From contig NZ_JAUOTO010000004.1 of assembly GCF_030546645.1 (NCBI RefSeq), positions 310,001-374,000 of the forward strand: a stretch of DNA of 64,000 nucleotides, given 5' to 3'. Below are positions 1 through 64,000 of the stretch, in pieces; position 1 is the stretch's first letter, and every line of letters begins with the position of its first letter. Under the pieces are notes generated by a model, which did no database searches, was not told the origin of the DNA, and was given only the letters and a program-made list of their open reading frames with translations. The DNA comes from Flavitalea plasmicola. GTDB lineage: Bacteria; Bacteroidota; Bacteroidia; Chitinophagales; Chitinophagaceae. The position numbers and the translations under genes are program-made.

Positions 1-311
1 TTGCAGATGTCCTCGATCTCGTTGCATTTTGTTTTCACCTGGCTCAGGACGCTGCTTTGGCGGGTGAGGGGGAGGAGTTGCTTTACAGCCTCCAGGTGGC
101 GCTGCTCCACTGCATGGAGGCGTTCTTTGTAGGATTCTTCTCCCGCGGCGGCGGACAGACCAGCCTGGATCAGCATATCCGTGACGCCGCCCAGCGCGGA
201 AACCACGAGGATGGTCCTGTCGTTGGTCAGGGCCTCCCGCACCAGCTGAACGACCTTGTTTATATTTTCTGCGTTGGCTACGGAAGTACCTCCGAATTTT
301 AAGACCTGCAT
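1..311 (-). CDS. thrA: Aspartokinase (N-terminal part), likely ThrA; cut by window edge
   Basis: Reading the minus strand from the ATG at 311 gives 103 codons that run off the window. The protein opens MQVLKFGGTSVANAEN; KFGGTSV is the nucleotide-binding signature at the extreme N-terminus of aspartate kinases, and LVVSALGGVTDML is the expected second motif. The enzyme phosphorylates L-aspartate, the first step towards threonine, methionine and lysine. The Thr/Ile-rich leader upstream argues for the threonine-regulated, bifunctional aspartokinase-homoserine dehydrogenase (ThrA), but the dehydrogenase half lies outside the window, so a monofunctional aspartokinase is possible. It is divergent from ppc, which makes the precursor of its substrate. 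Confidence 0.9.
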   Translation of the reverse strand, partial: MQVLKFGGTSVANAENINKVVQLVREALTNDRTILVVSALGGVTDMLIQAGLSAAAGEESYKERLHAVEQRHLEAVKQLLPLTRQSSVLSQVKTKCNEIEDIC

Positions 312-401
312 ATTGTTGGATTGTGAATTGAAGTAGATAAAAAAAGACCTTTCTTACGTTTGACAGCTTGGTGAGAAGCCCATGTTGTAATATGGAAATT
401 G

Positions 402-420
402 ACAACCCTTAACGGGTTGT
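402..420 (-). promoter_or_regulatory. Hairpin overlapping the end of the thr leader ORF
   Basis: ACAACCC (402-408) and GGGTTGT (414-420) form a perfect 7-bp stem with a 5-nt loop that includes the leader stop codon. On the transcribed strand the GTTGT of the second arm can instead pair with ACAAC about 13 nt downstream, so two exclusive pairings exist. A run of seven Ts on the minus strand follows nearer thrA (about 342-350), but only a 4-bp hairpin precedes it. I cannot point to a convincing terminator, so the mechanism may not be classical attenuation. Confidence 0.5.
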
Positions 421-522
421 GGAGGTTGTTGTGGAGGTAATAATAATCGTAACTTGCGCAGCGGATACACCACGGGCGACGGTAGCTGAAGGAGAAATAA
501 TATGGTATTTGTAAGGTATCAC
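409..522 (-). CDS. Thr/Ile-rich leader peptide of the thr operon (ThrL-like)
   Basis: A 37-codon ORF starting at GTG (522) and ending in TAA (409-411), 97 nt before thrA. Its C-terminal part reads VTIIITSTTTSTTR: seven Thr and three Ile in 14 residues, immediately before the stop. This is the composition of a threonine attenuator peptide such as E. coli ThrL, where scarcity of charged tRNA-Thr or tRNA-Ile stalls the ribosome. The start is uncertain: no ATG lies in frame, and GTG at 522 is the only good candidate, close to the start point implied by the promoter at 531-560, so initiation may be nearly leaderless. Function is inferred from composition and position. Confidence 0.75.
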   Translation of the reverse strand: MIPYKYHIISPSATVARGVSAAQVTIIITSTTTSTTR

Positions 523-530
523 CTCGGGCG

Positions 531-560
531 CTAAGGTAGGGATTGTTCGTTGTAAAACAA
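531..560 (-). promoter_or_regulatory. Bacteroidetes-type promoter for the thr leader/thrA
   Basis: Minus strand shows TTG (558-560), a 19-nt spacer, then TACCTTAG (531-538), close to the Bacteroidetes consensus TTTG / TAnnTTTG. The predicted transcript start falls about at the GTG of the leader ORF. The ilv leader promoter has the same 19-nt spacing. Confidence 0.5.
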
Positions 561-663
561 GGAATCAGCTATTTTTTTGATGAAAATAAAGTAATTTCGG
601 CTCTTGGTTGTAATTATTGCTGCCTGTGTCAAACTTCTTTGAACATTTATTAAAAACTAACTA

Positions 664-3246
664 ATGAGCATTCAGTCTTCTCAAGGATTGCAGCAATTCA
701 AGAACCTGGTCGGGATCAAGTTCCAATTGTATAACAGTCTTTTCACTTCCCTTCCTTTCCACCGTATTGAGAAGACGGGAATCCTGTTATCGCTGCTGCT
801 GACGATCTGTGAGGATGGTTATAAGAAGAAGCAGAGTCCTGAGGAGATCATGGAAGATTTCTTCCGGAAGCATACTGCATTTACGGGGGAGCGGGAGAAA
901 GCGGATATCCTTTTCCGCTTTGTGCAATACGTGGAGCGGCAGATCGTGCTGTTCGATGCGCTGGAGGATGCGGCTTTCCGGCATGTCAATGACATGGGCG
1001 GCGCCGGCACGTTAAAGCACCTTATTTCGGAAGTGCTGCAGACGAACAAGGAGGAGGAGCTGACGGATAAATTGAAGGATTATTCGGTGAGGATGGTACT
1101 GACGGCGCATCCAACGCAATTTTATCCCGGTCCGGTGCTGGGCATCATCAATGACCTGTCCAGGGCAGTCATAGAGAACAATGCCGCGGATATCAACCTG
1201 TACCTGCAGCAATTGGGTAAGACCCCGTTCCTGAAAAAGCAGCGGCCTACTCCTTTTGACGAGGCAGTCAGCCTGATATGGTACCTGGAGAATATTTTCT
1301 ATCATGCCTGCGGGAAGATCATCGCCATGCTGCAGAACCAGTTCCCGCATGCGATCGACAAGCGCAATGCCGTGATCAAGATGGGTTTCTGGCCCGGGGG
1401 CGACCGGGATGGGAATCCATTTGTAAAGGCTGACACCACCTTAAAGGTGGCGGAATCCTTGCGTGGCGCCATCATCAAATGTTATTACCTGGACGTGCGG
1501 CGGCTGAAGCGCCGGCTGACCTTCAAGGGTGTGGATACGATCATTGCGGACCTGGAGCAGAAGCTCTATAACAACATCTTTGTTCCTGATCATAAGGCGG
1601 AGCTGCACAAGCAGGAGATCCTGGATCCTCTGATCCAGATACGGGAGATCATCATTTACCAGCACAATAGCCTGTTTGTCCATTTGGTGGACAACCTGAT
1701 CGGGAAGGTGATGATCTTCGGGCTGCATTTTGCGACGTTGGATATCAGGCAGGAGAGCACCGTGCATGGGACGGTGCTGGAGGCGGTTGCGGCCAGGGAA
1801 AAGCTGGTCCCCGAGCATTATGGTTCGTTGACGGACGTTGAGAAAATGGAGGTGCTGACGGGACTTGGCGGCGGCGCTGCAAACCCCGGACTCTATGAGG
1901 ATGCCCTGGTGAAGGATACGCTGGAAACCATTGCCGGCATCAGGACCATACAGCAATACAATGGGGAGGAAGGCTGTAACCGATATATCATCAGTCAATG
2001 CAACAGCGCTCTGAATGTGCTGGAAGTGTTCGGGCTTTTTCTTATCAGCGGGTGGAAAAAGGAAAAGCTGGCCGTGGACATCGTACCGTTGTTCGAGACC
2101 GTGGATGACCTGCAGCATGCAGCCGGCGTCATGCGGCAGCTTTATGAGAACAAGGTGTATAACAAGCATCTGCAGGGCAGGGGCCGTACGCAGACGATCA
2201 TGCTGGGATTTTCAGATGGCACGAAGGATGGGGGATACCTGATGGCGAACTGGGGGATCTATAAGGCCAAGGAGGAACTGACGTGCATATCGAAGGAGTT
2301 CGGCATCGACGTGGTGTTCTTTGACGGCCGGGGCGGTCCTCCTGCCAGGGGGGGCGGCAAGACCCATAAGTTCTATGCTTCCATGGGAAAGAATATCGCC
2401 AATAAGCAAATACAGCTGACCATCCAGGGGCAGACCGTCAGCTCAAATTTCGGAACGATCGATACGGCCCAGTATAATATCGAGCAGCTGTTGCATGCCG
2501 GGGTGTCCAATGACCTGTTCTCATCCAAAGAAATTACGTTGCAGAAGGACGAGGAAGAGCTATTGCAGGCTTTATCCCTGGAAAGCTATAAGGCTTACTC
2601 CACTTTGAAAGAGCATCCTTACTTCCTGCAATATCTGAACGAGGTGAGTCCGCTGAGGTTTTACAGTGAGACGAATATCGCCAGCCGGCCTTCCAAGCGG
2701 AAGAGCTCGGGCCGATTGGAATTAAAGGACCTGCGGGCCATCCCGTATGTGGGCGCCTGGAGCCAGCTGAAGCAGAATGTCACGGGGTATTATGGTGTAG
2801 GGAAAGCGTTGCAGACGCTGGACAAGCAAGGAAAATGGAAAGAGGTGAAGCAACTCTACGAGAACTCGCCCTTTTTCAGGACTTTGCTGGACAACTGCGA
2901 GATGGCCATGAAGAAGTGTTTCTTTCCACTGACGGAACATTACTCCCGTCATCCTGTATATGGAGAGATTTGGACGCTGATCTATGATGAATTCGAGCTC
3001 ACGCAGAAGTATATCTTCAAGTTGTCGGGAAAGAATGAGCTGATGGCAGACTATCCTGTAGAGCAGCTGTCCATCCAGATGCGGGAGCGGATCGTGCTGC
3101 CCCTGAGCACTATCCAGCAATATGCGCTCACGAAATTCCAGCAGCTGGAGAAGAGCGGGGATAACAAGCCGATGAAGGAGGTGTATGAGAAGCTGATCAT
3201 CCGGAGCAGCTTTGGGATCATCAATGCGGCGAGGAATTCGGCGTAG
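664..3246 (+). CDS. ppc: Phosphoenolpyruvate carboxylase
   Basis: Carboxylates PEP with bicarbonate to oxaloacetate (anaplerosis), cytosolic. At 860 aa it matches bacterial PEPC (E. coli 883). Visible motifs: VLTAHPTQ with the catalytic His at about 149, WPGGDRDGNPFV, FDGRGGPPARGGG, QGQTVSSNFG, and a C-terminus INAARNSA close to the usual RNTG end that takes part in aspartate inhibition. In the glycine-rich loop Asp replaces the His of the E. coli FHGRGGS motif; I recall the same form from other Bacteroidetes. Divergent from thrA, which uses its downstream product. It ends 26 bp from the convergent kup; TGATCC/GGATCA (3254-3268) is a short palindrome in the gap. Confidence 0.96.
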   Translation: MSIQSSQGLQQFKNLVGIKFQLYNSLFTSLPFHRIEKTGILLSLLLTICEDGYKKKQSPEEIMEDFFRKHTAFTGEREKADILFRFVQYVERQIVLFDALEDAAFRHVNDMGGAGTLKHLISEVLQTNKEEELTDKLKDYSVRMVLTAHPTQFYPGPVLGIINDLSRAVIENNAADINLYLQQLGKTPFLKKQRPTPFDEAVSLIWYLENIFYHACGKIIAMLQNQFPHAIDKRNAVIKMGFWPGGDRDGNPFVKADTTLKVAESLRGAIIKCYYLDVRRLKRRLTFKGVDTIIADLEQKLYNNIFVPDHKAELHKQEILDPLIQIREIIIYQHNSLFVHLVDNLIGKVMIFGLHFATLDIRQESTVHGTVLEAVAAREKLVPEHYGSLTDVEKMEVLTGLGGGAANPGLYEDALVKDTLETIAGIRTIQQYNGEEGCNRYIISQCNSALNVLEVFGLFLISGWKKEKLAVDIVPLFETVDDLQHAAGVMRQLYENKVYNKHLQGRGRTQTIMLGFSDGTKDGGYLMANWGIYKAKEELTCISKEFGIDVVFFDGRGGPPARGGGKTHKFYASMGKNIANKQIQLTIQGQTVSSNFGTIDTAQYNIEQLLHAGVSNDLFSSKEITLQKDEEELLQALSLESYKAYSTLKEHPYFLQYLNEVSPLRFYSETNIASRPSKRKSSGRLELKDLRAIPYVGAWSQLKQNVTGYYGVGKALQTLDKQGKWKEVKQLYENSPFFRTLLDNCEMAMKKCFFPLTEHYSRHPVYGEIWTLIYDEFELTQKYIFKLSGKNELMADYPVEQLSIQMRERIVLPLSTIQQYALTKFQQLEKSGDNKPMKEVYEKLIIRSSFGIINAARNSA

Positions 3247-3272
3247 GGCCAGTTGATCCTGAGGATCATTGG

Positions 3273-5219
3273 TTACTCCCTGACAATGGGAGGATGTATC
3301 ACCGGGGCAACCACTACAGGATATTTTTCGATGGTGACATTGCTCCGGTCGAGACCGAAATTGACCGTCTCCTTGACACTCACATATTTTAAATTAAAAT
3401 AGCTGTGCATCAGGAATCGCTTCCAGAACGGCAGATCGTTTTCGAAAGAAAGAAAGGGATCCATGATCAGAAAACGAAAATCCCCAATCATGCTTTCCTG
3501 GTAAGTTTGCTCGTATCTTTCTGAAAGGTCCACTTCCTTATTTTTGACCATGTCTTTTACCACCCGCCCGAAATAATAATCGATGCGGGGTTCGACCCGA
3601 AACCCCAGATTGAATGTGATGAAATAGATGTCGTTTGGAACGATTGTTTCCACATGATATCTCAATGCATACGGCTCATCCAGCACATTCACATGAAGGA
3701 ACCAGTATATATCCGCCCGTTTAGGCGATTTGGAAAGGATGGAATCGATAGCCGACTTTTCGATCATTTTTGAAGTGCCGGAGGAGGTGAGGTATACCAG
3801 GTTGGTCGCATATTTCGGGATATGTGCATCGGCGCTCAGGCGTTTCAGCAATTGGATATATTGTTCGCATGGCACGAGACTGATCATCGCATTCTTTATC
3901 CTGCGACCTTTATACCATACGAACATGATCCCGAACAGGCAGGACCCGATGACCAGGGTAAGCCATCCACCGTCCTTTATCTTGCGGAAATTGGCAATCA
4001 GAAAAGACAGTTCGATAAAGAGAAAAAGGCTGGTAATAGCCATTACGGCGAGAAAAGGCACTCTTTTAGCACGGAGGTAGAAATTGATCAGCACGGTACT
4101 CATGAGCATGGTCAGGGTCACACTTAAGCCGAAAGCCGCTTCCATCCGGGTAGATTCCCGGAAATATAACACCATTCCAATGCAACCGGCCATAAGGAAC
4201 CAGTTGACAAAGGGGATGTATATCTGTCCTTTAATGTTGCCTGGAAACAGCACGCGGTGTCTCGGCCAGATATCCAGCCGTATCGCCTCATTGATGAGGG
4301 TAAAACAACCGCTGATCAGCGCCTGGCTGGCGATGATGGTTGCGAGTGTTGCAACGACGAGTGACGGCCGGTAGATAGCCTGCGGAACGATGTGATAAAA
4401 AGGACTGATGATACCGGTGTAGCCGCCTTTGTGCTGTAAAAGCCAGGCGGTCTGTCCGGCATAGCTCAGGATCAATGTGATCTTGATATATATCCAGCTT
4501 ACCCGGATATTATTCCTGCCGCAATGTCCCATATCACTATACAGCGCTTCGGCACCTGTAGTACAAAGGAAGATGCTTCCGAGGAGCCAGAATCCTCCTG
4601 GTGAATGGCGCAACATGGTATAAGCATAGTAAGGGTTCAGTGCTTTGAGCACTCCCGGAGTGTCCTTTAAGGCCATTGTTCCCAATATGCCAATGAAGGT
4701 GAACCATACGACCATCACCGGACCGAATATCTTGCCGATCTTATCTGTTCCGAACTGCTGGAACAGGAACAGGATGATCAATATAACGATGACGATCCGT
4801 TCCGTTTGCAAATGGGGATCGATCGCCTGCAGACCTTCAATGGCAGAGGCCACCGAAATGGGTGGTGTGATAATGCCGTCGGCCATTAAGAAGGCGCCCC
4901 CGGCCATAGCAGGAAACAATAACCAGCGCCCGGAGAACCGGCGTATCAGGGCATACAAAGAGAATATCCCGCCTTCCCCTTTATTATCCGCCTGGAGCGT
5001 AATGATAACATATTTCAGTGTCGTTTGAAAGAAAAGGGTCCAGAATATGGCGGATAGGGATCCGAGAGCGATGTCTTCTGTGATGACACGGTCATGGAAG
5101 ACTGCGTTCAAGGTATATAGAGGGGAAGTGCCAATGTCACCGAAAACAATACCTGTAGCCAGCAGAATTCCGGCTGCGGAAATGCGCTTATGAAATGAAG
5201 CCGTAGAAGTTGCATCCAT
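3273..5219 (-). CDS. kup: KUP-family potassium uptake transporter
   Basis: A 648-aa inner-membrane K+/H+ symporter. The N-terminus has the family signature GIVFGDIGTSPLYT (about residues 21-34), followed by some 12 hydrophobic segments up to about residue 430 and a hydrophilic C-terminal domain, as usual for Kup (E. coli 622 aa). Other family stretches include DNKGEGGIFSLYAL and the acidic segment GAEALYSDMGHCG. Start taken at MDATSTAS, 28 nt from the -7 element at 5247-5254. Convergent with ppc, no partner gene. No sign of damage. Confidence 0.95.
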   Translation of the reverse strand: MDATSTASFHKRISAAGILLATGIVFGDIGTSPLYTLNAVFHDRVITEDIALGSLSAIFWTLFFQTTLKYVIITLQADNKGEGGIFSLYALIRRFSGRWLLFPAMAGGAFLMADGIITPPISVASAIEGLQAIDPHLQTERIVIVILIILFLFQQFGTDKIGKIFGPVMVVWFTFIGILGTMALKDTPGVLKALNPYYAYTMLRHSPGGFWLLGSIFLCTTGAEALYSDMGHCGRNNIRVSWIYIKITLILSYAGQTAWLLQHKGGYTGIISPFYHIVPQAIYRPSLVVATLATIIASQALISGCFTLINEAIRLDIWPRHRVLFPGNIKGQIYIPFVNWFLMAGCIGMVLYFRESTRMEAAFGLSVTLTMLMSTVLINFYLRAKRVPFLAVMAITSLFLFIELSFLIANFRKIKDGGWLTLVIGSCLFGIMFVWYKGRRIKNAMISLVPCEQYIQLLKRLSADAHIPKYATNLVYLTSSGTSKMIEKSAIDSILSKSPKRADIYWFLHVNVLDEPYALRYHVETIVPNDIYFITFNLGFRVEPRIDYYFGRVVKDMVKNKEVDLSERYEQTYQESMIGDFRFLIMDPFLSFENDLPFWKRFLMHSYFNLKYVSVKETVNFGLDRSNVTIEKYPVVVAPVIHPPIVRE

Positions 5220-5246
5220 ATCTTGGTTAAAAGGGTTGGCTTGTTG

Positions 5247-5274
5247 CGAATATACTCAAAAGTTGCTGATGCAA
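5247..5274 (-). promoter_or_regulatory. Probable kup promoter
   Basis: On the minus strand TTG (5272-5274), a 17-nt spacer and TATATTCG (5247-5254) resemble TTTG/TAnnTTTG. The same -7 octamer occurs before the ilv leader. Confidence 0.4.
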
Positions 5275-5291
5275 GCGCTCAGGCGGCTTGC

Positions 5292-5645
5292 TTAGTCTTT
5301 CGAACTGATCACCTGTTGCAGGTATAAGGCATATAGATCTGACGGCATAAAGGATTGCACCATTCTCCATTCCACGATATTACAGAGCATCCTGATCGAA
5401 GAAAAGGCAAAGATAAAAACATTTTCCACCGCATTTTTTACCAGGATATTTCCTTTGTTGTAGATCTTTTCTACCAGGGACATACATTTTTTTACTTCTC
5501 TGAAATTGTGTTCGAGCGCCATGCGCTTTGTATAATCAGTTAGCACGTGCATTGAGTCGTAGATGTGCTGCCGATGGGTAAGCTCACTTCTCAACTGAGG
5601 CAAGGTACAGGTGATATAAGCGGGTACTTCAAGTTCATCTATCAT
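5292..5645 (-). CDS. Small uncharacterised protein
   Basis: 117 aa from the ATG at 5645 (MIDELEVPAYITCTLP). An upstream in-frame ATG at 5711 would add 22 residues rich in Cys and Pro that look non-coding, so the shorter form is preferred. The protein is soluble and mostly helical by appearance, with the conserved-looking stretch EVKKCMSLVEKIYNKGN followed by a hydrophobic helix. It has no signal peptide. I have the impression that similar proteins recur in Chitinophagaceae, but I cannot name a characterised family or a function. It lies upstream of kup on the same strand with a 72-bp gap that holds the kup promoter. Confidence 0.65.
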   Translation of the reverse strand: MIDELEVPAYITCTLPQLRSELTHRQHIYDSMHVLTDYTKRMALEHNFREVKKCMSLVEKIYNKGNILVKNAVENVFIFAFSSIRMLCNIVEWRMVQSFMPSDLYALYLQQVISSKD

Positions 5646-5888
5646 ATGCTTAGGATTTGGACTTGATAGGCAAAAGAGGTGCCCGATCGGCGGGCACAGA
5701 TATAACTGCAAGACAATAAAGGTTTTGGGGGGCGCCGCATTACGATTTGCAGCCGGTGTGCACTGCGCCGGAATGGAAAGGGTTTTTCAAAAAGGAAGGG
5801 GGCGGCAATTGTACTATGATTGGATTTCAATGACTTATGAATAAGGAATGAGGTTTGGTCAATTGAGATCAACCATAAAACTTTAAAA

Positions 5889-6443
5889 ATGGAAGCAGAA
5901 CCGGAGATTATAATACGTGTTGCCGTGCCGGCCGATGTAAAATATGTATACACGATCCTTTCCGAGATGGAGCGTTCGGCCCGCGAAAGGGGGACGGGTA
6001 TTGGAAAACGGAGTCCTCAGTCCGTATGTCATAAGATCTATGACGGGCATGCTGTGATAGCATTTACGCGTCTGGGTGAGTGGGTTGGTTTTTCATATAT
6101 CCAGCCCTGGGGTGACGGTGGATTCGTATCCAATAGCGGGCTGATCGTGGCTCCAGCTTATCGCGGATTGCATGTCGCAGCCAGGATCAAGGAATTGGCC
6201 TTTGAGCTTTCCCGAAGACTGTATCCCCAGGCAAACATCTTCAGCATTACAACGGGGGCAGCGGTTCTTTCTCTGAATCACCATTTGGGATTCAGGCCAG
6301 TGACCTATGCAGAGATCACGGCTGATCCGGCATTCTGGGATCAGTGCAAGGCATGTGTCAACTATCCCTTGCTGGAGGCGAAAGGGAGGAGGGTTTGTTT
6401 ATGCACGGCGATGGTATTTGAGCCAAAGAAAATGGCAATTTAA
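5889..6443 (+). CDS. GNAT-family N-acyltransferase, similar to those of Bacteroidetes arginine clusters
   Basis: 184 aa with a GNAT fold: N-terminal IRVAVPADVKYVYTIL (beta1-alpha1), VAPAYRGLHVAARIKELA as the acyl-CoA pyrophosphate loop (about 94-111), and a later SLNHHLGFRP motif. The Cys-rich tail (QCKACVNYP, CLCTAMVFEP) resembles what I remember of GNAT proteins encoded next to argG in Bacteroidetes, proposed to acylate glutamate in arginine synthesis. Here no arg gene is adjacent, so that role is only a suggestion. The CxxC and CxC pairs could bind a metal. Start ATG 5889 follows an A-rich stretch typical of Bacteroidetes leaders. Confidence 0.75.
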   Translation: MEAEPEIIIRVAVPADVKYVYTILSEMERSARERGTGIGKRSPQSVCHKIYDGHAVIAFTRLGEWVGFSYIQPWGDGGFVSNSGLIVAPAYRGLHVAARIKELAFELSRRLYPQANIFSITTGAAVLSLNHHLGFRPVTYAEITADPAFWDQCKACVNYPLLEAKGRRVCLCTAMVFEPKKMAI

Positions 6444-6490
6444 AAAACAATGGTATGTAAGCGGGGAATGATCAACATTCTTTATCGTCC

Positions 6491-6652
6491 GTGGAGAGCC
6501 AGGAGTGGAAAGTGGATATTATTGAAATTAGACGTGTGCAGGAACAGGCGCTTACGTTGTGCGACTGTCTGCTGCAGATGGATGGGAAGCGGAGTGTATT
6601 TGATCTGGCGAATGCCTGGGATAAGGCAGGAAGGGCGGACCTGTCAACATGA
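6491..6652 (+). CDS. Possible short ORF (53 aa, GTG start) or gene remnant
   Basis: Between the GNAT gene and the decayed porin a reading frame from GTG 6491 to TGA 6650-6652 encodes a protein-like sequence (EIRRVQEQALTLCDCLLQM, then SVFDLANAWDKAGRADLS) with balanced composition and a helical pattern. There is no ATG at a sensible start; the frame opens after a stop at 6458-6460. The overlapping frame from ATG 6450 has an unnatural Arg/Cys/Trp-rich product and is less credible. It could be a small gene or the tail of a lost one. Confidence 0.3.
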   Translation: MESQEWKVDIIEIRRVQEQALTLCDCLLQMDGKRSVFDLANAWDKAGRADLST

Positions 6653-6679
6653 AAATAATCACACAAAAAAAATGACCGA

Positions 6680-7785
6680 ATGAAAAAATTTATTATTGGA
6701 TGTGCTATTTTAGTTGGCGCAGCATCGAAAGTACAGTCACAGGATACCACAGCCCCGAAAATTCCTTTTGACGGGATAGAGACCAACTGGCAGAACGGAA
6801 GCGATCGCAGGGATTCTTCGATATTTCATGGAAAGTATTTTATTCCTACTGTCATGGTGGATATCAACTATACGCATTCATTTAATCGTCCCAATGACAA
6901 TACGGTGGTGGGGTCTACGGCGTTGGCGCGTAACAACGAGGTACAGTTGTCGCAACTGAGCTTTGGGGGTGATCTCAACTATGAGAATGCGAGAGCGAGA
7001 TTCCTGATGCAACTGGGTACGCGGACACAGGTGGTACCGAGGAACGACCTGAGCCCTTACAGAGGGCAGTATAAGCTAGCGGATGTATACAGGTACTTAA
7101 GTGAGGCTTATGTCGGTTATCACTTTAACAAGTGGTATGGGATCAATGTGGATGCCGGACTCTTTATGTCGTATATCGGACTTAACAGCTATTACCAGGT
7201 GGAGAACTGGGATTACCAGGCTTCCTTTACATCGGATAATACACCCTGGTTCTTTAATGGAGTGAGGATACAGCTATTCCCGTCCAAGTATCTCAAGATC
7301 GAGCCGTGGATCATCAATGGGTGGCAGAGCTATGGCAAGTTCAACAGCATGCCGGGACTGGGTGCGAATATCACCTGGAATCCGACCAGCAGCTTTAAGC
7401 ACAGAACAAATTTGCATGGACGGTGGGCGGAGGTGTGATGACCAACCCGGGCAGATACCTGGTGCTGTATCCTACAGGGCAGGCCAGTCCGTTGCCAGAT
7501 CCTAACAACCCTGCACAGACGGAAGGTAGATATCCTTTCAGCGCCAATCCGGGAGATCAGTTTAAAGGTTGGGACTGCAGCACCAACCTGGACTGGATGC
7601 CTAACCAGAGTTTCCTGTTTAGAATGGAGTATGTGCACCGGCACGCGAGCGTACCTTATTTTGCCGGTGCGGGCGGGGTGACGTCTCAGACCGGATATTC
7701 GACGACGGCATTGGATCCTAACTGGAGGCCTGACCTGGTGAAGTCGGAGGACAGGATCATATTTGCGGTGTTGTTCAGATTATGA
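6680..7785 (+). pseudogene. OmpL-like beta-barrel porin (BBP2 type), broken by an internal deletion
   Basis: The first frame (6680-7438) gives a signal peptide ending SKVQSQD and a barrel that matches the intact paralogue at 8119 almost segment by segment (DNTVVGSTALARNNE, DAGLFMSYIG, TSDNTPWFFNG, NGWQSYGKFN). Near 7395-7405 the match stops after WNPTSS, and the protein runs into an unrelated tail to a stop at 7436. In another frame the alignment resumes at QNKFAWTVGGG and continues to the native C-terminus IIFAVLFRL at 7785. About 90 codons of the paralogue are missing, and the net loss is not a multiple of three. The remnant would lack several strands and the C-terminal sorting strand. Flanking gene remains well preserved, so the event looks recent, or it is an assembly error. 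Confidence 0.8.
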
Positions 7786-7814
7786 TGATGCCGTAGTGTT
7801 TGTAAAGTATAAAG

Positions 7815-7839
7815 GAGGCCGTTTTCACGGCCTCTTTTT
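7815..7839 (+). terminator. Rho-independent terminator after the porin pseudogene
   Basis: GAGGCCGT (7815-7822) pairs with ACGGCCTC (7827-7834), 4-nt loop, then TTTTT. The 280 bp from here to the next porin contain the sigma-54-like site described separately and no gene that I can support. Confidence 0.85.
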
Positions 7840-8041
7840 GTTTGGAGCGGTTAACCATGCATTAACAATTTTTTCACCGGACTGAAAAACAGATCGCCGG
7901 CAATTTCCACTTTGGAAATTTTATTTTCAAAGTGACAATATTTTACGTGGTGCGCATCCAGCTTCCATCATGGCTATAAATTTTTAAAAACGTTGACGAG
8001 CATAGCGTTCCACGTGGTTAAGCCTGGTCTGAATCCGGCTA

Positions 8042-8056
8042 TGGTACACAATTCGC
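8042..8056 (+). promoter_or_regulatory. Candidate sigma-54 (-24/-12) promoter
   Basis: TGGTACACAATTCGC has the invariant GG-N10-GC spacing and matches TGGCACG-N4-TTGC at 8 of the 11 defined positions. It lies 63 bp before the porin gene, in a transcription unit that ends with a sigma-54-dependent activator gene. A small hairpin, GCCC-TTATA-GGGC, overlaps its downstream edge (8055-8067). Confidence 0.5.
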
Positions 8057-8118
8057 CCTTATAGGGCACGACGGATAGAATCCGGACGATGCAATTGTTT
8101 ACAATTTAAATTCAGACT

Positions 8119-9540
8119 ATGCTTAAGAGATCAATTGTTTGTTTTAGTATGTTGTTCCTTTTTCATGAAGGGAAAAGCCAGGATACTGCTGCGCATGCCA
8201 GTGATCCGTTTGCTTTCGGGGATTTTACGTGGCTGAACGGTACGAGCCGGAAGACTAGTCCCCCTGCTTTCGACTCCAAATATTTCACCGGGGATGTGAC
8301 CATCGACCTGAACTATTCGCATTCCTACAACCATCCTTTGGACAATACGGTGGTTGGGAGCACGGCGCTTGCCCGGAACAACGAGCTGCAGCTTTCTTTC
8401 ATGGGTGTGGGCGGAGATATCCATGTGAACAATGTGCGGGGGCGGGTGATGATGCAGTTCGGCACCCGTTCGACGGTGGTGCCCCGTAACGACAATAGTT
8501 CTTATAAGGGCCAGTATGACCTGCAAACCATTTACCGGTATATCAGCGAAGCTTATGCGGGATATCATTGGGATACCTGGCATGGCATCAACCTGGATGC
8601 GGGCATCTTCATGTCCTACATCGGGCTTTTCTCCTATAATAATTTCGAGAACTGGGGATATCAGCCTTCCTATACATCGGACAACACGCCCTGGTTCTTC
8701 AATGGCCTGCGGCTGCAGACATTTCCCACGGACAAGCTGAAGCTGGAATTCTGGCTGGTGAATGGCTGGCAGACCTATGGCAGGTTTAATCATTCGCCCG
8801 GCATGGGAGTCTCCGTTTATTACAGGCCGAAGGAGACGGTGGATTATGTGTTCAATAATTATTACGGGAAGGATGATCAAGGCGCGCCGGGCAGATATCG
8901 ATTCCACAGCGACAACAGTTACCAGCTGCGTTATCTGAACCGGAAGCATGGGTTTATCACTAAGGCGGCATTTTCGATCACGGGGGATTTCGGGTTTGAG
9001 AATGGGGATGGCGTGACGCCTTTCGGGAAGACGGATGGCAAGACAGGTGTGAAGCTGCCGGCGCAGAATTTCATCTCGGGGATGATCTACAACAGGCTTT
9101 GGTTGGGGGAGAAGCAAAAATTCGCCTGGACGATCGGGGGTGGATATATGCACAATCCGGGGCAGTACCTCGTGCTGGCGCCTACGGGTTATGCGGATAC
9201 GCTGTTCCAGCAGCAGACGGGGCCGGGGTCAACTTTCAATGCGTGGGATTATTCGACGTCGATCGATTATATGCCTAACCAGAACCTGACGCTGAAGCTG
9301 GAGTTTGTGCACAGGGCTGTTGCGGAGCTTGGCGCTGCGCCGGGCACGACACCATTAAAGGGATACTTTGCCGGTCCGGGCGGTGTGACATCACCATCGG
9401 GATATACGAATACGGGAGGGTATACTTACACCTCCAGCGGTGCTTCGGTGGCGCCGCCATTGAGCAGTTGGGGCGGCTGGATGCCAGACCTGGCCAAGTC
9501 GGAATCGAGGATCGTACTTGCTGTTATGGTAAGATTTTAA
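8119..9540 (+). CDS. OmpL-like outer-membrane beta-barrel porin (BBP2 type)
   Basis: 473 aa with an N-terminal signal peptide (hydrophobic to about residue 15, then GKSQD). The rest is an alternating-residue barrel pattern ending in IVLAVMVRF, a terminal aromatic as expected for insertion by BAM. The repeated segments YSHSYNHP, NNELQLS, GINLDAGIFMSYIG, SDNTPWFFNG and LVNGWQTYG are those of the putative beta-barrel porin-2 family. Presumably a passive channel for small solutes; specificity unknown. It is the intact copy of a tandem pair, the upstream copy being a pseudogene, and is preceded by a sigma-54-type site. 18 bp separate it from the next gene, so it is likely co-transcribed with the small secreted protein and the NtrC-type regulator. 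Confidence 0.85.
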   Translation: MLKRSIVCFSMLFLFHEGKSQDTAAHASDPFAFGDFTWLNGTSRKTSPPAFDSKYFTGDVTIDLNYSHSYNHPLDNTVVGSTALARNNELQLSFMGVGGDIHVNNVRGRVMMQFGTRSTVVPRNDNSSYKGQYDLQTIYRYISEAYAGYHWDTWHGINLDAGIFMSYIGLFSYNNFENWGYQPSYTSDNTPWFFNGLRLQTFPTDKLKLEFWLVNGWQTYGRFNHSPGMGVSVYYRPKETVDYVFNNYYGKDDQGAPGRYRFHSDNSYQLRYLNRKHGFITKAAFSITGDFGFENGDGVTPFGKTDGKTGVKLPAQNFISGMIYNRLWLGEKQKFAWTIGGGYMHNPGQYLVLAPTGYADTLFQQQTGPGSTFNAWDYSTSIDYMPNQNLTLKLEFVHRAVAELGAAPGTTPLKGYFAGPGGVTSPSGYTNTGGYTYTSSGASVAPPLSSWGGWMPDLAKSESRIVLAVMVRF

Positions 9541-9558
9541 AAATAAAAATTAAGGTAT

Positions 9559-9930
9559 ATGAGAACATTCATGATGTTGTTATTGGGTATTTGCCTGTAT
9601 GGCGGCATTGCAAAGGGACAGGATATTCGCAAGGTAGGCAAGGAGAAGTTCCGGATCGTCGATACGGCCGGGTTCTACCTGTACAGTATCAACAAGCTGG
9701 TCCAGGGCGAGAAGATCGCGCGACCGGAAACGGTTTATTATTTCAGTATCGACCGGCAATCTCCTGTCATGGAGCTGACGGTAGCCAACCTGGAAAAGGC
9801 TTTTGCGGGCAATGCGAAGTTCCGCTATTCGATGGAAGCCGAATTTCGGAGTGACAAGCAGCTGATGGCTTATGACAAGCAGCTGAAAGTTTATAAATTA
9901 AAGTATCTGTATAGTCAGTCTTCAAAATAA
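9559..9930 (+). CDS. Small secreted protein of unknown function
   Basis: 123 aa with a clear signal peptide (MRTFMMLLLGICLYGGIAKG, cleaved near GQD). The mature part of about 100 residues is charged, with the stretch FRIVDTAGFYLYSINKLVQG and a Lys/Tyr-rich tail. No catalytic motif or lipobox is visible. It sits 18 bp after the porin and 5 bp before the NtrC-type regulator, so it probably belongs to the same transcription unit and could be a periplasmic partner of either; this is context only. I do not recognise a family. Confidence 0.75.
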   Translation: MRTFMMLLLGICLYGGIAKGQDIRKVGKEKFRIVDTAGFYLYSINKLVQGEKIARPETVYYFSIDRQSPVMELTVANLEKAFAGNAKFRYSMEAEFRSDKQLMAYDKQLKVYKLKYLYSQSSK

Positions 9931-9935
9931 AGCAT

Positions 9936-11300
9936 ATGGCGGCGGCAGGAAATATTCTCGTGGTGGATGATGAAGACAAGCTGCGGGCGTTGTTAAAGAG
10001 GGTTATTTCGCTGGAGGGTTATGTGGTGCATGAGGCGGTTGATTGCAAGAGTGCATTGCGGATATTGCGTAAGGAGGATATAGATGTCGTTATCTGTGAT
10101 GTGCGTTTGCCTGATGGTAATGGCGTAGAGCTTACCCGGAGCATGAAGGTGAGGAATGCGGAAGTCGAGGTGATCCTGTTGACCGCCCATGCCAAAGTCC
10201 AGGATGTCGTGCAAGCCATGCGATCAGGGGCATTCGACTATATAGTAAAGGGAGATGATAACAACAGATTGTTGCCTCTGATCGCTCATGCCATGGAGAA
10301 GGCCCGATTGCAGAAGAGGGTATCGCGGTTGCAGGAGCAGGTGGCGCATGCTTTCAGCTTCGACCATATCATTGGAGAGTCAGCTGCGATCCGGGAGACG
10401 ATAGCGATGGCACGAAAGGTGACTGCTTCGGACACGACGGTCTTATTGCTGGGTGAAACGGGGACGGGGAAGGAGCTATTTGCGAAGGCTATTCATGCCG
10501 GCAGCGGGCGGGCATCTTTTCCATTTGTGGCGCTGAACTGCAGCTCTTTTTCAAAAGATTTGCTGGAGAGTGAATTATTCGGGCATAAGGCAGGCGCTTT
10601 TACGGGGGCGTTGAAGGACAAGAAGGGGTTGATCGAAGAGGCTTTTGGAGGGACCTTATTCCTGGATGAGATTGGGGAGATGCAGCAGGATCTCCAGGCG
10701 AAATTATTGCGCGTGCTGGAGGCCAGCCAGTTTTTCAAAGTAGGAAGTACGGTGCCTACTACTGCGAATGTGCGGGTGTTGTCGGCTACCAACCGGAATT
10801 TACCGAAGCAGGTGGAAGAGGGGATGTTCCGGGAAGATCTTTTTTACCGATTGAATGTTTTCACGGTGGAGATACCGCCGTTGAGGGAACGTGCAAAGGA
10901 CATACCATTACTGGCGGAGTATTTTATGAAGCTGTTTGCGGACAAATTGAACAAGCAGGTGACCGGGATGAGCAGGGAGTTCCTGCAGGTGCTGGAGCGG
11001 CAGCCCTGGAAGGGGAATATCCGGGAGCTGAAGAATGTCATTGAAAGGGCGGTCATCCTTTCGGATGCGGAGGAACTGGGTATTGATACGCTTCCGGTGA
11101 TCTGGGCCATGGAGTCGCCTGGGATACAAGCTTTGCAGGCTTTCGACCTGGCCAGCGTGGAAAGGCGGCATATACAGCGTGTGCTCGATCATACCGGTGG
11201 CAATAAGGTAGCTGCGGCGAAGCTGTTGAACATCGGATTGACGACCGTGTACCGGAAGATGGAGGAATACGGGTTGAACGGGACTTATCCGGAGGAGTGA
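9936..11300 (+). CDS. NtrC-family sigma-54-dependent response regulator
   Basis: 454 aa in the classic three-domain order. The receiver (1-120) has the acidic pair in VVDDED, phospho-acceptor Asp in VICDVRLPDG and the conserved Lys in DYIVKG. The AAA+ domain (about 140-370) has Walker A GETGTGKE, the sigma-54-contacting loop GAFTGA, Walker B GTLFLDEIGEM and the arginine-finger region FREDLFYRLNVF. A Fis-type helix-turn-helix (about 410-450) follows, with GGNKVAAAKLLNIGLTTVYRKMEEY. It should hydrolyse ATP to open sigma-54 promoters when phosphorylated. No sensor kinase is next to it. The surrounding amt, gltBD and porin genes suggest a nitrogen role, but NtrC-type activators have many targets. 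Confidence 0.92.
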   Translation: MAAAGNILVVDDEDKLRALLKRVISLEGYVVHEAVDCKSALRILRKEDIDVVICDVRLPDGNGVELTRSMKVRNAEVEVILLTAHAKVQDVVQAMRSGAFDYIVKGDDNNRLLPLIAHAMEKARLQKRVSRLQEQVAHAFSFDHIIGESAAIRETIAMARKVTASDTTVLLLGETGTGKELFAKAIHAGSGRASFPFVALNCSSFSKDLLESELFGHKAGAFTGALKDKKGLIEEAFGGTLFLDEIGEMQQDLQAKLLRVLEASQFFKVGSTVPTTANVRVLSATNRNLPKQVEEGMFREDLFYRLNVFTVEIPPLRERAKDIPLLAEYFMKLFADKLNKQVTGMSREFLQVLERQPWKGNIRELKNVIERAVILSDAEELGIDTLPVIWAMESPGIQALQAFDLASVERRHIQRVLDHTGGNKVAAAKLLNIGLTTVYRKMEEYGLNGTYPEE

Positions 11301-11333
11301 GCAACCTGGAGCGTTCGCATTTATTTGAAAAGC

Positions 11334-11368
11334 AAAAGGAGCACATTGTTATGCGCTCCTTTTTTTTG
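11334..11368 (+). terminator. Rho-independent terminator after the NtrC-type gene
   Basis: AAAAGGAGC (11334-11342) pairs with GCTCCTTTT (11355-11363), followed by a T run to about 11368. Closes the porin-regulator unit. Confidence 0.85.
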
Positions 11369-11384
11369 TAGTCTATGCTATTAA

Positions 11385-11468
11385 TTAATGTGCGGCTCTA
11401 TTTTGTGATTTTACCAGGGGAGCCAGCAACAGGACTAGTAAAGCTGCAAATGAAATAATCGTTGTCAT
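11385..11468 (-). CDS. Possible 27-aa single-span membrane peptide
   Basis: ATG at 11468 to TAA at 11385 encodes MTTIISFAALLVLLLAPLVK and a short polar tail (SQNRAAH). One hydrophobic helix with a basic and polar end fits a membrane peptide. The ATG is preceded by an A/T-rich leader (TAAATTAAACATC) of the kind Bacteroidetes use in place of Shine-Dalgarno sites. Too short for statistical coding signals; it may be spurious. Confidence 0.35.
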   Translation of the reverse strand: MTTIISFAALLVLLLAPLVKSQNRAAH

Positions 11469-11513
11469 GATGTTTAATTTATAGATTTTATAGATAAAGA
11501 TTCAAGTTTAGCA

Positions 11514-11840
11514 TTAGTTAAGCTCGGCATACCGGATCAACTGGTCCTTGTCCGTCTCATGGAAGATCTGCTCGTAGCGGGCATTAAATTCCTTTTCCAG
11601 GGAAACGATGACACTGTTGAGGTGATTTATATCATCTGAAAGATGCTGGGTTGTAAGGAATTTACTGGATGCCGTGAGCGGGCTGGTCTTTCCGGAAATC
11701 GTATTGGACAAGCTTTTTTCCAGTCTAACGATGTCTTCTCCTACGGTGAACGGGCTATCGGAGATGAATACTTTTTTAATCTCTCCGGGGTGAACATCGT
11801 TCTTCCATGCGATCAAACGATGTTTAAGATCCTGATGCAT
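11514..11840 (-). CDS. Small uncharacterised helical protein
   Basis: 108 aa, no signal peptide and no membrane segment. It is dominated by charged helices (HLNSVIVSLEKEFNARYEQI), with predicted coiled-coil character in the C-terminal half. ATG 11840 is preceded by an A/T-rich leader. Isolated between the NtrC-type gene and amt. Family not recognised; function unknown. Confidence 0.6.
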   Translation of the reverse strand: MHQDLKHRLIAWKNDVHPGEIKKVFISDSPFTVGEDIVRLEKSLSNTISGKTSPLTASSKFLTTQHLSDDINHLNSVIVSLEKEFNARYEQIFHETDKDQLIRYAELN

Positions 11841-12154
11841 ATTTTTAACGGGTTTTATTAGTAATGCTCTGTAATATGACGTAAAGTTAGGAGGAATATT
11901 GTTCAGATTGCGTGATGCCGGGGATGCTGCTGTCGGCTGAAGCCCTTTGCTGTAAAGGGTTTCATGCGATGGAGTGAATGTAAAGTGCGAATTTTTGGAT
12001 GGAGTTGATATGGAAAAGGGGGGTATAGTTTTTAAAAAACCATTTATTTCCGGAAGTTGGAGGGACGTGGGGAAGGGAATAAGGGATGTTTAATACATGT
12101 TTTATTTGGATAATATGATGGAAAAATTCTTGAAAATATTTTGTTAATAAACGA
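11841..12154. other. Intergenic stretch without a supported gene
   Basis: About 310 bp. I see only a small hairpin CCCTTT-GCTGT-AAAGGG near 11942-11958 and A/T-rich flanks. The open frames present have low-complexity, aromatic-rich products and no credible start. Confidence 0.5.
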
Positions 12155-12180
12155 AAAAACCCGGGCAAGCCCGGGTTTTT
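12155..12180 (-). terminator. Terminator after amt (symmetric)
   Basis: AAAAACCCGGG (12155-12165) and CCCGGGTTTTT (12170-12180) form an 11-bp stem with a 4-nt loop. T runs on both strands mean it could stop transcription from either side. Confidence 0.9.
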
Positions 12181-12198
12181 GATATCGAAATGAAAGAT

Positions 12199-13755
12199 CT
12201 AAGCCTGAGAGGGGTATGCTTCGACGCCGTGTTCGAACATGTCCAGGCCGCCGGGTCCTGTTTCACCTTCGGGTTCGACGCGGAGTTTCCAGGGGTAGGG
12301 TAATTTGTTGACTACCCACATGAGGATAAAAGCGACGATGAAGGTGGCGATGGTGACGACGGCGCTGCCGATGACCTGGGCTTTCAGCACGCCGATGCCG
12401 CCGCCGTAGAACAGACCTGCAACGGGTGCGGAGTTGTCGGCGCCGGTGGGGCCAGTTGCTCCGTATTGGCCGCTGGCGAAGAGGCCGAGGGAGATGGTTC
12501 CCCAGATGCCGCAGAAGCCGTGTACTGCTACGGCTCCGATGGGGTCATCGATACGCAAGTATTCCAGCAGGTTGATGGCTAGCCAAACCACTATGCCGGC
12601 CACAAGGCCCAGTATGATGGCGCCGAAGGGGGACACCCAATAACAGGGACAGGTAACGGCTACAAGGCCGGCGAGGAAGCCGTTGGTGGTATATCCCAGG
12701 TCGAACTTGCCTTTTGTATCACCGAACCAGAGGGCTAAGTACATCGCTCCGATGCCGCCTCCGCAGGCTGCCAGGGTGGTGTTGGCTGCTACGCGGCCGA
12801 TGCCTTGCATATCCATGGCGGAGAGCGTGCTGCCCGGGTTGAAACCGTACCATCCGAACCAGAGGATGAAACCGCCTACGGCGGCTACGGTCAGGTTGTG
12901 TGGTGCCGGCATGCCGCCGCCGTCCCGTTTGAAGACGCGGCCCAGGCGAGGTCCGAGGACGATGGCGCCTGCCAGGGAGATGACGCCTCCGATGGTGTGT
13001 ACGACGGTGGATCCTGCGAAGTCACGGAAGCCATTGCCCAGGTTGGGTAAGAAGTGGTCCTTCGTACCCATGAGTGCCAGCCAGCCATCGGGACCCCAGC
13101 ACCAGTGACCCACGATGGGATAGATGAACCCTGTGACGCCGATGCTGTACAGGATATCGCCGCGGAAGCTGGTGCGGCCGATCATGGCGCCGGAAGTAAC
13201 GGTGGAGGTAGTGTCGGCAAAGGCGAATTGGAAGATCCAGTGTGCCAGCAGCGGTATACCTGTGGCTTCGTAGGTATCCGGCGCTCCCTGCAGGAAGAAC
13301 CAATGGGTGCCGATGAAGCCGTTGCCTTCGCTGAACATAAAGGAGTAGCCGATGGCCCAGAAGAGGATACCGCAGATGCAGGTGTCGAAGATACATTCCA
13401 TCAATACGTTGACGGTTTCTCTTTTGCGTGCAAAGCCTGCTTCCAGGAATACGAAGCCGGGCTGCATTCCAAATACCAGAAAGGCTGCTACCAGTGTCCA
13501 GATGGTATTAGCCGTATTCATGAAAGTTGTCTCGTGCGGTGTCCAGGTTGGCGCCTGTGCGTGGGCGGGTGTGCCCATAATGATGGCAGGCAGGAATCCT
13601 ATGGCCACGAGGACCAGGAACAGGCCTATCATCTTACCGGCAAACATGCCTCCGGCAATGCGCCACTTGTCTTTTTTTGATAACTTGACCATGACTGGAA
13701 GGGTCCCAGTTCCTTCCATCATGAGCCTACCTTTAATAAAATTGGTTACTCCCAT
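12199..13755 (-). CDS. amtB: Ammonium transporter (Amt/MEP/Rh family)
   Basis: 518 aa, moves ammonium across the inner membrane. After a hydrophobic N-terminal segment ending TPAHAQA (likely a cleaved signal sequence, as in E. coli AmtB), the family core follows: WTLVAAFLVFGMQPGFVFLEAGFARKRE, DFAGSTVVHTIGGV (first pore His), LWFGWYGFNPGS and HGFCGIWGT (second pore His). The start may be ATG 13755 or one of the in-frame ATGs near codons 12-22, because the first 24 residues are unusual. It is 111 bp downstream of the minus-strand porin and probably shares its transcript. No PII (glnK/glnB) gene is adjacent, unlike the common amtB-glnK pair. Confidence 0.95.
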   Translation of the reverse strand: MGVTNFIKGRLMMEGTGTLPVMVKLSKKDKWRIAGGMFAGKMIGLFLVLVAIGFLPAIIMGTPAHAQAPTWTPHETTFMNTANTIWTLVAAFLVFGMQPGFVFLEAGFARKRETVNVLMECIFDTCICGILFWAIGYSFMFSEGNGFIGTHWFFLQGAPDTYEATGIPLLAHWIFQFAFADTTSTVTSGAMIGRTSFRGDILYSIGVTGFIYPIVGHWCWGPDGWLALMGTKDHFLPNLGNGFRDFAGSTVVHTIGGVISLAGAIVLGPRLGRVFKRDGGGMPAPHNLTVAAVGGFILWFGWYGFNPGSTLSAMDMQGIGRVAANTTLAACGGGIGAMYLALWFGDTKGKFDLGYTTNGFLAGLVAVTCPCYWVSPFGAIILGLVAGIVVWLAINLLEYLRIDDPIGAVAVHGFCGIWGTISLGLFASGQYGATGPTGADNSAPVAGLFYGGGIGVLKAQVIGSAVVTIATFIVAFILMWVVNKLPYPWKLRVEPEGETGPGGLDMFEHGVEAYPSQA

Positions 13756-13866
13756 TTTGCTTTGGTTTTTTTATTTGTGAATGTTTAGCTGGTTGTTTCA
13801 GGCATATAATAAGGTGTTAACAGGTCAGTTGATGGAATTAGGTTTCCGATGGATGTATGATGATCG

Positions 13867-14934
13867 TTAGAAAGAATAGATCGCTGCGATCAGGAAACTG
13901 GCGGTACTCTTGGTACCTGTGGTTCCGTCGCTTTTCAGGAACATAGCGGTGGTATTGGCATTGTCATAGCGGAATTCCGGAATGAAAGTGAAGCCATCCA
14001 CTTTGAACTGTGCGGAGAGGGTGCCAGCTATTACTTTATCGGATGCGATCTTGATATGATCCTTGTCGTGGAAATATTCTCCGCGGACGGTGAGGCCGAA
14101 CCAGGGAGCCGGATCGAGGTTGACATAGAGCGCTGCACCGGACCAGGTATGGGAAGTGGCATAATCGTCAGCGGTATACTTGGAATTGTTGATGGTGCCA
14201 TTAATCCCCAGGCTAAGCAGGCTGCTGAGCTTACCGGTGGCTACGAGATCATATTGATAGATCTTATTATCGGCTACGTCCTTGCCGCCTACGAAGTTGA
14301 GATAGAATTTATAGTTGTCTGTGGGAGCAAAACTATACTGGGCGATGAGGTTCTTGTTGCTTTTGCCGTTGTCCGGAATAGTGCGGAAATCGGTGGGGTT
14401 GGATACGCCGACCATGAAGCCGTGCTTTCCAAAAGTCAGATCAGCCTTCAGGCCTGTGTGGGAGAAGGGGCCGTTGGTGAACATATAAGACATGCTGTAA
14501 TTCCTGTTGGCATAAGCGTCCAGGACTTCATAGCCTACGTGGGTGCCCCAGGTACCGCCTGTGAGCTTTAGCCAGGCAATGGGTGTATAGCTGATGTACA
14601 ATTGTTTGATAGCTTGGGTAATACCATTGTCGTTGTAAGAAAATTCTTTTGCCCTGGGGCCAAAGCCGAGGTCGGCGACCAGGTCGACCTTTTGGGTCTT
14701 GTGCTCCAGCTTGAGGGTGGCCATGCCTAAAGTGGCCGCATTATGCGTATTGGTGAAGCTGGTCTTGTTATTGACCTGCTTGTTGAAATTATACCGGTAA
14801 TATACGTCGGCGGAACCTGTGATGGATAAGACGGGGGCTGGCGCTGCCGGTTTAGCGGCTGTGTCGGCTGTTTGGGCCCAAACTGAGCATGACATGAGGG
14901 TAGCGAAAAGGGAAAACGATAGTGTCCTAAGCAT
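13867..14934 (-). CDS. Outer-membrane beta-barrel porin (BBP2-like), upstream of amt
   Basis: 355 aa from ATG 14934 (MLRTLSFSLFATLMSCSVWA, a good signal peptide). An upstream in-frame ATG at 15027 would add 31 non-signal residues and is less likely. After a Pro/Ala-rich linker (PAAPAPV) the protein is a barrel of alternating strands with family-like motifs LYISYTPIAWLKLTGGTWG and YEVLDAYANRNYSMSYMF, and ends in IAAIYSF, a terminal Phe. It probably lets small solutes cross the outer membrane; pairing with the ammonium transporter suggests nitrogen compounds, which is inference. It is more distantly related to the porins at 6680 and 8119. Confidence 0.8.
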   Translation of the reverse strand: MLRTLSFSLFATLMSCSVWAQTADTAAKPAAPAPVLSITGSADVYYRYNFNKQVNNKTSFTNTHNAATLGMATLKLEHKTQKVDLVADLGFGPRAKEFSYNDNGITQAIKQLYISYTPIAWLKLTGGTWGTHVGYEVLDAYANRNYSMSYMFTNGPFSHTGLKADLTFGKHGFMVGVSNPTDFRTIPDNGKSNKNLIAQYSFAPTDNYKFYLNFVGGKDVADNKIYQYDLVATGKLSSLLSLGINGTINNSKYTADDYATSHTWSGAALYVNLDPAPWFGLTVRGEYFHDKDHIKIASDKVIAGTLSAQFKVDGFTFIPEFRYDNANTTAMFLKSDGTTGTKSTASFLIAAIYSF

Positions 14935-15334
14935 TTGCTGATGGTTTTGGTGAGTAAATAAAAATGGGTCGGAATGACCAGGAAGATTGGTTCTCTGGCA
15001 GTTTTTAGTTTTGATTAATGGCTTCAATCGCTGTATACCGGTAGACAGTCCTCAAAGGAGAAAGGCGTATTGGATTATCACATTAAAAAAAATTATAAGT
15101 GATGTTTGTAATGCTAATATAGTTAAACAAAGGAGATATGGGATATGCAATATTGTATATAATAAATTGTAATATGAAATAACTAACAGTGTTAGCTCTT
15201 CTTAAAAAATTAATAATTAGTTAATTGCAGCGGTCTTTATTTTTTCTTTATAAAATTAAAAATCGAAGTTGTTCAAAAAAGGAGGGAAAATTCAGTTGTT
15301 TGTTTAAGGAATTTCGGGGGGACTTTTGCAAAAT
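14935..15334. other. A/T-rich intergenic region between gltD and the porin
   Basis: About 400 bp, strongly A/T-rich in the part nearest gltD. It presumably holds the porin-amt promoter. I found no clear TAnnTTTG/TTTG pair with good spacing and no GG-N10-GC sigma-54 site, and no credible small gene. Confidence 0.4.
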
Positions 15335-15375
15335 GAAAAAACCCACCCTCTCTTTTGAAAAAAGTGAGGGTGGGT
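15335..15375 (-). terminator. Terminator after gltBD
   Basis: ACCCACCCTC (15341-15350) pairs with GAGGGTGGGT (15366-15375). On the minus strand the stem is followed by a run of six Ts (15335-15340). Confidence 0.9.
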
Positions 15376-15400
15376 AGAAGAAGGAGCTTTTATATTTTAT

Positions 15401-16870
15401 TTACAAAGCGATGAGGCTTTGGTCTTTTCTTTCCAGCAAGGATTGTCCCATGAGGTATTCATCCACTTTACGGGCGCATTCGCGGCCTTCGCTGATGGCC
15501 CAGACCACGAGGGACTGGCCTCGCCTCATGTCTCCGGCGGTGAATACTTTGGCGATATTGGTCTGGTAGTTTTTTTCGGGGGCTTTTACATTGCCTCTTT
15601 CATCCAGTTCGACGCCCAGCTCCTGGACGAGACCTGCGTGCTGCGGGTGGACGAAGCCCATGGCGAAGAGGGCGAGCTCGCAGGGGATCTCTCTCTCGCT
15701 GCCGGGTACTTCCACGAAGTTGGCGGCGCGTCCATCGTCGGTGAGCTTCCATTCGAGGGTGACGATCTTCAGGCCTTTGAGGTTGCCTTTTCCGTCGCCT
15801 ATGAATTCTTTGGTAGCTACTGCCCAGTGTCTGTCGGCTCCTTCTTCGTGGGAGGAGGAGGTTTTGAGGGTCATGGGGTAGGTGGGCCAGGGCATATGGG
15901 CGGTGCGGGCTTCCGGTGGTTTGGGCAGCAGCTCGAATTGGGTGACTGAGCGGGCCTTATGCCTGTTGGAGGTGCCGACGCAGTCGCTGCCTGTGTCGCC
16001 GCCGCCGATGACCACTACGTTCTTGCCGGTGGCCATGATGGCTTCTCCTTCGACGGGGAGCTTGCTGACGCGTTTGTTCTGTTGTTTAAGGAAGTCCATG
16101 GCGAAATGGACGCCTTTTAGTTCCCGGCCGGGGACGGGCAGATCGCGGGGGATGGTGGAGCCTCCGGCCAGGACGATGGCGTGGTATTCCCGCAGGAGGT
16201 CATTAATACTGATGTTGACGCCCACGTTGGCATTACATTTAAAGGTGATGCCTTCTTCTTCCATGAGCTTTATACGTCGGGCGACCACCCATTTTTCCAG
16301 CTTGAAGTCGGGGATGCCGTAGCGCAGCAGGCCGCCGGGTTCGTCGTCCCTTTCGAAGACGGTGACGGTGTGACCGGCTATGTTCAGCTGGTCGGCAGCG
16401 GCCAGTCCTGCGGGGCCTGATCCGACGATGGCAATTTTCTTTCCTGTCCGGGTGGCGGGTTTTTTCGCCTTGACGAGGCCGTTATCGAATGCTATTTCAA
16501 TGATGTGCTTTTCAATCTCTTCTATGGCCACGGGCGGCTGGTTGATGCCCAATACGCAGCTGCTTTCGCAGGGGGCGGGGCAGATGCGGCCTGTGAACTC
16601 GGGGAAGTTGTTGGTGGAGGAGAGGATGTCGTAAGCTTCCTGCCAGCTTTGTTTATAAACGGCGTCATTGAATTCGGGGATCACGTTGCCCAGGGGGCAT
16701 CCATGATGGCAAAAGGGGATGCCGCAGTTCATACAACGGGCCGCCTGCTGGTTAAGCTGCGACTCCTTATATAATGATACAAATTCCTTGTAGTCATTTT
16801 TCCGCTCCTGCACGGGGCGTTTGGAGGGTAATTCTCTGGTAAATTCCAGAAATCCGGTGGGTTTGCCCAT
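15401..16870 (-). CDS. gltD: Glutamate synthase small (beta) subunit
   Basis: 489 aa; passes electrons from NAD(P)H through FAD and Fe-S centres to GltB for glutamate formation. The N-terminal ferredoxin-like region (about 45-110) shows the cysteine clusters [14 protein letters not shown] and CPAPCESSC. Two Rossmann folds follow: [15 protein letters not shown] (FAD, about 147) and [12 protein letters not shown] (NAD(P)H, about 287), then the closing FAD motif [18 protein letters not shown]. Length is typical. It follows gltB on the same strand after a 128-bp gap filled by an inverted-repeat element, an unusually long spacer for a subunit pair. Confidence 0.96.
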
Positions 16871-16894
16871 TTCTGCTGATTTGTTTTTTTATTT

Positions 16895-16989
16895 CCGGCC
16901 ACAGAGAACAACGGAGTGGCTGAGTCACACATGAGAGCCGACTCCGCGTTCTCAATTTCTTGTTTATCTCTCGTTGCCTCTGTGGCCGG
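16895..16989. repeat. Nested inverted-repeat element between gltB and gltD
   Basis: Outer arms CCGGCCACAGAG (16895-16906) and CTCTGTGGCCGG (16978-16989) are perfect complements. Inside, GAGAACaaCGGAGT (16904-16917) pairs with ACTCCGcgTTCTC (16941-16953). Either or both could fold in the gltBD transcript. No T run follows, so it is not a standard terminator. It may set the GltB:GltD ratio or be a dispersed intergenic repeat. Confidence 0.7.
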
Positions 16990-16998
16990 CGGACCGAT

Positions 16999-19900
16999 CT
17001 AGGAACGGACCGTTTGTTTATGACTTTTTTCCAGTAATACTTTTTTATAGTCCGTCGGGAACACCTTGACGAAATGCTGCAGCTGGTTTTCAAAGTCGTC
17101 CAGGACGAACTTGGCGACCGTGCTGCCTGTGTAGGCATAGTGTCGATGGATCATGTCTTTCAGCTCTGCGACGTCGTCGGCGCCTACGGGGTCCAGCTCA
17201 ACCATTTCCCTGTTGCATAATGCGGAGAACTGGCTTTTTACGTCGTATACATAAGCGATCCCGCCGCTCATACCGGCGGCGAAGTTGCGGCCTGTATCAC
17301 CCAGGATAACGACCCGGCCTCCTGTCATGTATTCGCAGCCGTGGTCGCCGACGCCTTCTACGACGGCTTTCACGCCTGAGTTGCGGACGGCGAACCTTTC
17401 CCCTGCCTTGCCGCGGATGAAGGCTTCACCGGAGGTGGCGCCATAGAAGGCCACGTTACCGATGATGCTGTTCTCTTCCGGTATGAAGGCGGCGTTGGGT
17501 GAAGGGTATACGATGAGCCGGGCGCCGGATAAACCTTTACCGAAGTAGTCATTGGCGTCTCCTTCGAGCTCCAGGGTGACCCCGTTGGTATTGAAAGCGC
17601 CGAAGCTTTGGCCTGCGGTGCCTGTGAATTTGAAATGCAAGGTATCTTCCGGCAGGCCGGCGGACCTGAACTTTTTAGAGATCTCGTTGGAGAGAATGGT
17701 ACCGACGGTGCGGTCTGTATTCCTGATCGCAAAGGAGGCGAAGACCTTTTGCTTTTGCTGGAGCGCAGGTTGAGCTGCGTCCAGGAGCTTCCAGTCCAGC
17801 ACGCCTTCCAGTCCATGGTCCTGTTCTTCCTGTTTGTGCAGGCCGGTGTACATTCCGGCGGGCTCTTTATACAGGATGGGGGAGAGGTCGAGCTTGCTAT
17901 ATTTCCAGTGGGCGACGTTGTCCCTTACCTGGAGACAATCTACCTGTCCTACCATTTCGTCGATGGTGCGGAATCCCAGCTCGGCCATGACCTCTCTTAG
18001 TTCCTGGGTGATGAACCTGAAGAAGTTGACCACGTGCTCTGCGTCGCCTGTGAAGCGTTTGCGCAGTTCGGGGTCTTGTGTCGCAACGCCAACGGGGCAA
18101 GTGTTCAGGTGGCATTTGCGCATCATGATGCATCCTTCCACTACGAGTGCGGTGGTGGCGAGGCCCCATTCTTCGGCGCCCAGCAGGGTAGCGATGGCGA
18201 TGTCGCGGCCTGTCTTCATTTGTCCGTCTGCCTGGAGGACTACGCGGCTGCGCAATTTATTTTTTACGAGCGTCTGGTGGGATTCGGCCAGGCCGAGCTC
18301 CCAGGGCAGGCCTGCGTGCTTGATGGAGCTAACGGGTGAGGCGCCGGTGCCGCCGTCATGTCCTGAGATGAGGATGACGTCCGATTTGGCTTTTGCCACG
18401 CCCGCTGCGATGGTGCCTACGCCTGCCTTGGACACCAGCTTGACGCTGATGCGGGCGGCGCGGTTGGCGTTCTTCAGATCGAAGATCAGCTGTGCCAGGT
18501 CTTCGATGGAATAGATATCGTGGTGCGGCGGGGGGGAGATGAGTCCCACGCCGGGTGTGGAATGGCGTACTTTACCGATCCAATCGTCGACCTTGTGGCC
18601 GGGCAGCTGACCGCCTTCGCCGGGCTTGGCGCCCTGGGCCATCTTGATCTGCAGCTCGTCGGCCATGGTGAGATAGTAGCTGGTGACGCCGAAACGCGCC
18701 GATGCCACCTGTTTGATGGCCGAGCGCATGGAGTCGCCATTGGGCAGCGTCTCATAGCGCAGTTCATCCTCTCCGCCTTCGCCGGTGTTGCTTTTCCCTC
18801 CCAGCCTGTTCATCGCGATAGCCAGCGTCGAGTGGGCTTCATGGGAGATGGAGCCGAAGGACATGGCGCCTGTGGCGAATCTCCTGTATATACTCTCCGC
18901 GGGCTCCACCTCTTCCAGGGAAATGGAAGGGCGGTTGCGCTTGAACGTGAGCAGGCTTCTTAAGGTGGCGGCCTTCTCACTCTGGTCGTTCACCAGCTTG
19001 GAATATTTTTTAAACGAATTGTAATCGTTCATCCGGGTGGAATATTGCAGCAGGTGGATGGTCTGGGGGTTGAAGAGGTGGAATTCTCCTTTCCTCTTCC
19101 ACTGGTAGATGCCGCCCACGGGCAGTCTTTCCACGGGGATGTCCTTGCGGCTGAAGGCAAAATAGTGCTTGGAAAGCGTTTCTTTTGCGATCTCGTCCAA
19201 GCCCATCCCTTCGATGCGGGAGGTAGCTCCCGTGAAATATTTATCCACTACGGTCCTGTTGAGGCCAATGATCTCGAAGATCTGGGCGCCCTGGTAGCTC
19301 TGCAGGGTGGAGATGCCCATCTTGGAGAAGACTTTCAGCAATCCGTCGCAGATGGCCTTGATATAGTTCTTTTTCAGCTGCTCTGCATCGAGGTCAGTCT
19401 GCAGGCGGCCAGTCAGCTTCATATCGCGGATGCTGGAGAGGGCCAGGTAGGGGTTGATAGCGGTGGCGCCGAACCCGATGAGGGCGGCGAAGTGGTGTAC
19501 TTCCCATACGTCACCGGCTTCCACGATGATGCCTACCTGTCCACGATAGCCTTTACGGATGAGGTGGTGGTGTACGGCCGAGGCGGCGAGCAGGGAAGGT
19601 ATGGGCGCGTGGTCGGAGTCGATAGCCCTGTCCGTCAGGATCAGCACTTCGAACCCATCTTCGACGGCGTCTACGGCGTACCGGCAGAGGCGATCCAGGC
19701 CCTTTTGAAGGGAGCCGGGTTTTCCGTCGGCCCTGAAATAGGTCTGCAGGGTCTTGGCCTGGAACACGCCGGTGTCGATGCTGCGGATCTTTTCCAGCTC
19801 ATGGTTGCTCAGCACGGGGTGTTTGAGCGCAACGCTATGACAGGCCAGGGGGTCTTCTTCCAGCAGGTTGGCATTGCCGCCTACGAAGCTGGCGAGGGAC

Positions 19901-21519
19901 ATGACGAGTCTTTCGCGAATGGGGTCGATGGGTGGATTTGTCACCTGGGCGAAAAGCTGCTTGAAGTAGCTGCTGAGGTGCTGGGGCTGATCGCTCAGCA
20001 CTGCCAGGGGGACGTCGGTGCCCATGGACCCGATGGGTTCCTTTCCATCCAGCGCCATGGGCGCGATGAGGGTATCCAGGTCTTCGGTGGAATAGCCGAA
20101 GGCTTTTTGGTATTTGAAGATCTGCTCGTGCTCCAGGTGTGTGAAGAGCACTCTGGGCTCTGGTAATTCTTCCAGCCTGATCTTGTATTTGTTGAGCCAT
20201 TCGGCGTAGGGCTTTTGGGAGCAGATGGCGCTTTTCAGCTCGTCATCGCTGATGATGCGTTCCTGTTCCAGGTCGACTACGAACATCTTACCTGGCTGCA
20301 GTCTGCCTTTCTCTTTCACCAGCCGGGGATCCACGGGGAGGGCGCCTGTTTCGGAGGCCATGATCACGCGATCGTCGGTGGTTACGCAGTAGCGGGAGGG
20401 GCGGAGGCCGTTGCGGTCAAGGGTGGCGCCGATGATCTTTCCATCCGTAAAGGAAATGGAGGCGGGACCGTCCCATGGTTCCATGATGGAGGCGTGGAAC
20501 TCGTAGAAAGCTTTTTTCACCGGGTCCATCTGCTCATTGCCGTCCCATGCTTCGGGGATCAGCATCATCATGACGTGGGGGAGGCTGCGGCCGCAAAGGG
20601 ACAGCAGCTCGATGACATTATCCAGGCAGGCGGAGTCGGACTGGCCTTCTGCGATGATGGGCAGCAGCATGTCCATTTCCTCCTTTGTAAAGTAGGGTGT
20701 GGTGAAGGCTTTTTCACCTGTTTTCAACCAATTGAGGTTGCCCTGGAGGGTATTGATCTCCCCGTTGTGCGCGATGAACCGGAATGGCTGAGCCAGTTTC
20801 CAGGAGGGGAAGGTATTGGTGGCAAAGCGGGAGTGGACCAGGCCAAAGGCGGAAACCAGCCGCTTGTTGCTGAGGTCGGGAAAGTAATGGCGTACCTGGC
20901 TGCTGGTGAGCTGACCTTTGTAGACCACGGTCTTATAGGAAAGGGAAGCCACGTAGAAGCCGATGGCGTCCTTTTTGATCGTATTGTTGATGGTGTTGCT
21001 GGCATAGTTACGCAGCAGAAAGAGCTTCCTTTCGAAGGCTTCGGGGTCCTTGATATGGTCGGGGCAGGCGATGAAAACCTGTTCCATTTCCGGCTCAACG
21101 GAAAGGGCTGTCGGGCCGATGCCTTCGGGATTAACGAGCACTTTTCTATAGCCCAGGATCTCCAGGCCCAGCTTTTCGGCGGAGCGGGAGAAGATATCCC
21201 GGCATTCTTCTTTCAGGCGGATGTCGCGGGGGAAGAACAGCATGCCTACGCCATATTTACCATATGGAGGCAGATGAATGCCCAGCTTTACGCATTCGTC
21301 AAAGAAGAATTCGTGCGGGGTCTGGATCATGATACCCGCACCGTCGCCCGTATTGTTCTCACAACCGCATGCTCCGCGGTGCTCCATGTTCTCCAGGATT
21401 GTCAGCGCGTCCGAAATGATCTGGTGGGATTTGTTGCTCTTGATGTTAGCCACGAAGCCGATACCACACGCATCACGCTCAAACTCAGGAGAATATAAAC
21501 CTTTGCTTACCATACGCAA
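16999..21519 (-). CDS. gltB: Glutamate synthase large (alpha) subunit
   Basis: 1506 aa, the usual size. It hydrolyses glutamine and transfers the ammonia to 2-oxoglutarate. The class II amidotransferase domain begins at Cys18 ([12 protein letters not shown]), the nucleophile exposed after removal of a short propeptide; an alternative start at codon 3 would still leave it. The FMN/synthase domain has [21 protein letters not shown]-like and [16 protein letters not shown] stretches, and the 3Fe-4S cluster ligands lie in CHLNTCPVG. The C-terminal beta-helix domain (GXXG repeats such as [21 protein letters not shown]) is complete. Forms the operon with gltD. A 7-bp palindrome lies 38 bp upstream. 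Confidence 0.97.
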
Positions 21520-21556
21520 TTAATAGATTAGACTTTTTTCAATTTTTATTAAGAAT

Positions 21557-21574
21557 CTTAGATAATAATCTAAG
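21557..21574. promoter_or_regulatory. Palindrome upstream of gltB, possible operator
   Basis: CTTAGAT-AATA-ATCTAAG is a perfect 7-bp inverted repeat with a 4-nt centre, 38 bp before the gltB start in an A/T-rich 250-bp region. Its place and symmetry fit a dimeric regulator site. A weaker pair AGAAGAT/ATCTTCT lies near 21660-21680. The rest of 21575-21769 shows no gene. Confidence 0.35.
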
Positions 21575-21769
21575 AAGGATAGCAAGCAATCGAATAAAAT
21601 TACGTAAAAATTCCTATTAAATTAAATATTCGTTAATTATTGTTTTTCACAGGGATAGAAGATTTATACACAGGATCTTCTGACAAATATCAGGTTTAGC
21701 AAGGATTGGAGGGGTGGGTTTTTCTAACAAAGGATGAGGCGGCTCATAGGATCGGAGGGATCGACGGAC

Positions 21770-23047
21770 CTATACTAGATAGCTGAACAGCGTGTCATTC
21801 TTGTTCAGCTCCGTATAGGATACATTGTACCTCTCCATGTTGTTCAAAAGGGTCCGATAATCTTCTTTGTTGGTCAGCTCGACGCCTACCAGGGCGGGGG
21901 CTGTGTCTTTGTTGTGTTTTTGCATGTACTCGAAGCGGGTGATATCGTCGCCGGGTCCCAGGACATGGTTGACAAATTCTTTCAGCGCTCCCGGGCGTTG
22001 GGAGAAGCTGATCAGGAAATAGTGTTTCAGCCCTTCATACTGGAGGGACCTTTCCTTGATCTCCTGCATGCGATCGATGTCGTTGTTGCTACCGCTGACG
22101 ATACAGACGACGGTCTTGCCTTTGATGGCGTCGGCATAGTCGTCCAGGGCCGCGATGCTGAGGGCGCCCGCCGGTTCGACGACGATGGCGTCTTCGTTAT
22201 ACAGCCGCAGGATGGTGGAGCATGCTTTTCCTTCCGGTACGAGGTGCATATCATCCAGCACTTCCCGGCAGATGGAGAAGGTGAGGTCGCCTACTCTTTT
22301 TACGGCGGCTCCGTCGACAAAGCGTTCGATGCTGCCGAGGGTTACCGGGTGACCTGCTTTGAGGGCCTCCGTCATGGAGGGAGCGCCTTCCGGCTCCAGG
22401 CCGATGATCTTCGTGCGGGGCGAGTATGTTTTGAAGAAAGTACCTACTCCGGAGGCAAGTCCTCCACCGCCAACGGGTACGAAGAGATAGTCTACTTCGG
22501 GCTCATCTTCCAGGATCTCTACGGCCACGGTACCCTGTCCTTCGATGATCTTTGGATCTTCGAAAGGGGGGATGAAGGTCATGCCGTTGGATCCGGTGTA
22601 TTCCCGGGCGGCTACGGCGCAGTCGTCGAAGGTGTCACCTGTGAGGACGATCTCGATATTACCCTCTCCGAACATCCTGGTCTGTGTGACCTTTTGTTTG
22701 GGGGTAATGCTGGGCATGAATACCACGCCTTTTACTCCCAGCTTGCGGCAGGAGTAGGCAAAGCCCTGTGCATGATTGCCTGCGCTGGCGCATACCACGC
22801 CTTTTTGCAATTGCGCGGCGGGCAGGCTGACCATCATGTTATAGGCTCCCCTTAACTTATAGGAACGTACGACCTGCAGGTCTTCTCTTTTGAGCAGGAC
22901 CCGGCAGCCGTATTTCCGGGAGAGGTTGTGATTATAGCTCAGGGGAGTCCTGGTGACTACTTTCTTTAATCTACCGGCGGCTGCGTGGAAGTCTAATTCC
23001 GGCGCCCCTGCTGGGGGCGCCGGGGGAAAAGATAACAAATTATGCAT
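21770..23047 (-). CDS. ilvA: Threonine deaminase (biosynthetic)
   Basis: 425 aa, PLP enzyme converting threonine to 2-oxobutyrate, the first committed step to isoleucine. PLP lysine in VVRSYKLRGAYN (Lys64), glycine-rich phosphate loop VPVGGGGLASG, and a C-terminal ACT-like domain (about 335-425, SFSQRPGALKEFVNHVLG) that would carry Ile feedback. The single regulatory domain matches the shorter IlvA class (E. coli has two, 514 aa). Last gene of the locus; its ATG overlaps the end of ilvC by 8 nt (ATGCATAA), implying translational coupling. Confidence 0.94.
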   Translation of the reverse strand: MHNLLSFPPAPPAGAPELDFHAAAGRLKKVVTRTPLSYNHNLSRKYGCRVLLKREDLQVVRSYKLRGAYNMMVSLPAAQLQKGVVCASAGNHAQGFAYSCRKLGVKGVVFMPSITPKQKVTQTRMFGEGNIEIVLTGDTFDDCAVAAREYTGSNGMTFIPPFEDPKIIEGQGTVAVEILEDEPEVDYLFVPVGGGGLASGVGTFFKTYSPRTKIIGLEPEGAPSMTEALKAGHPVTLGSIERFVDGAAVKRVGDLTFSICREVLDDMHLVPEGKACSTILRLYNEDAIVVEPAGALSIAALDDYADAIKGKTVVCIVSGSNNDIDRMQEIKERSLQYEGLKHYFLISFSQRPGALKEFVNHVLGPGDDITRFEYMQKHNKDTAPALVGVELTNKEDYRTLLNNMERYNVSYTELNKNDTLFSYLV

Positions 23048-24125
23048 TTACTGCTTCCTTCGATTGTTTTTGTGGTGCGGCCTGATTTTCGGGGCGGAGA
23101 CTTCTTACGGTCTTGCCTGCCTGCCACAGTTCGCTTTCGCGTAATTCTTTCAGCTCGGCTTCCAGCTTTTCGCGGTAGTCGGGCTGGCTATTGGAGTCGA
23201 TGGACCGTTGAGATTCCTTACCTGCGGCTACGCTTTCGTACAGCTCGGTGAAGACGGGGAGGGTAGCATCGCGGAACTTCTTCCACCAGTCCAGTGCGCC
23301 TCTTTGTGCGGTGGTAGAGCAGTTGGCATACATCCAGTCCATGCCGTTCTCTGCCACCAGGGGCATGAGGGATTGGGTCAGCTCTTCCACTGTCTCGTTG
23401 AAAGCTTCGGAAGGGGTGTGTCCTTTTTTACGTAATACTTCATATTGAGCGGCGAAGATCCCCTGAATGGCGCCCATCAACGTACCGCGTTCGCCTGTCA
23501 GGTCACTGAATACTTCTTTGCGGAAGTCTGTTTCGAACAGGTAGCCACTGCCGACGGCGATGCCCAGGGCGATGACGCGTTCTTTGGCTTTTCCTGTTGC
23601 GTCCTGGAAGATGGCGTAGCTGCTGTTGAGCCCGCGACCCTGGAGAAACATTCTTCTCAGGGAAGTGCCTGAACCTTTCGGGGCCACCAGGAATACGTCC
23701 ACGTCTTTGGGAGGAACGATCCCTGTCTGTTCGTTGAAGGTGATGCCGAAGCCGTGGGAGAAATACAAAGCTTTACCGGGTGTCAGGTGTTTTTTCACCG
23801 TGGGCCACAGCTGGATCTGGGCCGCATCGCTCAGCAGGTAGCAGATGATGGTGCCTTTTTCCAATGCTTCTTCGATATCGAACAGGGTCTGGCCGGGAAC
23901 GAAACCGTCTTTTACCGCCTTATCCCATGACTTGGAATTTTTCCGCTGGCCTACGATCACGTTGATACCGTTATCTTTTTGATTCAGCGACTGACCGGGT
24001 CCCTGGACGCCATAGCCGATGACGGCTACTACTTCATTTTTCAAAACCTGCTGGGCTTTGGCGAGGGGGAATTCTTCTCTTGTTACTACATTTTCTTCCA
24101 CGCCGCCGAAATTTAATTTTGCCAT
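23040..24125 (-). CDS. ilvC: Ketol-acid reductoisomerase
   Basis: 361 aa from ATG 24125 (MAKLNFGGVEENVV). A longer in-frame ORF to 24260 has a Ser/Arg/Asn-rich, non-homologous N-terminus and is rejected. Isomerises and reduces acetolactate or acetohydroxybutyrate with NADPH. Rossmann motif VAVIGYGVQGPGQSLNQ and substrate-domain residues in DLTGERGTLMGA and SEAFNETVEEL are present. Length is near the short class I enzymes plus a charged C-terminal tail rich in Glu and Lys. Lies 58 bp after ilvH and overlaps ilvA. Confidence 0.94.
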   Translation of the reverse strand: MAKLNFGGVEENVVTREEFPLAKAQQVLKNEVVAVIGYGVQGPGQSLNQKDNGINVIVGQRKNSKSWDKAVKDGFVPGQTLFDIEEALEKGTIICYLLSDAAQIQLWPTVKKHLTPGKALYFSHGFGITFNEQTGIVPPKDVDVFLVAPKGSGTSLRRMFLQGRGLNSSYAIFQDATGKAKERVIALGIAVGSGYLFETDFRKEVFSDLTGERGTLMGAIQGIFAAQYEVLRKKGHTPSEAFNETVEELTQSLMPLVAENGMDWMYANCSTTAQRGALDWWKKFRDATLPVFTELYESVAAGKESQRSIDSNSQPDYREKLEAELKELRESELWQAGKTVRSLRPENQAAPQKQSKEAVNA

Positions 24126-24183
24126 GTTATTTCTGTTTTTTTGGGATGTGATATTTTTTTTTATTGAATAATGGGTTGGTTTG

Positions 24184-24780
24184 TTACATCGTGAATACTT
24201 CGTCCTGTTTGTCGAGGAATTCGTTCTCGACGACCTCTTCGCTGGGCTCCGTCGATTCAAATTCTTTCAGCTTTTCGTGGAAGCCGTGGCTGTCCTTGAT
24301 GATGGCGATGCGGGCGCTTCTTACGAACTCGATGAGGCCATAAGGTTCCAGCACCTCCACCAGCTTGTCCGTCTCTTCCCTTTGTCCTGTCGTTTCGAAG
24401 ACGGTGTAGTCCTTCCGGATCACTACGGCACGAGCCCCGTATTCGCGCAACAGCCGTTCGACCTTTACTTTCTCGGCTATTTCCTCGGTGGATACTTTAT
24501 AGAGGGCCATTTCCTGCCAGATGATCTCTTCATTCGTGTTGTAGTAGGCTTTCAGGATATCTACCTGTTTTTCTATCTGGCGGCAGAGCTTTCTTACCAC
24601 TTCCTCCGTTTCGTTGATGACGATGGTGAAACGGTGGATGCCTTCCACTTCGGAGGGAGAGGTGTTCAGGCTCTCGACGTTGATCTTACGGCGGGAGAAC
24701 AGGATGGCGATGCGGTTAAGCAGGCCGATCTGGTTTTCCGTGTAGACGGTGATGGTGTATTGCTGCTTATTTGGATTCAT
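24184..24780 (-). CDS. ilvH: Acetolactate synthase small (regulatory) subunit
   Basis: 198 aa from ATG 24780 (MNPNKQQYTITVYTENQIGLLNRIAILFSRRKINVESL). The ACT domain (about 8-80) with NQIGLLNRI is the valine-binding region that confers feedback on IlvB. An upstream ATG at 24816 would add 12 residues encoded entirely by the heptad repeat at 24788-24819, so it is taken as non-coding. Separated from its partner ilvB by a methyltransferase gene, whereas the two subunits are usually adjacent. Confidence 0.93.
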   Translation of the reverse strand: MNPNKQQYTITVYTENQIGLLNRIAILFSRRKINVESLNTSPSEVEGIHRFTIVINETEEVVRKLCRQIEKQVDILKAYYNTNEEIIWQEMALYKVSTEEIAEKVKVERLLREYGARAVVIRKDYTVFETTGQREETDKLVEVLEPYGLIEFVRSARIAIIKDSHGFHEKLKEFESTEPSEEVVENEFLDKQDEVFTM

Positions 24781-24787
24781 ATTTTTG

Positions 24788-24819
24788 AGCTGCAAGCTGC
24801 GAGCCTCAAGCTGCAAGCC
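24788..24819. repeat. AGCTNCA heptad repeat, copy 1 (single arm)
   Basis: Units AGCTGCA, AGCTGCG, AGCCTCA, AGCTGCA and AGCC in 7-nt register, followed by TTTTTAGGTGTTTA, a core also seen in copy 2. Lies between the methyltransferase stop and ilvH start. Confidence 0.85.
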
Positions 24820-24834
24820 TGACTTTTTAGGTGT

Positions 24835-25608
24835 TTATTGTTTGATTGCTTCTATTCTCAGTCTTTTATAGTTGCCGTACCATTTGTGGTTGCGGTAGTT
24901 CGTGGGTTTTACCGCTGCCTGGATCTCTTCGAGCACGGGGTCGATATCCTGTTCGGGAATATTCTTAAAAAAAGCGTTGCCGAACATTCTTATCCAGTCC
25001 TTGATGCCATTTTCCGTATCCTGCAGTTCCGTCGGCCTGTCGAAATGGGAGGCATAGTTGATCCGATAGCCTTTCCTTTCCAGCAGGGAGGTGTATTCCC
25101 CCAGGGAGGGGAAGTACCACAGCTGTTGCGTTGCGTTGTGATAGTATCCGTGCCTGGTGAGGACTTTACGGGTATTGACCACGATGTCTTCCACGTTGCC
25201 TTTTCCGCCCATTTCCAATACCAGGCGACCGCCGGGGCGCAGGTGATGGGTGATGCAGTCGATGGCCGCCTCTTTATCCAGCACCCAGTGCAGGACCGCA
25301 TTCGAAAATACGGCGTCGAAGAGCTGGTTGAACTGGAAGTCCGTGGCGTTCATGACACGGAAGTCGATGTCCGGAAAGATAGCGGAGGCCTTTTCTATCA
25401 TGGGCGCGGAGCTATCGATGCCTATCACCCGTGCACCTGTGAGGGAGATCTGGTGGGTCAGGTGTCCTGTGCCGCAGCCCAGGTCCAGGATCCTTTCACC
25501 TGCCTGCGGGGCCAGCATGCTGATGAGGTCCTCGCCATATTTGAAGACAAACGAGTGTTTGTCGTCGTAGAGGCTGGCATTCCATTTTATCGTTGGCGTC
25601 CTGGACAT
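24835..25608 (-). CDS. SAM-dependent class I methyltransferase (trans-aconitate methyltransferase-like)
   Basis: 257 aa with a full class I fold: motif I ILDLGCGTGHLTHQI (about 40-54) binding SAM, acidic residue at the end of beta2 in VIGIDSSAPMIEKA, motif II DAVFSNAVLHWV, and post-motif LRPGGRLVLEMGG. The overall pattern (NASLYDDKHSFVFKYGEDLI at the start, RLRIEAIKQ at the end) recalls trans-aconitate or malonyl-ACP-type methyltransferases; the substrate cannot be read from sequence. It has no known role in branched-chain synthesis. Flanked on both sides by heptad-repeat copies 1 and 2, which suggests that it entered an ilvB-ilvH pair. Confidence 0.85.
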   Translation of the reverse strand: MSRTPTIKWNASLYDDKHSFVFKYGEDLISMLAPQAGERILDLGCGTGHLTHQISLTGARVIGIDSSAPMIEKASAIFPDIDFRVMNATDFQFNQLFDAVFSNAVLHWVLDKEAAIDCITHHLRPGGRLVLEMGGKGNVEDIVVNTRKVLTRHGYYHNATQQLWYFPSLGEYTSLLERKGYRINYASHFDRPTELQDTENGIKDWIRMFGNAFFKNIPEQDIDPVLEEIQAAVKPTNYRNHKWYGNYKRLRIEAIKQ

Positions 25609-25613
25609 TTGAT

Positions 25614-25712
25614 AGCGTCAAGCTGTCAGCTGCAAGCTGCAAGCTTGGTTTTATTAGGTGTTTAATGTTTATTTAAGTCCGGCTTGTAGCTTGAAGCTTG
25701 TCGCTTGCAGCT
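25614..25712. repeat. AGCTNCA heptad repeat, copy 2 (two inverted arms, hairpin)
   Basis: Left arm units AGCGTCA, AGCTGTC, AGCTGCA, AGCTGCA (25614-25641). Right arm, read on the minus strand, AGCTGCA, AGCGACA, AGCTTCA, AGCTACA, AGCC (25681-25712). They are separated by an A/T-rich core with TTTTATTAGGTGTTTA. An adjoining hairpin TAAAGCC-GAA-GGCTTTA (25714-25730) overlaps the ilvB stop. Confidence 0.85.
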
Positions 25713-25727
25713 ATAAAGCCGAAGGCT

Positions 25728-27494
25728 TTATTTAAGTCTGATCTCACTAACGCTGCAACCCTGCGGCACCATTGGGAATACATTGTTCTCTTTACCTACG
25801 AAAACTTCCAGCAGGTAGGATCCTTTATGGTCGAGCATGGCCTTTATCGCATTCGGGAGGTCTTCTCTTTTTTCGATGCTTTGTCCGGCGATGCCATAGC
25901 CTTTTGCCACCATGACGAAGTCGGGGCTGGCGATGTCCACGAAAGAGTAGCGTTTGTCGTTGAAGAGCTGCTGCCACTGGCGTACCATGCCCAGGAAGCG
26001 GTTGTTCAGGATCAGGATCTTTACATCTAATTCACTTTGCATGATGGTGCCCAGTTCCTGGAGGGTCATCTGGAAGCTACCATCGCCGCAGATGGCGACG
26101 ACCGTACGATCGGGAGCCCCGAATTTTGCGCCGATGGCAGCCGGAAGGCCGAAGCCCATGGTGCCGAGGCCGCCGGAAGTAACGTTGCTGCGGGACTGTT
26201 TGAATTCGGCATAGCGGCAGGCTACCATCTGGTGCTGACCTACGTCCGTGACGATGACGGCGTCGCCGTCGGTGAACTGGTTGAGCACTTTTATTACCTC
26301 TCCCATCGTCATTTGTTCGGTGGTGGGGTTGAGCTCTTCCTTAATGACGGCGTCCACTTCTTCTTTATAATAGTCTTTGAACCTTTTCAGCCATTCGGGA
26401 TATGTCTTTTTTTCGACCAGTTCTGTCAGCAGGGGGAGGGTCTCTTTACAGTCGCCCCACACCGGGATGGTCGATTTTACATTCTTGTCGATCTCGGCGG
26501 GATCGATGTCCAGGTGGACGACCTGTGCCTGTTTGGCATATTTATCCAGGCGTCCCGTCACGCGATCGTCGAAGCGCATGCCGATGGCGATGAGGACGTC
26601 GCATTCATTGGTGAGGACATTGGGACCATAGTTGCCGTGCATACCCAGCATGCCCACGTTGAGCGGGTGGTCCGTGGACAGGGCGCTGAGGCCCAATAAT
26701 GTCCAGGCTGCGGGGATGCCGCTCTTTTCAACGAAGGCCTGGAATTCCTTTTCGGCCTTGCCGAGGATAACGCCTTGTCCGAAGAGGATGAAGGGGCGTT
26801 GGGCCTGGTTGATGAGTTGGGCTGCCTTTTCGATGTATTCCTTGCGTACGATGGGTTTGGGGCGGTAGCTGCGGATATGGCTGCATTTCTTATACCCTTC
26901 GTAGCTGAATTTCTGGATCTGTGCGTTCTTCGTGATATCGATGAGGACAGGGCCGGGGCGTCCGCTGCCGGCGATATAAAATGCTTTGGCCAATACAGCA
27001 GGGATCTCCGTCGCGTCCGTCACCTGATAATTCCATTTGGTGATGGGGGTGGTGATGTTGATGACATCCGTCTCCTGAAAGGCGTCGGTGCCCAAGAGGT
27101 GGGCGAAGACCTGGCCGGTGATACATACCAGGGGAGTGCTGTCGATCATGGCGTCTGCAAGACCAGTGACCAGGTTAGTAGCCCCCGGGCCGCTGGTGGC
27201 GAATACGACGCCTGTCCTACCGGAAGTACGGGCATAACCCTGTGCAGCGTGTATGCCACCCTGTTCGTGCCGGACGAGGATGTGCTTCAGCTTCTCCTGG
27301 TAGTCGTACAGGGCGTCATAGATAGGCATGATGGCGCCGCCGGGGTAACCGAAGATCGTGTCTACGCCTTCTTCCAGGAAAGCTTCCAGGACGGCGGCCG
27401 AGCCGTTGATCTCCCGGGGTGCGGGGGCTTTGCTTTTGGAAGCCGCCTTGGGCTTTGATGGAGTGGGTACGGGTGTTGTTGTTGCGTTGCTCAT
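25728..27494 (-). CDS. ilvB: Acetolactate synthase large (catalytic) subunit
   Basis: 588 aa ThDP enzyme; condenses pyruvate with pyruvate or 2-oxobutyrate. After a Pro/Ser/Lys-rich N-terminal tail of about 30 residues, IFGYPGGAIMPIYDAL and RHEQGGIHAAQGYAR carry the ThDP-activating Glu. The central FAD-type domain has HGNYGPNVL and GMRFDDRVTGR, and the C-terminal ThDP/Mg motif is GDGSFQMTLQELGTI ending in ILNN. Length is typical. Third gene after the ilv attenuator; hairpins lie at both ends (27568-27615 upstream, 25714-25730 at its stop). Confidence 0.96.
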   Translation of the reverse strand: MSNATTTPVPTPSKPKAASKSKAPAPREINGSAAVLEAFLEEGVDTIFGYPGGAIMPIYDALYDYQEKLKHILVRHEQGGIHAAQGYARTSGRTGVVFATSGPGATNLVTGLADAMIDSTPLVCITGQVFAHLLGTDAFQETDVINITTPITKWNYQVTDATEIPAVLAKAFYIAGSGRPGPVLIDITKNAQIQKFSYEGYKKCSHIRSYRPKPIVRKEYIEKAAQLINQAQRPFILFGQGVILGKAEKEFQAFVEKSGIPAAWTLLGLSALSTDHPLNVGMLGMHGNYGPNVLTNECDVLIAIGMRFDDRVTGRLDKYAKQAQVVHLDIDPAEIDKNVKSTIPVWGDCKETLPLLTELVEKKTYPEWLKRFKDYYKEEVDAVIKEELNPTTEQMTMGEVIKVLNQFTDGDAVIVTDVGQHQMVACRYAEFKQSRSNVTSGGLGTMGFGLPAAIGAKFGAPDRTVVAICGDGSFQMTLQELGTIMQSELDVKILILNNRFLGMVRQWQQLFNDKRYSFVDIASPDFVMVAKGYGIAGQSIEKREDLPNAIKAMLDHKGSYLLEVFVGKENNVFPMVPQGCSVSEIRLK

Positions 27495-27567
27495 AAAATA
27501 ATTTTAAAAATTCTGTTCAATTTCAAAGCGGACCACGGGTTCGCTGCCCGAAGGGCCATCATTAGCG

Positions 27568-27615
27568 GATATTGCGCCGGGGGTATTTTTCCGCGGACCC
27601 CCGAGGCGCAATATC
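27568..27615. repeat. Long inverted repeat between ilvD and ilvB
   Basis: GATATTGCGCC plus GGGGG (27568-27583) pairs with CCCCC, a 2-nt bulge and GGCGCAATATC (27598-27615): 16 paired positions around a 14-nt loop. The right arm touches the ilvD stop codon. There is no T run after it on the minus strand, so it looks like an mRNA stability or processing hairpin rather than a terminator. Confidence 0.7.
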
Positions 27616-29293
27616 AAAATTCATCGGTTACACATCCTTCGGCTGCGTTCTTTACCTGTCTGGCATATTTGTAAAGGATGCCTTTCGTCGCTTTCAGCGG
27701 CGGTTGCTGCCATGCCGCTTTGCGTTTGGCCAATTCTTCAGGCGCTACTTTCAGGGTGATGGTATTCTTTGTGGCGTCCAGCTCTATGATGTCATCGTCA
27801 TGGACCAGGGCGATGGCGCCTCCTTCATAGGCTTCGGGAGTGATGTGTCCTACGACGAAGCCGTGGGTGCCGCCGCTGAACCGGCCGTCGGTGATGAGGG
27901 CGATGCTTTTTCCCAGGCCGGCGCCGATGAGGGCGGAGGTGGGTTTCAGCATTTCAGGCATGCCGGGGGCGCCTTTGGGGCCTACGTGGCGGATGACCAC
28001 TACGTCGCCTGCTTTTATCTTTCCGGTGTTGATACCATTGATCAGTTGATGTTCTCCGTCGAAGACTCTCGCGGGGCCTTCGAACCTTTCCCCTTCTTTA
28101 CCGCTGATCTTGGCTACGCTGCCGCCTTCTGCGAGGTTGCCGTAGAGGATCTGCAGGTGGCCGGTGGCTTTGATGGGTTTTTCCAGCGGGTAGATGATGT
28201 CCTGTGTTGTAAAATCGATGGCGGGGATGTCTGCGAGATTTTCGGCCAGTGTCTTACCTGTGACGGTGAGGCAATCTCCGTGCAGCAATCCTTTTTCCAG
28301 GAGATACTTCATCACGGCGGGGATGCCTCCGTGCTCGTGCAGGTCCTGCATGAGATATTTGCCACTGGGCTTGAAGTCGGCCAGTACGGGTATCTTATCG
28401 CTGATGGTCTGGAAGTCGTCCTGGGACAGGGGAACGTCGACGCTGCGGGCGATGGCCAGTAGATGCAGGACCGCGTTGGTGCTGCCACCCAGGACCATGA
28501 TGGTGGTGATGGCGTTCTCGAAGGCCTTGCGGGTCATGATATCCTTTGGCTTGATGTCTTTTTCCAGCAGGACGAGGATGGCTTTGCCGGCATCGTAGCA
28601 TTCTTTCTTTTTGTCTTCGCTGAGTGCGGGATTGGAGGAGGAATAGGGGAGGCTCATGCCCAGCGCTTCGGCTGCTGCGGCCATGGTATTGGCCGTGTAC
28701 ATGCCTCCGCAGGCGCCCGCTCCCGGGCAGGAGTTCATTACGATGCCTTTGAAGTCGGCATCGCTCAGTTTGCCGGCGATCTTTTGCCCCAGGGCTTCGA
28801 AGGAGGAGACGATGTTAAGGTCCTGACCTTTATAATGTCCGGGGGCGATGGTACCGCCATAGACCATGATGGAGGGCCTGTTAAGCCGGCCCATGGCCAT
28901 CAGTGATCCCGGCATGTTCTTGTCGCAGCCGGGCAGGGCGATGAGCGCGTCATAGTATTGAGCGCCGCAGACTGCCTCGATGGAGTCGGCGATGATGTCG
29001 CGGCTGACCAGGGAGAAGCGCATGCCGTCGGTGCCGTTGCTCATGCCGTCGCTGACGCCGATGGTATGGAAGATGAGCCCTACCAGATCATTGTCCCACA
29101 CCCCTTCTTTTACCACTTTTGCCAGGTCGTTGAGGTGCATGTTGCAGGTGTTGCCGTCGTAGCCCATGCTGGCGATGCCCACCTGCGCTTTTTTGAGATC
29201 GTCGTCTGTCAATCCAATGCCATACAACATGGCCTGTGCGGCCGGTTGCGTCGGGTCCTGTGTGAGTGTCTTGCTGTATTTGTTAAGTTCCAT
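27614..29293 (-). CDS. ilvD: Dihydroxy-acid dehydratase
   Basis: 559 aa; dehydrates dihydroxy acids to the 2-oxo acids of Ile and Val synthesis. Cysteines for the Fe-S cluster are in [15 protein letters not shown] and [18 protein letters not shown]. Downstream are the usual [17 protein letters not shown] and the C-terminal [21 protein letters not shown]. Length is normal. Follows ilvE after 48 bp containing heptad-repeat copy 3. The start ATG 29293 ([10 protein letters not shown]) agrees with the family. Confidence 0.96.
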
Positions 29294-29301
29294 TTCTTTT
29301 T

Positions 29302-29336
29302 AGCTACAAGCTACAAGCTGCAAGCTTCAAGCTTGG
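29302..29336. repeat. AGCTNCA heptad repeat, copy 3 (single arm)
   Basis: Units AGCTACA, AGCTACA, AGCTGCA, AGCTTCA, AGCTTGG in exact 7-nt register, flanked by T runs. Fills the ilvE-ilvD gap. Confidence 0.85.
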
Positions 29337-29341
29337 TTTTT

Positions 29342-30241
29342 TTATGCTGTTGTTAATTGATCTTGTTTTTCTATGACCAGGTCTTTATAGGTCTGTTGAA
29401 TTTTACGGCCGAGGGTATCTTTCCAGGGGACGGGGAATTTCGTGTCGTCGATGGATTCCCAGCCTATGACCTCTGCCGCGGTGCCGCAGAAGAAGGCAGC
29501 GTCTGCCGATCTCAGCTGGCGGATGGTGAACTGGCCTTCTTCGACGGGTATGCCGAGCTCGCTGCATATTTCGAGGACCGTTGCTCTTGTGATACCGGGG
29601 AGGATGTTGCCTTTTTCCGGTGTGAAGAGCCTGCCATCCTTTTCGAAGAACATATTTGCGCCCGGTCCTTCGGCGATGTTGCCATTCATATCCGTGAGGA
29701 GGGCTTCGTCGAAGCCTTTCCCTTTGGCTTCCTGGCTGGCCAGGATGGAGTTGACGTAGTGACCGGATGCCTTTGCTTCTATTTTAAAACCTTTAGGGTT
29801 AGGGCGTTGGAAAGAGGATGTCATGACCTTGAGCAGCTTCTCGCCCAGGAAGGGAGCCATCTCCCAGGTCTGGATAACCGTAAAGGATTCCGTGTTGGGG
29901 TTGAAGCTCATATTGGCGGGCCCGTATACGACGGGGCGGATATAAGCGTCCTGGAGGTGATTCTTTTCGAGAATATCGTAAGTGGCTTTGATGAGGGTAT
30001 CTGCGTCGTAGGTGTAAGGCATATTCAATGCTTCGGCGGACCTGCGGAGCCGATGGTAATGTTCTTCGGCCTTAAAGATCTTCGTGGCGCCTGCGGCGGT
30101 GCGATAGGATCGGATGCCTTCGAAGACGGCGTAGCCGTAGTGAAGGGACTGACCATAGAGATCAGTTTTGGCTTCCGAAGCCTTTAATATCCTGCCGTCC
30201 TGCCAGAGAACGGTGTGTTCATTGTAGTATGCCATAATCAT
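29342..30241 (-). CDS. ilvE: Branched-chain amino acid aminotransferase
   Basis: 299 aa, fold-type IV PLP enzyme that transfers the amino group from glutamate in the last step to Ile, Val and Leu. Motifs: LHYGYAVFEGIRSY, PLP lysine in KIEAKASGHYVNSIL, EGPGANMFFEKDG, LPGITRATVLEI and FFCGTAAEVIG. Start either ATG 30241 (MIMAYYNEHTV) or 30235 (MAYYNEHTV); the second better fits homologues. First structural gene behind the Val/Ile leader and terminator, so its expression should depend on attenuation. Confidence 0.94.
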   Translation of the reverse strand: MIMAYYNEHTVLWQDGRILKASEAKTDLYGQSLHYGYAVFEGIRSYRTAAGATKIFKAEEHYHRLRRSAEALNMPYTYDADTLIKATYDILEKNHLQDAYIRPVVYGPANMSFNPNTESFTVIQTWEMAPFLGEKLLKVMTSSFQRPNPKGFKIEAKASGHYVNSILASQEAKGKGFDEALLTDMNGNIAEGPGANMFFEKDGRLFTPEKGNILPGITRATVLEICSELGIPVEEGQFTIRQLRSADAAFFCGTAAEVIGWESIDDTKFPVPWKDTLGRKIQQTYKDLVIEKQDQLTTA

Positions 30242-30278
30242 TTGTTTTAAGAGTTGACGAGTCGTGATAAAACAAGAA

Positions 30279-30299
30279 ACCCGCCTTTTGGAGGCGGGT
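30279..30299 (-). terminator. Attenuator terminator of the ilv operon
   Basis: On the minus strand ACCCGCC (30293-30299), 7-nt loop, GGCGGGT (30279-30285), then TTCTTGTTTT. It lies 31 nt after the leader peptide stop and 38 nt before ilvE. Its 5' side, ACCCGCCTCC (30290-30299), can instead pair at 9 of 10 positions with GGAGGAGGGT (30335-30344) at the end of the leader ORF, giving a mutually exclusive antiterminator. Confidence 0.88.
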
Positions 30300-30329
30300 C
30301 GCTGGTATTTTTAGTTTGTATTATTTACA

Positions 30330-30431
30330 TTACCACCCTCCTCCCTGGATCGCAGGAATAATAATCACCACCACCACCACTACTATGGAGGTTAGCCGGG
30401 AGATAACATTATTTAGACTGCGCTGGGCCAT
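30330..30431 (-). CDS. Val/Ile-rich ilv leader peptide
   Basis: 33 codons from ATG 30431 to TAA 30330-30332. The core reads SIVVVVVVIIIPAIQ: six consecutive Val codons (GTA then five GTG) and three Ile codons, preceded by two Leu (CTA) and one Thr codon. The peptide ends QGGGW; its GGAGGAGGGTGG coding sequence is the antiterminator strand. A ribosome stalled for Val or Ile would leave that strand free to block the terminator; one reaching the stop would cover it. This is the arrangement of ilv attenuators in enteric bacteria, here with unrelated sequence. Confidence 0.88.
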   Translation of the reverse strand: MAQRSLNNVISRLTSIVVVVVVIIIPAIQGGGW

Positions 30432-30450
30432 GAAGGATGTATTCTTACCA

Positions 30451-30481
30451 CGAATATACTTCCGCCATTCCAATAAACAAA
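30451..30481 (-). promoter_or_regulatory. Bacteroidetes-type promoter of the ilv leader
   Basis: Minus strand TTTG (30478-30481), 19-nt spacer, TATATTCG (30451-30458). The start codon of the leader lies 19 nt beyond the -7 element, so the 5' untranslated region is short. Confidence 0.6.
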
Positions 30482-30494
30482 GAACTTTTTTTTT

Positions 30495-30563
30495 AGCTAC
30501 AAGCTTCAAGCTGCAAGCTGCAAGCGTTTATTTAGGTCTTCTTGCGGCTTGTGGCTTGCAGCT
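30495..30563. repeat. AGCTNCA heptad repeat, copy 4 (two inverted arms, hairpin)
   Basis: Left arm AGCTACA, AGCTTCA, AGCTGCA, AGCTGCA, AGCG (30495-30526); right arm, minus strand, AGCTGCA, AGCCACA, AGCCGCA (30541-30563). A/T-rich core with TTTATTTAGGTCTT. Overlaps the last bases of leuB and directly precedes the ilv promoter. Confidence 0.85.
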
Positions 30564-31677
30564 ATATGATCGTCGACTTCCGCAACTCGATATTCTCTCT
30601 GTGGATGTCGCCTGGTATTTTGCCGCCCACGTAATCGCTGATCAGCTCGCCGATGGTGGACGTGAAATAGAAATTCACCGGATCGATGTCTTTGGTGACG
30701 AAGCTATTCTGCAGCGTCCAGTTGGCGGCCTCTCTTACTCTGCCGGCCTCTTTGTGCAGGCCGAAGTGGTCCAGCAGCATAGCGGCGGAGAGGATACTTC
30801 CCAGGGGGTTGGCGATGTCTTTGCCTGTGGCCTGGGGGTATGATCCGTGGATGGGTTCGAAAAGGGCGGCACCTTTACCGATGGAAGCGGAGGGGAGCAG
30901 GCCCAGTGAACCGCTGATGACGCTGGCTTCATCGCTGAGGATATCCCCGAACATATTTTCCGTGAGGATCACGTCAAATTGTTTCGGGTTGAGAATGATC
31001 TGCATGGCGGCATTGTCCACGAAGAGGAAATCGACCTTTACGTCGCTGTATTGTCTGGCGATGTCCTGTACGACCTTTCGCCACAGGCGGGAGGTTTCCA
31101 GTACGTTGGCCTTGTCCACGAGGGTCAGTCTTTTTCTGCGCTGCTGGGCCTGGCGGAAGGCTAGGTGTGCGATGCGCTCGATCTCTTCGCGGGTGTAGGT
31201 GCAATCGTCCATGGCCTGGTTGCCGTCGGCGGATGTCTCTTTCTTGCCGAAATAAATGCCGCCCGTCAGTTCGCGAAAAATGATGAAGTCCACGTCTTCA
31301 AGGATCTTTGCCTTGAGGGGGGACAAATGTTGTAAGGCCGGATAGGTGGTCACCGGCCTGATATTGGCAAACAATTGTAATGACTTCCTTAGTTTGAGCA
31401 AACCTTGCTCGGGCCGCACTTTTGCGGAGGGATCATTGTCGTATTTCGGGTGGCCGATGGCGCCGAAGAGGATGGCATCGCTGTTGAGGGCTGCTTCGAT
31501 GGTCTCATCGGGCAGGGGGGTACCGGTCTTGTCGATGGCGTCGGCTCCCATCAGGCAATACTTATAGGTGAATTCGTGCCCACCGTGCTCGGCGACGGCG
31601 TTCAGCACTTTGACGGCTTGCCGGGTGACTTCGGGCCCGATGCCGTCTCCTTCTATGACAACGATGTTCTTCTGCAT
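30562..31677 (-). CDS. leuB: 3-isopropylmalate dehydrogenase
   Basis: 371 aa; NAD-dependent oxidative decarboxylation of 3-isopropylmalate. Signature VVIEGDGIGPEVTRQAVKVL at the N-terminus, substrate-binding Arg in RPEQGLLKLRKSL, FRELTGGIYFG, and the metal/NAD region DILSDEASVISGSLGLLPSAS followed by EPIHGSYPQATGKDIANP. Length is normal. Last gene of the leuACDB block, 33 bp after leuD; its stop lies inside heptad-repeat copy 4. Confidence 0.96.
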   Translation of the reverse strand: MQKNIVVIEGDGIGPEVTRQAVKVLNAVAEHGGHEFTYKYCLMGADAIDKTGTPLPDETIEAALNSDAILFGAIGHPKYDNDPSAKVRPEQGLLKLRKSLQLFANIRPVTTYPALQHLSPLKAKILEDVDFIIFRELTGGIYFGKKETSADGNQAMDDCTYTREEIERIAHLAFRQAQQRRKRLTLVDKANVLETSRLWRKVVQDIARQYSDVKVDFLFVDNAAMQIILNPKQFDVILTENMFGDILSDEASVISGSLGLLPSASIGKGAALFEPIHGSYPQATGKDIANPLGSILSAAMLLDHFGLHKEAGRVREAANWTLQNSFVTKDIDPVNFYFTSTIGELISDYVGGKIPGDIHRENIELRKSTII

Positions 31678-31710
31678 ACAATCAGGGTTTGGGTATGGGT
31701 TTAATGATAT

Positions 31711-32307
31711 TTATGCGTGCCTATTTTCAAAAGTTTCAATTTCATCCCGGATGCTGAGCAAATAGTCAATGTCGTCATAACCGTTCAGCAGGCAGGTCTT
31801 TTTATAATTGTTGATTTCAAATCTTTCTTTGCGGCCCGTGGGTTCCAGGGTAATGGTCTGGTCGGGCAGGTTGATCGTGATGAGCGCAGACGGATTGTTC
31901 TTTATGGCGCTGAAAATTTCTTTGAGCAGTCCTTCACTGACAGTGACGGGCAGAAGGAAATTATTCAGGGCGTTGTTCTTAAAGATGTCGGCGAAGAAGC
32001 TGCTGATCACGACGTCAAAACCTGCATCTTTGATGGCCCATGCGGCATGCTCGCGACTGGACCCGCAGCCGAAGTTCTTGCCGGCCACGAGGATCTTCCC
32101 TTGATAAGCAGGATCGTTCAATGCAAATTCTTTTTTCGGGCTGCCGTCGCTGTTGTAGCGCCAGTCGCGGAATAAGTTTTCACCGAACCCATCACGGCTG
32201 GTGGCTTTCAGGAAGCGGGCAGGGATGATCTGGTCGGTGTCCACGTTCTCCATATCAACCGGGACGGCGGTGGTACTGACGATATGTATGGATTGGTTGC
32301 TCATCAT
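31711..32307 (-). CDS. leuD: 3-isopropylmalate dehydratase small subunit
   Basis: 198 aa; swivel domain that with LeuC isomerises 2- to 3-isopropylmalate. Motifs [21 protein letters not shown] and the substrate loop [18 protein letters not shown] are complete. Start ATG 32307 or the adjacent ATG 32304. Seven bp after leuC, consistent with translational coupling of the two subunits. Confidence 0.95.
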
Positions 32308-32314
32308 TTCTTTA

Positions 32315-33712
32315 TTATAGGTATTCCCTCACATCTGCGACCTCTCCCGTGATGGCTGCGACTGCAGCTGTCAGCGGGCTGGCGAGGAGGGTGCGGGCGC
32401 TGGGCCCTTGTCTCCCTTCGAAGTTGCGGTTGGATGTGGAGATACAGTATTTTCCTGCGGGGATCTTATCCTCATTCATTGCCAGGCAGGCAGAGCAGCC
32501 GGGCTGACGAAGGAAGAAGCCGGCAGCTTCAAAAATTTTGTCGAGGCCTTCTTCAATGGCTTGCTTTTCCACCTGTTTGGAGCCGGGCACGATCCATGCC
32601 TCGATGTCTTTCGACTTTTTGCGCCCTTTTACGAAGGCGGCGACCATGCGGAGGTCCTCGATGCGGGAGTTGGTGCAGCTGCCGATGAAAACGTAATCCA
32701 CTTTTTTCCCTTTGATCGCGGAGCCTGCTTTCAGACCCATATAATCCAGGGATTTGAGATAGGAGGGTTTTTCCGTTTCCGTGATCTCTGTTTCGGAGGG
32801 GATGTGGCCGGTGACGCTGATGCCCATACCGGGGTTGGTGCCGTAGGTGATCATGGGTTCGATGGTGGCAGCATCGATGTGGATCTCCTTATCGAATACG
32901 GCGTCGGTGTCGGAGAAGAGTTCTTTCCACCCGGCCAGCGCGGTGTCCCATTCGGCGCCTTTGGGAGCGAATGCGCGGTCTTTGAGATAGTCGAAGGTCG
33001 TATCGTCGGGAGCGATCATGCCGCCGCGGGCGCCCATTTCGATACTCATATTGCAGATGGTCATACGGGCTTCCATGGACAGCTGACGGATGGCCGAGCC
33101 GGAAAATTCCACGAAGTAGCCGGTGGCTCCGCTGGCGGAGATCTGTGCGATGATGTAGAGGATGATGTCTTTGGAGACCACGCCTTTATTGAGGGCGCCT
33201 TCCACATTGATGCGCATGAGCTTCGGCCGGCTCTGCAGGAGGCATTGGGTGGCCATTACCATTTCCACTTCGCTGGTGCCGATGCCGAAAGCGATGGCGC
33301 CGAAGGCTCCGTGGGTGGAGGTATGGCTATCGCCGCATACGATGGTCATGCCGGGGCGGGTGATACCCAACTCGGGGCCTATGACGTGAACGATGCCCTG
33401 GTAGGGGTGACCGAGACCGTAGAGCTCTACACCATGTTTTGCGCAGTTGGCTATCAGCTGCTGCACCTGCATCCTGGACAGTTCGTCCTTGATGGGGAGG
33501 TGCTGATCGACGGTGGGGACGTTGTGGTCGGCGGTGGCTACGATCTGGCGGGGGCGGAAGACCTCCAGCCCTCTTTTCTCCAGCCCTTTGAATGCCTGGG
33601 GGCTGGTGACCTCATGAATAAAGTGTTTATCGATGTATAGCACCGAAGGCCCACCGTCGATGGTCTTTACCACATGCTGGTCCCAGATCTTTTCAAATAA
33701 TGTTTTTGCCAT
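32315..33712 (-). CDS. leuC: 3-isopropylmalate dehydratase large subunit
   Basis: 465 aa aconitase-family subunit with a 4Fe-4S cluster. Visible: [44 protein letters not shown], cluster ligands in [15 protein letters not shown] and [16 protein letters not shown], and [13 protein letters not shown] near the end. Size is standard. Nine bp separate it from leuA upstream. Confidence 0.96.
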
Positions 33713-33721
33713 ATGGTTTCG

Positions 33722-34891
33722 TTACGCGGTAACTGCTGCCGCGTTGTAAGCTTTTGCCAGTTCATTCAGGTCTGCTTCCATCACTTCCTTTTTGGTGTCG
33801 GCCACTTTCAGGAATCGTTCGTACAGGACGTCGATGTCGTTGCGTGTAAAGGAATAGCCGAGCTTCTGGAAGCGGAAAGCCAGGGCGCTGCGGCCGCTGC
33901 GGGCTGTCAGCACGATCTTGGAGCCATCTGCGCCTACTTCATCCGGATTGATGATCTCATAGGTGGAAGCGTCTTTCAGGAATCCATCCTGGTGGATACC
34001 GGAAGAGTGAGAAAAAGCGTTGGCCCCTACGATCGCTTTGTTAGGCTGCACCGGCATACGCATGGTGTCGGAAACCAGGCGGCTGATGGGGTTGAGCTTT
34101 TCGGCTTTGATATTGGTATAGAATCCCAGCTGTTTGTGTTGTTTGATCACCATGACCACTTCTTCCAGTGAGGTGTTGCCGGCGCGTTCGCCCAGTCCGT
34201 TGATGGTGCACTCGATCTGGCGGGCGCCGCCGCGGATACCTGCGATAGAGTTGGCGGTGGCCAGACCCAGGTCGTTGTGGCAGTGGCAGGACAGGATGGC
34301 TTTATCGACATTCTTCACATTGTTGACCAGATAGGCGATCTTCTCACCGTATTGGTCGGGGAGGCAATAGCCGGTGGTATCGGGGATATTGACTACGGTG
34401 GCGCCGGCGGCGATAACGGCTTCGACTACGCGGGCCAGGTATTCATTGTCGGTGCGGCCGGCGTCCTCCGCAAAGAATTCCACGTCATCGACCAGATTGC
34501 GGGCCCATTTCACGGCTTGAACAGCGCGTTGAAGGATCTCTTCTCGGGTGGAATTAAATTTACTTTTTATGTGAAAATCGGAAGTGCCAATGCCTGTGTG
34601 TATGCGGGGCCTTTTCGCATGCCGGAGGGCTTCCGCGGCCACTTCGATGTCTTTCTGCACGGCCCGGGTGAGGCCGCAGACGGTGACGTCCTTCACTATT
34701 TTGGCGATCTCTTCCACGGAATGGAAGTCGCCGGGGCTGGAGATGGGGAAGCCAGCCTCGATGATATCCACGCCCAGGGCTTCCAACTGTTGGGCCAGCT
34801 CGACCTTTTCGGTGGTGTTGAGCTTGCAGCCGGGTACCTGTTCGCCATCGCGGAGGGTGGTATCGAAAATGTAGATCTTTTTGTCGGACAT
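33722..34891 (-). CDS. leuA: 2-isopropylmalate synthase, short form without regulatory domain
   Basis: 389 aa from ATG 34891 ([21 protein letters not shown]). Condenses acetyl-CoA with 2-oxoisovalerate, first step to leucine. The TIM-barrel motifs [26 protein letters not shown] (metal His pair) and [15 protein letters not shown] are present, followed by a helical subdomain (about 300-385). The C-terminal allosteric domain of 500-aa LeuA proteins, which binds leucine, is missing. An in-frame ATG at 34969 would add a 26-residue Leu-rich segment ([12 protein letters not shown]); a -7-like TAATTTCG (34971-34978) lies just upstream, so that ATG is probably not transcribed. A homocitrate synthase-like role is less likely given the leuCDB neighbours. 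Confidence 0.92.
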
Positions 34892-35090
34892 AGATTTTTT
34901 TAAAAGGGTTAGCAAAAAGGAGAGGGCGGATGTATCTTTGAGGGCCCTATTCCGGAAATAACCTTCCATCCGAAATTAGCTTTCTTTATTTTCGGTTTAA
35001 AATCATAATTAGCATGGTTTTACACGGTTTAATAGGGGCTATTTCGTCTGAAACCCACTGCTGTAAAGGATTTTAAAGTTTTAAATTACG

Positions 35091-36641
35091 ATGCCCAACC
35101 GATCGTCAGACGCCCTGTTCCAACTTATTAAGTCTCTGGAAAAGTCAGAGAAACGCAATTTCAAGCTGTATATCAAGCGAAATTCGGCCAGTGAGGACCT
35201 GCAGAGCATACAACTATTTGATGCTCTGGACAAAATGGAGGAGTACGATGAGGCGCAACTGTTAAAAAAAAGCAAAAGCCTTAAGAAGCAGCAGCTGTCG
35301 AATGCCAAAGCCCATTTATACAGGGAGATCCTTTCCAGCCTGCGGCTGATCCGGCAGGAGGAAAACATTGATATTCAGCTACATGAGCAGCTGGACCATG
35401 CCCGTATCCTCTATAACAAGGGGCTATACCTGCAAAGTCTGAAGGTGCTGGACAGGATCAAGGAGAATGCCAAGGAGCATAACCAGATCACCTTTTTGCT
35501 GCAGGTACTGTTTTTCGAAAAGACGATCGAATCGCTGCACATCACGCGTAGTATGCAGGACAGGGCTGACCGCCTGACGGCGGAAGTGGATGAAGTGAAC
35601 GATCATCTCAGGCTGGTGAGCACCTTGTCCAACCTCTCGCTGCAGCTATACAGCTGGTATATCCGTAACGGGGTAGCCCGTAATGAGAAGGACGAGATTG
35701 CCGTGCAGGAGTTCTTCGAAACGCATCTTCCTGCGGACCTCAGCGGCTGTACGGGGTTTTATGAGAAACTGTACCAGTACCAGAGCTTCTGCTGGTATGC
35801 TTTTATCCGGCAGGATTTTCTTCTTTACTACCGATATACGCAGAAATGGGTGGACCTGTTCGAGAAGGAGCCTTTTATGTTGGGGATCGAGACCGCTCAT
35901 TACATCAAGGGGATGCACAATTTGCTGGGGGCGCATTTCGACCTGCTGAACTATCCTAAATTCATAGAAACGCTTCGTCAATTCGAGGAGTTCTCCCATT
36001 CCGCCATTGTGACGGGCAATGTGAACAACCGGATCCAGACGTTTGTGTATCTCTATATTTCCAAGCTGAACAAGCATTTCCTGGATGGGACCTTTACGGA
36101 GGGGCTGGAGCTGGTGCCTTATATCGAAGAAAAGCTGCGGGAGTACTGGATCTACCTGGATCGTCACCGGATATTGGTCTTTTACTACAAGATAGCCTGT
36201 TTGTATTTTGGCAGCGGGGATTATGAGCGGACGATCGATTATCTGAATAAGATCATTAACTGGAAGGTGGATCTGCGGACGGACCTGCAGTGTTATTCGC
36301 GGCTGCTGCACCTGATCGCTCATTATGAGCTGGGCAATTATGGGCTGCTGGAGTACCTTATCAAGTCGGTGTATCGATTTATGGCCAAGATGGAGAATTT
36401 GAGCCTGGTGGAGGAAGAGATCTTCCGGTTTCTCAGGAAGTCGTTCAATCTCTCGCCGGACCGTATACGGCCTGAGCTGGAGAAATTGCTGGAGAAGCTG
36501 AAGAAGTATGAGAAGAACAGGTTTGAGACAAGGGCTTTTGTTTACCTGGATATTATTTCATGGCTGGAGAGCAAGGTGCGGAATGTGCCGGTGCAGGATG
36601 TGATCAGGGAGAAGTACCTGGAGGGGCATAGGAGGGGGTAA
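35091..36641 (+). CDS. Helical-repeat (TPR-like) protein of unknown function
   Basis: 516 aa, cytoplasmic by appearance, with no signal peptide or membrane segment. It begins SSDALFQLIKSLEKSEKRNFKLYIKR and continues as amphipathic helix pairs, for example ILYNKGLYLQSLKVLDRIKENAKEH and CLYFGSGDYERTIDYLNKII, which look like degenerate TPR units, ending in charged helices. I recall similar proteins as conserved hypotheticals in Bacteroidetes but cannot name a role. Divergent from leuA with about 200 bp between start codons. Confidence 0.75.
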   Translation: MPNRSSDALFQLIKSLEKSEKRNFKLYIKRNSASEDLQSIQLFDALDKMEEYDEAQLLKKSKSLKKQQLSNAKAHLYREILSSLRLIRQEENIDIQLHEQLDHARILYNKGLYLQSLKVLDRIKENAKEHNQITFLLQVLFFEKTIESLHITRSMQDRADRLTAEVDEVNDHLRLVSTLSNLSLQLYSWYIRNGVARNEKDEIAVQEFFETHLPADLSGCTGFYEKLYQYQSFCWYAFIRQDFLLYYRYTQKWVDLFEKEPFMLGIETAHYIKGMHNLLGAHFDLLNYPKFIETLRQFEEFSHSAIVTGNVNNRIQTFVYLYISKLNKHFLDGTFTEGLELVPYIEEKLREYWIYLDRHRILVFYYKIACLYFGSGDYERTIDYLNKIINWKVDLRTDLQCYSRLLHLIAHYELGNYGLLEYLIKSVYRFMAKMENLSLVEEEIFRFLRKSFNLSPDRIRPELEKLLEKLKKYEKNRFETRAFVYLDIISWLESKVRNVPVQDVIREKYLEGHRRG

Positions 36642-36722
36642 AATTAAATGATCATTAAAGCGGCCCGGATGGGTTGACCGTATCCTGTATGATGAGTATT
36701 TTTCCCGAATAACCTTTAACCC

Positions 36723-37985
36723 ATGAATAGAGCAATACCTGCAATTCTCGTGTTGTGCTTGTTCACTGCCTGCCAAAAGCAGGATCACGACCCTCAAGCC
36801 AACGTTTTTTTTATCAAGATCGATCCATCCGTGGGCTCTTTGACCTCTAGAGGCCAGGGCGATACATTCTTTGTCAGTTTAGTGAATCCCCAAATGGTCG
36901 CAGCCGTGCCCCTGGTTTATCATCTGCCGGCGGGGGCTGTAGTCAATTCAGGCAAAAAACAGGGGATGAATGTTTTCTCGCAGGATCAGGTTGGCAATTT
37001 ATGGGCGGATACTGTCGATCTGACTCCCAGCCCGATGCATATACTGACCGTTACCTGGGCCAATGGCACCACTAAACAGTATGCGATAGCGTTCAAATAT
37101 GAAACAAAGTTCATCGGTTTTCCCGAAGTGGTGCGTGATGCTTATACAAATAGCATCTTCTTCGACGGGGAAACAATGTATGTAGCGACGACGAAGGGAC
37201 TGCTGATGTCCCAGTATGACGGTTTTGCGGACTATTTTCTATTAGGAGGAGTTACCGGCCCCGGCCCGGAAGTAAACTGCGTTTATGCCCGGGGAAAAAC
37301 TATTTATGCCGGCATTAACGATGGGCTGGCCATGTCTTCGGACGGCGGGAAAACCTTCACGACGCGTGTATATAAATCTGCAAGCGGGTATGGCTTCGGG
37401 GTAACCGGGATTGCTGTCCAGGGGGACACTGTTTATTGTGCCTCGGGAAATGGTATGCTGATCTCACGGGATGGGGGGGCTAGTTTTGATACGACCACCA
37501 ATGGGCTCATTACGCCTGGAAATACTACTCAGTCGATGTGGTGTGTCTATGCGAGTGGCAGTACCGTTTATGCAGGGGGGCAGAACGGTTTGTTTATCTC
37601 TCATGATGGTGGACGTTCCTTTACATACAATGACAATCTAAAGGACCCGTCCGGGCTCCGGATCCGTGTCAACGGCATATACGTTCAGGATGGAGTGCTG
37701 TACCTGGCGACGATACAGGGGGTGGCCATATCCAAAGACGGCGGCCAAACCTTTTCGAATCACCAGCCGAACGGAGTGCCCTGGGCCGGCCAGGTGGCAG
37801 TGAATGGCAATACCATCAGTGTCGCCACAGGGAAACTGGACATTACCACCGATGGCGGGCAATCCTTTACGACCTATTCAGGGGAGATCGGGCTTGGAAA
37901 GAATGTAACTTCGGTGGCAACGACGGGGAATGTTATCTATTGCGGCAGCCAGAATTCCGTCCTCAAAATAATACCCCGGGAATAA
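36723..37985 (+). CDS. Lipoprotein with Asp-box (BNR-like) beta-propeller repeats
   Basis: 420 aa. Signal peptide with lipobox FTAC (Cys at about 18), so it is lipid-anchored. An N-terminal domain of about 120 residues is followed by at least five repeats carrying the Asp-box S-x-D-G-G-x-x-F: SSDGGKTFTT, SRDGGASFDT, SHDGGRSFTY, SKDGGQTFSN, TTDGGQSFTT, each preceded by VYCASGNGM/VYAGGQNGL-type strands. This indicates a propeller as in sialidases and photosynthesis-assembly proteins; Asp boxes are structural, so enzymatic activity cannot be claimed. Single gene, followed by a weak terminator and the rpoC promoter. Confidence 0.8.
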   Translation: MNRAIPAILVLCLFTACQKQDHDPQANVFFIKIDPSVGSLTSRGQGDTFFVSLVNPQMVAAVPLVYHLPAGAVVNSGKKQGMNVFSQDQVGNLWADTVDLTPSPMHILTVTWANGTTKQYAIAFKYETKFIGFPEVVRDAYTNSIFFDGETMYVATTKGLLMSQYDGFADYFLLGGVTGPGPEVNCVYARGKTIYAGINDGLAMSSDGGKTFTTRVYKSASGYGFGVTGIAVQGDTVYCASGNGMLISRDGGASFDTTTNGLITPGNTTQSMWCVYASGSTVYAGGQNGLFISHDGGRSFTYNDNLKDPSGLRIRVNGIYVQDGVLYLATIQGVAISKDGGQTFSNHQPNGVPWAGQVAVNGNTISVATGKLDITTDGGQSFTTYSGEIGLGKNVTSVATTGNVIYCGSQNSVLKIIPRE

Positions 37986-38096
37986 GAGGGGGAAAAGTGA
38001 AAAGATTTGAACCAATGAAGGTTAAAAAATGTTAAAGAATAGCTGAGTCAATTTCCCATACATTGCTGGATTTTATCATGCGAAAGCCAGGATAAG

Positions 38097-38120
38097 TGCT
38101 TATTGAAGAAATAAGCATTT
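38097..38120 (+). terminator. Weak terminator before rpoC
   Basis: TGCTTATT (38097-38104) pairs with AATAAGCA (38110-38117), then TTTG. A/T-rich stem, so weak, but well placed after the lipoprotein gene. Confidence 0.45.
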
Positions 38121-38143
38121 GTCATTATTAAGATTTTGCCTGA

Positions 38144-38173
38144 GTGTTATTTCTAATTAAATTCGTACCTTTG
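38144..38173 (+). promoter_or_regulatory. Promoter of rpoC
   Basis: TACCTTTG (38166-38173) matches the Bacteroidetes -7 consensus TAnnTTTG exactly; GTG (38144-38146) lies 19 nt upstream in the -33 position. It implies a leader of about 100 nt and transcription of rpoC independent of rpoB. Confidence 0.6.
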
Positions 38174-38278
38174 CCCTCCTTAATTTAGGTTTATTGTCTT
38201 TCTTGGCTATTTGCCTGTCACCTAAGTTATTGATTTTCAGAAGGGTAATCGAGGAATAAAAAAACCGCATATTGCAAT

Positions 38279-41200
38279 ATGGCTATTAAAAAAGAAAATC
38301 GTCCCAGAGCCACTTTTTCAAAAATCACCATCGGACTTGCTTCTCCTGACAGTATCCTCGAAAGATCCTATGGAGAGGTCCTGAAGCCGGAGACCATCAA
38401 CTACCGCACGTACAAGCCTGAGAGGGATGGGTTGTTCTGCGAGCGTATATTCGGTCCTGTAAAGGATTACGAGTGCGCCTGCGGCAAGTATAAGAGGATC
38501 CGATACAAGGGGATCGTCTGTGACCGTTGTGGTGTGGAGGTGACGGAGAAGAAAGTTCGCCGGGAGCGTATGGGGCACATCAAGCTGGTGGTGCCTGTGG
38601 TTCATATCTGGTACTTCAAGTCCCTGCCTAACAAGATCGGTTATTTATTGGGCATGAGCTCGAAGAAATTGGAGAGTATTGTTTATTATGAAAGATATGT
38701 CGTGATCCAGCCTGGTATCCGTACGGATAAGGGGCAGAATTACGGCGACCTGCTGACGGAAGAGGAATACCTGGAGATACTGGACACCCTGCCCAAGGAC
38801 AACCAGTACCTGCCTGACGAGGATCCCTCCAAATTCATTGCCAAGATGGGAGCTGAGGCTGTGCATGACCTCCTGGAGAGGATCGAGCTGGATCAGCTGT
38901 CCTTTGACTTGCGCAATGCGGCTGCCAACGAGACTTCGCAACAGCGTAAGGCGGATGCGTTGAAGCGTCTGAGCGTTGTGGAAGCTTTCCGTGATGCGAA
39001 TTCCCGGATCACCAACCGTCCCGAGTGGATGGTGATGCAGTATATCCCGGTGATACCTCCGGAGCTGCGTCCACTGGTGCCGCTGGATGGCGGAAGGTTT
39101 GCGTCTTCCGACCTGAACGATCTTTATCGCCGGGTGATCATCCGCAACAACCGTCTGAAGCGGTTGCTGGAGATCAAGGCGCCTGAGGTGATCCTGCGTA
39201 ATGAAAAACGTATGTTGCAGGAAGCCATCGATTCCCTGTTCGACAACAGCCGTAAGTCCAATGCCGTGAAGGCGGAAGGCGGCCGTGCCCTGAAGTCCCT
39301 CAGCGATGTGCTGAAGGGCAAGCAAGGCCGGTTCCGTCAGAACCTCCTTGGTAAACGTGTGGACTATTCCGGTCGTAGTGTTATCGTGGTGGGTCCTGAG
39401 CTGAAGCTGCATGAGTGTGGTCTGCCGAAGGACATGGCTGCCGAGCTGTTCAAACCATTTATCATCCGCAAGCTGATCGAGCGGGGTATCGTGAAGACGG
39501 TGAAGAGTGCCCGTAAGCTGGTGGACAAGAAGGAAGCTATTGTCTGGGATATCCTCGAAAATATACTGAAAGGGCATCCTGTGATGCTGAACCGTGCTCC
39601 GACGCTGCACAGACTGTCAATCCAGGCCTTCCAGCCGAAGCTGATCGAAGGTAAGGCTATCCAGCTGCACCCGTTGGTGTGTACGGCTTTCAACGCCGAC
39701 TTTGACGGTGACCAGATGGCTGTGCACGTGCCTTTGAGCAGTGCTGCCGTACTGGAAGCCCAGCTGCTGATGCTGTCTTCGCACAACATCCTGAACCCGC
39801 AGAACGGAACGCCTATCACCCTGCCTTCACAGGACATGGTGTTGGGTCTCTATTATATAACCAAAGGCAAGAAGTCTACCCCCACTGAAAAGGTGAAAGG
39901 TGAGAACAAGGCCTTCTACAGCGCCGAAGAGGTGATCATCGCCTATAATGAGAACAGGGTGGACCTGCATGCTTATATCAAGGTGAAGACCACGGTGAGG
40001 ACGCCCCAGGATACACTGGAGACCAAGCTGCTGGAGACTACGGTCGGAAGGGTGCTGTTCAACCAGTTCGTACCAGTGGAAGTCGGCTTTGTGAATGCCC
40101 TGCTGACGAAGAAATCGCTTCGTGAGATCATCGGGAACATCATCAAGTGGACGAACATTCCCAAGACGGTGAAATTCCTGGATGATATCAAGCAGCTGGG
40201 ATTCCGCATGGCATTCCGGGGTGGATTGTCCTTCAACATCAATGACCTGATCATTCCCGATACCAAGGAGCAGCAGCTGGAAAATGCGAAGGGTGAAGTA
40301 GACGAGGTATGGGACAACTACAATATGGGATTGATCACCAATAACGAACGTTATAACCAGATCGTGGATATCTGGAGCCGTGTGGATACGCGTATCACGG
40401 AATCGCTGATCGTGGAGCTGGCCAATGACAAGCAGGGATTCAACTCTGTGTACATGATGCTGGACTCCGGCGCCCGTGGCAGCAAGCAGCAGATCAAGCA
40501 GCTGGCGGGTATCAGGGGTCTGATGGCCAAGCCGAGAAAGTCCGGCAGCACGGGCTCCGAGATCATCGAGAATCCCATTCTTTCCAACTTCAAAGGCGGA
40601 TTGAACGTATTGGATTACTTTATCTCTACGCACGGCGCCCGTAAGGGTCTTGCGGATACGGCTTTGAAAACGGCGGATGCCGGTTACCTGACCCGTCGTC
40701 TGGTGGACGTTGCGCAGGACGTGGTGATCACTGAAGAGGATTGCGGTACGCTGCGTGGCATCGCTACTTCTGCCCTGAAGGACAATGAGGATGTGGTAGA
40801 GCCATTATATGACAGGATACTGGGCCGTACATCTCTTCATGATGTATATGACCCGGCTTCAGATAAGCTGATCGTTACTGCAGGTGAGCAGATCACCGAA
40901 GAGATCGGCAAGGCCATCGAGGATGCCGGTATTGAAATAGTGGAGATCCGTAGCGTACTGACCTGCGAAAGCAAGCGTGGCGTCTGTGTGAAGTGCTATG
41001 GTAAGAACCTGGCTACGGGCTATACGACACAGAAGGGAGATGCGGTGGGTATTATCGCCGCCCAGTCCATCGGTGAGCCTGGTACACAGCTGACCCTCCG
41101 TACATTCCACGTAGGTGGTGTGGCCGGCAGTGCGTCCGTAGAATCTACCATGCTGGCTAAGTTTGAGGGAACGATCCAATTCGACGGACTCAGAACCGTC

Positions 41201-42574
41201 GTTACTGAAAATAATGAAGGCAACAAGGTGCAGATAGTCATTGGTCGTACCGGTGAGGTGCGTATCATGGACGTGAAGAACGACCGTCTCCTGATCACCA
41301 ACAACGTGCCTTACGGCGCTACCCTGAATGTGAAGGATGGCCAGAAAGTGAGCAAGGGCGACATCATCTGCACATGGGATCCCTTCAACAACGTCGTGAT
41401 CTCCGAGATCGCGGGTACTGTCAAGTTCGACGCTGTCCTCGAGGGTATCACCTACCGGGAAGAGGCGGATGAGCAGACGGGTCACCGTGAGAAGGTGGTT
41501 ATCGAGACGAAGGATAAGACCAAGATACCTTCCATCAACATTGAAGGAGCCAAGGAAATAAAGGCCTACAACTTACCTGTGGGTTCGCATATCGTTGTCG
41601 AAGGCGGCGATGAGGTGAGGGCTGGACAGGTGATCGTGAAGATCCCCCGCGTACTGGGTAAACTGCGGGATATCACCGGTGGTCTGCCTCGTGTAACGGA
41701 GCTGTTCGAAGCGCGTAACCCGGGCAACCCTGCTATCGTCAGCGAGATCGACGGTGTAGTAGCCTTCGGGAATATCAAACGTGGTAACCGCGAGATCATC
41801 GTGGAAGCCAAGGATGGCGTGGTGAAGAAATATCTCGTTCCGCTGACCAGGCAGATCCTGGCGCAGGATGGTGACTTCATCAAGGCCGGTGCACAGCTGT
41901 CCGACGGACAGGTGGCGCCTGCGGACATCCTCTCCATCAAAGGACCGTTTGCCGTACAGGAATATGTGGTGAATGAGATCCAGGAAGTATATCGTCTCCA
42001 GGGTGTGAAGATCAACGATAAGCATATCGAGGTCATTGTACGTCAGATGATGCGCAAGCTGACCATCGTCGACCCGGGTGATACGAGGTTCCTGGAAGAA
42101 GATACAGTGGATAAGTTTGAGTTCCTGGAAGAGAACGATTGGATCTTCGATAAGAAGGTCATCAGTGATCCGGGTGAGTCCACGAAGCTGAAAGCTGGTC
42201 AGATAGTCAGTCTCCGGGAAGTGAGGGAAGAGAATTCCATCCTGCGCCGGAATGACAAGAAGCTGGCTGAATTCCGGGATGCCAGGGCTGCTACTTCGGC
42301 ACCCTTGCTGCTGGGTATCACCAAGGCTTCACTGGGTACACAGAGCTGGATATCAGCTGCATCGTTCCAGGAGACCACGAAAGTACTGTCCTCTGCGGCT
42401 ATCCAGGGCAAGAGTGATGACATGCTGGGGCTGAAGGAGAATGTGATCACGGGTCACCCGATCCCTGCAGGTACAGGGCTGCGTGACTTCGAGAACATGA
42501 TCGTGGGCAGCAAGGAAGAGTATGAGCTTCTGCAAACTACCCGTGAGGCTATGCAGTTCGACGAGGAAGAATAG
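38279..42574 (+). CDS. rpoC: RNA polymerase subunit beta-prime
   Basis: 1431 aa, full length for Bacteroidetes. N-terminal zinc site [20 protein letters not shown] (about 61-80), active-site magnesium motif [12 protein letters not shown] (about 468-480), bridge helix/trigger loop region [18 protein letters not shown] (about 930-950), second zinc-type cysteines in [17 protein letters not shown], and the C-terminal omega-contacting part. Nearly all bacteria encode rpoB directly upstream; here the upstream neighbour is an unrelated lipoprotein, and rpoC has its own promoter and a strong terminator. No substitution in the catalytic motifs was seen. Confidence 0.98.
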
Positions 42575-42600
42575 TTCCACTCAATATGTTAAAAAAAACT

Positions 42601-42633
42601 AAAGTAGAAGGTAAAAAAGCCTTCTACTTTTTT
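42601..42633 (+). terminator. Rho-independent terminator of rpoC
   Basis: AAAGTAGAAGG (42601-42611) pairs with CCTTCTACTTT (42620-42630), 8-nt A-rich loop, T run to 42633. Confidence 0.92.
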
Positions 42634-42665
42634 ATTTGGAGGCAATCCATGCTATATTCGCGTTT

Positions 42666-43259
42666 ATGAAGTATCTATCTACCATTTTGAGTGTGACCGC
42701 CCTGGCACTGGTGGGGGTGTTGTTTTACCTGTTTGCGCACCATACCGAGCAGCTGAAGACAATCTCGGACATCGAGCAAAAGAAGGCAACACCTAATAAC
42801 TTCAGAATCGCTTACTTCGATATGGATACCCTGCAAACACATTATGATGGGTTTAAGGATGCGCAGGTCCAGCTGAAGGCAAAGGAAAATGCCATGAACC
42901 TGGAGCTTTCCAGTCTGAGCAAAAACTATCAGAAGAAGGTGGATGCCTGGCGTCAGAAGGGCAACGCCATGACGCAGGCGGAAGCTGAGCAGGCGCAGCA
43001 GGAGTATGCCAAGGACCAGCAGGATTACGCCAGCCGTAAGCAGGCCCTCGAGCAGGAATATTACAAGATCACCGAGGATCTGAAGAATGGTATACGCAAA
43101 GACGTGGAGCAATATCTGAAAGGGTATAACAAGGATCGTAATTTCTCTTTCATAGTGGAATACGACCCAGGTAGCTTTATATATTATAAAGATTCAGTTT
43201 ATAACATCACCCCGGATCTGGTGGATGGCTTGAATGCGGCTTATAAGAAGAAAAAATGA
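42666..43259 (+). CDS. OmpH/Skp-like periplasmic chaperone
   Basis: 197 aa from ATG 42666 (MKYLSTILSVTALALVGVLF), preferred over ATG 42636, which adds ten residues ahead of the signal. One N-terminal hydrophobic segment acts as signal or anchor. Then comes the Skp pattern: a short beta segment FRIAYFDMDTLQTHY, a long Gln/Lys/Glu-rich coiled coil (about 65-150, with AEAEQAQQEYAKDQQDYASRKQALEQ-like heptads), and a beta tail FSFIVEYDPG. Skp proteins hold unfolded outer-membrane proteins in the periplasm as trimers. It follows the rpoC terminator and precedes the permease by 25 bp. Confidence 0.8.
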   Translation: MKYLSTILSVTALALVGVLFYLFAHHTEQLKTISDIEQKKATPNNFRIAYFDMDTLQTHYDGFKDAQVQLKAKENAMNLELSSLSKNYQKKVDAWRQKGNAMTQAEAEQAQQEYAKDQQDYASRKQALEQEYYKITEDLKNGIRKDVEQYLKGYNKDRNFSFIVEYDPGSFIYYKDSVYNITPDLVDGLNAAYKKKK

Positions 43260-43284
43260 GTATATTGAGGCTCTAATTTCTTCT

Positions 43285-44706
43285 ATGGCAGAGACAACCA
43301 AGACTTTCAAACCGTCCCTGGGATTATTGGATGGCACTATGATCGTAGCCGGCTCCATGATTGGGTCCGGTATTTTTATTGTCAGTGCGGACATCACCAG
43401 GAATGTGGGCAGCGCCGGCTGGCTGATCTTTGTATGGCTGATCACCGGGTTTATGACCTTATCGGCTGCCATGAGCTACGGGGAGCTGAGCGCCATGTAT
43501 CCCAAAGCGGGGGGGCAATATGTCTATCTCCGGGAGGCTTATAATCCGCTGACCGGCTTTCTGTATGGCTGGAGTTTTTTTGCCGTTATCCAGACGGGAA
43601 CGATCGCTGCCGTGGCGGTGGCATTTTCCAAATTTTCGGGTTATTTTATTCATGAGCTTGAGCTGACGCCTGACAATATACTTTATCAGAGCGGCGGGTT
43701 CAAGGTATATTATGCCCAGCTGGTGTCTATCCTGCTGATCATTCTACTAACCTATATCAATACCAGGGGGATCGAAGGAGGAAAATGGATACAAACGATC
43801 TTCACTGTCACTAAGCTGGTGTCTCTTTTTGGATTGATCGTGTTCGGGCTTTTCCTGGGCGCCAATGGAGCAGTGTGGAAGGCTAACTGGACGGATGCCT
43901 GGCATATGCATTCGCTGACGCCTTCGGCGGACGGGCTGCTGAGCAATCCTATCGTTGGCCTGGCGGCGGTGGGCGCGGTTGCGGCGGCCATGACAGGCTC
44001 TATCTTCTCCAGCGATGCCTGGAACAATGTTACCTTCATTGCGGGGGAGATGAAGAACCCCAAGCGTAACATCGGTCTCAGTCTTTTCCTGGGGACGCTG
44101 ATCATTACGGTGATCTATGTGTCGGCGAATCTGATGTATCTCAGTGTGCTGCCGATGGACCAGATAGCGACGGCGCCACAGGACCGGGTGGCGGTGGCTG
44201 CGGCCAAAGTGATCTTCGGACATATGGGAACGTATGTGGTGGCGGCGATGATCATGGTGTCCACTTTCGGATGCAACAATGGCCTGATCCTGGCAGGGGC
44301 CCGTGTATATTATACGATGGCGCAGGACGGGCTGTTCTTTAAGAAAGCGGGGAACCTGAACAGGAATGCTGTTCCGGGATGGGCTTTATGGGCGCAATGT
44401 GTTGTTGCCGCCCTGCTTTGCATCAGCGGTAAGTATGGCGACCTGCTGGATATGATCTCTTTCGTGGCGGTGGCTTTTTATGCGTTGACGGTTCTTGGTA
44501 TATTTTTGCTACGGAAAAGGGCGCCGGGTATGGACAGGCCGTACAAGGCTTTTGGCTATCCTGTCCTGCCGGCTATTTATATCCTCCTGGCTGTGATATT
44601 TTGCATTGCGCTGATCATTCAGAAGCCCACCTATGCGGGATGGGGCCTGGGGATCGTGCTAGCGGGGATACCGTTGTATTATGTGGCGGTGTCGAATAAG
44701 AAATAG
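43285..44706 (+). CDS. APC-family amino acid permease
   Basis: 473 aa from ATG 43285 (MAETTKTFKPSLGLLDGTMIVAGSMIGSGIFIV); the frame is open 17 codons further upstream but without a start that fits. About 12 membrane helices. TM1 carries the unwound GSMIGSGIF motif, and TM6 the GSIFSSDAWNNVTFIAGEMKNPKRN sequence typical of the LAT/amino acid-polyamine antiporter group. The substrate cannot be assigned from sequence. Same strand as the Skp-like gene, so perhaps co-transcribed; followed by a large inverted repeat. Confidence 0.88.
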   Translation: MAETTKTFKPSLGLLDGTMIVAGSMIGSGIFIVSADITRNVGSAGWLIFVWLITGFMTLSAAMSYGELSAMYPKAGGQYVYLREAYNPLTGFLYGWSFFAVIQTGTIAAVAVAFSKFSGYFIHELELTPDNILYQSGGFKVYYAQLVSILLIILLTYINTRGIEGGKWIQTIFTVTKLVSLFGLIVFGLFLGANGAVWKANWTDAWHMHSLTPSADGLLSNPIVGLAAVGAVAAAMTGSIFSSDAWNNVTFIAGEMKNPKRNIGLSLFLGTLIITVIYVSANLMYLSVLPMDQIATAPQDRVAVAAAKVIFGHMGTYVVAAMIMVSTFGCNNGLILAGARVYYTMAQDGLFFKKAGNLNRNAVPGWALWAQCVVAALLCISGKYGDLLDMISFVAVAFYALTVLGIFLLRKRAPGMDRPYKAFGYPVLPAIYILLAVIFCIALIIQKPTYAGWGLGIVLAGIPLYYVAVSNKK

Positions 44707-44755
44707 ATATTGGGGTTTGGTTAAGTGTCCCTTGGGTTTCGCTTTATCTTGTTCC

Positions 44756-44892
44756 GGCGGCTATATGACCTTCCGCCGCTGTACATTGGCTACCACTGGA
44801 CAGCGGTTCGTTATTCGGCAGATCGAACTATTGAGCGGTTGCAGCTGAATCTTCCAGCCCAATGTAAGGCGGACTCCAGGCATATAGCCGCC
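44756..44892. repeat. 137-bp imperfect inverted-repeat element
   Basis: Terminal arms GGCGGCTATATG (44756-44767) and CATATAGCCGCC (44881-44892) are perfect. The match resumes inward as TCCGCC..TACATTGG against CCAATGTA..GGCGGA. The whole could fold into one long hairpin. No coding potential, and no clear target-site duplication was seen. A short non-autonomous (MITE-like) element, or a structured 3' region of the permease mRNA. Confidence 0.65.
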
Positions 44893-44970
44893 TACAGTCG
44901 CGTGACGGCTGGCGGAAGATTGGCCAATAAATTGCGGGTAGGAGATTAAAAATTGTGCAAGGAAAAAATT

Positions 44971-45978
44971 ATGAGTGAATTCAGTAAATTATTCAAAGAT
45001 TTTGCGAATATAAAGGCGGGCGTCATTGGGGATGTCATGCTGGATACTTATTGGTGGGGGCATGTGGAGCGTATCTCTCCCGAGGCGCCTGTACCGGTGG
45101 TAACGCTGGACAGGAAGGAATACCGTATCGGCGGAGCGGGCAATGTGGCCCTGAACCTGGCTTCTTTGGGGGCGCATGTCGCGACCTTTTCCGTCATCGG
45201 GACGGAGGAGGAGGGCAGGTTGCTGGAGAGATTGTTAGAGGAAGCGACCATCGATACGAAATATTTACTGAAGAGCGATAACCGGATCACGACGAATAAG
45301 GCGCGGATCATGGGCCGAAACCAGCAAATGCTGCGGCTGGACTCGGAGACTACGCAGGATCTTTCGCCGGAGGAGGAGGACAAGCTGTTGTCGATGATAG
45401 AGAAGTATCTCAGGGTCGAAAAGCCGCAGGTGATGATCTTCGAGGACTATAACAAGGGGGTGCTGACCTCCCGTGTGATCCGCGAGGCAATCGCCCTTTG
45501 TGAGAAAGAGGGGATCGTCACGGCCGTCGACCCTAAACGCAAGAATTTCTTTTCTTACCGGGGTGTAACGATCTTTAAGCCAAATCTTAAAGAAGTGAAG
45601 GAGGGCCTGAACCTCCTTTTGGATGAAGTGCGGCTGCCTGTATTGCAAAACATCCACGAGCAGCTGGCGAAGCAATTACACCATCATATTTCCTTTATCA
45701 CATTGTCGGAAAAGGGGGTGTTCTACAGCGGCGGCCAGCGTTCGGACATCGTATCCTCTCATGTGCGTAATATTGCCGATGTCAGCGGCGCGGGGGACAC
45801 GGTGATCGCCGTTGCCTCGCTGGTATATGCCGTAACGAAGGACGTCAGACTGATGGCGGAGGTCGCCAATATCGCCGGCGGCCTGGTCTGCGAGGAGGTG
45901 GGAACGGCGGCCATCAATAAAGACAGGCTGCTGGAAGAGTGTGATCTGCTGCTGGGGGAGAAAAGCGTGCAGCAATGA
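44971..45978 (+). CDS. rfaE1: D-glycero-beta-D-manno-heptose 7-phosphate kinase (PfkB family)
   Basis: 335 aa from ATG 44971 (MSEFSKLFKDFANIKAGVIGDVMLDTYWWG). A TTG 18 nt earlier is also in frame but unlikely. Ribokinase-fold features: YRIGGAGNVALNLASLGAHV (substrate loop), VMIFEDYNKGVLT, VDPKRKNF, and the catalytic DVSGAGDTVIAV near the C-terminus. It matches the kinase domain of HldE; the cytidylyl/adenylyl transferase domain of bifunctional HldE is absent, so a separate partner is expected. Acts in ADP-heptose synthesis for lipopolysaccharide core. Its stop overlaps the ispD start (ATGA). Confidence 0.88.
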   Translation: MSEFSKLFKDFANIKAGVIGDVMLDTYWWGHVERISPEAPVPVVTLDRKEYRIGGAGNVALNLASLGAHVATFSVIGTEEEGRLLERLLEEATIDTKYLLKSDNRITTNKARIMGRNQQMLRLDSETTQDLSPEEEDKLLSMIEKYLRVEKPQVMIFEDYNKGVLTSRVIREAIALCEKEGIVTAVDPKRKNFFSYRGVTIFKPNLKEVKEGLNLLLDEVRLPVLQNIHEQLAKQLHHHISFITLSEKGVFYSGGQRSDIVSSHVRNIADVSGAGDTVIAVASLVYAVTKDVRLMAEVANIAGGLVCEEVGTAAINKDRLLEECDLLLGEKSVQQ

Positions 45979-46637
45979 AAAAATATGCAGTTATAGTGGC
46001 GGGTGGATCGGGACATCGTATGGGGACGCAAGTGCCCAAGCAATTTCTTTTGCTGCATGGTAAGCCGGTGTTGTGGTATACATTAGAAGTCTTTCTCCGG
46101 GCTTATGAGGACCTGGATATTATCCTGGTGGCGCCTGAGGAGCATATGGAGACGGCTCGAACCGTGGTCTATGCTACCATGGCTCCTGAGCGGGTGAGGA
46201 TCGTAGAGGGGGGAGCAACCCGTTTTCAATCCGTCAGAAATGGACTGCAGCCCATCTGTGAGGAAGCCGTTATTTTCGTACATGATGGGGTGCGCTGCCT
46301 GTTGTCGACGGAACTGGTGCATAGCTGTTATGAACAGGCGGTGCGATTGGGCTCTGCCATTCCTGTCGTGGATTCCAAAGACAGCGTGCGGGTGGTGACG
46401 GGAGCGGACAGTGCGGCCATCGACCGCAGCCGTGTGAAGCTGGTGCAGACGCCACAGACCTTTCTCAGCCGTATCCTTCTGCCTGCCTATGCGCAGGAAT
46501 ACAGGGAAAGCTTTACCGACGAGGCCTCTGTCGTAGAGGCATCCGGGGGCAAGGTACACCTGGTAGCAGGGGAAACAAATAATATCAAGATCACTACTCC
46601 CATTGACCTGGTGATCGCAGAAAAGCTCCTTATTTAA
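45975..46637 (+). CDS. ispD: 2-C-methyl-D-erythritol 4-phosphate cytidylyltransferase
   Basis: 220 aa; forms CDP-methylerythritol in the MEP isoprenoid pathway. N-terminal nucleotide loop VAGGSGHRMGTQVPKQFLLL, central VFVHDGVRCLLS-like segment (here IFVHDGVRCLLS), and C-terminal DEASVVEASGGKVHLVAGETNNIKITTP are all characteristic. ATGA overlap with the kinase gene implies coupling. Its end overlaps the convergent acyltransferase gene by 8 bp. Confidence 0.94.
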   Translation: MKKYAVIVAGGSGHRMGTQVPKQFLLLHGKPVLWYTLEVFLRAYEDLDIILVAPEEHMETARTVVYATMAPERVRIVEGGATRFQSVRNGLQPICEEAVIFVHDGVRCLLSTELVHSCYEQAVRLGSAIPVVDSKDSVRVVTGADSAAIDRSRVKLVQTPQTFLSRILLPAYAQEYRESFTDEASVVEASGGKVHLVAGETNNIKITTPIDLVIAEKLLI

Positions 46638-47547
46638 TCATTCTCAAAGGCCAGCTCAGCATATTGTACCGATGGAAGTAATAGGGCTGGTTATGACTTC
46701 CAAAATTCTCATAAAAATGGGCGATGCCGGGAATTTCGGAACCTTCGAAGTCCAGCGTTAGATCCTGTCCTGCAAATTCATGGATGAGCCTGTCCAGCAG
46801 GAAATGATTGGCTCCTTCCTGGCGCCCGCCGGGCAAGGTGGTTGATTGGAGGAGGTATAATCTATTTTTATCCCGGGGTAAAAGCGCCGTTGCCAGCAGC
46901 TGCCTTTGTGCATTCATTATGCCTCTCATCAGGAGCTGCCCTTTTTCCTGTAGGTGCTGACATAAGTATTGAAATTGCGTGTAAGTCGCTTCCTTTATGT
47001 GCGGGAGGCGAAGGCTGTACTGTTGTTTGAAAAGGGATAGGGTGTCGACGAGGTGGAGATCTTTGTTGTATTGAAAGGAGTGGCGGCGCGCTTTTTTCAA
47101 GTTGTTCACCAGGTCAGTCCTGTAGTTGGCGGCGAGCTTTTCATAGGAAGCGCCGAGGTCAAGGACGAAGTTGGTAAAGGGGGGCAGGTTGGGGTGTACG
47201 TTCCTGTAGTTGAGGAAGATCTCGGCAAAGCGGAAGCGCTGGTGCATTGCGTCCAGGAAAGCGTCGATAAGGGCGGGTGAGACGGGGTTTGGCGAAAAGA
47301 TACCTAACTGCTGGGTAAAGGCGGGTTGGTAGAGATAGCGGATGCCCCATTTCTTTCTCCACGGCAGGGGCATGACGGCTTCATAGTCACCGATCACCAG
47401 GGCGTCCCATTGTCCGTCCGCCATATGGTCCAGGTACCAGGACCTGCCATAGATAAGCCCCATGGGAGAGCGTTCGATACAGGCATCCCATTTATCTGCA
47501 GATAACTGTTGCCGGGAGCAGTAATCGATATGATAAAGAGGAGGCAT
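46630..47547 (-). CDS. FemAB/GNAT-like acyltransferase
   Basis: 305 aa, cytosolic. The architecture suggests a double GNAT fold as in FemAB and BioF2-like proteins: ALVIGDYEAVMPLPWRKKWGIRYLYQPAFTQQLGIF in the first half, NNLKKARRHSFQYN in the middle, and a second acyl-transfer-like half with ATALLPRDKNRLYLLQST and LTLDFEGSEIPGIAHFYENFGS. The last motif is typical of this superfamily, several members of which move aminoacyl groups from tRNA to cell-wall or exopolysaccharide precursors. Substrate unknown. One bp after the upstream M1 peptidase gene, last gene of a tight operon. Confidence 0.7.
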   Translation of the reverse strand: MPPLYHIDYCSRQQLSADKWDACIERSPMGLIYGRSWYLDHMADGQWDALVIGDYEAVMPLPWRKKWGIRYLYQPAFTQQLGIFSPNPVSPALIDAFLDAMHQRFRFAEIFLNYRNVHPNLPPFTNFVLDLGASYEKLAANYRTDLVNNLKKARRHSFQYNKDLHLVDTLSLFKQQYSLRLPHIKEATYTQFQYLCQHLQEKGQLLMRGIMNAQRQLLATALLPRDKNRLYLLQSTTLPGGRQEGANHFLLDRLIHEFAGQDLTLDFEGSEIPGIAHFYENFGSHNQPYYFHRYNMLSWPLRMIK

Positions 47548-47548
47548 A

Positions 47549-50305
47549 TCAGAGGGGTAGATTATGTACTATTTTCCGGGGATCAATGTTTTGGAGGTCG
47601 ATGCTGAAAGATAATCTTTTAAAGAAAGTATTCTGATCGGGAAGGGTCCGGAGCTGATCGCGGAAGTCGCTGCTGTAGAAAACGGGTGCGAAGAAGTTGA
47701 CGACATTGTGGAAGAGAGAGAGCTGTAAGCCGCCTGCGTAGAGGAAACGGCTCGTTAGCGCGTTAGGCTTCCAGGCTTCGGAATAAGTGCCCACATCGAA
47801 GAAGAGCTTTAAGGGCAGCCATTTTGGAACAATGCCAGCGGGCAGGGTGGTGGTAAGGTTGAGGGAGCTCACCCAGTTGTCTGACCGGCCTTCCAGCCAG
47901 GGAAAGCTGGGGACGCGTATTTTCAGGTTGCCATCCCGTTGCATGATCTGCTGACTGGCGAAGCCGGTGTATTCGTTGCGACCCAAGAAATAGTTGCTAT
48001 AGGTGTAGTCCTCGTTGCCGCCCACGGCTGTCAGCTTCGGTTGATAGAGTGTGACGCCGGAGCTATTGTCCCTGCCGCCGAGGTAGCCGAATTTAGCGGC
48101 AAACAGGCGCAGGTCCATGCCGCCTCCTGCGGCATAGTTGAAGAAGTATTTACCTGTGAAATTGATCCTGTAGAACCGGGCGCCCTGCTGCAATTGCAGG
48201 TGAGCCTGCCAGGGATATAATACGCGCTGATCTTCTGCGTGGAAGCTCAGCTGGTCGAGGTAGCGAAAATCATATTTCCCAATGCGGTCTGCATAGGCGA
48301 GAGAGTCCGTGCTTTTGACGACATAGCGGTCGGGGCCTCTTTCCCCGATGAGGAAAGTCTTCCATTCGATGTAACGTTTTTGGGTGCTGCGGAGATCTTC
48401 GCTGCCAAGATTGATGCGGATGGAAGGTGTTAGCTTATAATAGCCTCCGAAGAGCTTATGTCCATTGCTGTCGACGGCGGACAGGGAAGAGAAACGTTCT
48501 CCCCACAGGGCGAGCGTAAGCTTTTTAAATGTCTGGCCAGGGTACCAGGAATAGCTGATGCCTGCGATGCCCGTCATCTGCCGGCTGTGCGTGGCGTAGA
48601 GGGGGGCTGCCAGGAACTGAAAGCGATCGAAGGGGAGGTTGTAATTATGGACCACTATTCCGGCCATGAGCCCATCATATTTATTAATGGCGACGGCCGG
48701 GACCAGGTTGATATAGTCGATCTTATCGGTGTTGCGGTAATTGAAGAGAAAGGCGGGCCGGATCTGCCGGTGCTGTGGCATAGGTTGCAGGGGGCCTTTC
48801 GTGTCCAGGAGGTCGAAGAGGGTGGTGAGGTCTTTTTTGCTGGCGAGGGTGACAATTTTGTGAAAGTCTTCCGGATAAGGGTGTTTAAACTGCCATTGAT
48901 GATAATACATGCGCATGCAGCTGTCCATAAGGGAGCGACCCAGGCTATCTTCCAGCAGCTGCATCCAGGCGGCAGCTTTGGAATAGGCTACCAGCTGATA
49001 GTTGGCTACGGTAAAATCTTCAGCCGTGGTGGAAATGGGCTGATCTTTTTTTTCTCCGGCCAGGGTATTGAGGATGAGCTTGTCCTGGTCCTCCGGCATT
49101 TTTTTGAGCAGCCAGTCATTGTTGGCCTTTCCGCGTTTCCGCGGGGCCGGGGTACCGGGATGCCAATAGGGATATTTTATCGCCGCATACCGATTGTCGT
49201 AATAAGTATTGATGCCTTCATCCATCCAGGGATAGCGTCTTTCATTGGTGCCGAGCGCGCCGTAGAACCAGTTATGGCCTATTTCGTGTTCGATCATCAG
49301 ATCCAGCTCCAGGGTTGAGGGTTGATCGGTGATGCTGGTGATGGCGGGATATTCCATTCCTCCCGGAGAGGCCGGCGATCTTATCTGGGCCACGCTGACC
49401 GTGTTGTAGGGATATTCACCGATGGCGGCGGAACGGAATCGGATGGCGTCTTTTATATATTTCGTTGCGTTGGGCCAAAAGGACTTTGCCGCGGGTTTGT
49501 AATAGGCGTAGACATCTATCGTACGCCCCGAGGGGAGCGCCAATGTATCATGATCTACTTTGTATTTTTTGTCGGCGAACCAGGCGAAGTCGTGAATATC
49601 CTTTTGAAGGTAGCGAAGGGTTTTATTCGGGGAGGCCGTGTCAATGCGTTGTAAATCCCCTGTAGCGGCGACGACGTAGCTTTTCGGCACGGTGATCCGT
49701 ACGTCATAATCTCCGAATTCGCTGTAGAATTCCCCCTGATCGAGGTAGGGCATGGGATGCCAGCCTTTGCAGTCATATACGGAAGGTTTGGGATACCATT
49801 GGGTTACCTGGTAGGTGTTGCCCACGTGTCCGCCCCTGGAAAAGTTGAAAGGGAGCTGTTCATGGAAGGGGGTAGTGATCAAGGCCGTTTGGCCGGGCGG
49901 GAGAGGGTGAGGGAGGATGACCTTTATGACATCGATATACTGCGGGTGGTCTTCCATGCGGGCCGCTTCGCCATCCACGCGGAAATCCAGCCTGTTGATG
50001 TATCCTTTTTTGTCTTTATCGGAAAAGTAGAAGTCTGTACGGCCATTGGCGAGCAGCTGTTCGCTGAACGCCGTTCTGTCGTTCTTATAGGCATTGGCCC
50101 AGCAATGGACCCAGATCCAGGCCAGGGTATCAGGGGAGTGGTTGGTGTATTGTATTTTGACAAATCCGTCAAGGGTATGTTCCACGTCATTGAGGCTGAC
50201 GTCGATGGTATAATTGACCTGCTGCTGCCACTCTTGAGCTGCAAGCTGCAAGCTACAAGCCGCAAGCAGGAGTGATAAGATATTTTTAAGTTTTGGTGCT
50301 TTCAT
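47549..50305 (-). CDS. M1-family metallopeptidase with beta-rich C-terminal half
   Basis: 918 aa. N-terminal signal with lipobox-like LLLAAC, or signal peptidase I cleavage after SLQLAA; this stretch is encoded by heptad-repeat copy 5. The M1 part (about 25-500) has the aminopeptidase N-type beta domain, zinc site HEIGHNW (about 339) with the second Glu in WMDEGINTYYDN, and SPGGMEYPAI as the family GxMEN equivalent. After about residue 500 the protein becomes strand-rich and aromatic (GGGMDLRLFAAKFGYLGG, FLYAGGLQLSLFHNVVNFFAPVFYSS), ending RKIVHNLPL; this resembles an outer-membrane barrel or surface domain. The neighbouring paralogue lacks it. Substrate unknown. Confidence 0.88.
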   Translation of the reverse strand: MKAPKLKNILSLLLAACSLQLAAQEWQQQVNYTIDVSLNDVEHTLDGFVKIQYTNHSPDTLAWIWVHCWANAYKNDRTAFSEQLLANGRTDFYFSDKDKKGYINRLDFRVDGEAARMEDHPQYIDVIKVILPHPLPPGQTALITTPFHEQLPFNFSRGGHVGNTYQVTQWYPKPSVYDCKGWHPMPYLDQGEFYSEFGDYDVRITVPKSYVVAATGDLQRIDTASPNKTLRYLQKDIHDFAWFADKKYKVDHDTLALPSGRTIDVYAYYKPAAKSFWPNATKYIKDAIRFRSAAIGEYPYNTVSVAQIRSPASPGGMEYPAITSITDQPSTLELDLMIEHEIGHNWFYGALGTNERRYPWMDEGINTYYDNRYAAIKYPYWHPGTPAPRKRGKANNDWLLKKMPEDQDKLILNTLAGEKKDQPISTTAEDFTVANYQLVAYSKAAAWMQLLEDSLGRSLMDSCMRMYYHQWQFKHPYPEDFHKIVTLASKKDLTTLFDLLDTKGPLQPMPQHRQIRPAFLFNYRNTDKIDYINLVPAVAINKYDGLMAGIVVHNYNLPFDRFQFLAAPLYATHSRQMTGIAGISYSWYPGQTFKKLTLALWGERFSSLSAVDSNGHKLFGGYYKLTPSIRINLGSEDLRSTQKRYIEWKTFLIGERGPDRYVVKSTDSLAYADRIGKYDFRYLDQLSFHAEDQRVLYPWQAHLQLQQGARFYRINFTGKYFFNYAAGGGMDLRLFAAKFGYLGGRDNSSGVTLYQPKLTAVGGNEDYTYSNYFLGRNEYTGFASQQIMQRDGNLKIRVPSFPWLEGRSDNWVSSLNLTTTLPAGIVPKWLPLKLFFDVGTYSEAWKPNALTSRFLYAGGLQLSLFHNVVNFFAPVFYSSDFRDQLRTLPDQNTFFKRLSFSIDLQNIDPRKIVHNLPL
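50236..50266. repeat. AGCTNCA heptad repeat, copy 5 (inside coding sequence)
   Basis: Units AGCTGCA, AGCTGCA, AGCTACA, AGCCGCA, then AGC. Read on the minus strand they encode LAACSLQLAA in the signal peptide of the peptidase. Confidence 0.85.
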
Positions 50306-50307
50306 TG

Positions 50308-51939
50308 TTAAAATGAGCCGGTGTTATGCAGCATGTTGAATGCGTGGTCCAGGTTGCTGCCGGTGGATTGTTCCAGGCTGGCCTGCAGGTCTTCGGGGTA
50401 AGGGTGCCTGAATTTCCAGGCGGAGAAATAAGCCTGCATGCCTTTTTCCAGCTTTGCTTTCCCGATGTCCGTCTCTAACAGGTGCATCCAGACGGCTGTT
50501 TTTGCATATACAACCAGGCCGTATTCGAATTCGGAAGGGAAGGCTGCCGCCGGGGTTTCGACGGGTTCGGTGGTCTTCAGCTGATTGATGACATTATAGA
50601 CTGCCGACAGGAAGTCGTCGGTCGGCAATTTTTTGATCCTGTCGGGTATGATGTTACCGAGTATGCCATTGTACTTGTATTTTTCCGCCTCATAAAGGAA
50701 CTCATAATAAGTATTGATGCCTTCGTCCATCCAGGGGTGTTCCCGTTCGTTGCTGCCCAGCATGCCATAGAACCAGTTGTGCCCCACTTCATGGGCAATG
50801 ACGCCGTCCAGCTCTTCTTTTCCGGCTTTGGGGCTTGTGATGAGCGTGATCATCGGGTATTCCATTCCTCCGGAGGAGGTGTTACCGGGGCCTTCCACCG
50901 CACTGACCATTGGATAGGCGTATTCTCCGATCCATTTTGAATAATGCAGGACAGCGTCCTTGATAAAGGAAATGCTATTCATCCATTGTTTGTTGCCGCC
51001 CGGACGGTACCAGGAGAATACGTCAATGATCTTACCGGATGCAAGCTGCAGGGTATCGTATTGTATGATGAAGTTCTGATCGGCGAACCAGGCGAAATCG
51101 TGTACGTTGTCTGCGTGGTAGTCCAGTGTTTTCGAGATAGTGGCGGGCGGGGAGTAGCGGATGGGGGCGAAGGGGTTGTTGTGATTGGCCGAGCCTGTTT
51201 GTTTGTAGGCTTTCGATTCGGCTAGTGTGAGCAGCTGGCCTGTGGCGCCGACGACATAGGAAGAGGGCAGGGTGATGTGGACGTCGAAGCTGCCGAATTC
51301 GCTGTAGAATTCGCCCTGGTCGAGGTAAGGCATGGCATGCCAGCCTTTGTTGTCGTATACGGCCGGCTTGGGGAACCATTGGGTGATCATATAGCTTTTG
51401 CCGTCATGTCCCAGCCGGGAGAAATAGGAGGGGATCTTTACGAAGAAGGGGGTGGCGATGGTGATCTCTTTACCCGGGGCGAGGGCTGCGGGCAGGGTGA
51501 GCTTCAGGATATCGGCGTTTTGCACGTCTGCTTCGGCGGGTGCATTTTTTCCGTCGACGGTGAATGCCAGCTGATCGATGTAACCATTGTCTCTGATCTT
51601 TTTCAGCTTAGTCTTTCGTTCCTCGATCTGGGACAGCTGTCTGTAGAGGGCTGTCGTATTATCCTTATAGGCATTTGGCCAACAGTGAACGTAAATAAAG
51701 CGGAGGGTATCGGGGGAATGGTTGCTATATACCATGGTCTCGAACCCTTTGAGGGAATGGGCGGCGTCGTCGAGCGTAACTTTTATGTCGTAGTGGACTT
51801 CCTGTTGCCAGTATTTCTCAGCTGCGAGCTGTGAGCTGCGAGCTATAAGCGGAGATTTGTGAGCTGCAAGCTGCAAGCTACAAGCTGCAAGCAGGATGGA
51901 GAAGGTGAGGATGAGTAGATTTTTTTTCATTTTTGTCAT
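50308..51939 (-). CDS. M1-family metallopeptidase
   Basis: 543 aa from ATG 51939, overlapping the upstream stop (ATGA); ATG 51930 (MKKNLLILTFSILLAACSLQ) is an alternative start. Signal peptide with lipobox LAAC; the residues around it and the following 30 (SLQLAAHKSPLIARSSQLAAE) derive from heptad-repeat copy 6. Zinc-binding HEVGHNW at about 383 and WMDEGINTYYEF supply the three ligands. SSGGMEYPMI is the substrate-binding GxMEN equivalent. It ends soon after the helical part (FNMLHNTGSF), with no additional domain. Paralogue of the next gene, 2 bp downstream. Likely exported and acting on peptides at the envelope. Confidence 0.9.
   Translation of the reverse strand: MTKMKKNLLILTFSILLAACSLQLAAHKSPLIARSSQLAAEKYWQQEVHYDIKVTLDDAAHSLKGFETMVYSNHSPDTLRFIYVHCWPNAYKDNTTALYRQLSQIEERKTKLKKIRDNGYIDQLAFTVDGKNAPAEADVQNADILKLTLPAALAPGKEITIATPFFVKIPSYFSRLGHDGKSYMITQWFPKPAVYDNKGWHAMPYLDQGEFYSEFGSFDVHITLPSSYVVGATGQLLTLAESKAYKQTGSANHNNPFAPIRYSPPATISKTLDYHADNVHDFAWFADQNFIIQYDTLQLASGKIIDVFSWYRPGGNKQWMNSISFIKDAVLHYSKWIGEYAYPMVSAVEGPGNTSSGGMEYPMITLITSPKAGKEELDGVIAHEVGHNWFYGMLGSNEREHPWMDEGINTYYEFLYEAEKYKYNGILGNIIPDRIKKLPTDDFLSAVYNVINQLKTTEPVETPAAAFPSEFEYGLVVYAKTAVWMHLLETDIGKAKLEKGMQAYFSAWKFRHPYPEDLQASLEQSTGSNLDHAFNMLHNTGSF
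51820..51893. repeat. AGCTNCA heptad repeat, copy 6 (inside coding sequence, two tracts)
   Basis: Tract one AGCTGCG, AGCTGTG, AGCTGCG, AGCTATA, AGC (51820-51850). Tract two AGCTGCA, AGCTGCA, AGCTACA, AGCTGCA, AGC (to 51893). Same orientation, 14 nt apart. They encode part of the signal peptide and the start of the mature peptidase. Confidence 0.85.
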
Positions 51940-53360
51940 TTGCCTTTTCCCTTGAAGATGATGTGCAATGTATAGAGCATGATCTTCAGGTCCAGGGCCA
52001 GGGAAATATTTTCAATATACATCAGGTCGTATTTCATGCGTATGATCATTTCGTCGACGTTCTCGGCGTAGCCGAACTGGATCATGCCCCAGGAAGTGAT
52101 CCCGGGCTTGACTTTCAGGAGATAACGGAAATAAGGGGTGTGGTGGTACAATTGGTCAATGTAATATTGTCTTTCAGGGCGGGGGCCTACCAGGCTCATT
52201 TCGCCTTTCAGGACATTCCAGAGCTGGGGCAACTCATCGATCCTCCATTTGCGCATGGTCTTACCCCAGTTAGTGATGCGGGGGTCGTTGTGGGAGGACA
52301 GGGCGGGGCCATCTTTTTCCGCGTCGATGTACATGGAGCGGAATTTGTAGATCATGAATTTTTTGCCTTTATAGCCTATTCTTTCCTGCAGATAGAATAT
52401 GGGGCCAGGGGAAGATAGCTTGACCCGGATGATCGTGTACAGGATCAATGGTGAAAAAAAGAGCAGGCCCAGGACAGATGTCAGCATGTCGATGCCTCTC
52501 TTTATATTTTGCTGCCATTCAGGTATGAGGCCTGTGTGGATGTCGGAGAGGACGGCGCCCAGTACATTGCTGGTGCGTACGGAGCCGGAAAGGATGTCGA
52601 GGGTGCTGGGGATGATCTTGATCTCAACGTCTTTATCGCTGAGTCGTTCGATGATCTTTTCCACTTCTGCCTTTTCGGATCGTTCCAGCGCCACTACTAC
52701 CAGGTCTATCTGGTGCTGATCGATGGTGGCCTCGATGTCGGCGGAACCTCCCAGTTGGGGAAGGTATTTTGCAATGCCATTGTTGTTCTGGTCATTAGTG
52801 ACATAGCCGGCGTAACGATAGCCGGAGGATTGAAGGCCTTCGAACGAGTCCTTATAAATGCGGGTGGCTACGGCATTGCTGCCCACGAGGAGGGTATTGA
52901 AGATCACCTGTCCATTGCGTATCTGTTTGCGAACCTGGCTCAGGATAATGAACCTGCCTGCGAATGTCAGCAGGAAGTGGGCCAGCAGGAAGATAAAATA
53001 AGTTTTATAGAAGTAGTGATAGTCTTTTTCCGGGTCGTTGATGACGATGGAAAAGAAGACGACCGTGCAGCCGATGATACTATAGGTGAACGTATAGGTG
53101 AGCTCTGTCAGCCTGGATTTTTTATAAAGAGAAGCGTAGGAGCCTACCAGGGCGTAGAGCAGGATCCAACCCAGGGGGATGGTGATAGTGCCCAGCCAAA
53201 ACCTGTTTGTCAGCAGTAATTTACCGTTGAGGTATATGGGTTCGGACAGGAAGATGCGCCGGCTGAAATGAAACAGGATAGAAGCGAACAGGGCGGCAAC
53301 GTAGTCGCTCAGGATATACCAGAGGATAGGGATCGTATGTGGTTTTTTGTGAGCCGGCAT
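51936..53360 (-). CDS. Polyprenyl-phosphate sugar-1-phosphate transferase (exopolysaccharide initiation)
   Basis: 474 aa of the WcaJ/WbaP type. The N-terminal third has about four or five membrane helices, followed by a nucleotide-binding-like domain (NTLLVGSNAVATRIYKDSFEG). The C-terminal catalytic bacterial sugar transferase domain (about 275-474) contains KRGIDMLTSVLGLLFFSPL, the KFRSM motif and WRIDELPQLWNVLKGEMSLVGPRPE. It loads the first sugar phosphate onto undecaprenyl phosphate at the inner membrane. Lies 7 bp after the oxidoreductase gene and overlaps the peptidase gene. No further glycosyltransferases are present in the window. Confidence 0.92.
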   Translation of the reverse strand: MPAHKKPHTIPILWYILSDYVAALFASILFHFSRRIFLSEPIYLNGKLLLTNRFWLGTITIPLGWILLYALVGSYASLYKKSRLTELTYTFTYSIIGCTVVFFSIVINDPEKDYHYFYKTYFIFLLAHFLLTFAGRFIILSQVRKQIRNGQVIFNTLLVGSNAVATRIYKDSFEGLQSSGYRYAGYVTNDQNNNGIAKYLPQLGGSADIEATIDQHQIDLVVVALERSEKAEVEKIIERLSDKDVEIKIIPSTLDILSGSVRTSNVLGAVLSDIHTGLIPEWQQNIKRGIDMLTSVLGLLFFSPLILYTIIRVKLSSPGPIFYLQERIGYKGKKFMIYKFRSMYIDAEKDGPALSSHNDPRITNWGKTMRKWRIDELPQLWNVLKGEMSLVGPRPERQYYIDQLYHHTPYFRYLLKVKPGITSWGMIQFGYAENVDEMIIRMKYDLMYIENISLALDLKIMLYTLHIIFKGKGK

Positions 53361-53367
53361 GCCGGGA

Positions 53368-54345
53368 TCAGGTATTGATGGTGTTGTGTTTTATCTTACG
53401 CAGGATCTGGTGGGCGATGTCCATGGCCCGGAATCCGTCCACTTCGGAGACACGGGTAGGGGTATTCTGGAGGATGGCCTCGCAGAATTTTTCCAGCTCC
53501 ATACGGATGGCGTTGACTTCAGGTACGGGAGGATTGGAGAGTGCGATGGTCTTTTTTCCCCCGCCTGGCGTTTCTATATCGAATGAGAATACATCCACGT
53601 CCTGTGGGGTCTTCAATTTAATGATCTCAGTTTTTTTATTCAGGAAGTCGATGCCGATGTAAGCGTCTTTCTGGAAGAGGCGCATCTTCCTCATTTTTTT
53701 CATGGAGATCCGGCTGGACGTGAGGTTGGCAACGCAGCCGTTGTTGAATTCAATGCGGACGCTGGCGATGTCCGGTGTTTCCGTCATGACGGCCACTCCG
53801 CTGGCGGAGATATTTTTCACTTCGCTCCTGACAAGACTGAGGATGATGTCGATGTCATGGATCATCAGGTCCAGGATCACGCTGACCTCGGTACCGCGTG
53901 GATTGAACTGGGCCAGGCGATGGACTTCAATGAACATGGGGCTCAGCTGCATGGATTGTAGGGCGAGATATGCCGGATTGAAGCGTTCGACGTGGCCTAC
54001 CTGTAATTTGACATTCGACTCTTTTACCAGTTGGACCAGCTCGCGGGCTTCTTCCATCGTATTGGCGAGCGGCTTTTCCACGAATACATGTCGTCCTTTA
54101 CGGATGGCTTTTTCGCATAAGGAGAAATGAAAGGGGGTGGGAGCGATGATGTCTACGAGGTCGCAGGCTTCCATCAGCCGCTCGGCATCCAGGAAACGGG
54201 GCAATTGGTATTTTTCGGCGACTTCCCGGGCGATGTCATCATTGGGATCATAGAATCCCACCAATTCGGCGGATTTTATTTCTTTCCAGTTATTAAGATG
54301 AAATTTCCCCAGATGGCCCACTCCGAAAACACCTACTTTAAGCAT
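53368..54345 (-). CDS. Gfo/Idh/MocA-family oxidoreductase
   Basis: 325 aa. N-terminal Rossmann fold with VGVFGVGHLGKFHLNNW (NAD(P) loop), family motif HVFVEKPLANTMEEA (catalytic-site Lys in EKP, about 94-96), and a C-terminal alpha/beta domain with DLMIHDIDIILSLV carrying the conserved His/Asp. Such enzymes oxidise or reduce sugars, often nucleotide sugars; next to a sugar-phosphate transferase a role in making an exopolysaccharide sugar is likely, but the substrate is not readable. 41 bp after the transglutaminase-like gene. Confidence 0.9.
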   Translation of the reverse strand: MLKVGVFGVGHLGKFHLNNWKEIKSAELVGFYDPNDDIAREVAEKYQLPRFLDAERLMEACDLVDIIAPTPFHFSLCEKAIRKGRHVFVEKPLANTMEEARELVQLVKESNVKLQVGHVERFNPAYLALQSMQLSPMFIEVHRLAQFNPRGTEVSVILDLMIHDIDIILSLVRSEVKNISASGVAVMTETPDIASVRIEFNNGCVANLTSSRISMKKMRKMRLFQKDAYIGIDFLNKKTEIIKLKTPQDVDVFSFDIETPGGGKKTIALSNPPVPEVNAIRMELEKFCEAILQNTPTRVSEVDGFRAMDIAHQILRKIKHNTINT

Positions 54346-54386
54346 TTATTATTTTTTTTGGGTGCTCAAAGATAGGTATTTGCCAA

Positions 54387-55286
54387 CTACCGGGTGAATT
54401 CTGTCCTTTGGCGTGTAAAGGGTCTCATATACTTGATGAGATTTCCGAAGGTGATTGGAATATCGGGGTTGGGGAAGACCTTGGTTTGTATGAGTCTCCT
54501 GAAGGTGTACAGGAATACGGGGATATACAGGAAAAAGGTGACAAAGAAATAGATGGAATATATTTTCAGGAACCATGTACGGACGGAAATGGTGTCAGCC
54601 TTTTCTTTGCCGAGGACCCAATTCAGTATTCCTTTAGCGGCCGGCATGAGCACGGGGATCTTTGTCCAATTAGCGTAGCGAACGTCTTCGAAGCGATATT
54701 GCATGTCATAGTTGGCAGGTACCTGGCGGGAGTAATAGTTCCAATCCTTACGCACGTCCGCGAAACTGGCGAGGCGGCCGGCTGGTGTTACCCAATATGC
54801 ATTGAAGGTAGGGTCGAGGACGACCCAGCCATGGTCTGTCTTAACTTCGACGATGTTATGTGCGGCCCAGGTGCCGTTTGCTTTCATTTGCGCAATGCGG
54901 ACGGGATAATCATACGTTTTAAGGATCATTGCCATTACCTGGGAGTAGCTACCGCAGGCACCCTGGGTAGTCATCAGGTCGACGGAAGTACCGTGAAAAA
55001 AATCGGCGCTCGGTCCGAGCAGCCTGGAGCCACCGAATATGGGGGCCCTGTTGATCATCAGCTCATGACAGGTGGCCATGGCTTTCACTACGATGGAATC
55101 CTGGGTATCATTTGCGTCCAGCCTGCTGTCGATGTTTCCTTTGATAGATGCAAAAAGTCCTTCCTCGTAGGTGGATTCCATCCTGAAATAAAACATGGAA
55201 GCAATAAGAAAACCGTTCAGAAACATAAGAAAATACAGGTTCCTGAAGAGATTTTTTAAGGGTTGTAACGAAATTTTAGAGATCAT
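54387..55286 (-). CDS. Membrane-anchored transglutaminase-like protein
   Basis: 299 aa. One membrane helix near the N-terminus (about 14-34) and another near 235-260, with the papain-like transglutaminase core between them, probably periplasmic. The catalytic triad is visible as Cys111 (GACGSYSQ), His143 (AAHNIVEV) and Asp158 (VVLDPTF). Bacterial members act as peptidases, deamidases or crosslinkers, often near cell-surface polymer genes. First gene of the tight six-gene operon. About 180 bp of A/T-rich sequence lie upstream, with no promoter I can assign firmly. Confidence 0.82.
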   Translation of the reverse strand: MISKISLQPLKNLFRNLYFLMFLNGFLIASMFYFRMESTYEEGLFASIKGNIDSRLDANDTQDSIVVKAMATCHELMINRAPIFGGSRLLGPSADFFHGTSVDLMTTQGACGSYSQVMAMILKTYDYPVRIAQMKANGTWAAHNIVEVKTDHGWVVLDPTFNAYWVTPAGRLASFADVRKDWNYYSRQVPANYDMQYRFEDVRYANWTKIPVLMPAAKGILNWVLGKEKADTISVRTWFLKIYSIYFFVTFFLYIPVFLYTFRRLIQTKVFPNPDIPITFGNLIKYMRPFTRQRTEFTR

Positions 55287-55468
55287 ATTTCCTTTGAATT
55301 TTGAAAGATCTCCATGAGTGGTTTGGTCTCATAAAAATACGATCAATTATCGAAAAACTGCCCAAAAGGATTCGTATAACGACTATAAGAAGAGGATTAT
55401 TTTAGATGGTTTAATGAAATGAGGAAATTTTAATTCCCTTTTCATTTTATAACTCATTATTAATGAGG

Positions 55469-57517
55469 TTATTTTATCATATAATCTTTCTTACCAGGGC
55501 CGATGCCAGTGAGCCTTAAGGAATGCCAGCGGGCGGGCAGACCGGTCTTTAACTGCGTTATACCCGCGGGGGTGATCTCCAGTCCACCGAAACCATTGAG
55601 CAGGGCTTGCAGGATGCCGCCGGCTCCGGTGGCAAAGTAGGGGTTATTGCCGGTGGCTGTTTCCGCCATGACGCCAAAGGGGGGGCGCAGGTTGGATGTA
55701 TAGCCTTCCTTCAATGTTTTATAGGCTTTTTCGGGAGATCCCAGGCGGCTGTAAAGGATGGAGAAAATCGCGTGGGTCATGGCGGGGCCTTCTCCTACGC
55801 GGGGAAGGTAATATTCCAGGTCTTTGCGGATGGCGGAGGGGGTTGTCACTTCTTTCAGCGGGTAGGCCAGGAGGTTGACGTCTGCCTGTTTGATCTTCTC
55901 TCCGTTGTAGGAGGCATGTTCCTTTGTGGTGCCGTCTTCGAACCGGAGGATGGGGATGTTATTGCGTACTGTCATCCAATCGGGGTTGGGCGTGATGTCC
56001 AGAAGCTTTGCCGCGTCGGTGGCATATTGGAGGTTTGCCCGTGCGGCGGCGTTGGTAAAGGCGTTGTTATCCACGTTCTCGGCCCATTCGTCGGCTGCCA
56101 CGACATTGAGGATATCGTAATGTCCGGGCCCATTGCGTTCCACGCGGCTCGCCCAGAAATCGGCTGTCTCTTTCAGGATGGGGTATCCTTTTTCACGGAG
56201 CCAGGTTTTATCCTGGGTTACGCAGTAATAGTTCCAGGCTGCGATGGCGACATCGGCGGTGATATGATGTTCGAAGGGGCCGCTGAGGGCCCAGACGGGG
56301 GTCTCTTCATTGCCGCTGGCGGCGCTTTCCCATGGGAACATGGCGCCTTTATAGCCATGGGAGGCGGCATTGTGCCGGGCTGTTTCCAGGCGCTGGTAGC
56401 GATATTCCACCAGGGAGGCGGCGATCCTGGGCTGGAGCAGCAGCAGGGCGGGGAACATCCAGAGCTCTGTATCCCAGAAGGTATGGCCATTGTAACCCAG
56501 ACCGCTGAGGCCCATGGGAGACAGGCTATAGGAGGTACCTTCCCGGGCGAAGGAATACAGGTGATACAGCATAAGATGGATATCGCGCTGGGTGGTGTCG
56601 TCCCCGTCAATGAGGATGTCGCTCTTCCACAATTCGTCCCAGGCTCTTTGGTGAAATGCTATCAGGCGGCGGCTGCCCTGGAGCGCCGCAAAGATAGTGA
56701 GGCGTTCTGCTTCGTTCAGGGGATCGTCGCTGTGCGCCGAGGTGATGGCGGAGCCGACGACAGAGAAATGGTAGGTGGCGCCGGCCTTCAATTGTTTTTT
56801 AAATTTTTCCAGGTGCATGCTGTTGTCCCACATTTCATGAATGACGGAAGGTTCCTGGCCATGGGGTTCGTCGAAGAGGAAGCTGTTGGACGCGGCCATC
56901 AGCAGGCGGCCGGTGGGGCTTTTGGCGGTGGAGGTCAGCAGGGAGATGCGGACATGGGGTCTGTCGATCTCATTGTAATAGTTCTCTACGTCCTTCAGCA
57001 TGTCGGGGGCTTCCATAACGCTGGCGGGTGTGATCTCCATATCCTTTTTTGCAGTGATGGTCACGTCTACCAGGGCCGTATAGGGCAAATGGCGGAGGGA
57101 ATACCAGGTATAGCTGATGGTAGCCTTGTCACCGTAGTCAAAATGGGTGGTGAGGGCAGCGTGACGCATGTCGAGGGTTTGTTGCACGTGCGTCAGCTGG
57201 CTGATGTGGTCGATGCGTTGTCCGTCTATGTCCAGATACAGGTTGACAAAATTGAAGGTTTTCAGGATATTGCTGACCCTGCCGCGGCCATAGAGGTCGA
57301 AGGCGCCATTGAGGACTACGTCTTTTGCTTTGAAGGGTTCGGCGGAGGAGACGAGGCCGATCATGCCATTGGCCACTGTGACGCCGGCATAGTGTGGCGG
57401 GTCGATGGTGTCTGCGCGGATGGTCCAGGTGTCCGTGTGGGGTGTCTGGGTTTGGGCAGGTGCGGTGAGGGTGAGGAAAGCGCAAATGAATATGATGAGG
57501 AGGTGGGTGATTCGCAT
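55469..57517 (-). CDS. Secreted glycoside hydrolase family 65 enzyme
   Basis: 682 aa from ATG 57517 (MRITHLLIIFICAFLTLTAPAQ, a clear signal peptide); ATG 57538 would add seven polar residues. Order of domains: N-terminal beta-sandwich (YAGVTVANGMIGLVSSAEPF), linker, (alpha/alpha)6 barrel with GYNGHTFWDTELWMFPALLLLQP, the general-acid Glu in AADEWAENVDNNAFTN (about 478), KQADVNLLAYPL, and a small C-terminal beta domain. GH65 phosphorylases are intracellular; an exported protein has no obvious use for phosphorolysis. It may therefore be a hydrolase like the characterised Bacteroidetes kojibiose hydrolase. Substrate not proven. Single gene, divergent from the next. Confidence 0.85.
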   Translation of the reverse strand: MRITHLLIIFICAFLTLTAPAQTQTPHTDTWTIRADTIDPPHYAGVTVANGMIGLVSSAEPFKAKDVVLNGAFDLYGRGRVSNILKTFNFVNLYLDIDGQRIDHISQLTHVQQTLDMRHAALTTHFDYGDKATISYTWYSLRHLPYTALVDVTITAKKDMEITPASVMEAPDMLKDVENYYNEIDRPHVRISLLTSTAKSPTGRLLMAASNSFLFDEPHGQEPSVIHEMWDNSMHLEKFKKQLKAGATYHFSVVGSAITSAHSDDPLNEAERLTIFAALQGSRRLIAFHQRAWDELWKSDILIDGDDTTQRDIHLMLYHLYSFAREGTSYSLSPMGLSGLGYNGHTFWDTELWMFPALLLLQPRIAASLVEYRYQRLETARHNAASHGYKGAMFPWESAASGNEETPVWALSGPFEHHITADVAIAAWNYYCVTQDKTWLREKGYPILKETADFWASRVERNGPGHYDILNVVAADEWAENVDNNAFTNAAARANLQYATDAAKLLDITPNPDWMTVRNNIPILRFEDGTTKEHASYNGEKIKQADVNLLAYPLKEVTTPSAIRKDLEYYLPRVGEGPAMTHAIFSILYSRLGSPEKAYKTLKEGYTSNLRPPFGVMAETATGNNPYFATGAGGILQALLNGFGGLEITPAGITQLKTGLPARWHSLRLTGIGPGKKDYMIK

Positions 57518-57599
57518 GGGTGTGGTATGAATTTGCAATCGTTTGGGGCTAATTTACACATTATTGTTTATTTTCGGCCGGTAAAGTAAACGAACTCAA

Positions 57600-58511
57600 G
57601 TGAATAAGAAATGGTTGGCGGGGGGTGTCCTCATCATCCTGCTGTTAGCGATCTGCTCGGTGTATATTTTCATTCCCAGTACTATTGCATCTTCCGTTTA
57701 TATGCCGGTGAAATGTCCTGTCGATGCGGCTTTTAGGGTCGTCAGCCAGAAGGATGTATGGGAGCGGCTGGCAGCGGAAAGCCAGGGGAGGTCTTCTTAC
57801 CGTCTCCGTAATATTTTTTTCCGGCAAGTGGCTCTTACAGGCGGGGGAGATAGCTCGAAGGCGGATGCGCTGACGATCTTGCCTGTACCTAGTGTTGATT
57901 CCGCCATATTGCGATGGAGCTTTGTCCGGAAGGCCGGCGCCAATCCATTCAAAAGGATCAACCAGTACCGGCAGATCGGAGAGGACAAAAATGAGGTTCG
58001 TGTTGTATTGAACTTTCTGCACGCCTATCTTGAGAAAAATGAAAATGTTTACGATACGCCTGTAAAGGACTCAATGTTACAGGATACGGCGATGGTCACG
58101 ATACGGTGGGAAAGCGATCAATACCCTTCGCCAGACAGCATCTATGCCCGCGTTGACATGATGCGGAAGTATATAAAAGAGGAGGGTGCGCAAATTACGA
58201 ATTACCCCATGCTGAATGTTGTCAGAGGGAAAAACGGTCGTTTTAGGAACATGGCGGCTGTACCGACGGACAGATTGTTAAAGGGCCGGGGTATGATCTT
58301 TCCCAGCAGGTTTATATCCTGGAAGATCCTAACGGGGGAAGTCAGGGGAGGGGAGACAATTGTGGAGAAAGCTATAGCAGGGTTAAGTAAGTATGCAACG
58401 GATCGTCAGCATACGGCGATGGCTATTCCTTTTCAGTTCCTCGTTACCGAGCGGAACAGGGAGCCGGATACCTTGAAATGGCTGACACGTGTATGTTTGC
58501 CTGTGAATTGA
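57600..58511 (+). CDS. Membrane-anchored SRPBCC/GyrI-like protein
   Basis: 303 aa, GTG start at 57600 (translated MNKKWLAGGVLIILLLAICSVYIFIP), one N-terminal membrane anchor. The first half (about 30-150) has the shape of an SRPBCC polyketide cyclase domain (MPVKCPVDAAFRVVSQKDVWERL). The second half resembles a GyrI/AraC effector-binding domain (NYPMLNVV, ISWKILTGEVRGGETIVEKAIAGLSKYA, AIPFQFLVTERNREPD). Such proteins bind hydrophobic or cationic ligands; function unknown. Convergent with the FG-GAP gene, 16 bp apart. Confidence 0.65.
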   Translation: MNKKWLAGGVLIILLLAICSVYIFIPSTIASSVYMPVKCPVDAAFRVVSQKDVWERLAAESQGRSSYRLRNIFFRQVALTGGGDSSKADALTILPVPSVDSAILRWSFVRKAGANPFKRINQYRQIGEDKNEVRVVLNFLHAYLEKNENVYDTPVKDSMLQDTAMVTIRWESDQYPSPDSIYARVDMMRKYIKEEGAQITNYPMLNVVRGKNGRFRNMAAVPTDRLLKGRGMIFPSRFISWKILTGEVRGGETIVEKAIAGLSKYATDRQHTAMAIPFQFLVTERNREPDTLKWLTRVCLPVN

Positions 58512-58527
58512 CGGAGTAGCCGGCTGA

Positions 58528-61500
58528 TCAGGGCTGGAAGCGGATGATCCGGGCGCTGTCATCATTCCGGGCTATCACGAATGCGGGTTTTCCGGCGATG
58601 TCCAGGCTTCTGATATGCCGGGACTGACCTCTGATGCTGACGCCATTCAAGGGAAAGGGAGCCAGTGAATCATTTCCGCGGTTGAGCAGGATGGTCCCAA
58701 AATCCGCGTCATAGCGTCCCATTTGAATATTATTGTCATAAAAGTTACCTACCATCAGAATGTCCGGGAGATCATCTCCATTGGCGTCCACGACGACTGC
58801 ATCTCTATAGGGGGACAGCTGCGCTTCCCAGGGTAATGCTTTCACTGTAAAATTGAGGTGTCCGTCGTTGATCAGGATGGCATTGCTGAAGTAATTGGCA
58901 TTGAGGGTATCTGCTTTACGCAGTTTATCCTGAGAAAAAAGATCCGGGAGCCCGGCTTTAGCGAAGTCTTCCGCATAGAGAAAATCCTTTTTCAAGGTCG
59001 GAAGTTGTTTCTGCAGCTCATCTTTATTGGCGAAAGGTAATTCGCGTCCGTCCAGATAATAGGTGAGGATCTGTTCTTTTTTATTGTTCCCGTCAAAGTC
59101 GTAATAGTACAGGCGTACGGGCTCTTTCTCCGAGGCATGCAGGCGGCTGTTCAACCCGAGATTGCCTGCCACAATATCTATATCGCCGTCGTTGTCGATA
59201 TCTACCGGCAGGACGAAGTTCCACCATCCTGTCTTATCTGTCAGCTGTCGTTTTGTGAAGGCGCCGTTCTTATTCATAAAGGAGACGATACCGCCCCATT
59301 CGAGGGAGAGCACCAGGTCCTTTTGTCCATCCTTGTCCAGATCTGTCCATACGGCATTTGTTACAAAGCCGATCTGCCGCAGACCTGGAGCATATTTATC
59401 CGTTACGTCATTGAAATGTCCTTTTCCGTCGTTGAGCAGGAGGCAGGAAGCGGGGGTACTGCCGTATTGGAAGGGTATGGAACGACCCCCGATGAAGAGG
59501 TCCGGATATCCGTCGCCATTAAAGTCAAAAGGAGTGATGCAGGAGGCATTGATATACAGGTTGTCGAAGGCGCCGGGCAGTCTTTGCAGATGGCCATGGC
59601 CGTCTCCGCGGTAGACGCGAGGGGATAACATGCTGTCCTGGCCATAGAATTCGTTGCCGCCGCTGGCTACAACGAGGTCATTATGTCCATCTTTGTCAAC
59701 GTCTATCCAGCAGGCGTCCACGTCTTCGAATGTACTATCCTTTTCCAGATCGGGCTGAGGCATCCGGAGGAATTTGCCTGACCTGTCCTGGAGGAGCACG
59801 ATGCTTTTTTCCCATTTCGAGGAGCCGAAGAAGAGGTCCTGCAAGCCGTCCGCATTCATATCGCCCACGGCAAGTGCGGGGCCTTCGGTCGACAACATAT
59901 GAGGAATGAGCGGTTCGCGGTCGAACTCATGGAAATCGTTCTCTTTATGTTTCCATGCGAGGCCTGTGGAGGCCGTTATATCGCGGACGGGGCGGGTTGG
60001 GTTCTTCCAGTAGCTGGACAGGATGGTATAGTCGAATAAAGGAAGGCCCGTATGATAGGACAAGGATATTACACTGTCCGTTTGCTGCCAGCTGATGCGT
60101 TGAAAGGAATGATCGGGCCATATGAGGAAGGCGGAGTCTACTTTTGTTTCACCGAGGCCTATGTGCAGGGGTATGTCCATGCTGGACATGAAGCCACGTA
60201 CCGGGTATTTCTCATAAGAGCGAATACCATTGTTGGCAAAAAGCAGCACTTTTGCGCCCAGGGCACGGACATTGGTGGCCGGCCCCTGTAAACGGATGTC
60301 GACGGAAGCCACTTTTTTCTTTTCGTTGCTCATGTTCCTGTAAAGGATGACGGGCGCATCGATGGTATTGACGACCAGGTCCAGGTCGCCATCGTTGTCC
60401 AGGTCTGCATATACGGCGCCATTTGAAAAGGAGGGAAGCGCGCCCTGTATCCTGTCGGCCATGTCGGCGAATTGCATGGCTCCCTGGTTCCTGTAAAACT
60501 TGCTGGGGAGGCGGATCTGGGGAAATTTGTCGATCATCTCCATGTCTTTGTTGTCCAGGTTGCCCTGTTGAATCCTTTCATGGAGCTCCTGGTTGGAGAC
60601 GAAATTGATATAGTCGATGTCATTCAATCTTTTGGGGATGCCATTTGAGATGAAGAGGTCTTTCCATCCATCGTTGTCGAAGTCGACCCAGAGCGCGGAC
60701 CAGGACCAGTCGGTGGCGGCAACGCCAGCATACAGGCCGATCTCGCTGAACTGTCCATTGCGCCGGTTGAGCTGCAGGTTATTACGTGTGTACTGGTGAT
60801 TGTATCCATACCGGAGCTTCAGGTTGTAGGTGTCCCAGGTATCTTCCCCTTCGGATCTTTTCAGGATATAGGGATCATAGGGCAGCATGTCCATACTGAT
60901 GATCTCCGGGTAGGCGTCGTTGTTAACATCGGCCACATCCACGCCCATGGAGTATTGGCTGGTATGCATGAGGTGATCGTTCAGCTCCTCCCGGAATTTC
61001 CCATTGTGCTGGTTGATATACAGATAGTCGTTCTCGTGGAAATCGTTGCTTACGTAGATATCGGGATAGCCGTCCAGGTCGATGTCTGAAACGGTGAGGC
61101 CCAGGCCATAGCCGATGATGGAGCTATTGATACCGCACAGGCTGGTGACGTCCGAGAAGTGGCCATTGCCATCATTGCGATACATGCGATCGCCCGAGAC
61201 GGCGCTGGTGGTAGCCAATTTTTGCTGGCGGTAGCCAAATGTGCCATTCTGATGAATGGAATGGTTGAGCAGGTACATATCCAGATCGCCATCGCCGTCA
61301 TAATCGAAGAAGGCTGCCTGGGTGCTGAAGCCGGAGAAGTCGAGGCCATATTGTTTCGATCTGTCTTCGTAGTGGGGTATACCGCTGCTATCGATGCGGG
61401 TACAGATGAGCAGCTGATTGTGGGTGGAAGGAAGACCTTCGAGCTGCCCCACTCTACAGACGTAGATGTCTTCCAGCCCATCATTATTGATATCCACGAC

Positions 61501-61875
61501 AGATACGCCAGTGGACCAGCCTTTGTCCTGGGGAATGCCTGCCGCAGCTGTTATATCTCTGAAGTGCATGTTGCCCTGGTTAAGGTAGAGCCTGTTATTG
61601 CCCTGGTTGGCGGCGAAGAACAGATCTGTCATGCCGTCGTTGTTGAGGTCTGCCGCGCCGATGCCCCCTCCATTATAGAAATACATATAATCGAAGACGT
61701 TGAACTCCTTCGTCGGACGGAGGGTATTGCTGAAGTCAAGGCCGGTGGAAGCCTTGTCCATGACGGTGAAAAGCGGGTCTTTGACCGGCTTTTTTTCGCC
61801 ATTCCTGCAACCTTGTAGTAAAGTAAAGAACGTCAGGCAGATCAGGCTTACAGTATTCCGGGCGATTTGAGTCAT
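58528..61875 (-). CDS. FG-GAP/VCBS repeat lipoprotein with ASPIC/UnbV domain
   Basis: 1115 aa, lipoprotein signal with lipobox LQGC (Cys at about 23). At least twelve calcium-binding-like repeats, for example DLNNDGMTDLFF, DINNDGLEDIYV, DYDGDGDLDMYL, DIDLDGYPDIYV, DFDNDGWKDLFI, DLDNDGDLDLVV, DFNGDGYPDLFI and DIDNDGDIDIVA, form two propeller-like blocks. Between them is an ASPIC/UnbV-like segment (VRALGAKVLLFANNGIRSYEKYPVRGFMSS-type; about 535-620). Common in Bacteroidetes as surface proteins associated with glycan-uptake loci; exact role unknown. It follows a paralogue 42 bp upstream in the same direction. Confidence 0.88.
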   Translation of the reverse strand: MTQIARNTVSLICLTFFTLLQGCRNGEKKPVKDPLFTVMDKASTGLDFSNTLRPTKEFNVFDYMYFYNGGGIGAADLNNDGMTDLFFAANQGNNRLYLNQGNMHFRDITAAAGIPQDKGWSTGVSVVDINNDGLEDIYVCRVGQLEGLPSTHNQLLICTRIDSSGIPHYEDRSKQYGLDFSGFSTQAAFFDYDGDGDLDMYLLNHSIHQNGTFGYRQQKLATTSAVSGDRMYRNDGNGHFSDVTSLCGINSSIIGYGLGLTVSDIDLDGYPDIYVSNDFHENDYLYINQHNGKFREELNDHLMHTSQYSMGVDVADVNNDAYPEIISMDMLPYDPYILKRSEGEDTWDTYNLKLRYGYNHQYTRNNLQLNRRNGQFSEIGLYAGVAATDWSWSALWVDFDNDGWKDLFISNGIPKRLNDIDYINFVSNQELHERIQQGNLDNKDMEMIDKFPQIRLPSKFYRNQGAMQFADMADRIQGALPSFSNGAVYADLDNDGDLDLVVNTIDAPVILYRNMSNEKKKVASVDIRLQGPATNVRALGAKVLLFANNGIRSYEKYPVRGFMSSMDIPLHIGLGETKVDSAFLIWPDHSFQRISWQQTDSVISLSYHTGLPLFDYTILSSYWKNPTRPVRDITASTGLAWKHKENDFHEFDREPLIPHMLSTEGPALAVGDMNADGLQDLFFGSSKWEKSIVLLQDRSGKFLRMPQPDLEKDSTFEDVDACWIDVDKDGHNDLVVASGGNEFYGQDSMLSPRVYRGDGHGHLQRLPGAFDNLYINASCITPFDFNGDGYPDLFIGGRSIPFQYGSTPASCLLLNDGKGHFNDVTDKYAPGLRQIGFVTNAVWTDLDKDGQKDLVLSLEWGGIVSFMNKNGAFTKRQLTDKTGWWNFVLPVDIDNDGDIDIVAGNLGLNSRLHASEKEPVRLYYYDFDGNNKKEQILTYYLDGRELPFANKDELQKQLPTLKKDFLYAEDFAKAGLPDLFSQDKLRKADTLNANYFSNAILINDGHLNFTVKALPWEAQLSPYRDAVVVDANGDDLPDILMVGNFYDNNIQMGRYDADFGTILLNRGNDSLAPFPLNGVSIRGQSRHIRSLDIAGKPAFVIARNDDSARIIRFQP

Positions 61876-61917
61876 GAAGTGTCGACGATTGAATCGGCTA
61901 AATTAACTAAAATTGGT

Positions 61918-64000
61918 TTATTGCCGGCGGCTCTTGTAGAGCAGCGGCCATTCATCGTTCCGGAGGAACAGCAGGTAGCTATCCTCTTTTCCCCGGATGG
62001 CCTGGATATCGCGCACCTGGCCGGTGAGATCCAGGCCGGACCTGTCGGGATCGAGCTCGTTGAACTGGCCTTTGCCATCGTTGAGCAGCAGATCGCCGAA
62101 GCTGCCGTCCAATCTTCCGAACTGGGGCAGGAAGCCGAACTCATTGCCCCCTATTACAAGGTCTGTGATCCCATCTCCATTGATGTCTTTACACAATATA
62201 GCGTTGACGGAGGAAAGCTGGACTTTTACGGGCAATCTTTGTATACTGAATTGTCCATTGCCCAGATTGAAGGCAACGATCGAGGACGTATAATTGAATG
62301 AGCGGACCAGGGCGCTGTCCAGGGATACTTTGGGAAAGAGCTGTCCGATGGTTTTTTTTGCGAAATCGCCGTGCTTGAGATTCGCTTTTTTCAGGGAGGG
62401 GATCTGGAATTCCAGGTCGTGTTTCAGGAATACGGGCTTGTCTTTTCCGTCGACGGTGTAGGTCATTACTTTATCGATGATGCCATTCTGGTCGAAGTCA
62501 TTGATCCAGATCTTTACGGGGTGTGCGGAATCGGGGTGCAGGTAGAAGTTCTCTCCGATATTACCCAGGACGAGATCGGGGCGTCCGTCGCCGTTGAGGT
62601 CGGCGGTGCGAAGCGTCTGCCACCATCCCAGCAGGTGGGCGAGGTTGGTTTTGAGCTCTCTGAAGTGGTCACCTACGTAGGAATAGATATGTGGGCTCAT
62701 CCATTCTCCGGCAATGACGAGGTCTTTTTTCCCGTCTCCGTCCATATCGGTCCAGGCGGCGCCTGTGACCATGCCGATGTGGGCTATGTCGGGGTTTTTA
62801 GCTGCGGCCATATCTTTGAAATGTCCCTTGCCGTCATTGACGAAAAGATAGCTGTTGGGCGCCAGGCCATAATTCATGGGGAAGCTTCTGCCACCGATGA
62901 ACAGGTCGATCGAACCATCTCCATTGAAATCTTCTGCGACGGCCACGGAGACATTCATCCCCGTGTTGGGGAAGCAGGAGACGTCGAATTCGAAATTGCC
63001 TTTTCCGTCATTCCTGTAAAGGCGGAGCTGCATTTGCCTGCTGTAATTAAGGTTGGCGTTACCGGCCGGGCATACGAGCAGGTCCAGGTCGCCGTCGCGA
63101 TCACAGTCGAAGAGGAGTACGGCTCCGTCCTCGAAATCGGCGAATTGATCAAAGTTTTTTTGGGGGCTTTTTACAAAGCCGTTGCCGGCGGTCTGCAAAT
63201 AGAGCTGGCCGGGGTGGCCGGGGGTGCCGCCGATATATACATCCTCCAACCCGTCCCCATTGACGTCACCTGTTGTTGCGCGGGGTCCTTCCCGGGAGAG
63301 GAGCTTGGGGAGGTTGCGTTCACCGTGGAAATCCGTGTATTCATTTTCCTGGTGTTTGTCGAAGGGAGCCGGTAGTTGCTGGAGGAGGGCGGGTGCGGGA
63401 GCATGGTTTTGGGCGGGAGGGTTAATGCGTGCTGTTGATTGTTGAATGGTGTGGAGGGTATCCACAGCGGGATGCGCGATACGGGTAGTGCTCAGGTCAG
63501 GCCAGGTGATGATCAGGGAGTCAATGTCGGGGGACTGGCCCAGCCCGATGGTGATCCTGTAATCGACGGAGGACTGAAAACCCCGGCTGGGGACCAGTTC
63601 ACGGCTGATGATCTCTTTATTCCTGAACAGCTTAATCTGGCTGCCGATGGCAAAGGTATTGGCGCCTGTGCCCCGGAGGAGCAGGCTTATGTAGTGATTC
63701 TTATTCAATTGCCGGGCGTTGTTGCGATAGACGAAGGCGGGCTCGTTCTCATTATTGACCACCAGGTCCAGGTCGCCGTCGTTGTCCAGGTCTGCGTATG
63801 CCGCTCCGTTGGAAAAGCTGGGCTGTGAGAAGCCCCAGGAGATGCCGGCGTCTGCGAATTTCAGGTTACCCAGGTTGCGGAATGCTTTATTGGCAAGCGG
63901 CGTGCGGGGGATGGATTTAAGGACCTCATCCACGTTCTCTTTATTGCCAGTCTGGACCATCCTCTGGATGACGTCATTGGCGAAGAAGTCCATGAAGTCC
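61918..64000 (-). CDS. FG-GAP/VCBS repeat protein with ASPIC/UnbV domain, N-terminus outside window
   Basis: The frame is open to the window edge (Asp-Phe precede the first ATG at 63993), so at least 694 aa and certainly longer, because the first repeat block is missing. Visible: DLDNDGDLDLVV, an ASPIC/UnbV-like section (NTFAIGSQIKLFRNKEIISRE, RGFQSSVDYRITIGLG), and a second block with DVNGDGLEDVYI, DCDRDGDLDLLV, DFNGDGSIDLFI, DMDGDGKKDLVI, DLNGDGRPDLVL and DINGDGITDLVI. Paralogue of the next gene (same order of elements), so the pair arose by duplication. Stop at 61918, 42 bp before the next start. Confidence 0.88.
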   Translation of the reverse strand, partial: DFMDFFANDVIQRMVQTGNKENVDEVLKSIPRTPLANKAFRNLGNLKFADAGISWGFSQPSFSNGAAYADLDNDGDLDLVVNNENEPAFVYRNNARQLNKNHYISLLLRGTGANTFAIGSQIKLFRNKEIISRELVPSRGFQSSVDYRITIGLGQSPDIDSLIITWPDLSTTRIAHPAVDTLHTIQQSTARINPPAQNHAPAPALLQQLPAPFDKHQENEYTDFHGERNLPKLLSREGPRATTGDVNGDGLEDVYIGGTPGHPGQLYLQTAGNGFVKSPQKNFDQFADFEDGAVLLFDCDRDGDLDLLVCPAGNANLNYSRQMQLRLYRNDGKGNFEFDVSCFPNTGMNVSVAVAEDFNGDGSIDLFIGGRSFPMNYGLAPNSYLFVNDGKGHFKDMAAAKNPDIAHIGMVTGAAWTDMDGDGKKDLVIAGEWMSPHIYSYVGDHFRELKTNLAHLLGWWQTLRTADLNGDGRPDLVLGNIGENFYLHPDSAHPVKIWINDFDQNGIIDKVMTYTVDGKDKPVFLKHDLEFQIPSLKKANLKHGDFAKKTIGQLFPKVSLDSALVRSFNYTSSIVAFNLGNGQFSIQRLPVKVQLSSVNAILCKDINGDGITDLVIGGNEFGFLPQFGRLDGSFGDLLLNDGKGQFNELDPDRSGLDLTGQVRDIQAIRGKEDSYLLFLRNDEWPLLYKSRRQ

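Follow-up and report, generated by a model that had tools for sequence, protein, structure and literature searches.

The 64,000-nucleotide stretch of DNA analysed here (the window) comes from the 8.7-Mb genome of Flavitalea plasmicola, whose closest named relatives, judged by IlvE, are Puia and other Chitinophagaceae. Its minus strand carries leuACDB and an ilvEDB-(x)-HCA operon, with a short leader region between leuB and ilvE (Table 1). The homologues of ilvE align from residue 3, so translation of this gene probably starts at ATG 30235 rather than at 30241. The ilv operon also contains, between ilvB and ilvH, a class I methyltransferase gene (24835-25608), with a weak likeness to trans-aconitate methyltransferase that falls below the NCBIfam cut-offs of the matches listed. 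LeuA (33722-34891) is a 389-aa protein whose match covers just the first three quarters of the LeuA profile; the C-terminal regulatory domain of longer LeuA proteins seems to be absent. An inverted-repeat element (AGCTGCAAGCTGCAAGC ... GCTTGTGGCTTGCAGCT) occurs between operon genes at 30509-30563 and 25628-25712, and about 55 further partial copies scattered across the genome were found with this region as the query; the element is REP- or MITE-like.

Table 1 Features of the ilv leader, the ilv operon and the related His leader.
Feature	Coordinates	Strand	Basis
ilvA, threonine ammonia-lyase	21770-23047	minus	TIGR02079 above cut-off
ilvC (5' limit approximate)	23040-24125	minus	TIGR00465 above cut-off
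ilvH/ilvN, acetolactate synthase small subunit	24184-24816	minus	TIGR00119 above cut-off
ilvB, acetolactate synthase large subunit	25728-27494	minus	TIGR00118 above cut-off
ilvD	27614-29293	minus	TIGR00110 above cut-off
ilvE, first structural gene	29342-30235	minus	TIGR01122 (ilvE_I) above cut-off
Intrinsic terminator hairpin	30278-30300	minus	U-rich run to about 30269
Region 3, ACCCGCCUCC, terminator 5' arm and partner of region 2	30290-30299	minus	Sequence, terminator listing, duplex
UACC, possible antiterminator extension	30304-30307	minus	Sequence; putative helix visible in fold
Leader peptide ORF, 33 codons and TAA	30330-30431	minus	ATG 30431, TAA 30330
Region 2, GGAGGAGGGU, antiterminator 5' strand within the last leader codons	30335-30344	minus	Pairing with terminator arm
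Control block, Val17-22 and Ile23-25	30357-30383	minus	Sequence
CCUUC just 5' of the leader AUG, candidate protector strand 1	30432-30436	minus	Complementary to leader-end GGAGG
Candidate promoter, TTTG-N19-TATATTCG	30451-30481	minus	Exact sequence match; Bacteroidota -33/-7 type
leuB, final gene of leuACDB, directly 5' of the leader	30562-31677	minus	TIGR00169 above cut-off
His leader before hisG	L244, about 1487-1624 (G000:C14:812654)		Sequence

The earlier note had read the region upstream of ilvE as a complete ilv attenuator, and every part that it named, from promoter through leader ORF, Val/Ile block and region 2 to terminator, was found where it had placed it. The candidate promoter consists of TTTG (30481-30478), a 19-nt spacer and TATATTCG (30458-30451), all on the minus strand. 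The leader ORF encodes MAQRSLNNVISRLTSIVVVVVVIIIPAIQGGGW, in which Val17-22 are written as GTA and five GTG codons and Ile23-25 as three ATT codons. Together with the preceding Ile16 these form a run of 10 Val/Ile codons; it is the only run of at least seven in the six frames of the window, and the longest run in 40 simulated windows of the same composition was 7. Region 2 (GGAGGAGGGT as DNA, 30344-30335) matches ACCCGCCTCC (30299-30290) at 9 of 10 pairing positions, which confirms the pairing that the note had proposed, and the corresponding RNA duplex has a computed energy of -17.0 kcal/mol. GGUA at 30334-30331 could possibly pair in addition with UACC at 30304-30307, giving a longer antiterminator. 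The terminator stem (30300-30278) has 9 pairs, 6 of them GC, and a CCAAA loop followed by TTTCTTGTTTT; it ranks first among the 13 terminator-like sites listed in 29200-35200.

The same listing gives no minus-strand terminator between leuB and the leader, so transcripts reading through from leu would meet the same switch. The earlier claim that the ilv genes are sensed separately from leuACDB stands only in part: the leader has a promoter motif of its own, but no minus-strand terminator was found after leuB. Upstream of leuA itself we saw no Leu-rich run, and no minus-strand terminator is listed there.

In 57 of 61 Chitinophagaceae ilvE loci, ilvE is preceded by a terminator and a leader ORF that contains a Val/Ile block, although these sequences are related and the counts are not independent. 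Among the loci with a leader, Pro directly follows the Val/Ile block in 45 and Gly-Gly occurs near the leader end in 51, while CCGCCT of the terminator arm is kept in 51 of 57. Upstream of the leader, a TATNTTNN-type box is present in 55 of 57 and GTTCTTT or GCTCTTT in 53 of 57. The arrangement in the window, with the leader between a conserved promoter motif and the first structural gene, recurs in these loci, the first gene being ilvD in some relatives. For an unbiased view, 149 Chitinophagaceae genomes were scanned with a DNA pattern for Val3-Ile3-Pro, with the reversed pattern as a control. The scan hit 39 sites, spread over 38 genomes, and the reversed pattern about 12; the 30 loci retrieved comprised 26 leaders (16 before ilvE and 10 before ilvD) and 4 chance matches. 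The 10 that precede ilvD are from genomes whose operon does not begin with ilvE, which indicates that the leader belongs to the start of the ilv operon, not to one gene. Similar leaders with different peptides precede ilvD or ilvE in Flavobacterium-type, Pedobacter, Cyclobacteriaceae and other Bacteroidota loci, and no leader was seen at some distant Bacteroidota ilvD loci; the distant loci were partly picked for having a leader, so that no prevalence in the phylum can be derived from them.

We considered whether the conserved element could be an RNA-only switch, such as a riboswitch or a T-box-like element, with an ORF that is not translated. The terminator and antiterminator are indeed strongly conserved. 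The window, however, contains no match to a known riboswitch or T-box family in Rfam, and no Rfam leader family (Trp, His, Leu, Thr leaders and others) reaches its gathering threshold there: Trp_leader scores 13.4 bits where 41 would be needed, and even the best of the weak matches are no better than chance. The substitution pattern also speaks against it. Across the last seven control codons of 52 Chitinophagaceae leaders, differences at codon positions 1, 2 and 3 are 0.31, 0.06 and 0.49, so the second position is nearly fixed and the third varies. The block is, moreover, tied to the ilv operon. We consider an RNA-only switch highly improbable.

The control codons are themselves biased: Ile is written as ATT in 209 of 234 codons of Chitinophagaceae control blocks, compared with 331 of 923 in ilvE (odds ratio 15), and GTA is avoided in the blocks. 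In the window's own genes ATT accounts for 26 of 349 Ile codons, most of the others being ATC. This bias and the codon-position pattern point to selection on the leader ORF as a coding sequence. A survey of tRNA genes for the ATT/GTG bias found both tRNA-Val TAC and tRNA-Val GAC and provided no explanation.

A coding signal of this kind, together with the hydrophobic character of the peptide, would also suit a small hydrophobic membrane protein whose gene is merely separated from ilvE by the terminator. We computed the best duplex between leader end and terminator 5' arm for 92 loci and sorted the arms into 12 sequence classes. When each class is represented by a single locus, native pairing averages -13.3 kcal/mol compared with -9.0 (sd 0.8) for permuted combinations, and none of 20,000 permutations paired region 2 and arm as well. 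Individual loci follow the same pattern: L020 reads region 2 in another frame (REVV) yet keeps the RNA, the leader of L035 stops before region 2 yet keeps the RNA, and L052 and L054 combine a different terminator arm, CCTTCCTCC, with a matching leader end, GGAGGA. These loci show that it is the RNA rather than the peptide that is kept at the leader end. A membrane protein also fits poorly with the peptides themselves, which vary in length and at most positions outside the Val/Ile block, lose the Gly-rich end by replacement (L020) or truncation (L035), and in other Bacteroidota are unrelated except for the Val/Ile codons. With the leader end co-varying with the terminator, we give the small-protein explanation hardly any weight, and return to the attenuator.

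The distance of region 2 from the control codons varies less than its distance from the stop codon. From the last Val/Ile run to the start of region 2 the median distance is 11.5 nt (sd 3.8; interquartile range 10-12). Measured from the stop codon, the positions of region 2 span -20 to +8 (median -12, sd 5.6), and in several distant loci (L078, L079, L096, L117 and L137) region 2 overlaps the stop codon or comes after it. The window has a gap of 12 nt. Some outliers with a spacing of 2-6 nt carry extra Val, Ile or Leu codons after the main block, and a few Flavobacterium loci have a gap of 22-23 nt. Given the usual extent of a ribosome footprint, a ribosome holding the last Ile codon in its A site would have its edge just before a region 2 so placed, and one at the stop codon would cover it. 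Folding of partial transcripts with a masked ribosome agrees with this expectation: with the ribosome at codons 17-26, about 8-9 pairs between regions 2 and 3 form before the terminator 3' arm emerges, and with the ribosome at codon 28 or later there are 0-2. At equilibrium, the terminator of the complete transcript is the most stable structure in every ribosome-mask state. The switch would therefore have to be kinetic, and attenuators in general depend on kinetics.

The locus thus combines the features of a Yanofsky-type attenuator: a leader rich in cognate codons, an intrinsic terminator before the first gene and a co-varying, mutually exclusive antiterminator. Sequence and comparison show directly these parts, their conservation in the family, the joint change of region 2 and arm, and the usual distance between control codons and region 2. 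On this basis the ilvEDB-(x)-HCA operon is very probably controlled by a classical ribosome-mediated transcription attenuator, and we infer its operation as follows. RNA polymerase would start at the leader promoter, and a ribosome would follow on the leader ORF. With plentiful Val-tRNA and Ile-tRNA, the ribosome would reach the stop codon and cover region 2, the terminator would fold and the transcript would end. With Val or Ile in short supply, it would stall within the Val6-Ile3 block, with region 2 lying just beyond its leading edge. The free region 2 could then pair with the terminator 5' arm before the 3' arm is made, allowing transcription into ilvE. Of the refuting conditions named in the earlier note, the two that are open to computation came out in favour of this reading: a Val/Ile ORF is conserved before ilvE in the family and occurs before ilv operons of other Bacteroidota families, and leader end and arm change together. 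In the partial-transcript folds, stalls within the Val/Ile block permit the antiterminator while ribosomes further on abolish the pairing. The regular spacing supports the reading as well.

The attenuator may contain an active third element in the Chitinophagaceae. In their leader 5' UTRs, pyrimidines, often as CCTTC, predominate immediately ahead of the ATG and can pair with the GGAGG of region 2, so that CCUUC could act as a protector strand and keep the operon off until the leader is translated (superattenuation). In the window, the minimum free energy fold of the full leader pairs the CCUUC stretch with the leader end. In the family, pairing with region 2 is stronger for leader 5' UTRs (-11.3 kcal/mol) than for the 5' UTRs of ilvE at the same loci (-4.9 kcal/mol; p about 2e-9, uncorrected for relatedness), and against shuffled UTRs the excess is modest (mean z -1.24 in the Chitinophagaceae). 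Only 29% of Chitinophagaceae loci are individually at p<0.05, however, no signal between 5' UTR and region 2 is seen outside this family, and CCUUC could be conserved by descent. An active protector seems to us a real possibility, though somewhat short of an even chance.

The leader resembles that of the E. coli ilvL-ilvXGMEDA operon (NC_000913), MTALLRVISLVVISVVVIIIPPCGAALGRGKA, with which it has a VVVIIIP core in common. Both have a compact Val/Ile block written mostly with GTG and ATT codons, an intrinsic terminator before the operon and an antiterminator strand inside the leader ORF; in E. coli GUGCGGGG pairs with CCCCGCAC of the terminator arm (-17.7 kcal/mol). The pairing-region sequences differ, as does the geometry: in E. 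coli ilvL a gap of 4 nt separates the last Ile codon from region 2, whose start lies about 30 nt ahead of the stop, whereas both distances are 12 nt in the window. The common core is likely convergent, because Pro after the block is common in Chitinophagaceae and rare in the other Bacteroidota leaders compared. The oligo-GTG tract, the compact control block and the Gly-rich end that doubles as the antiterminator had been called unusual in the earlier note. This does not hold: all are ordinary in Chitinophagaceae, and ilvL shows both a comparable GTG/ATT block and an antiterminator within the ORF.

Our literature search turned up no work on ilv attenuators of Bacteroidota. Vitreschak et al. 2004 reportedly treated proteobacteria and some Bacteroidetes/Chlorobi. 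Within the same phylum as the window, the transcriptome of Flavobacterium psychrophilum gave strong indications of attenuation by leader peptides ahead of operons for amino-acid biosynthesis, the parts of that report available to us naming no ilv case and no structural rule (PMC9723704). In actinobacteria, a different phylum with a different first gene, short ORFs with Ile/Val/Leu runs and a terminator precede ilv genes as ilvB leaders (PMC1262725; C. glutamicum ilvBNC, PMC11857589). Changing the candidate control codons in S. coelicolor had no effect, a warning that sequence alone does not prove a response.

The F. plasmicola genome encodes a further leader of this layout: a His leader peptide, MKMTIHHHHHHFLPQG, with six His codons and a terminator, lies directly before hisG. 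Its region 2, GGUAGGCC, forms 8 bp with GGCUUACC of the terminator arm. The distance from the last His codon to region 2 is about 13 nt and, unlike in the ilv leader, region 2 straddles the stop codon. The His leader appears to be a second, analogous attenuator, one that would sense His. Bacteroidota ribosomes rely little on Shine-Dalgarno pairing. A broader idea, which we put forward tentatively and think rather unlikely, is that an ancient, compact attenuator design is common to the Bacteroidota. In it, a ribosome ruler would set region 2 at about 11-13 nt beyond the last control codon, independently of the sequence and of where the stop lies. Such a design would have been reused for His and, in Chitinophagaceae, coupled to the initiation region of the leader, letting ribosomes with little reliance on Shine-Dalgarno pairing use GGAGG as the antiterminator.

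The ilv leader, as judged from its sequence, is a real classical attenuator of the textbook kind and one well supported by comparison. It brings a well-supported ilv attenuator to a further phylum and identifies a leader gene before most ilvE-type operons of the large family Chitinophagaceae. The distance from control codon to antiterminator could serve both as a search rule and as a test of positioning by the ribosome edge.
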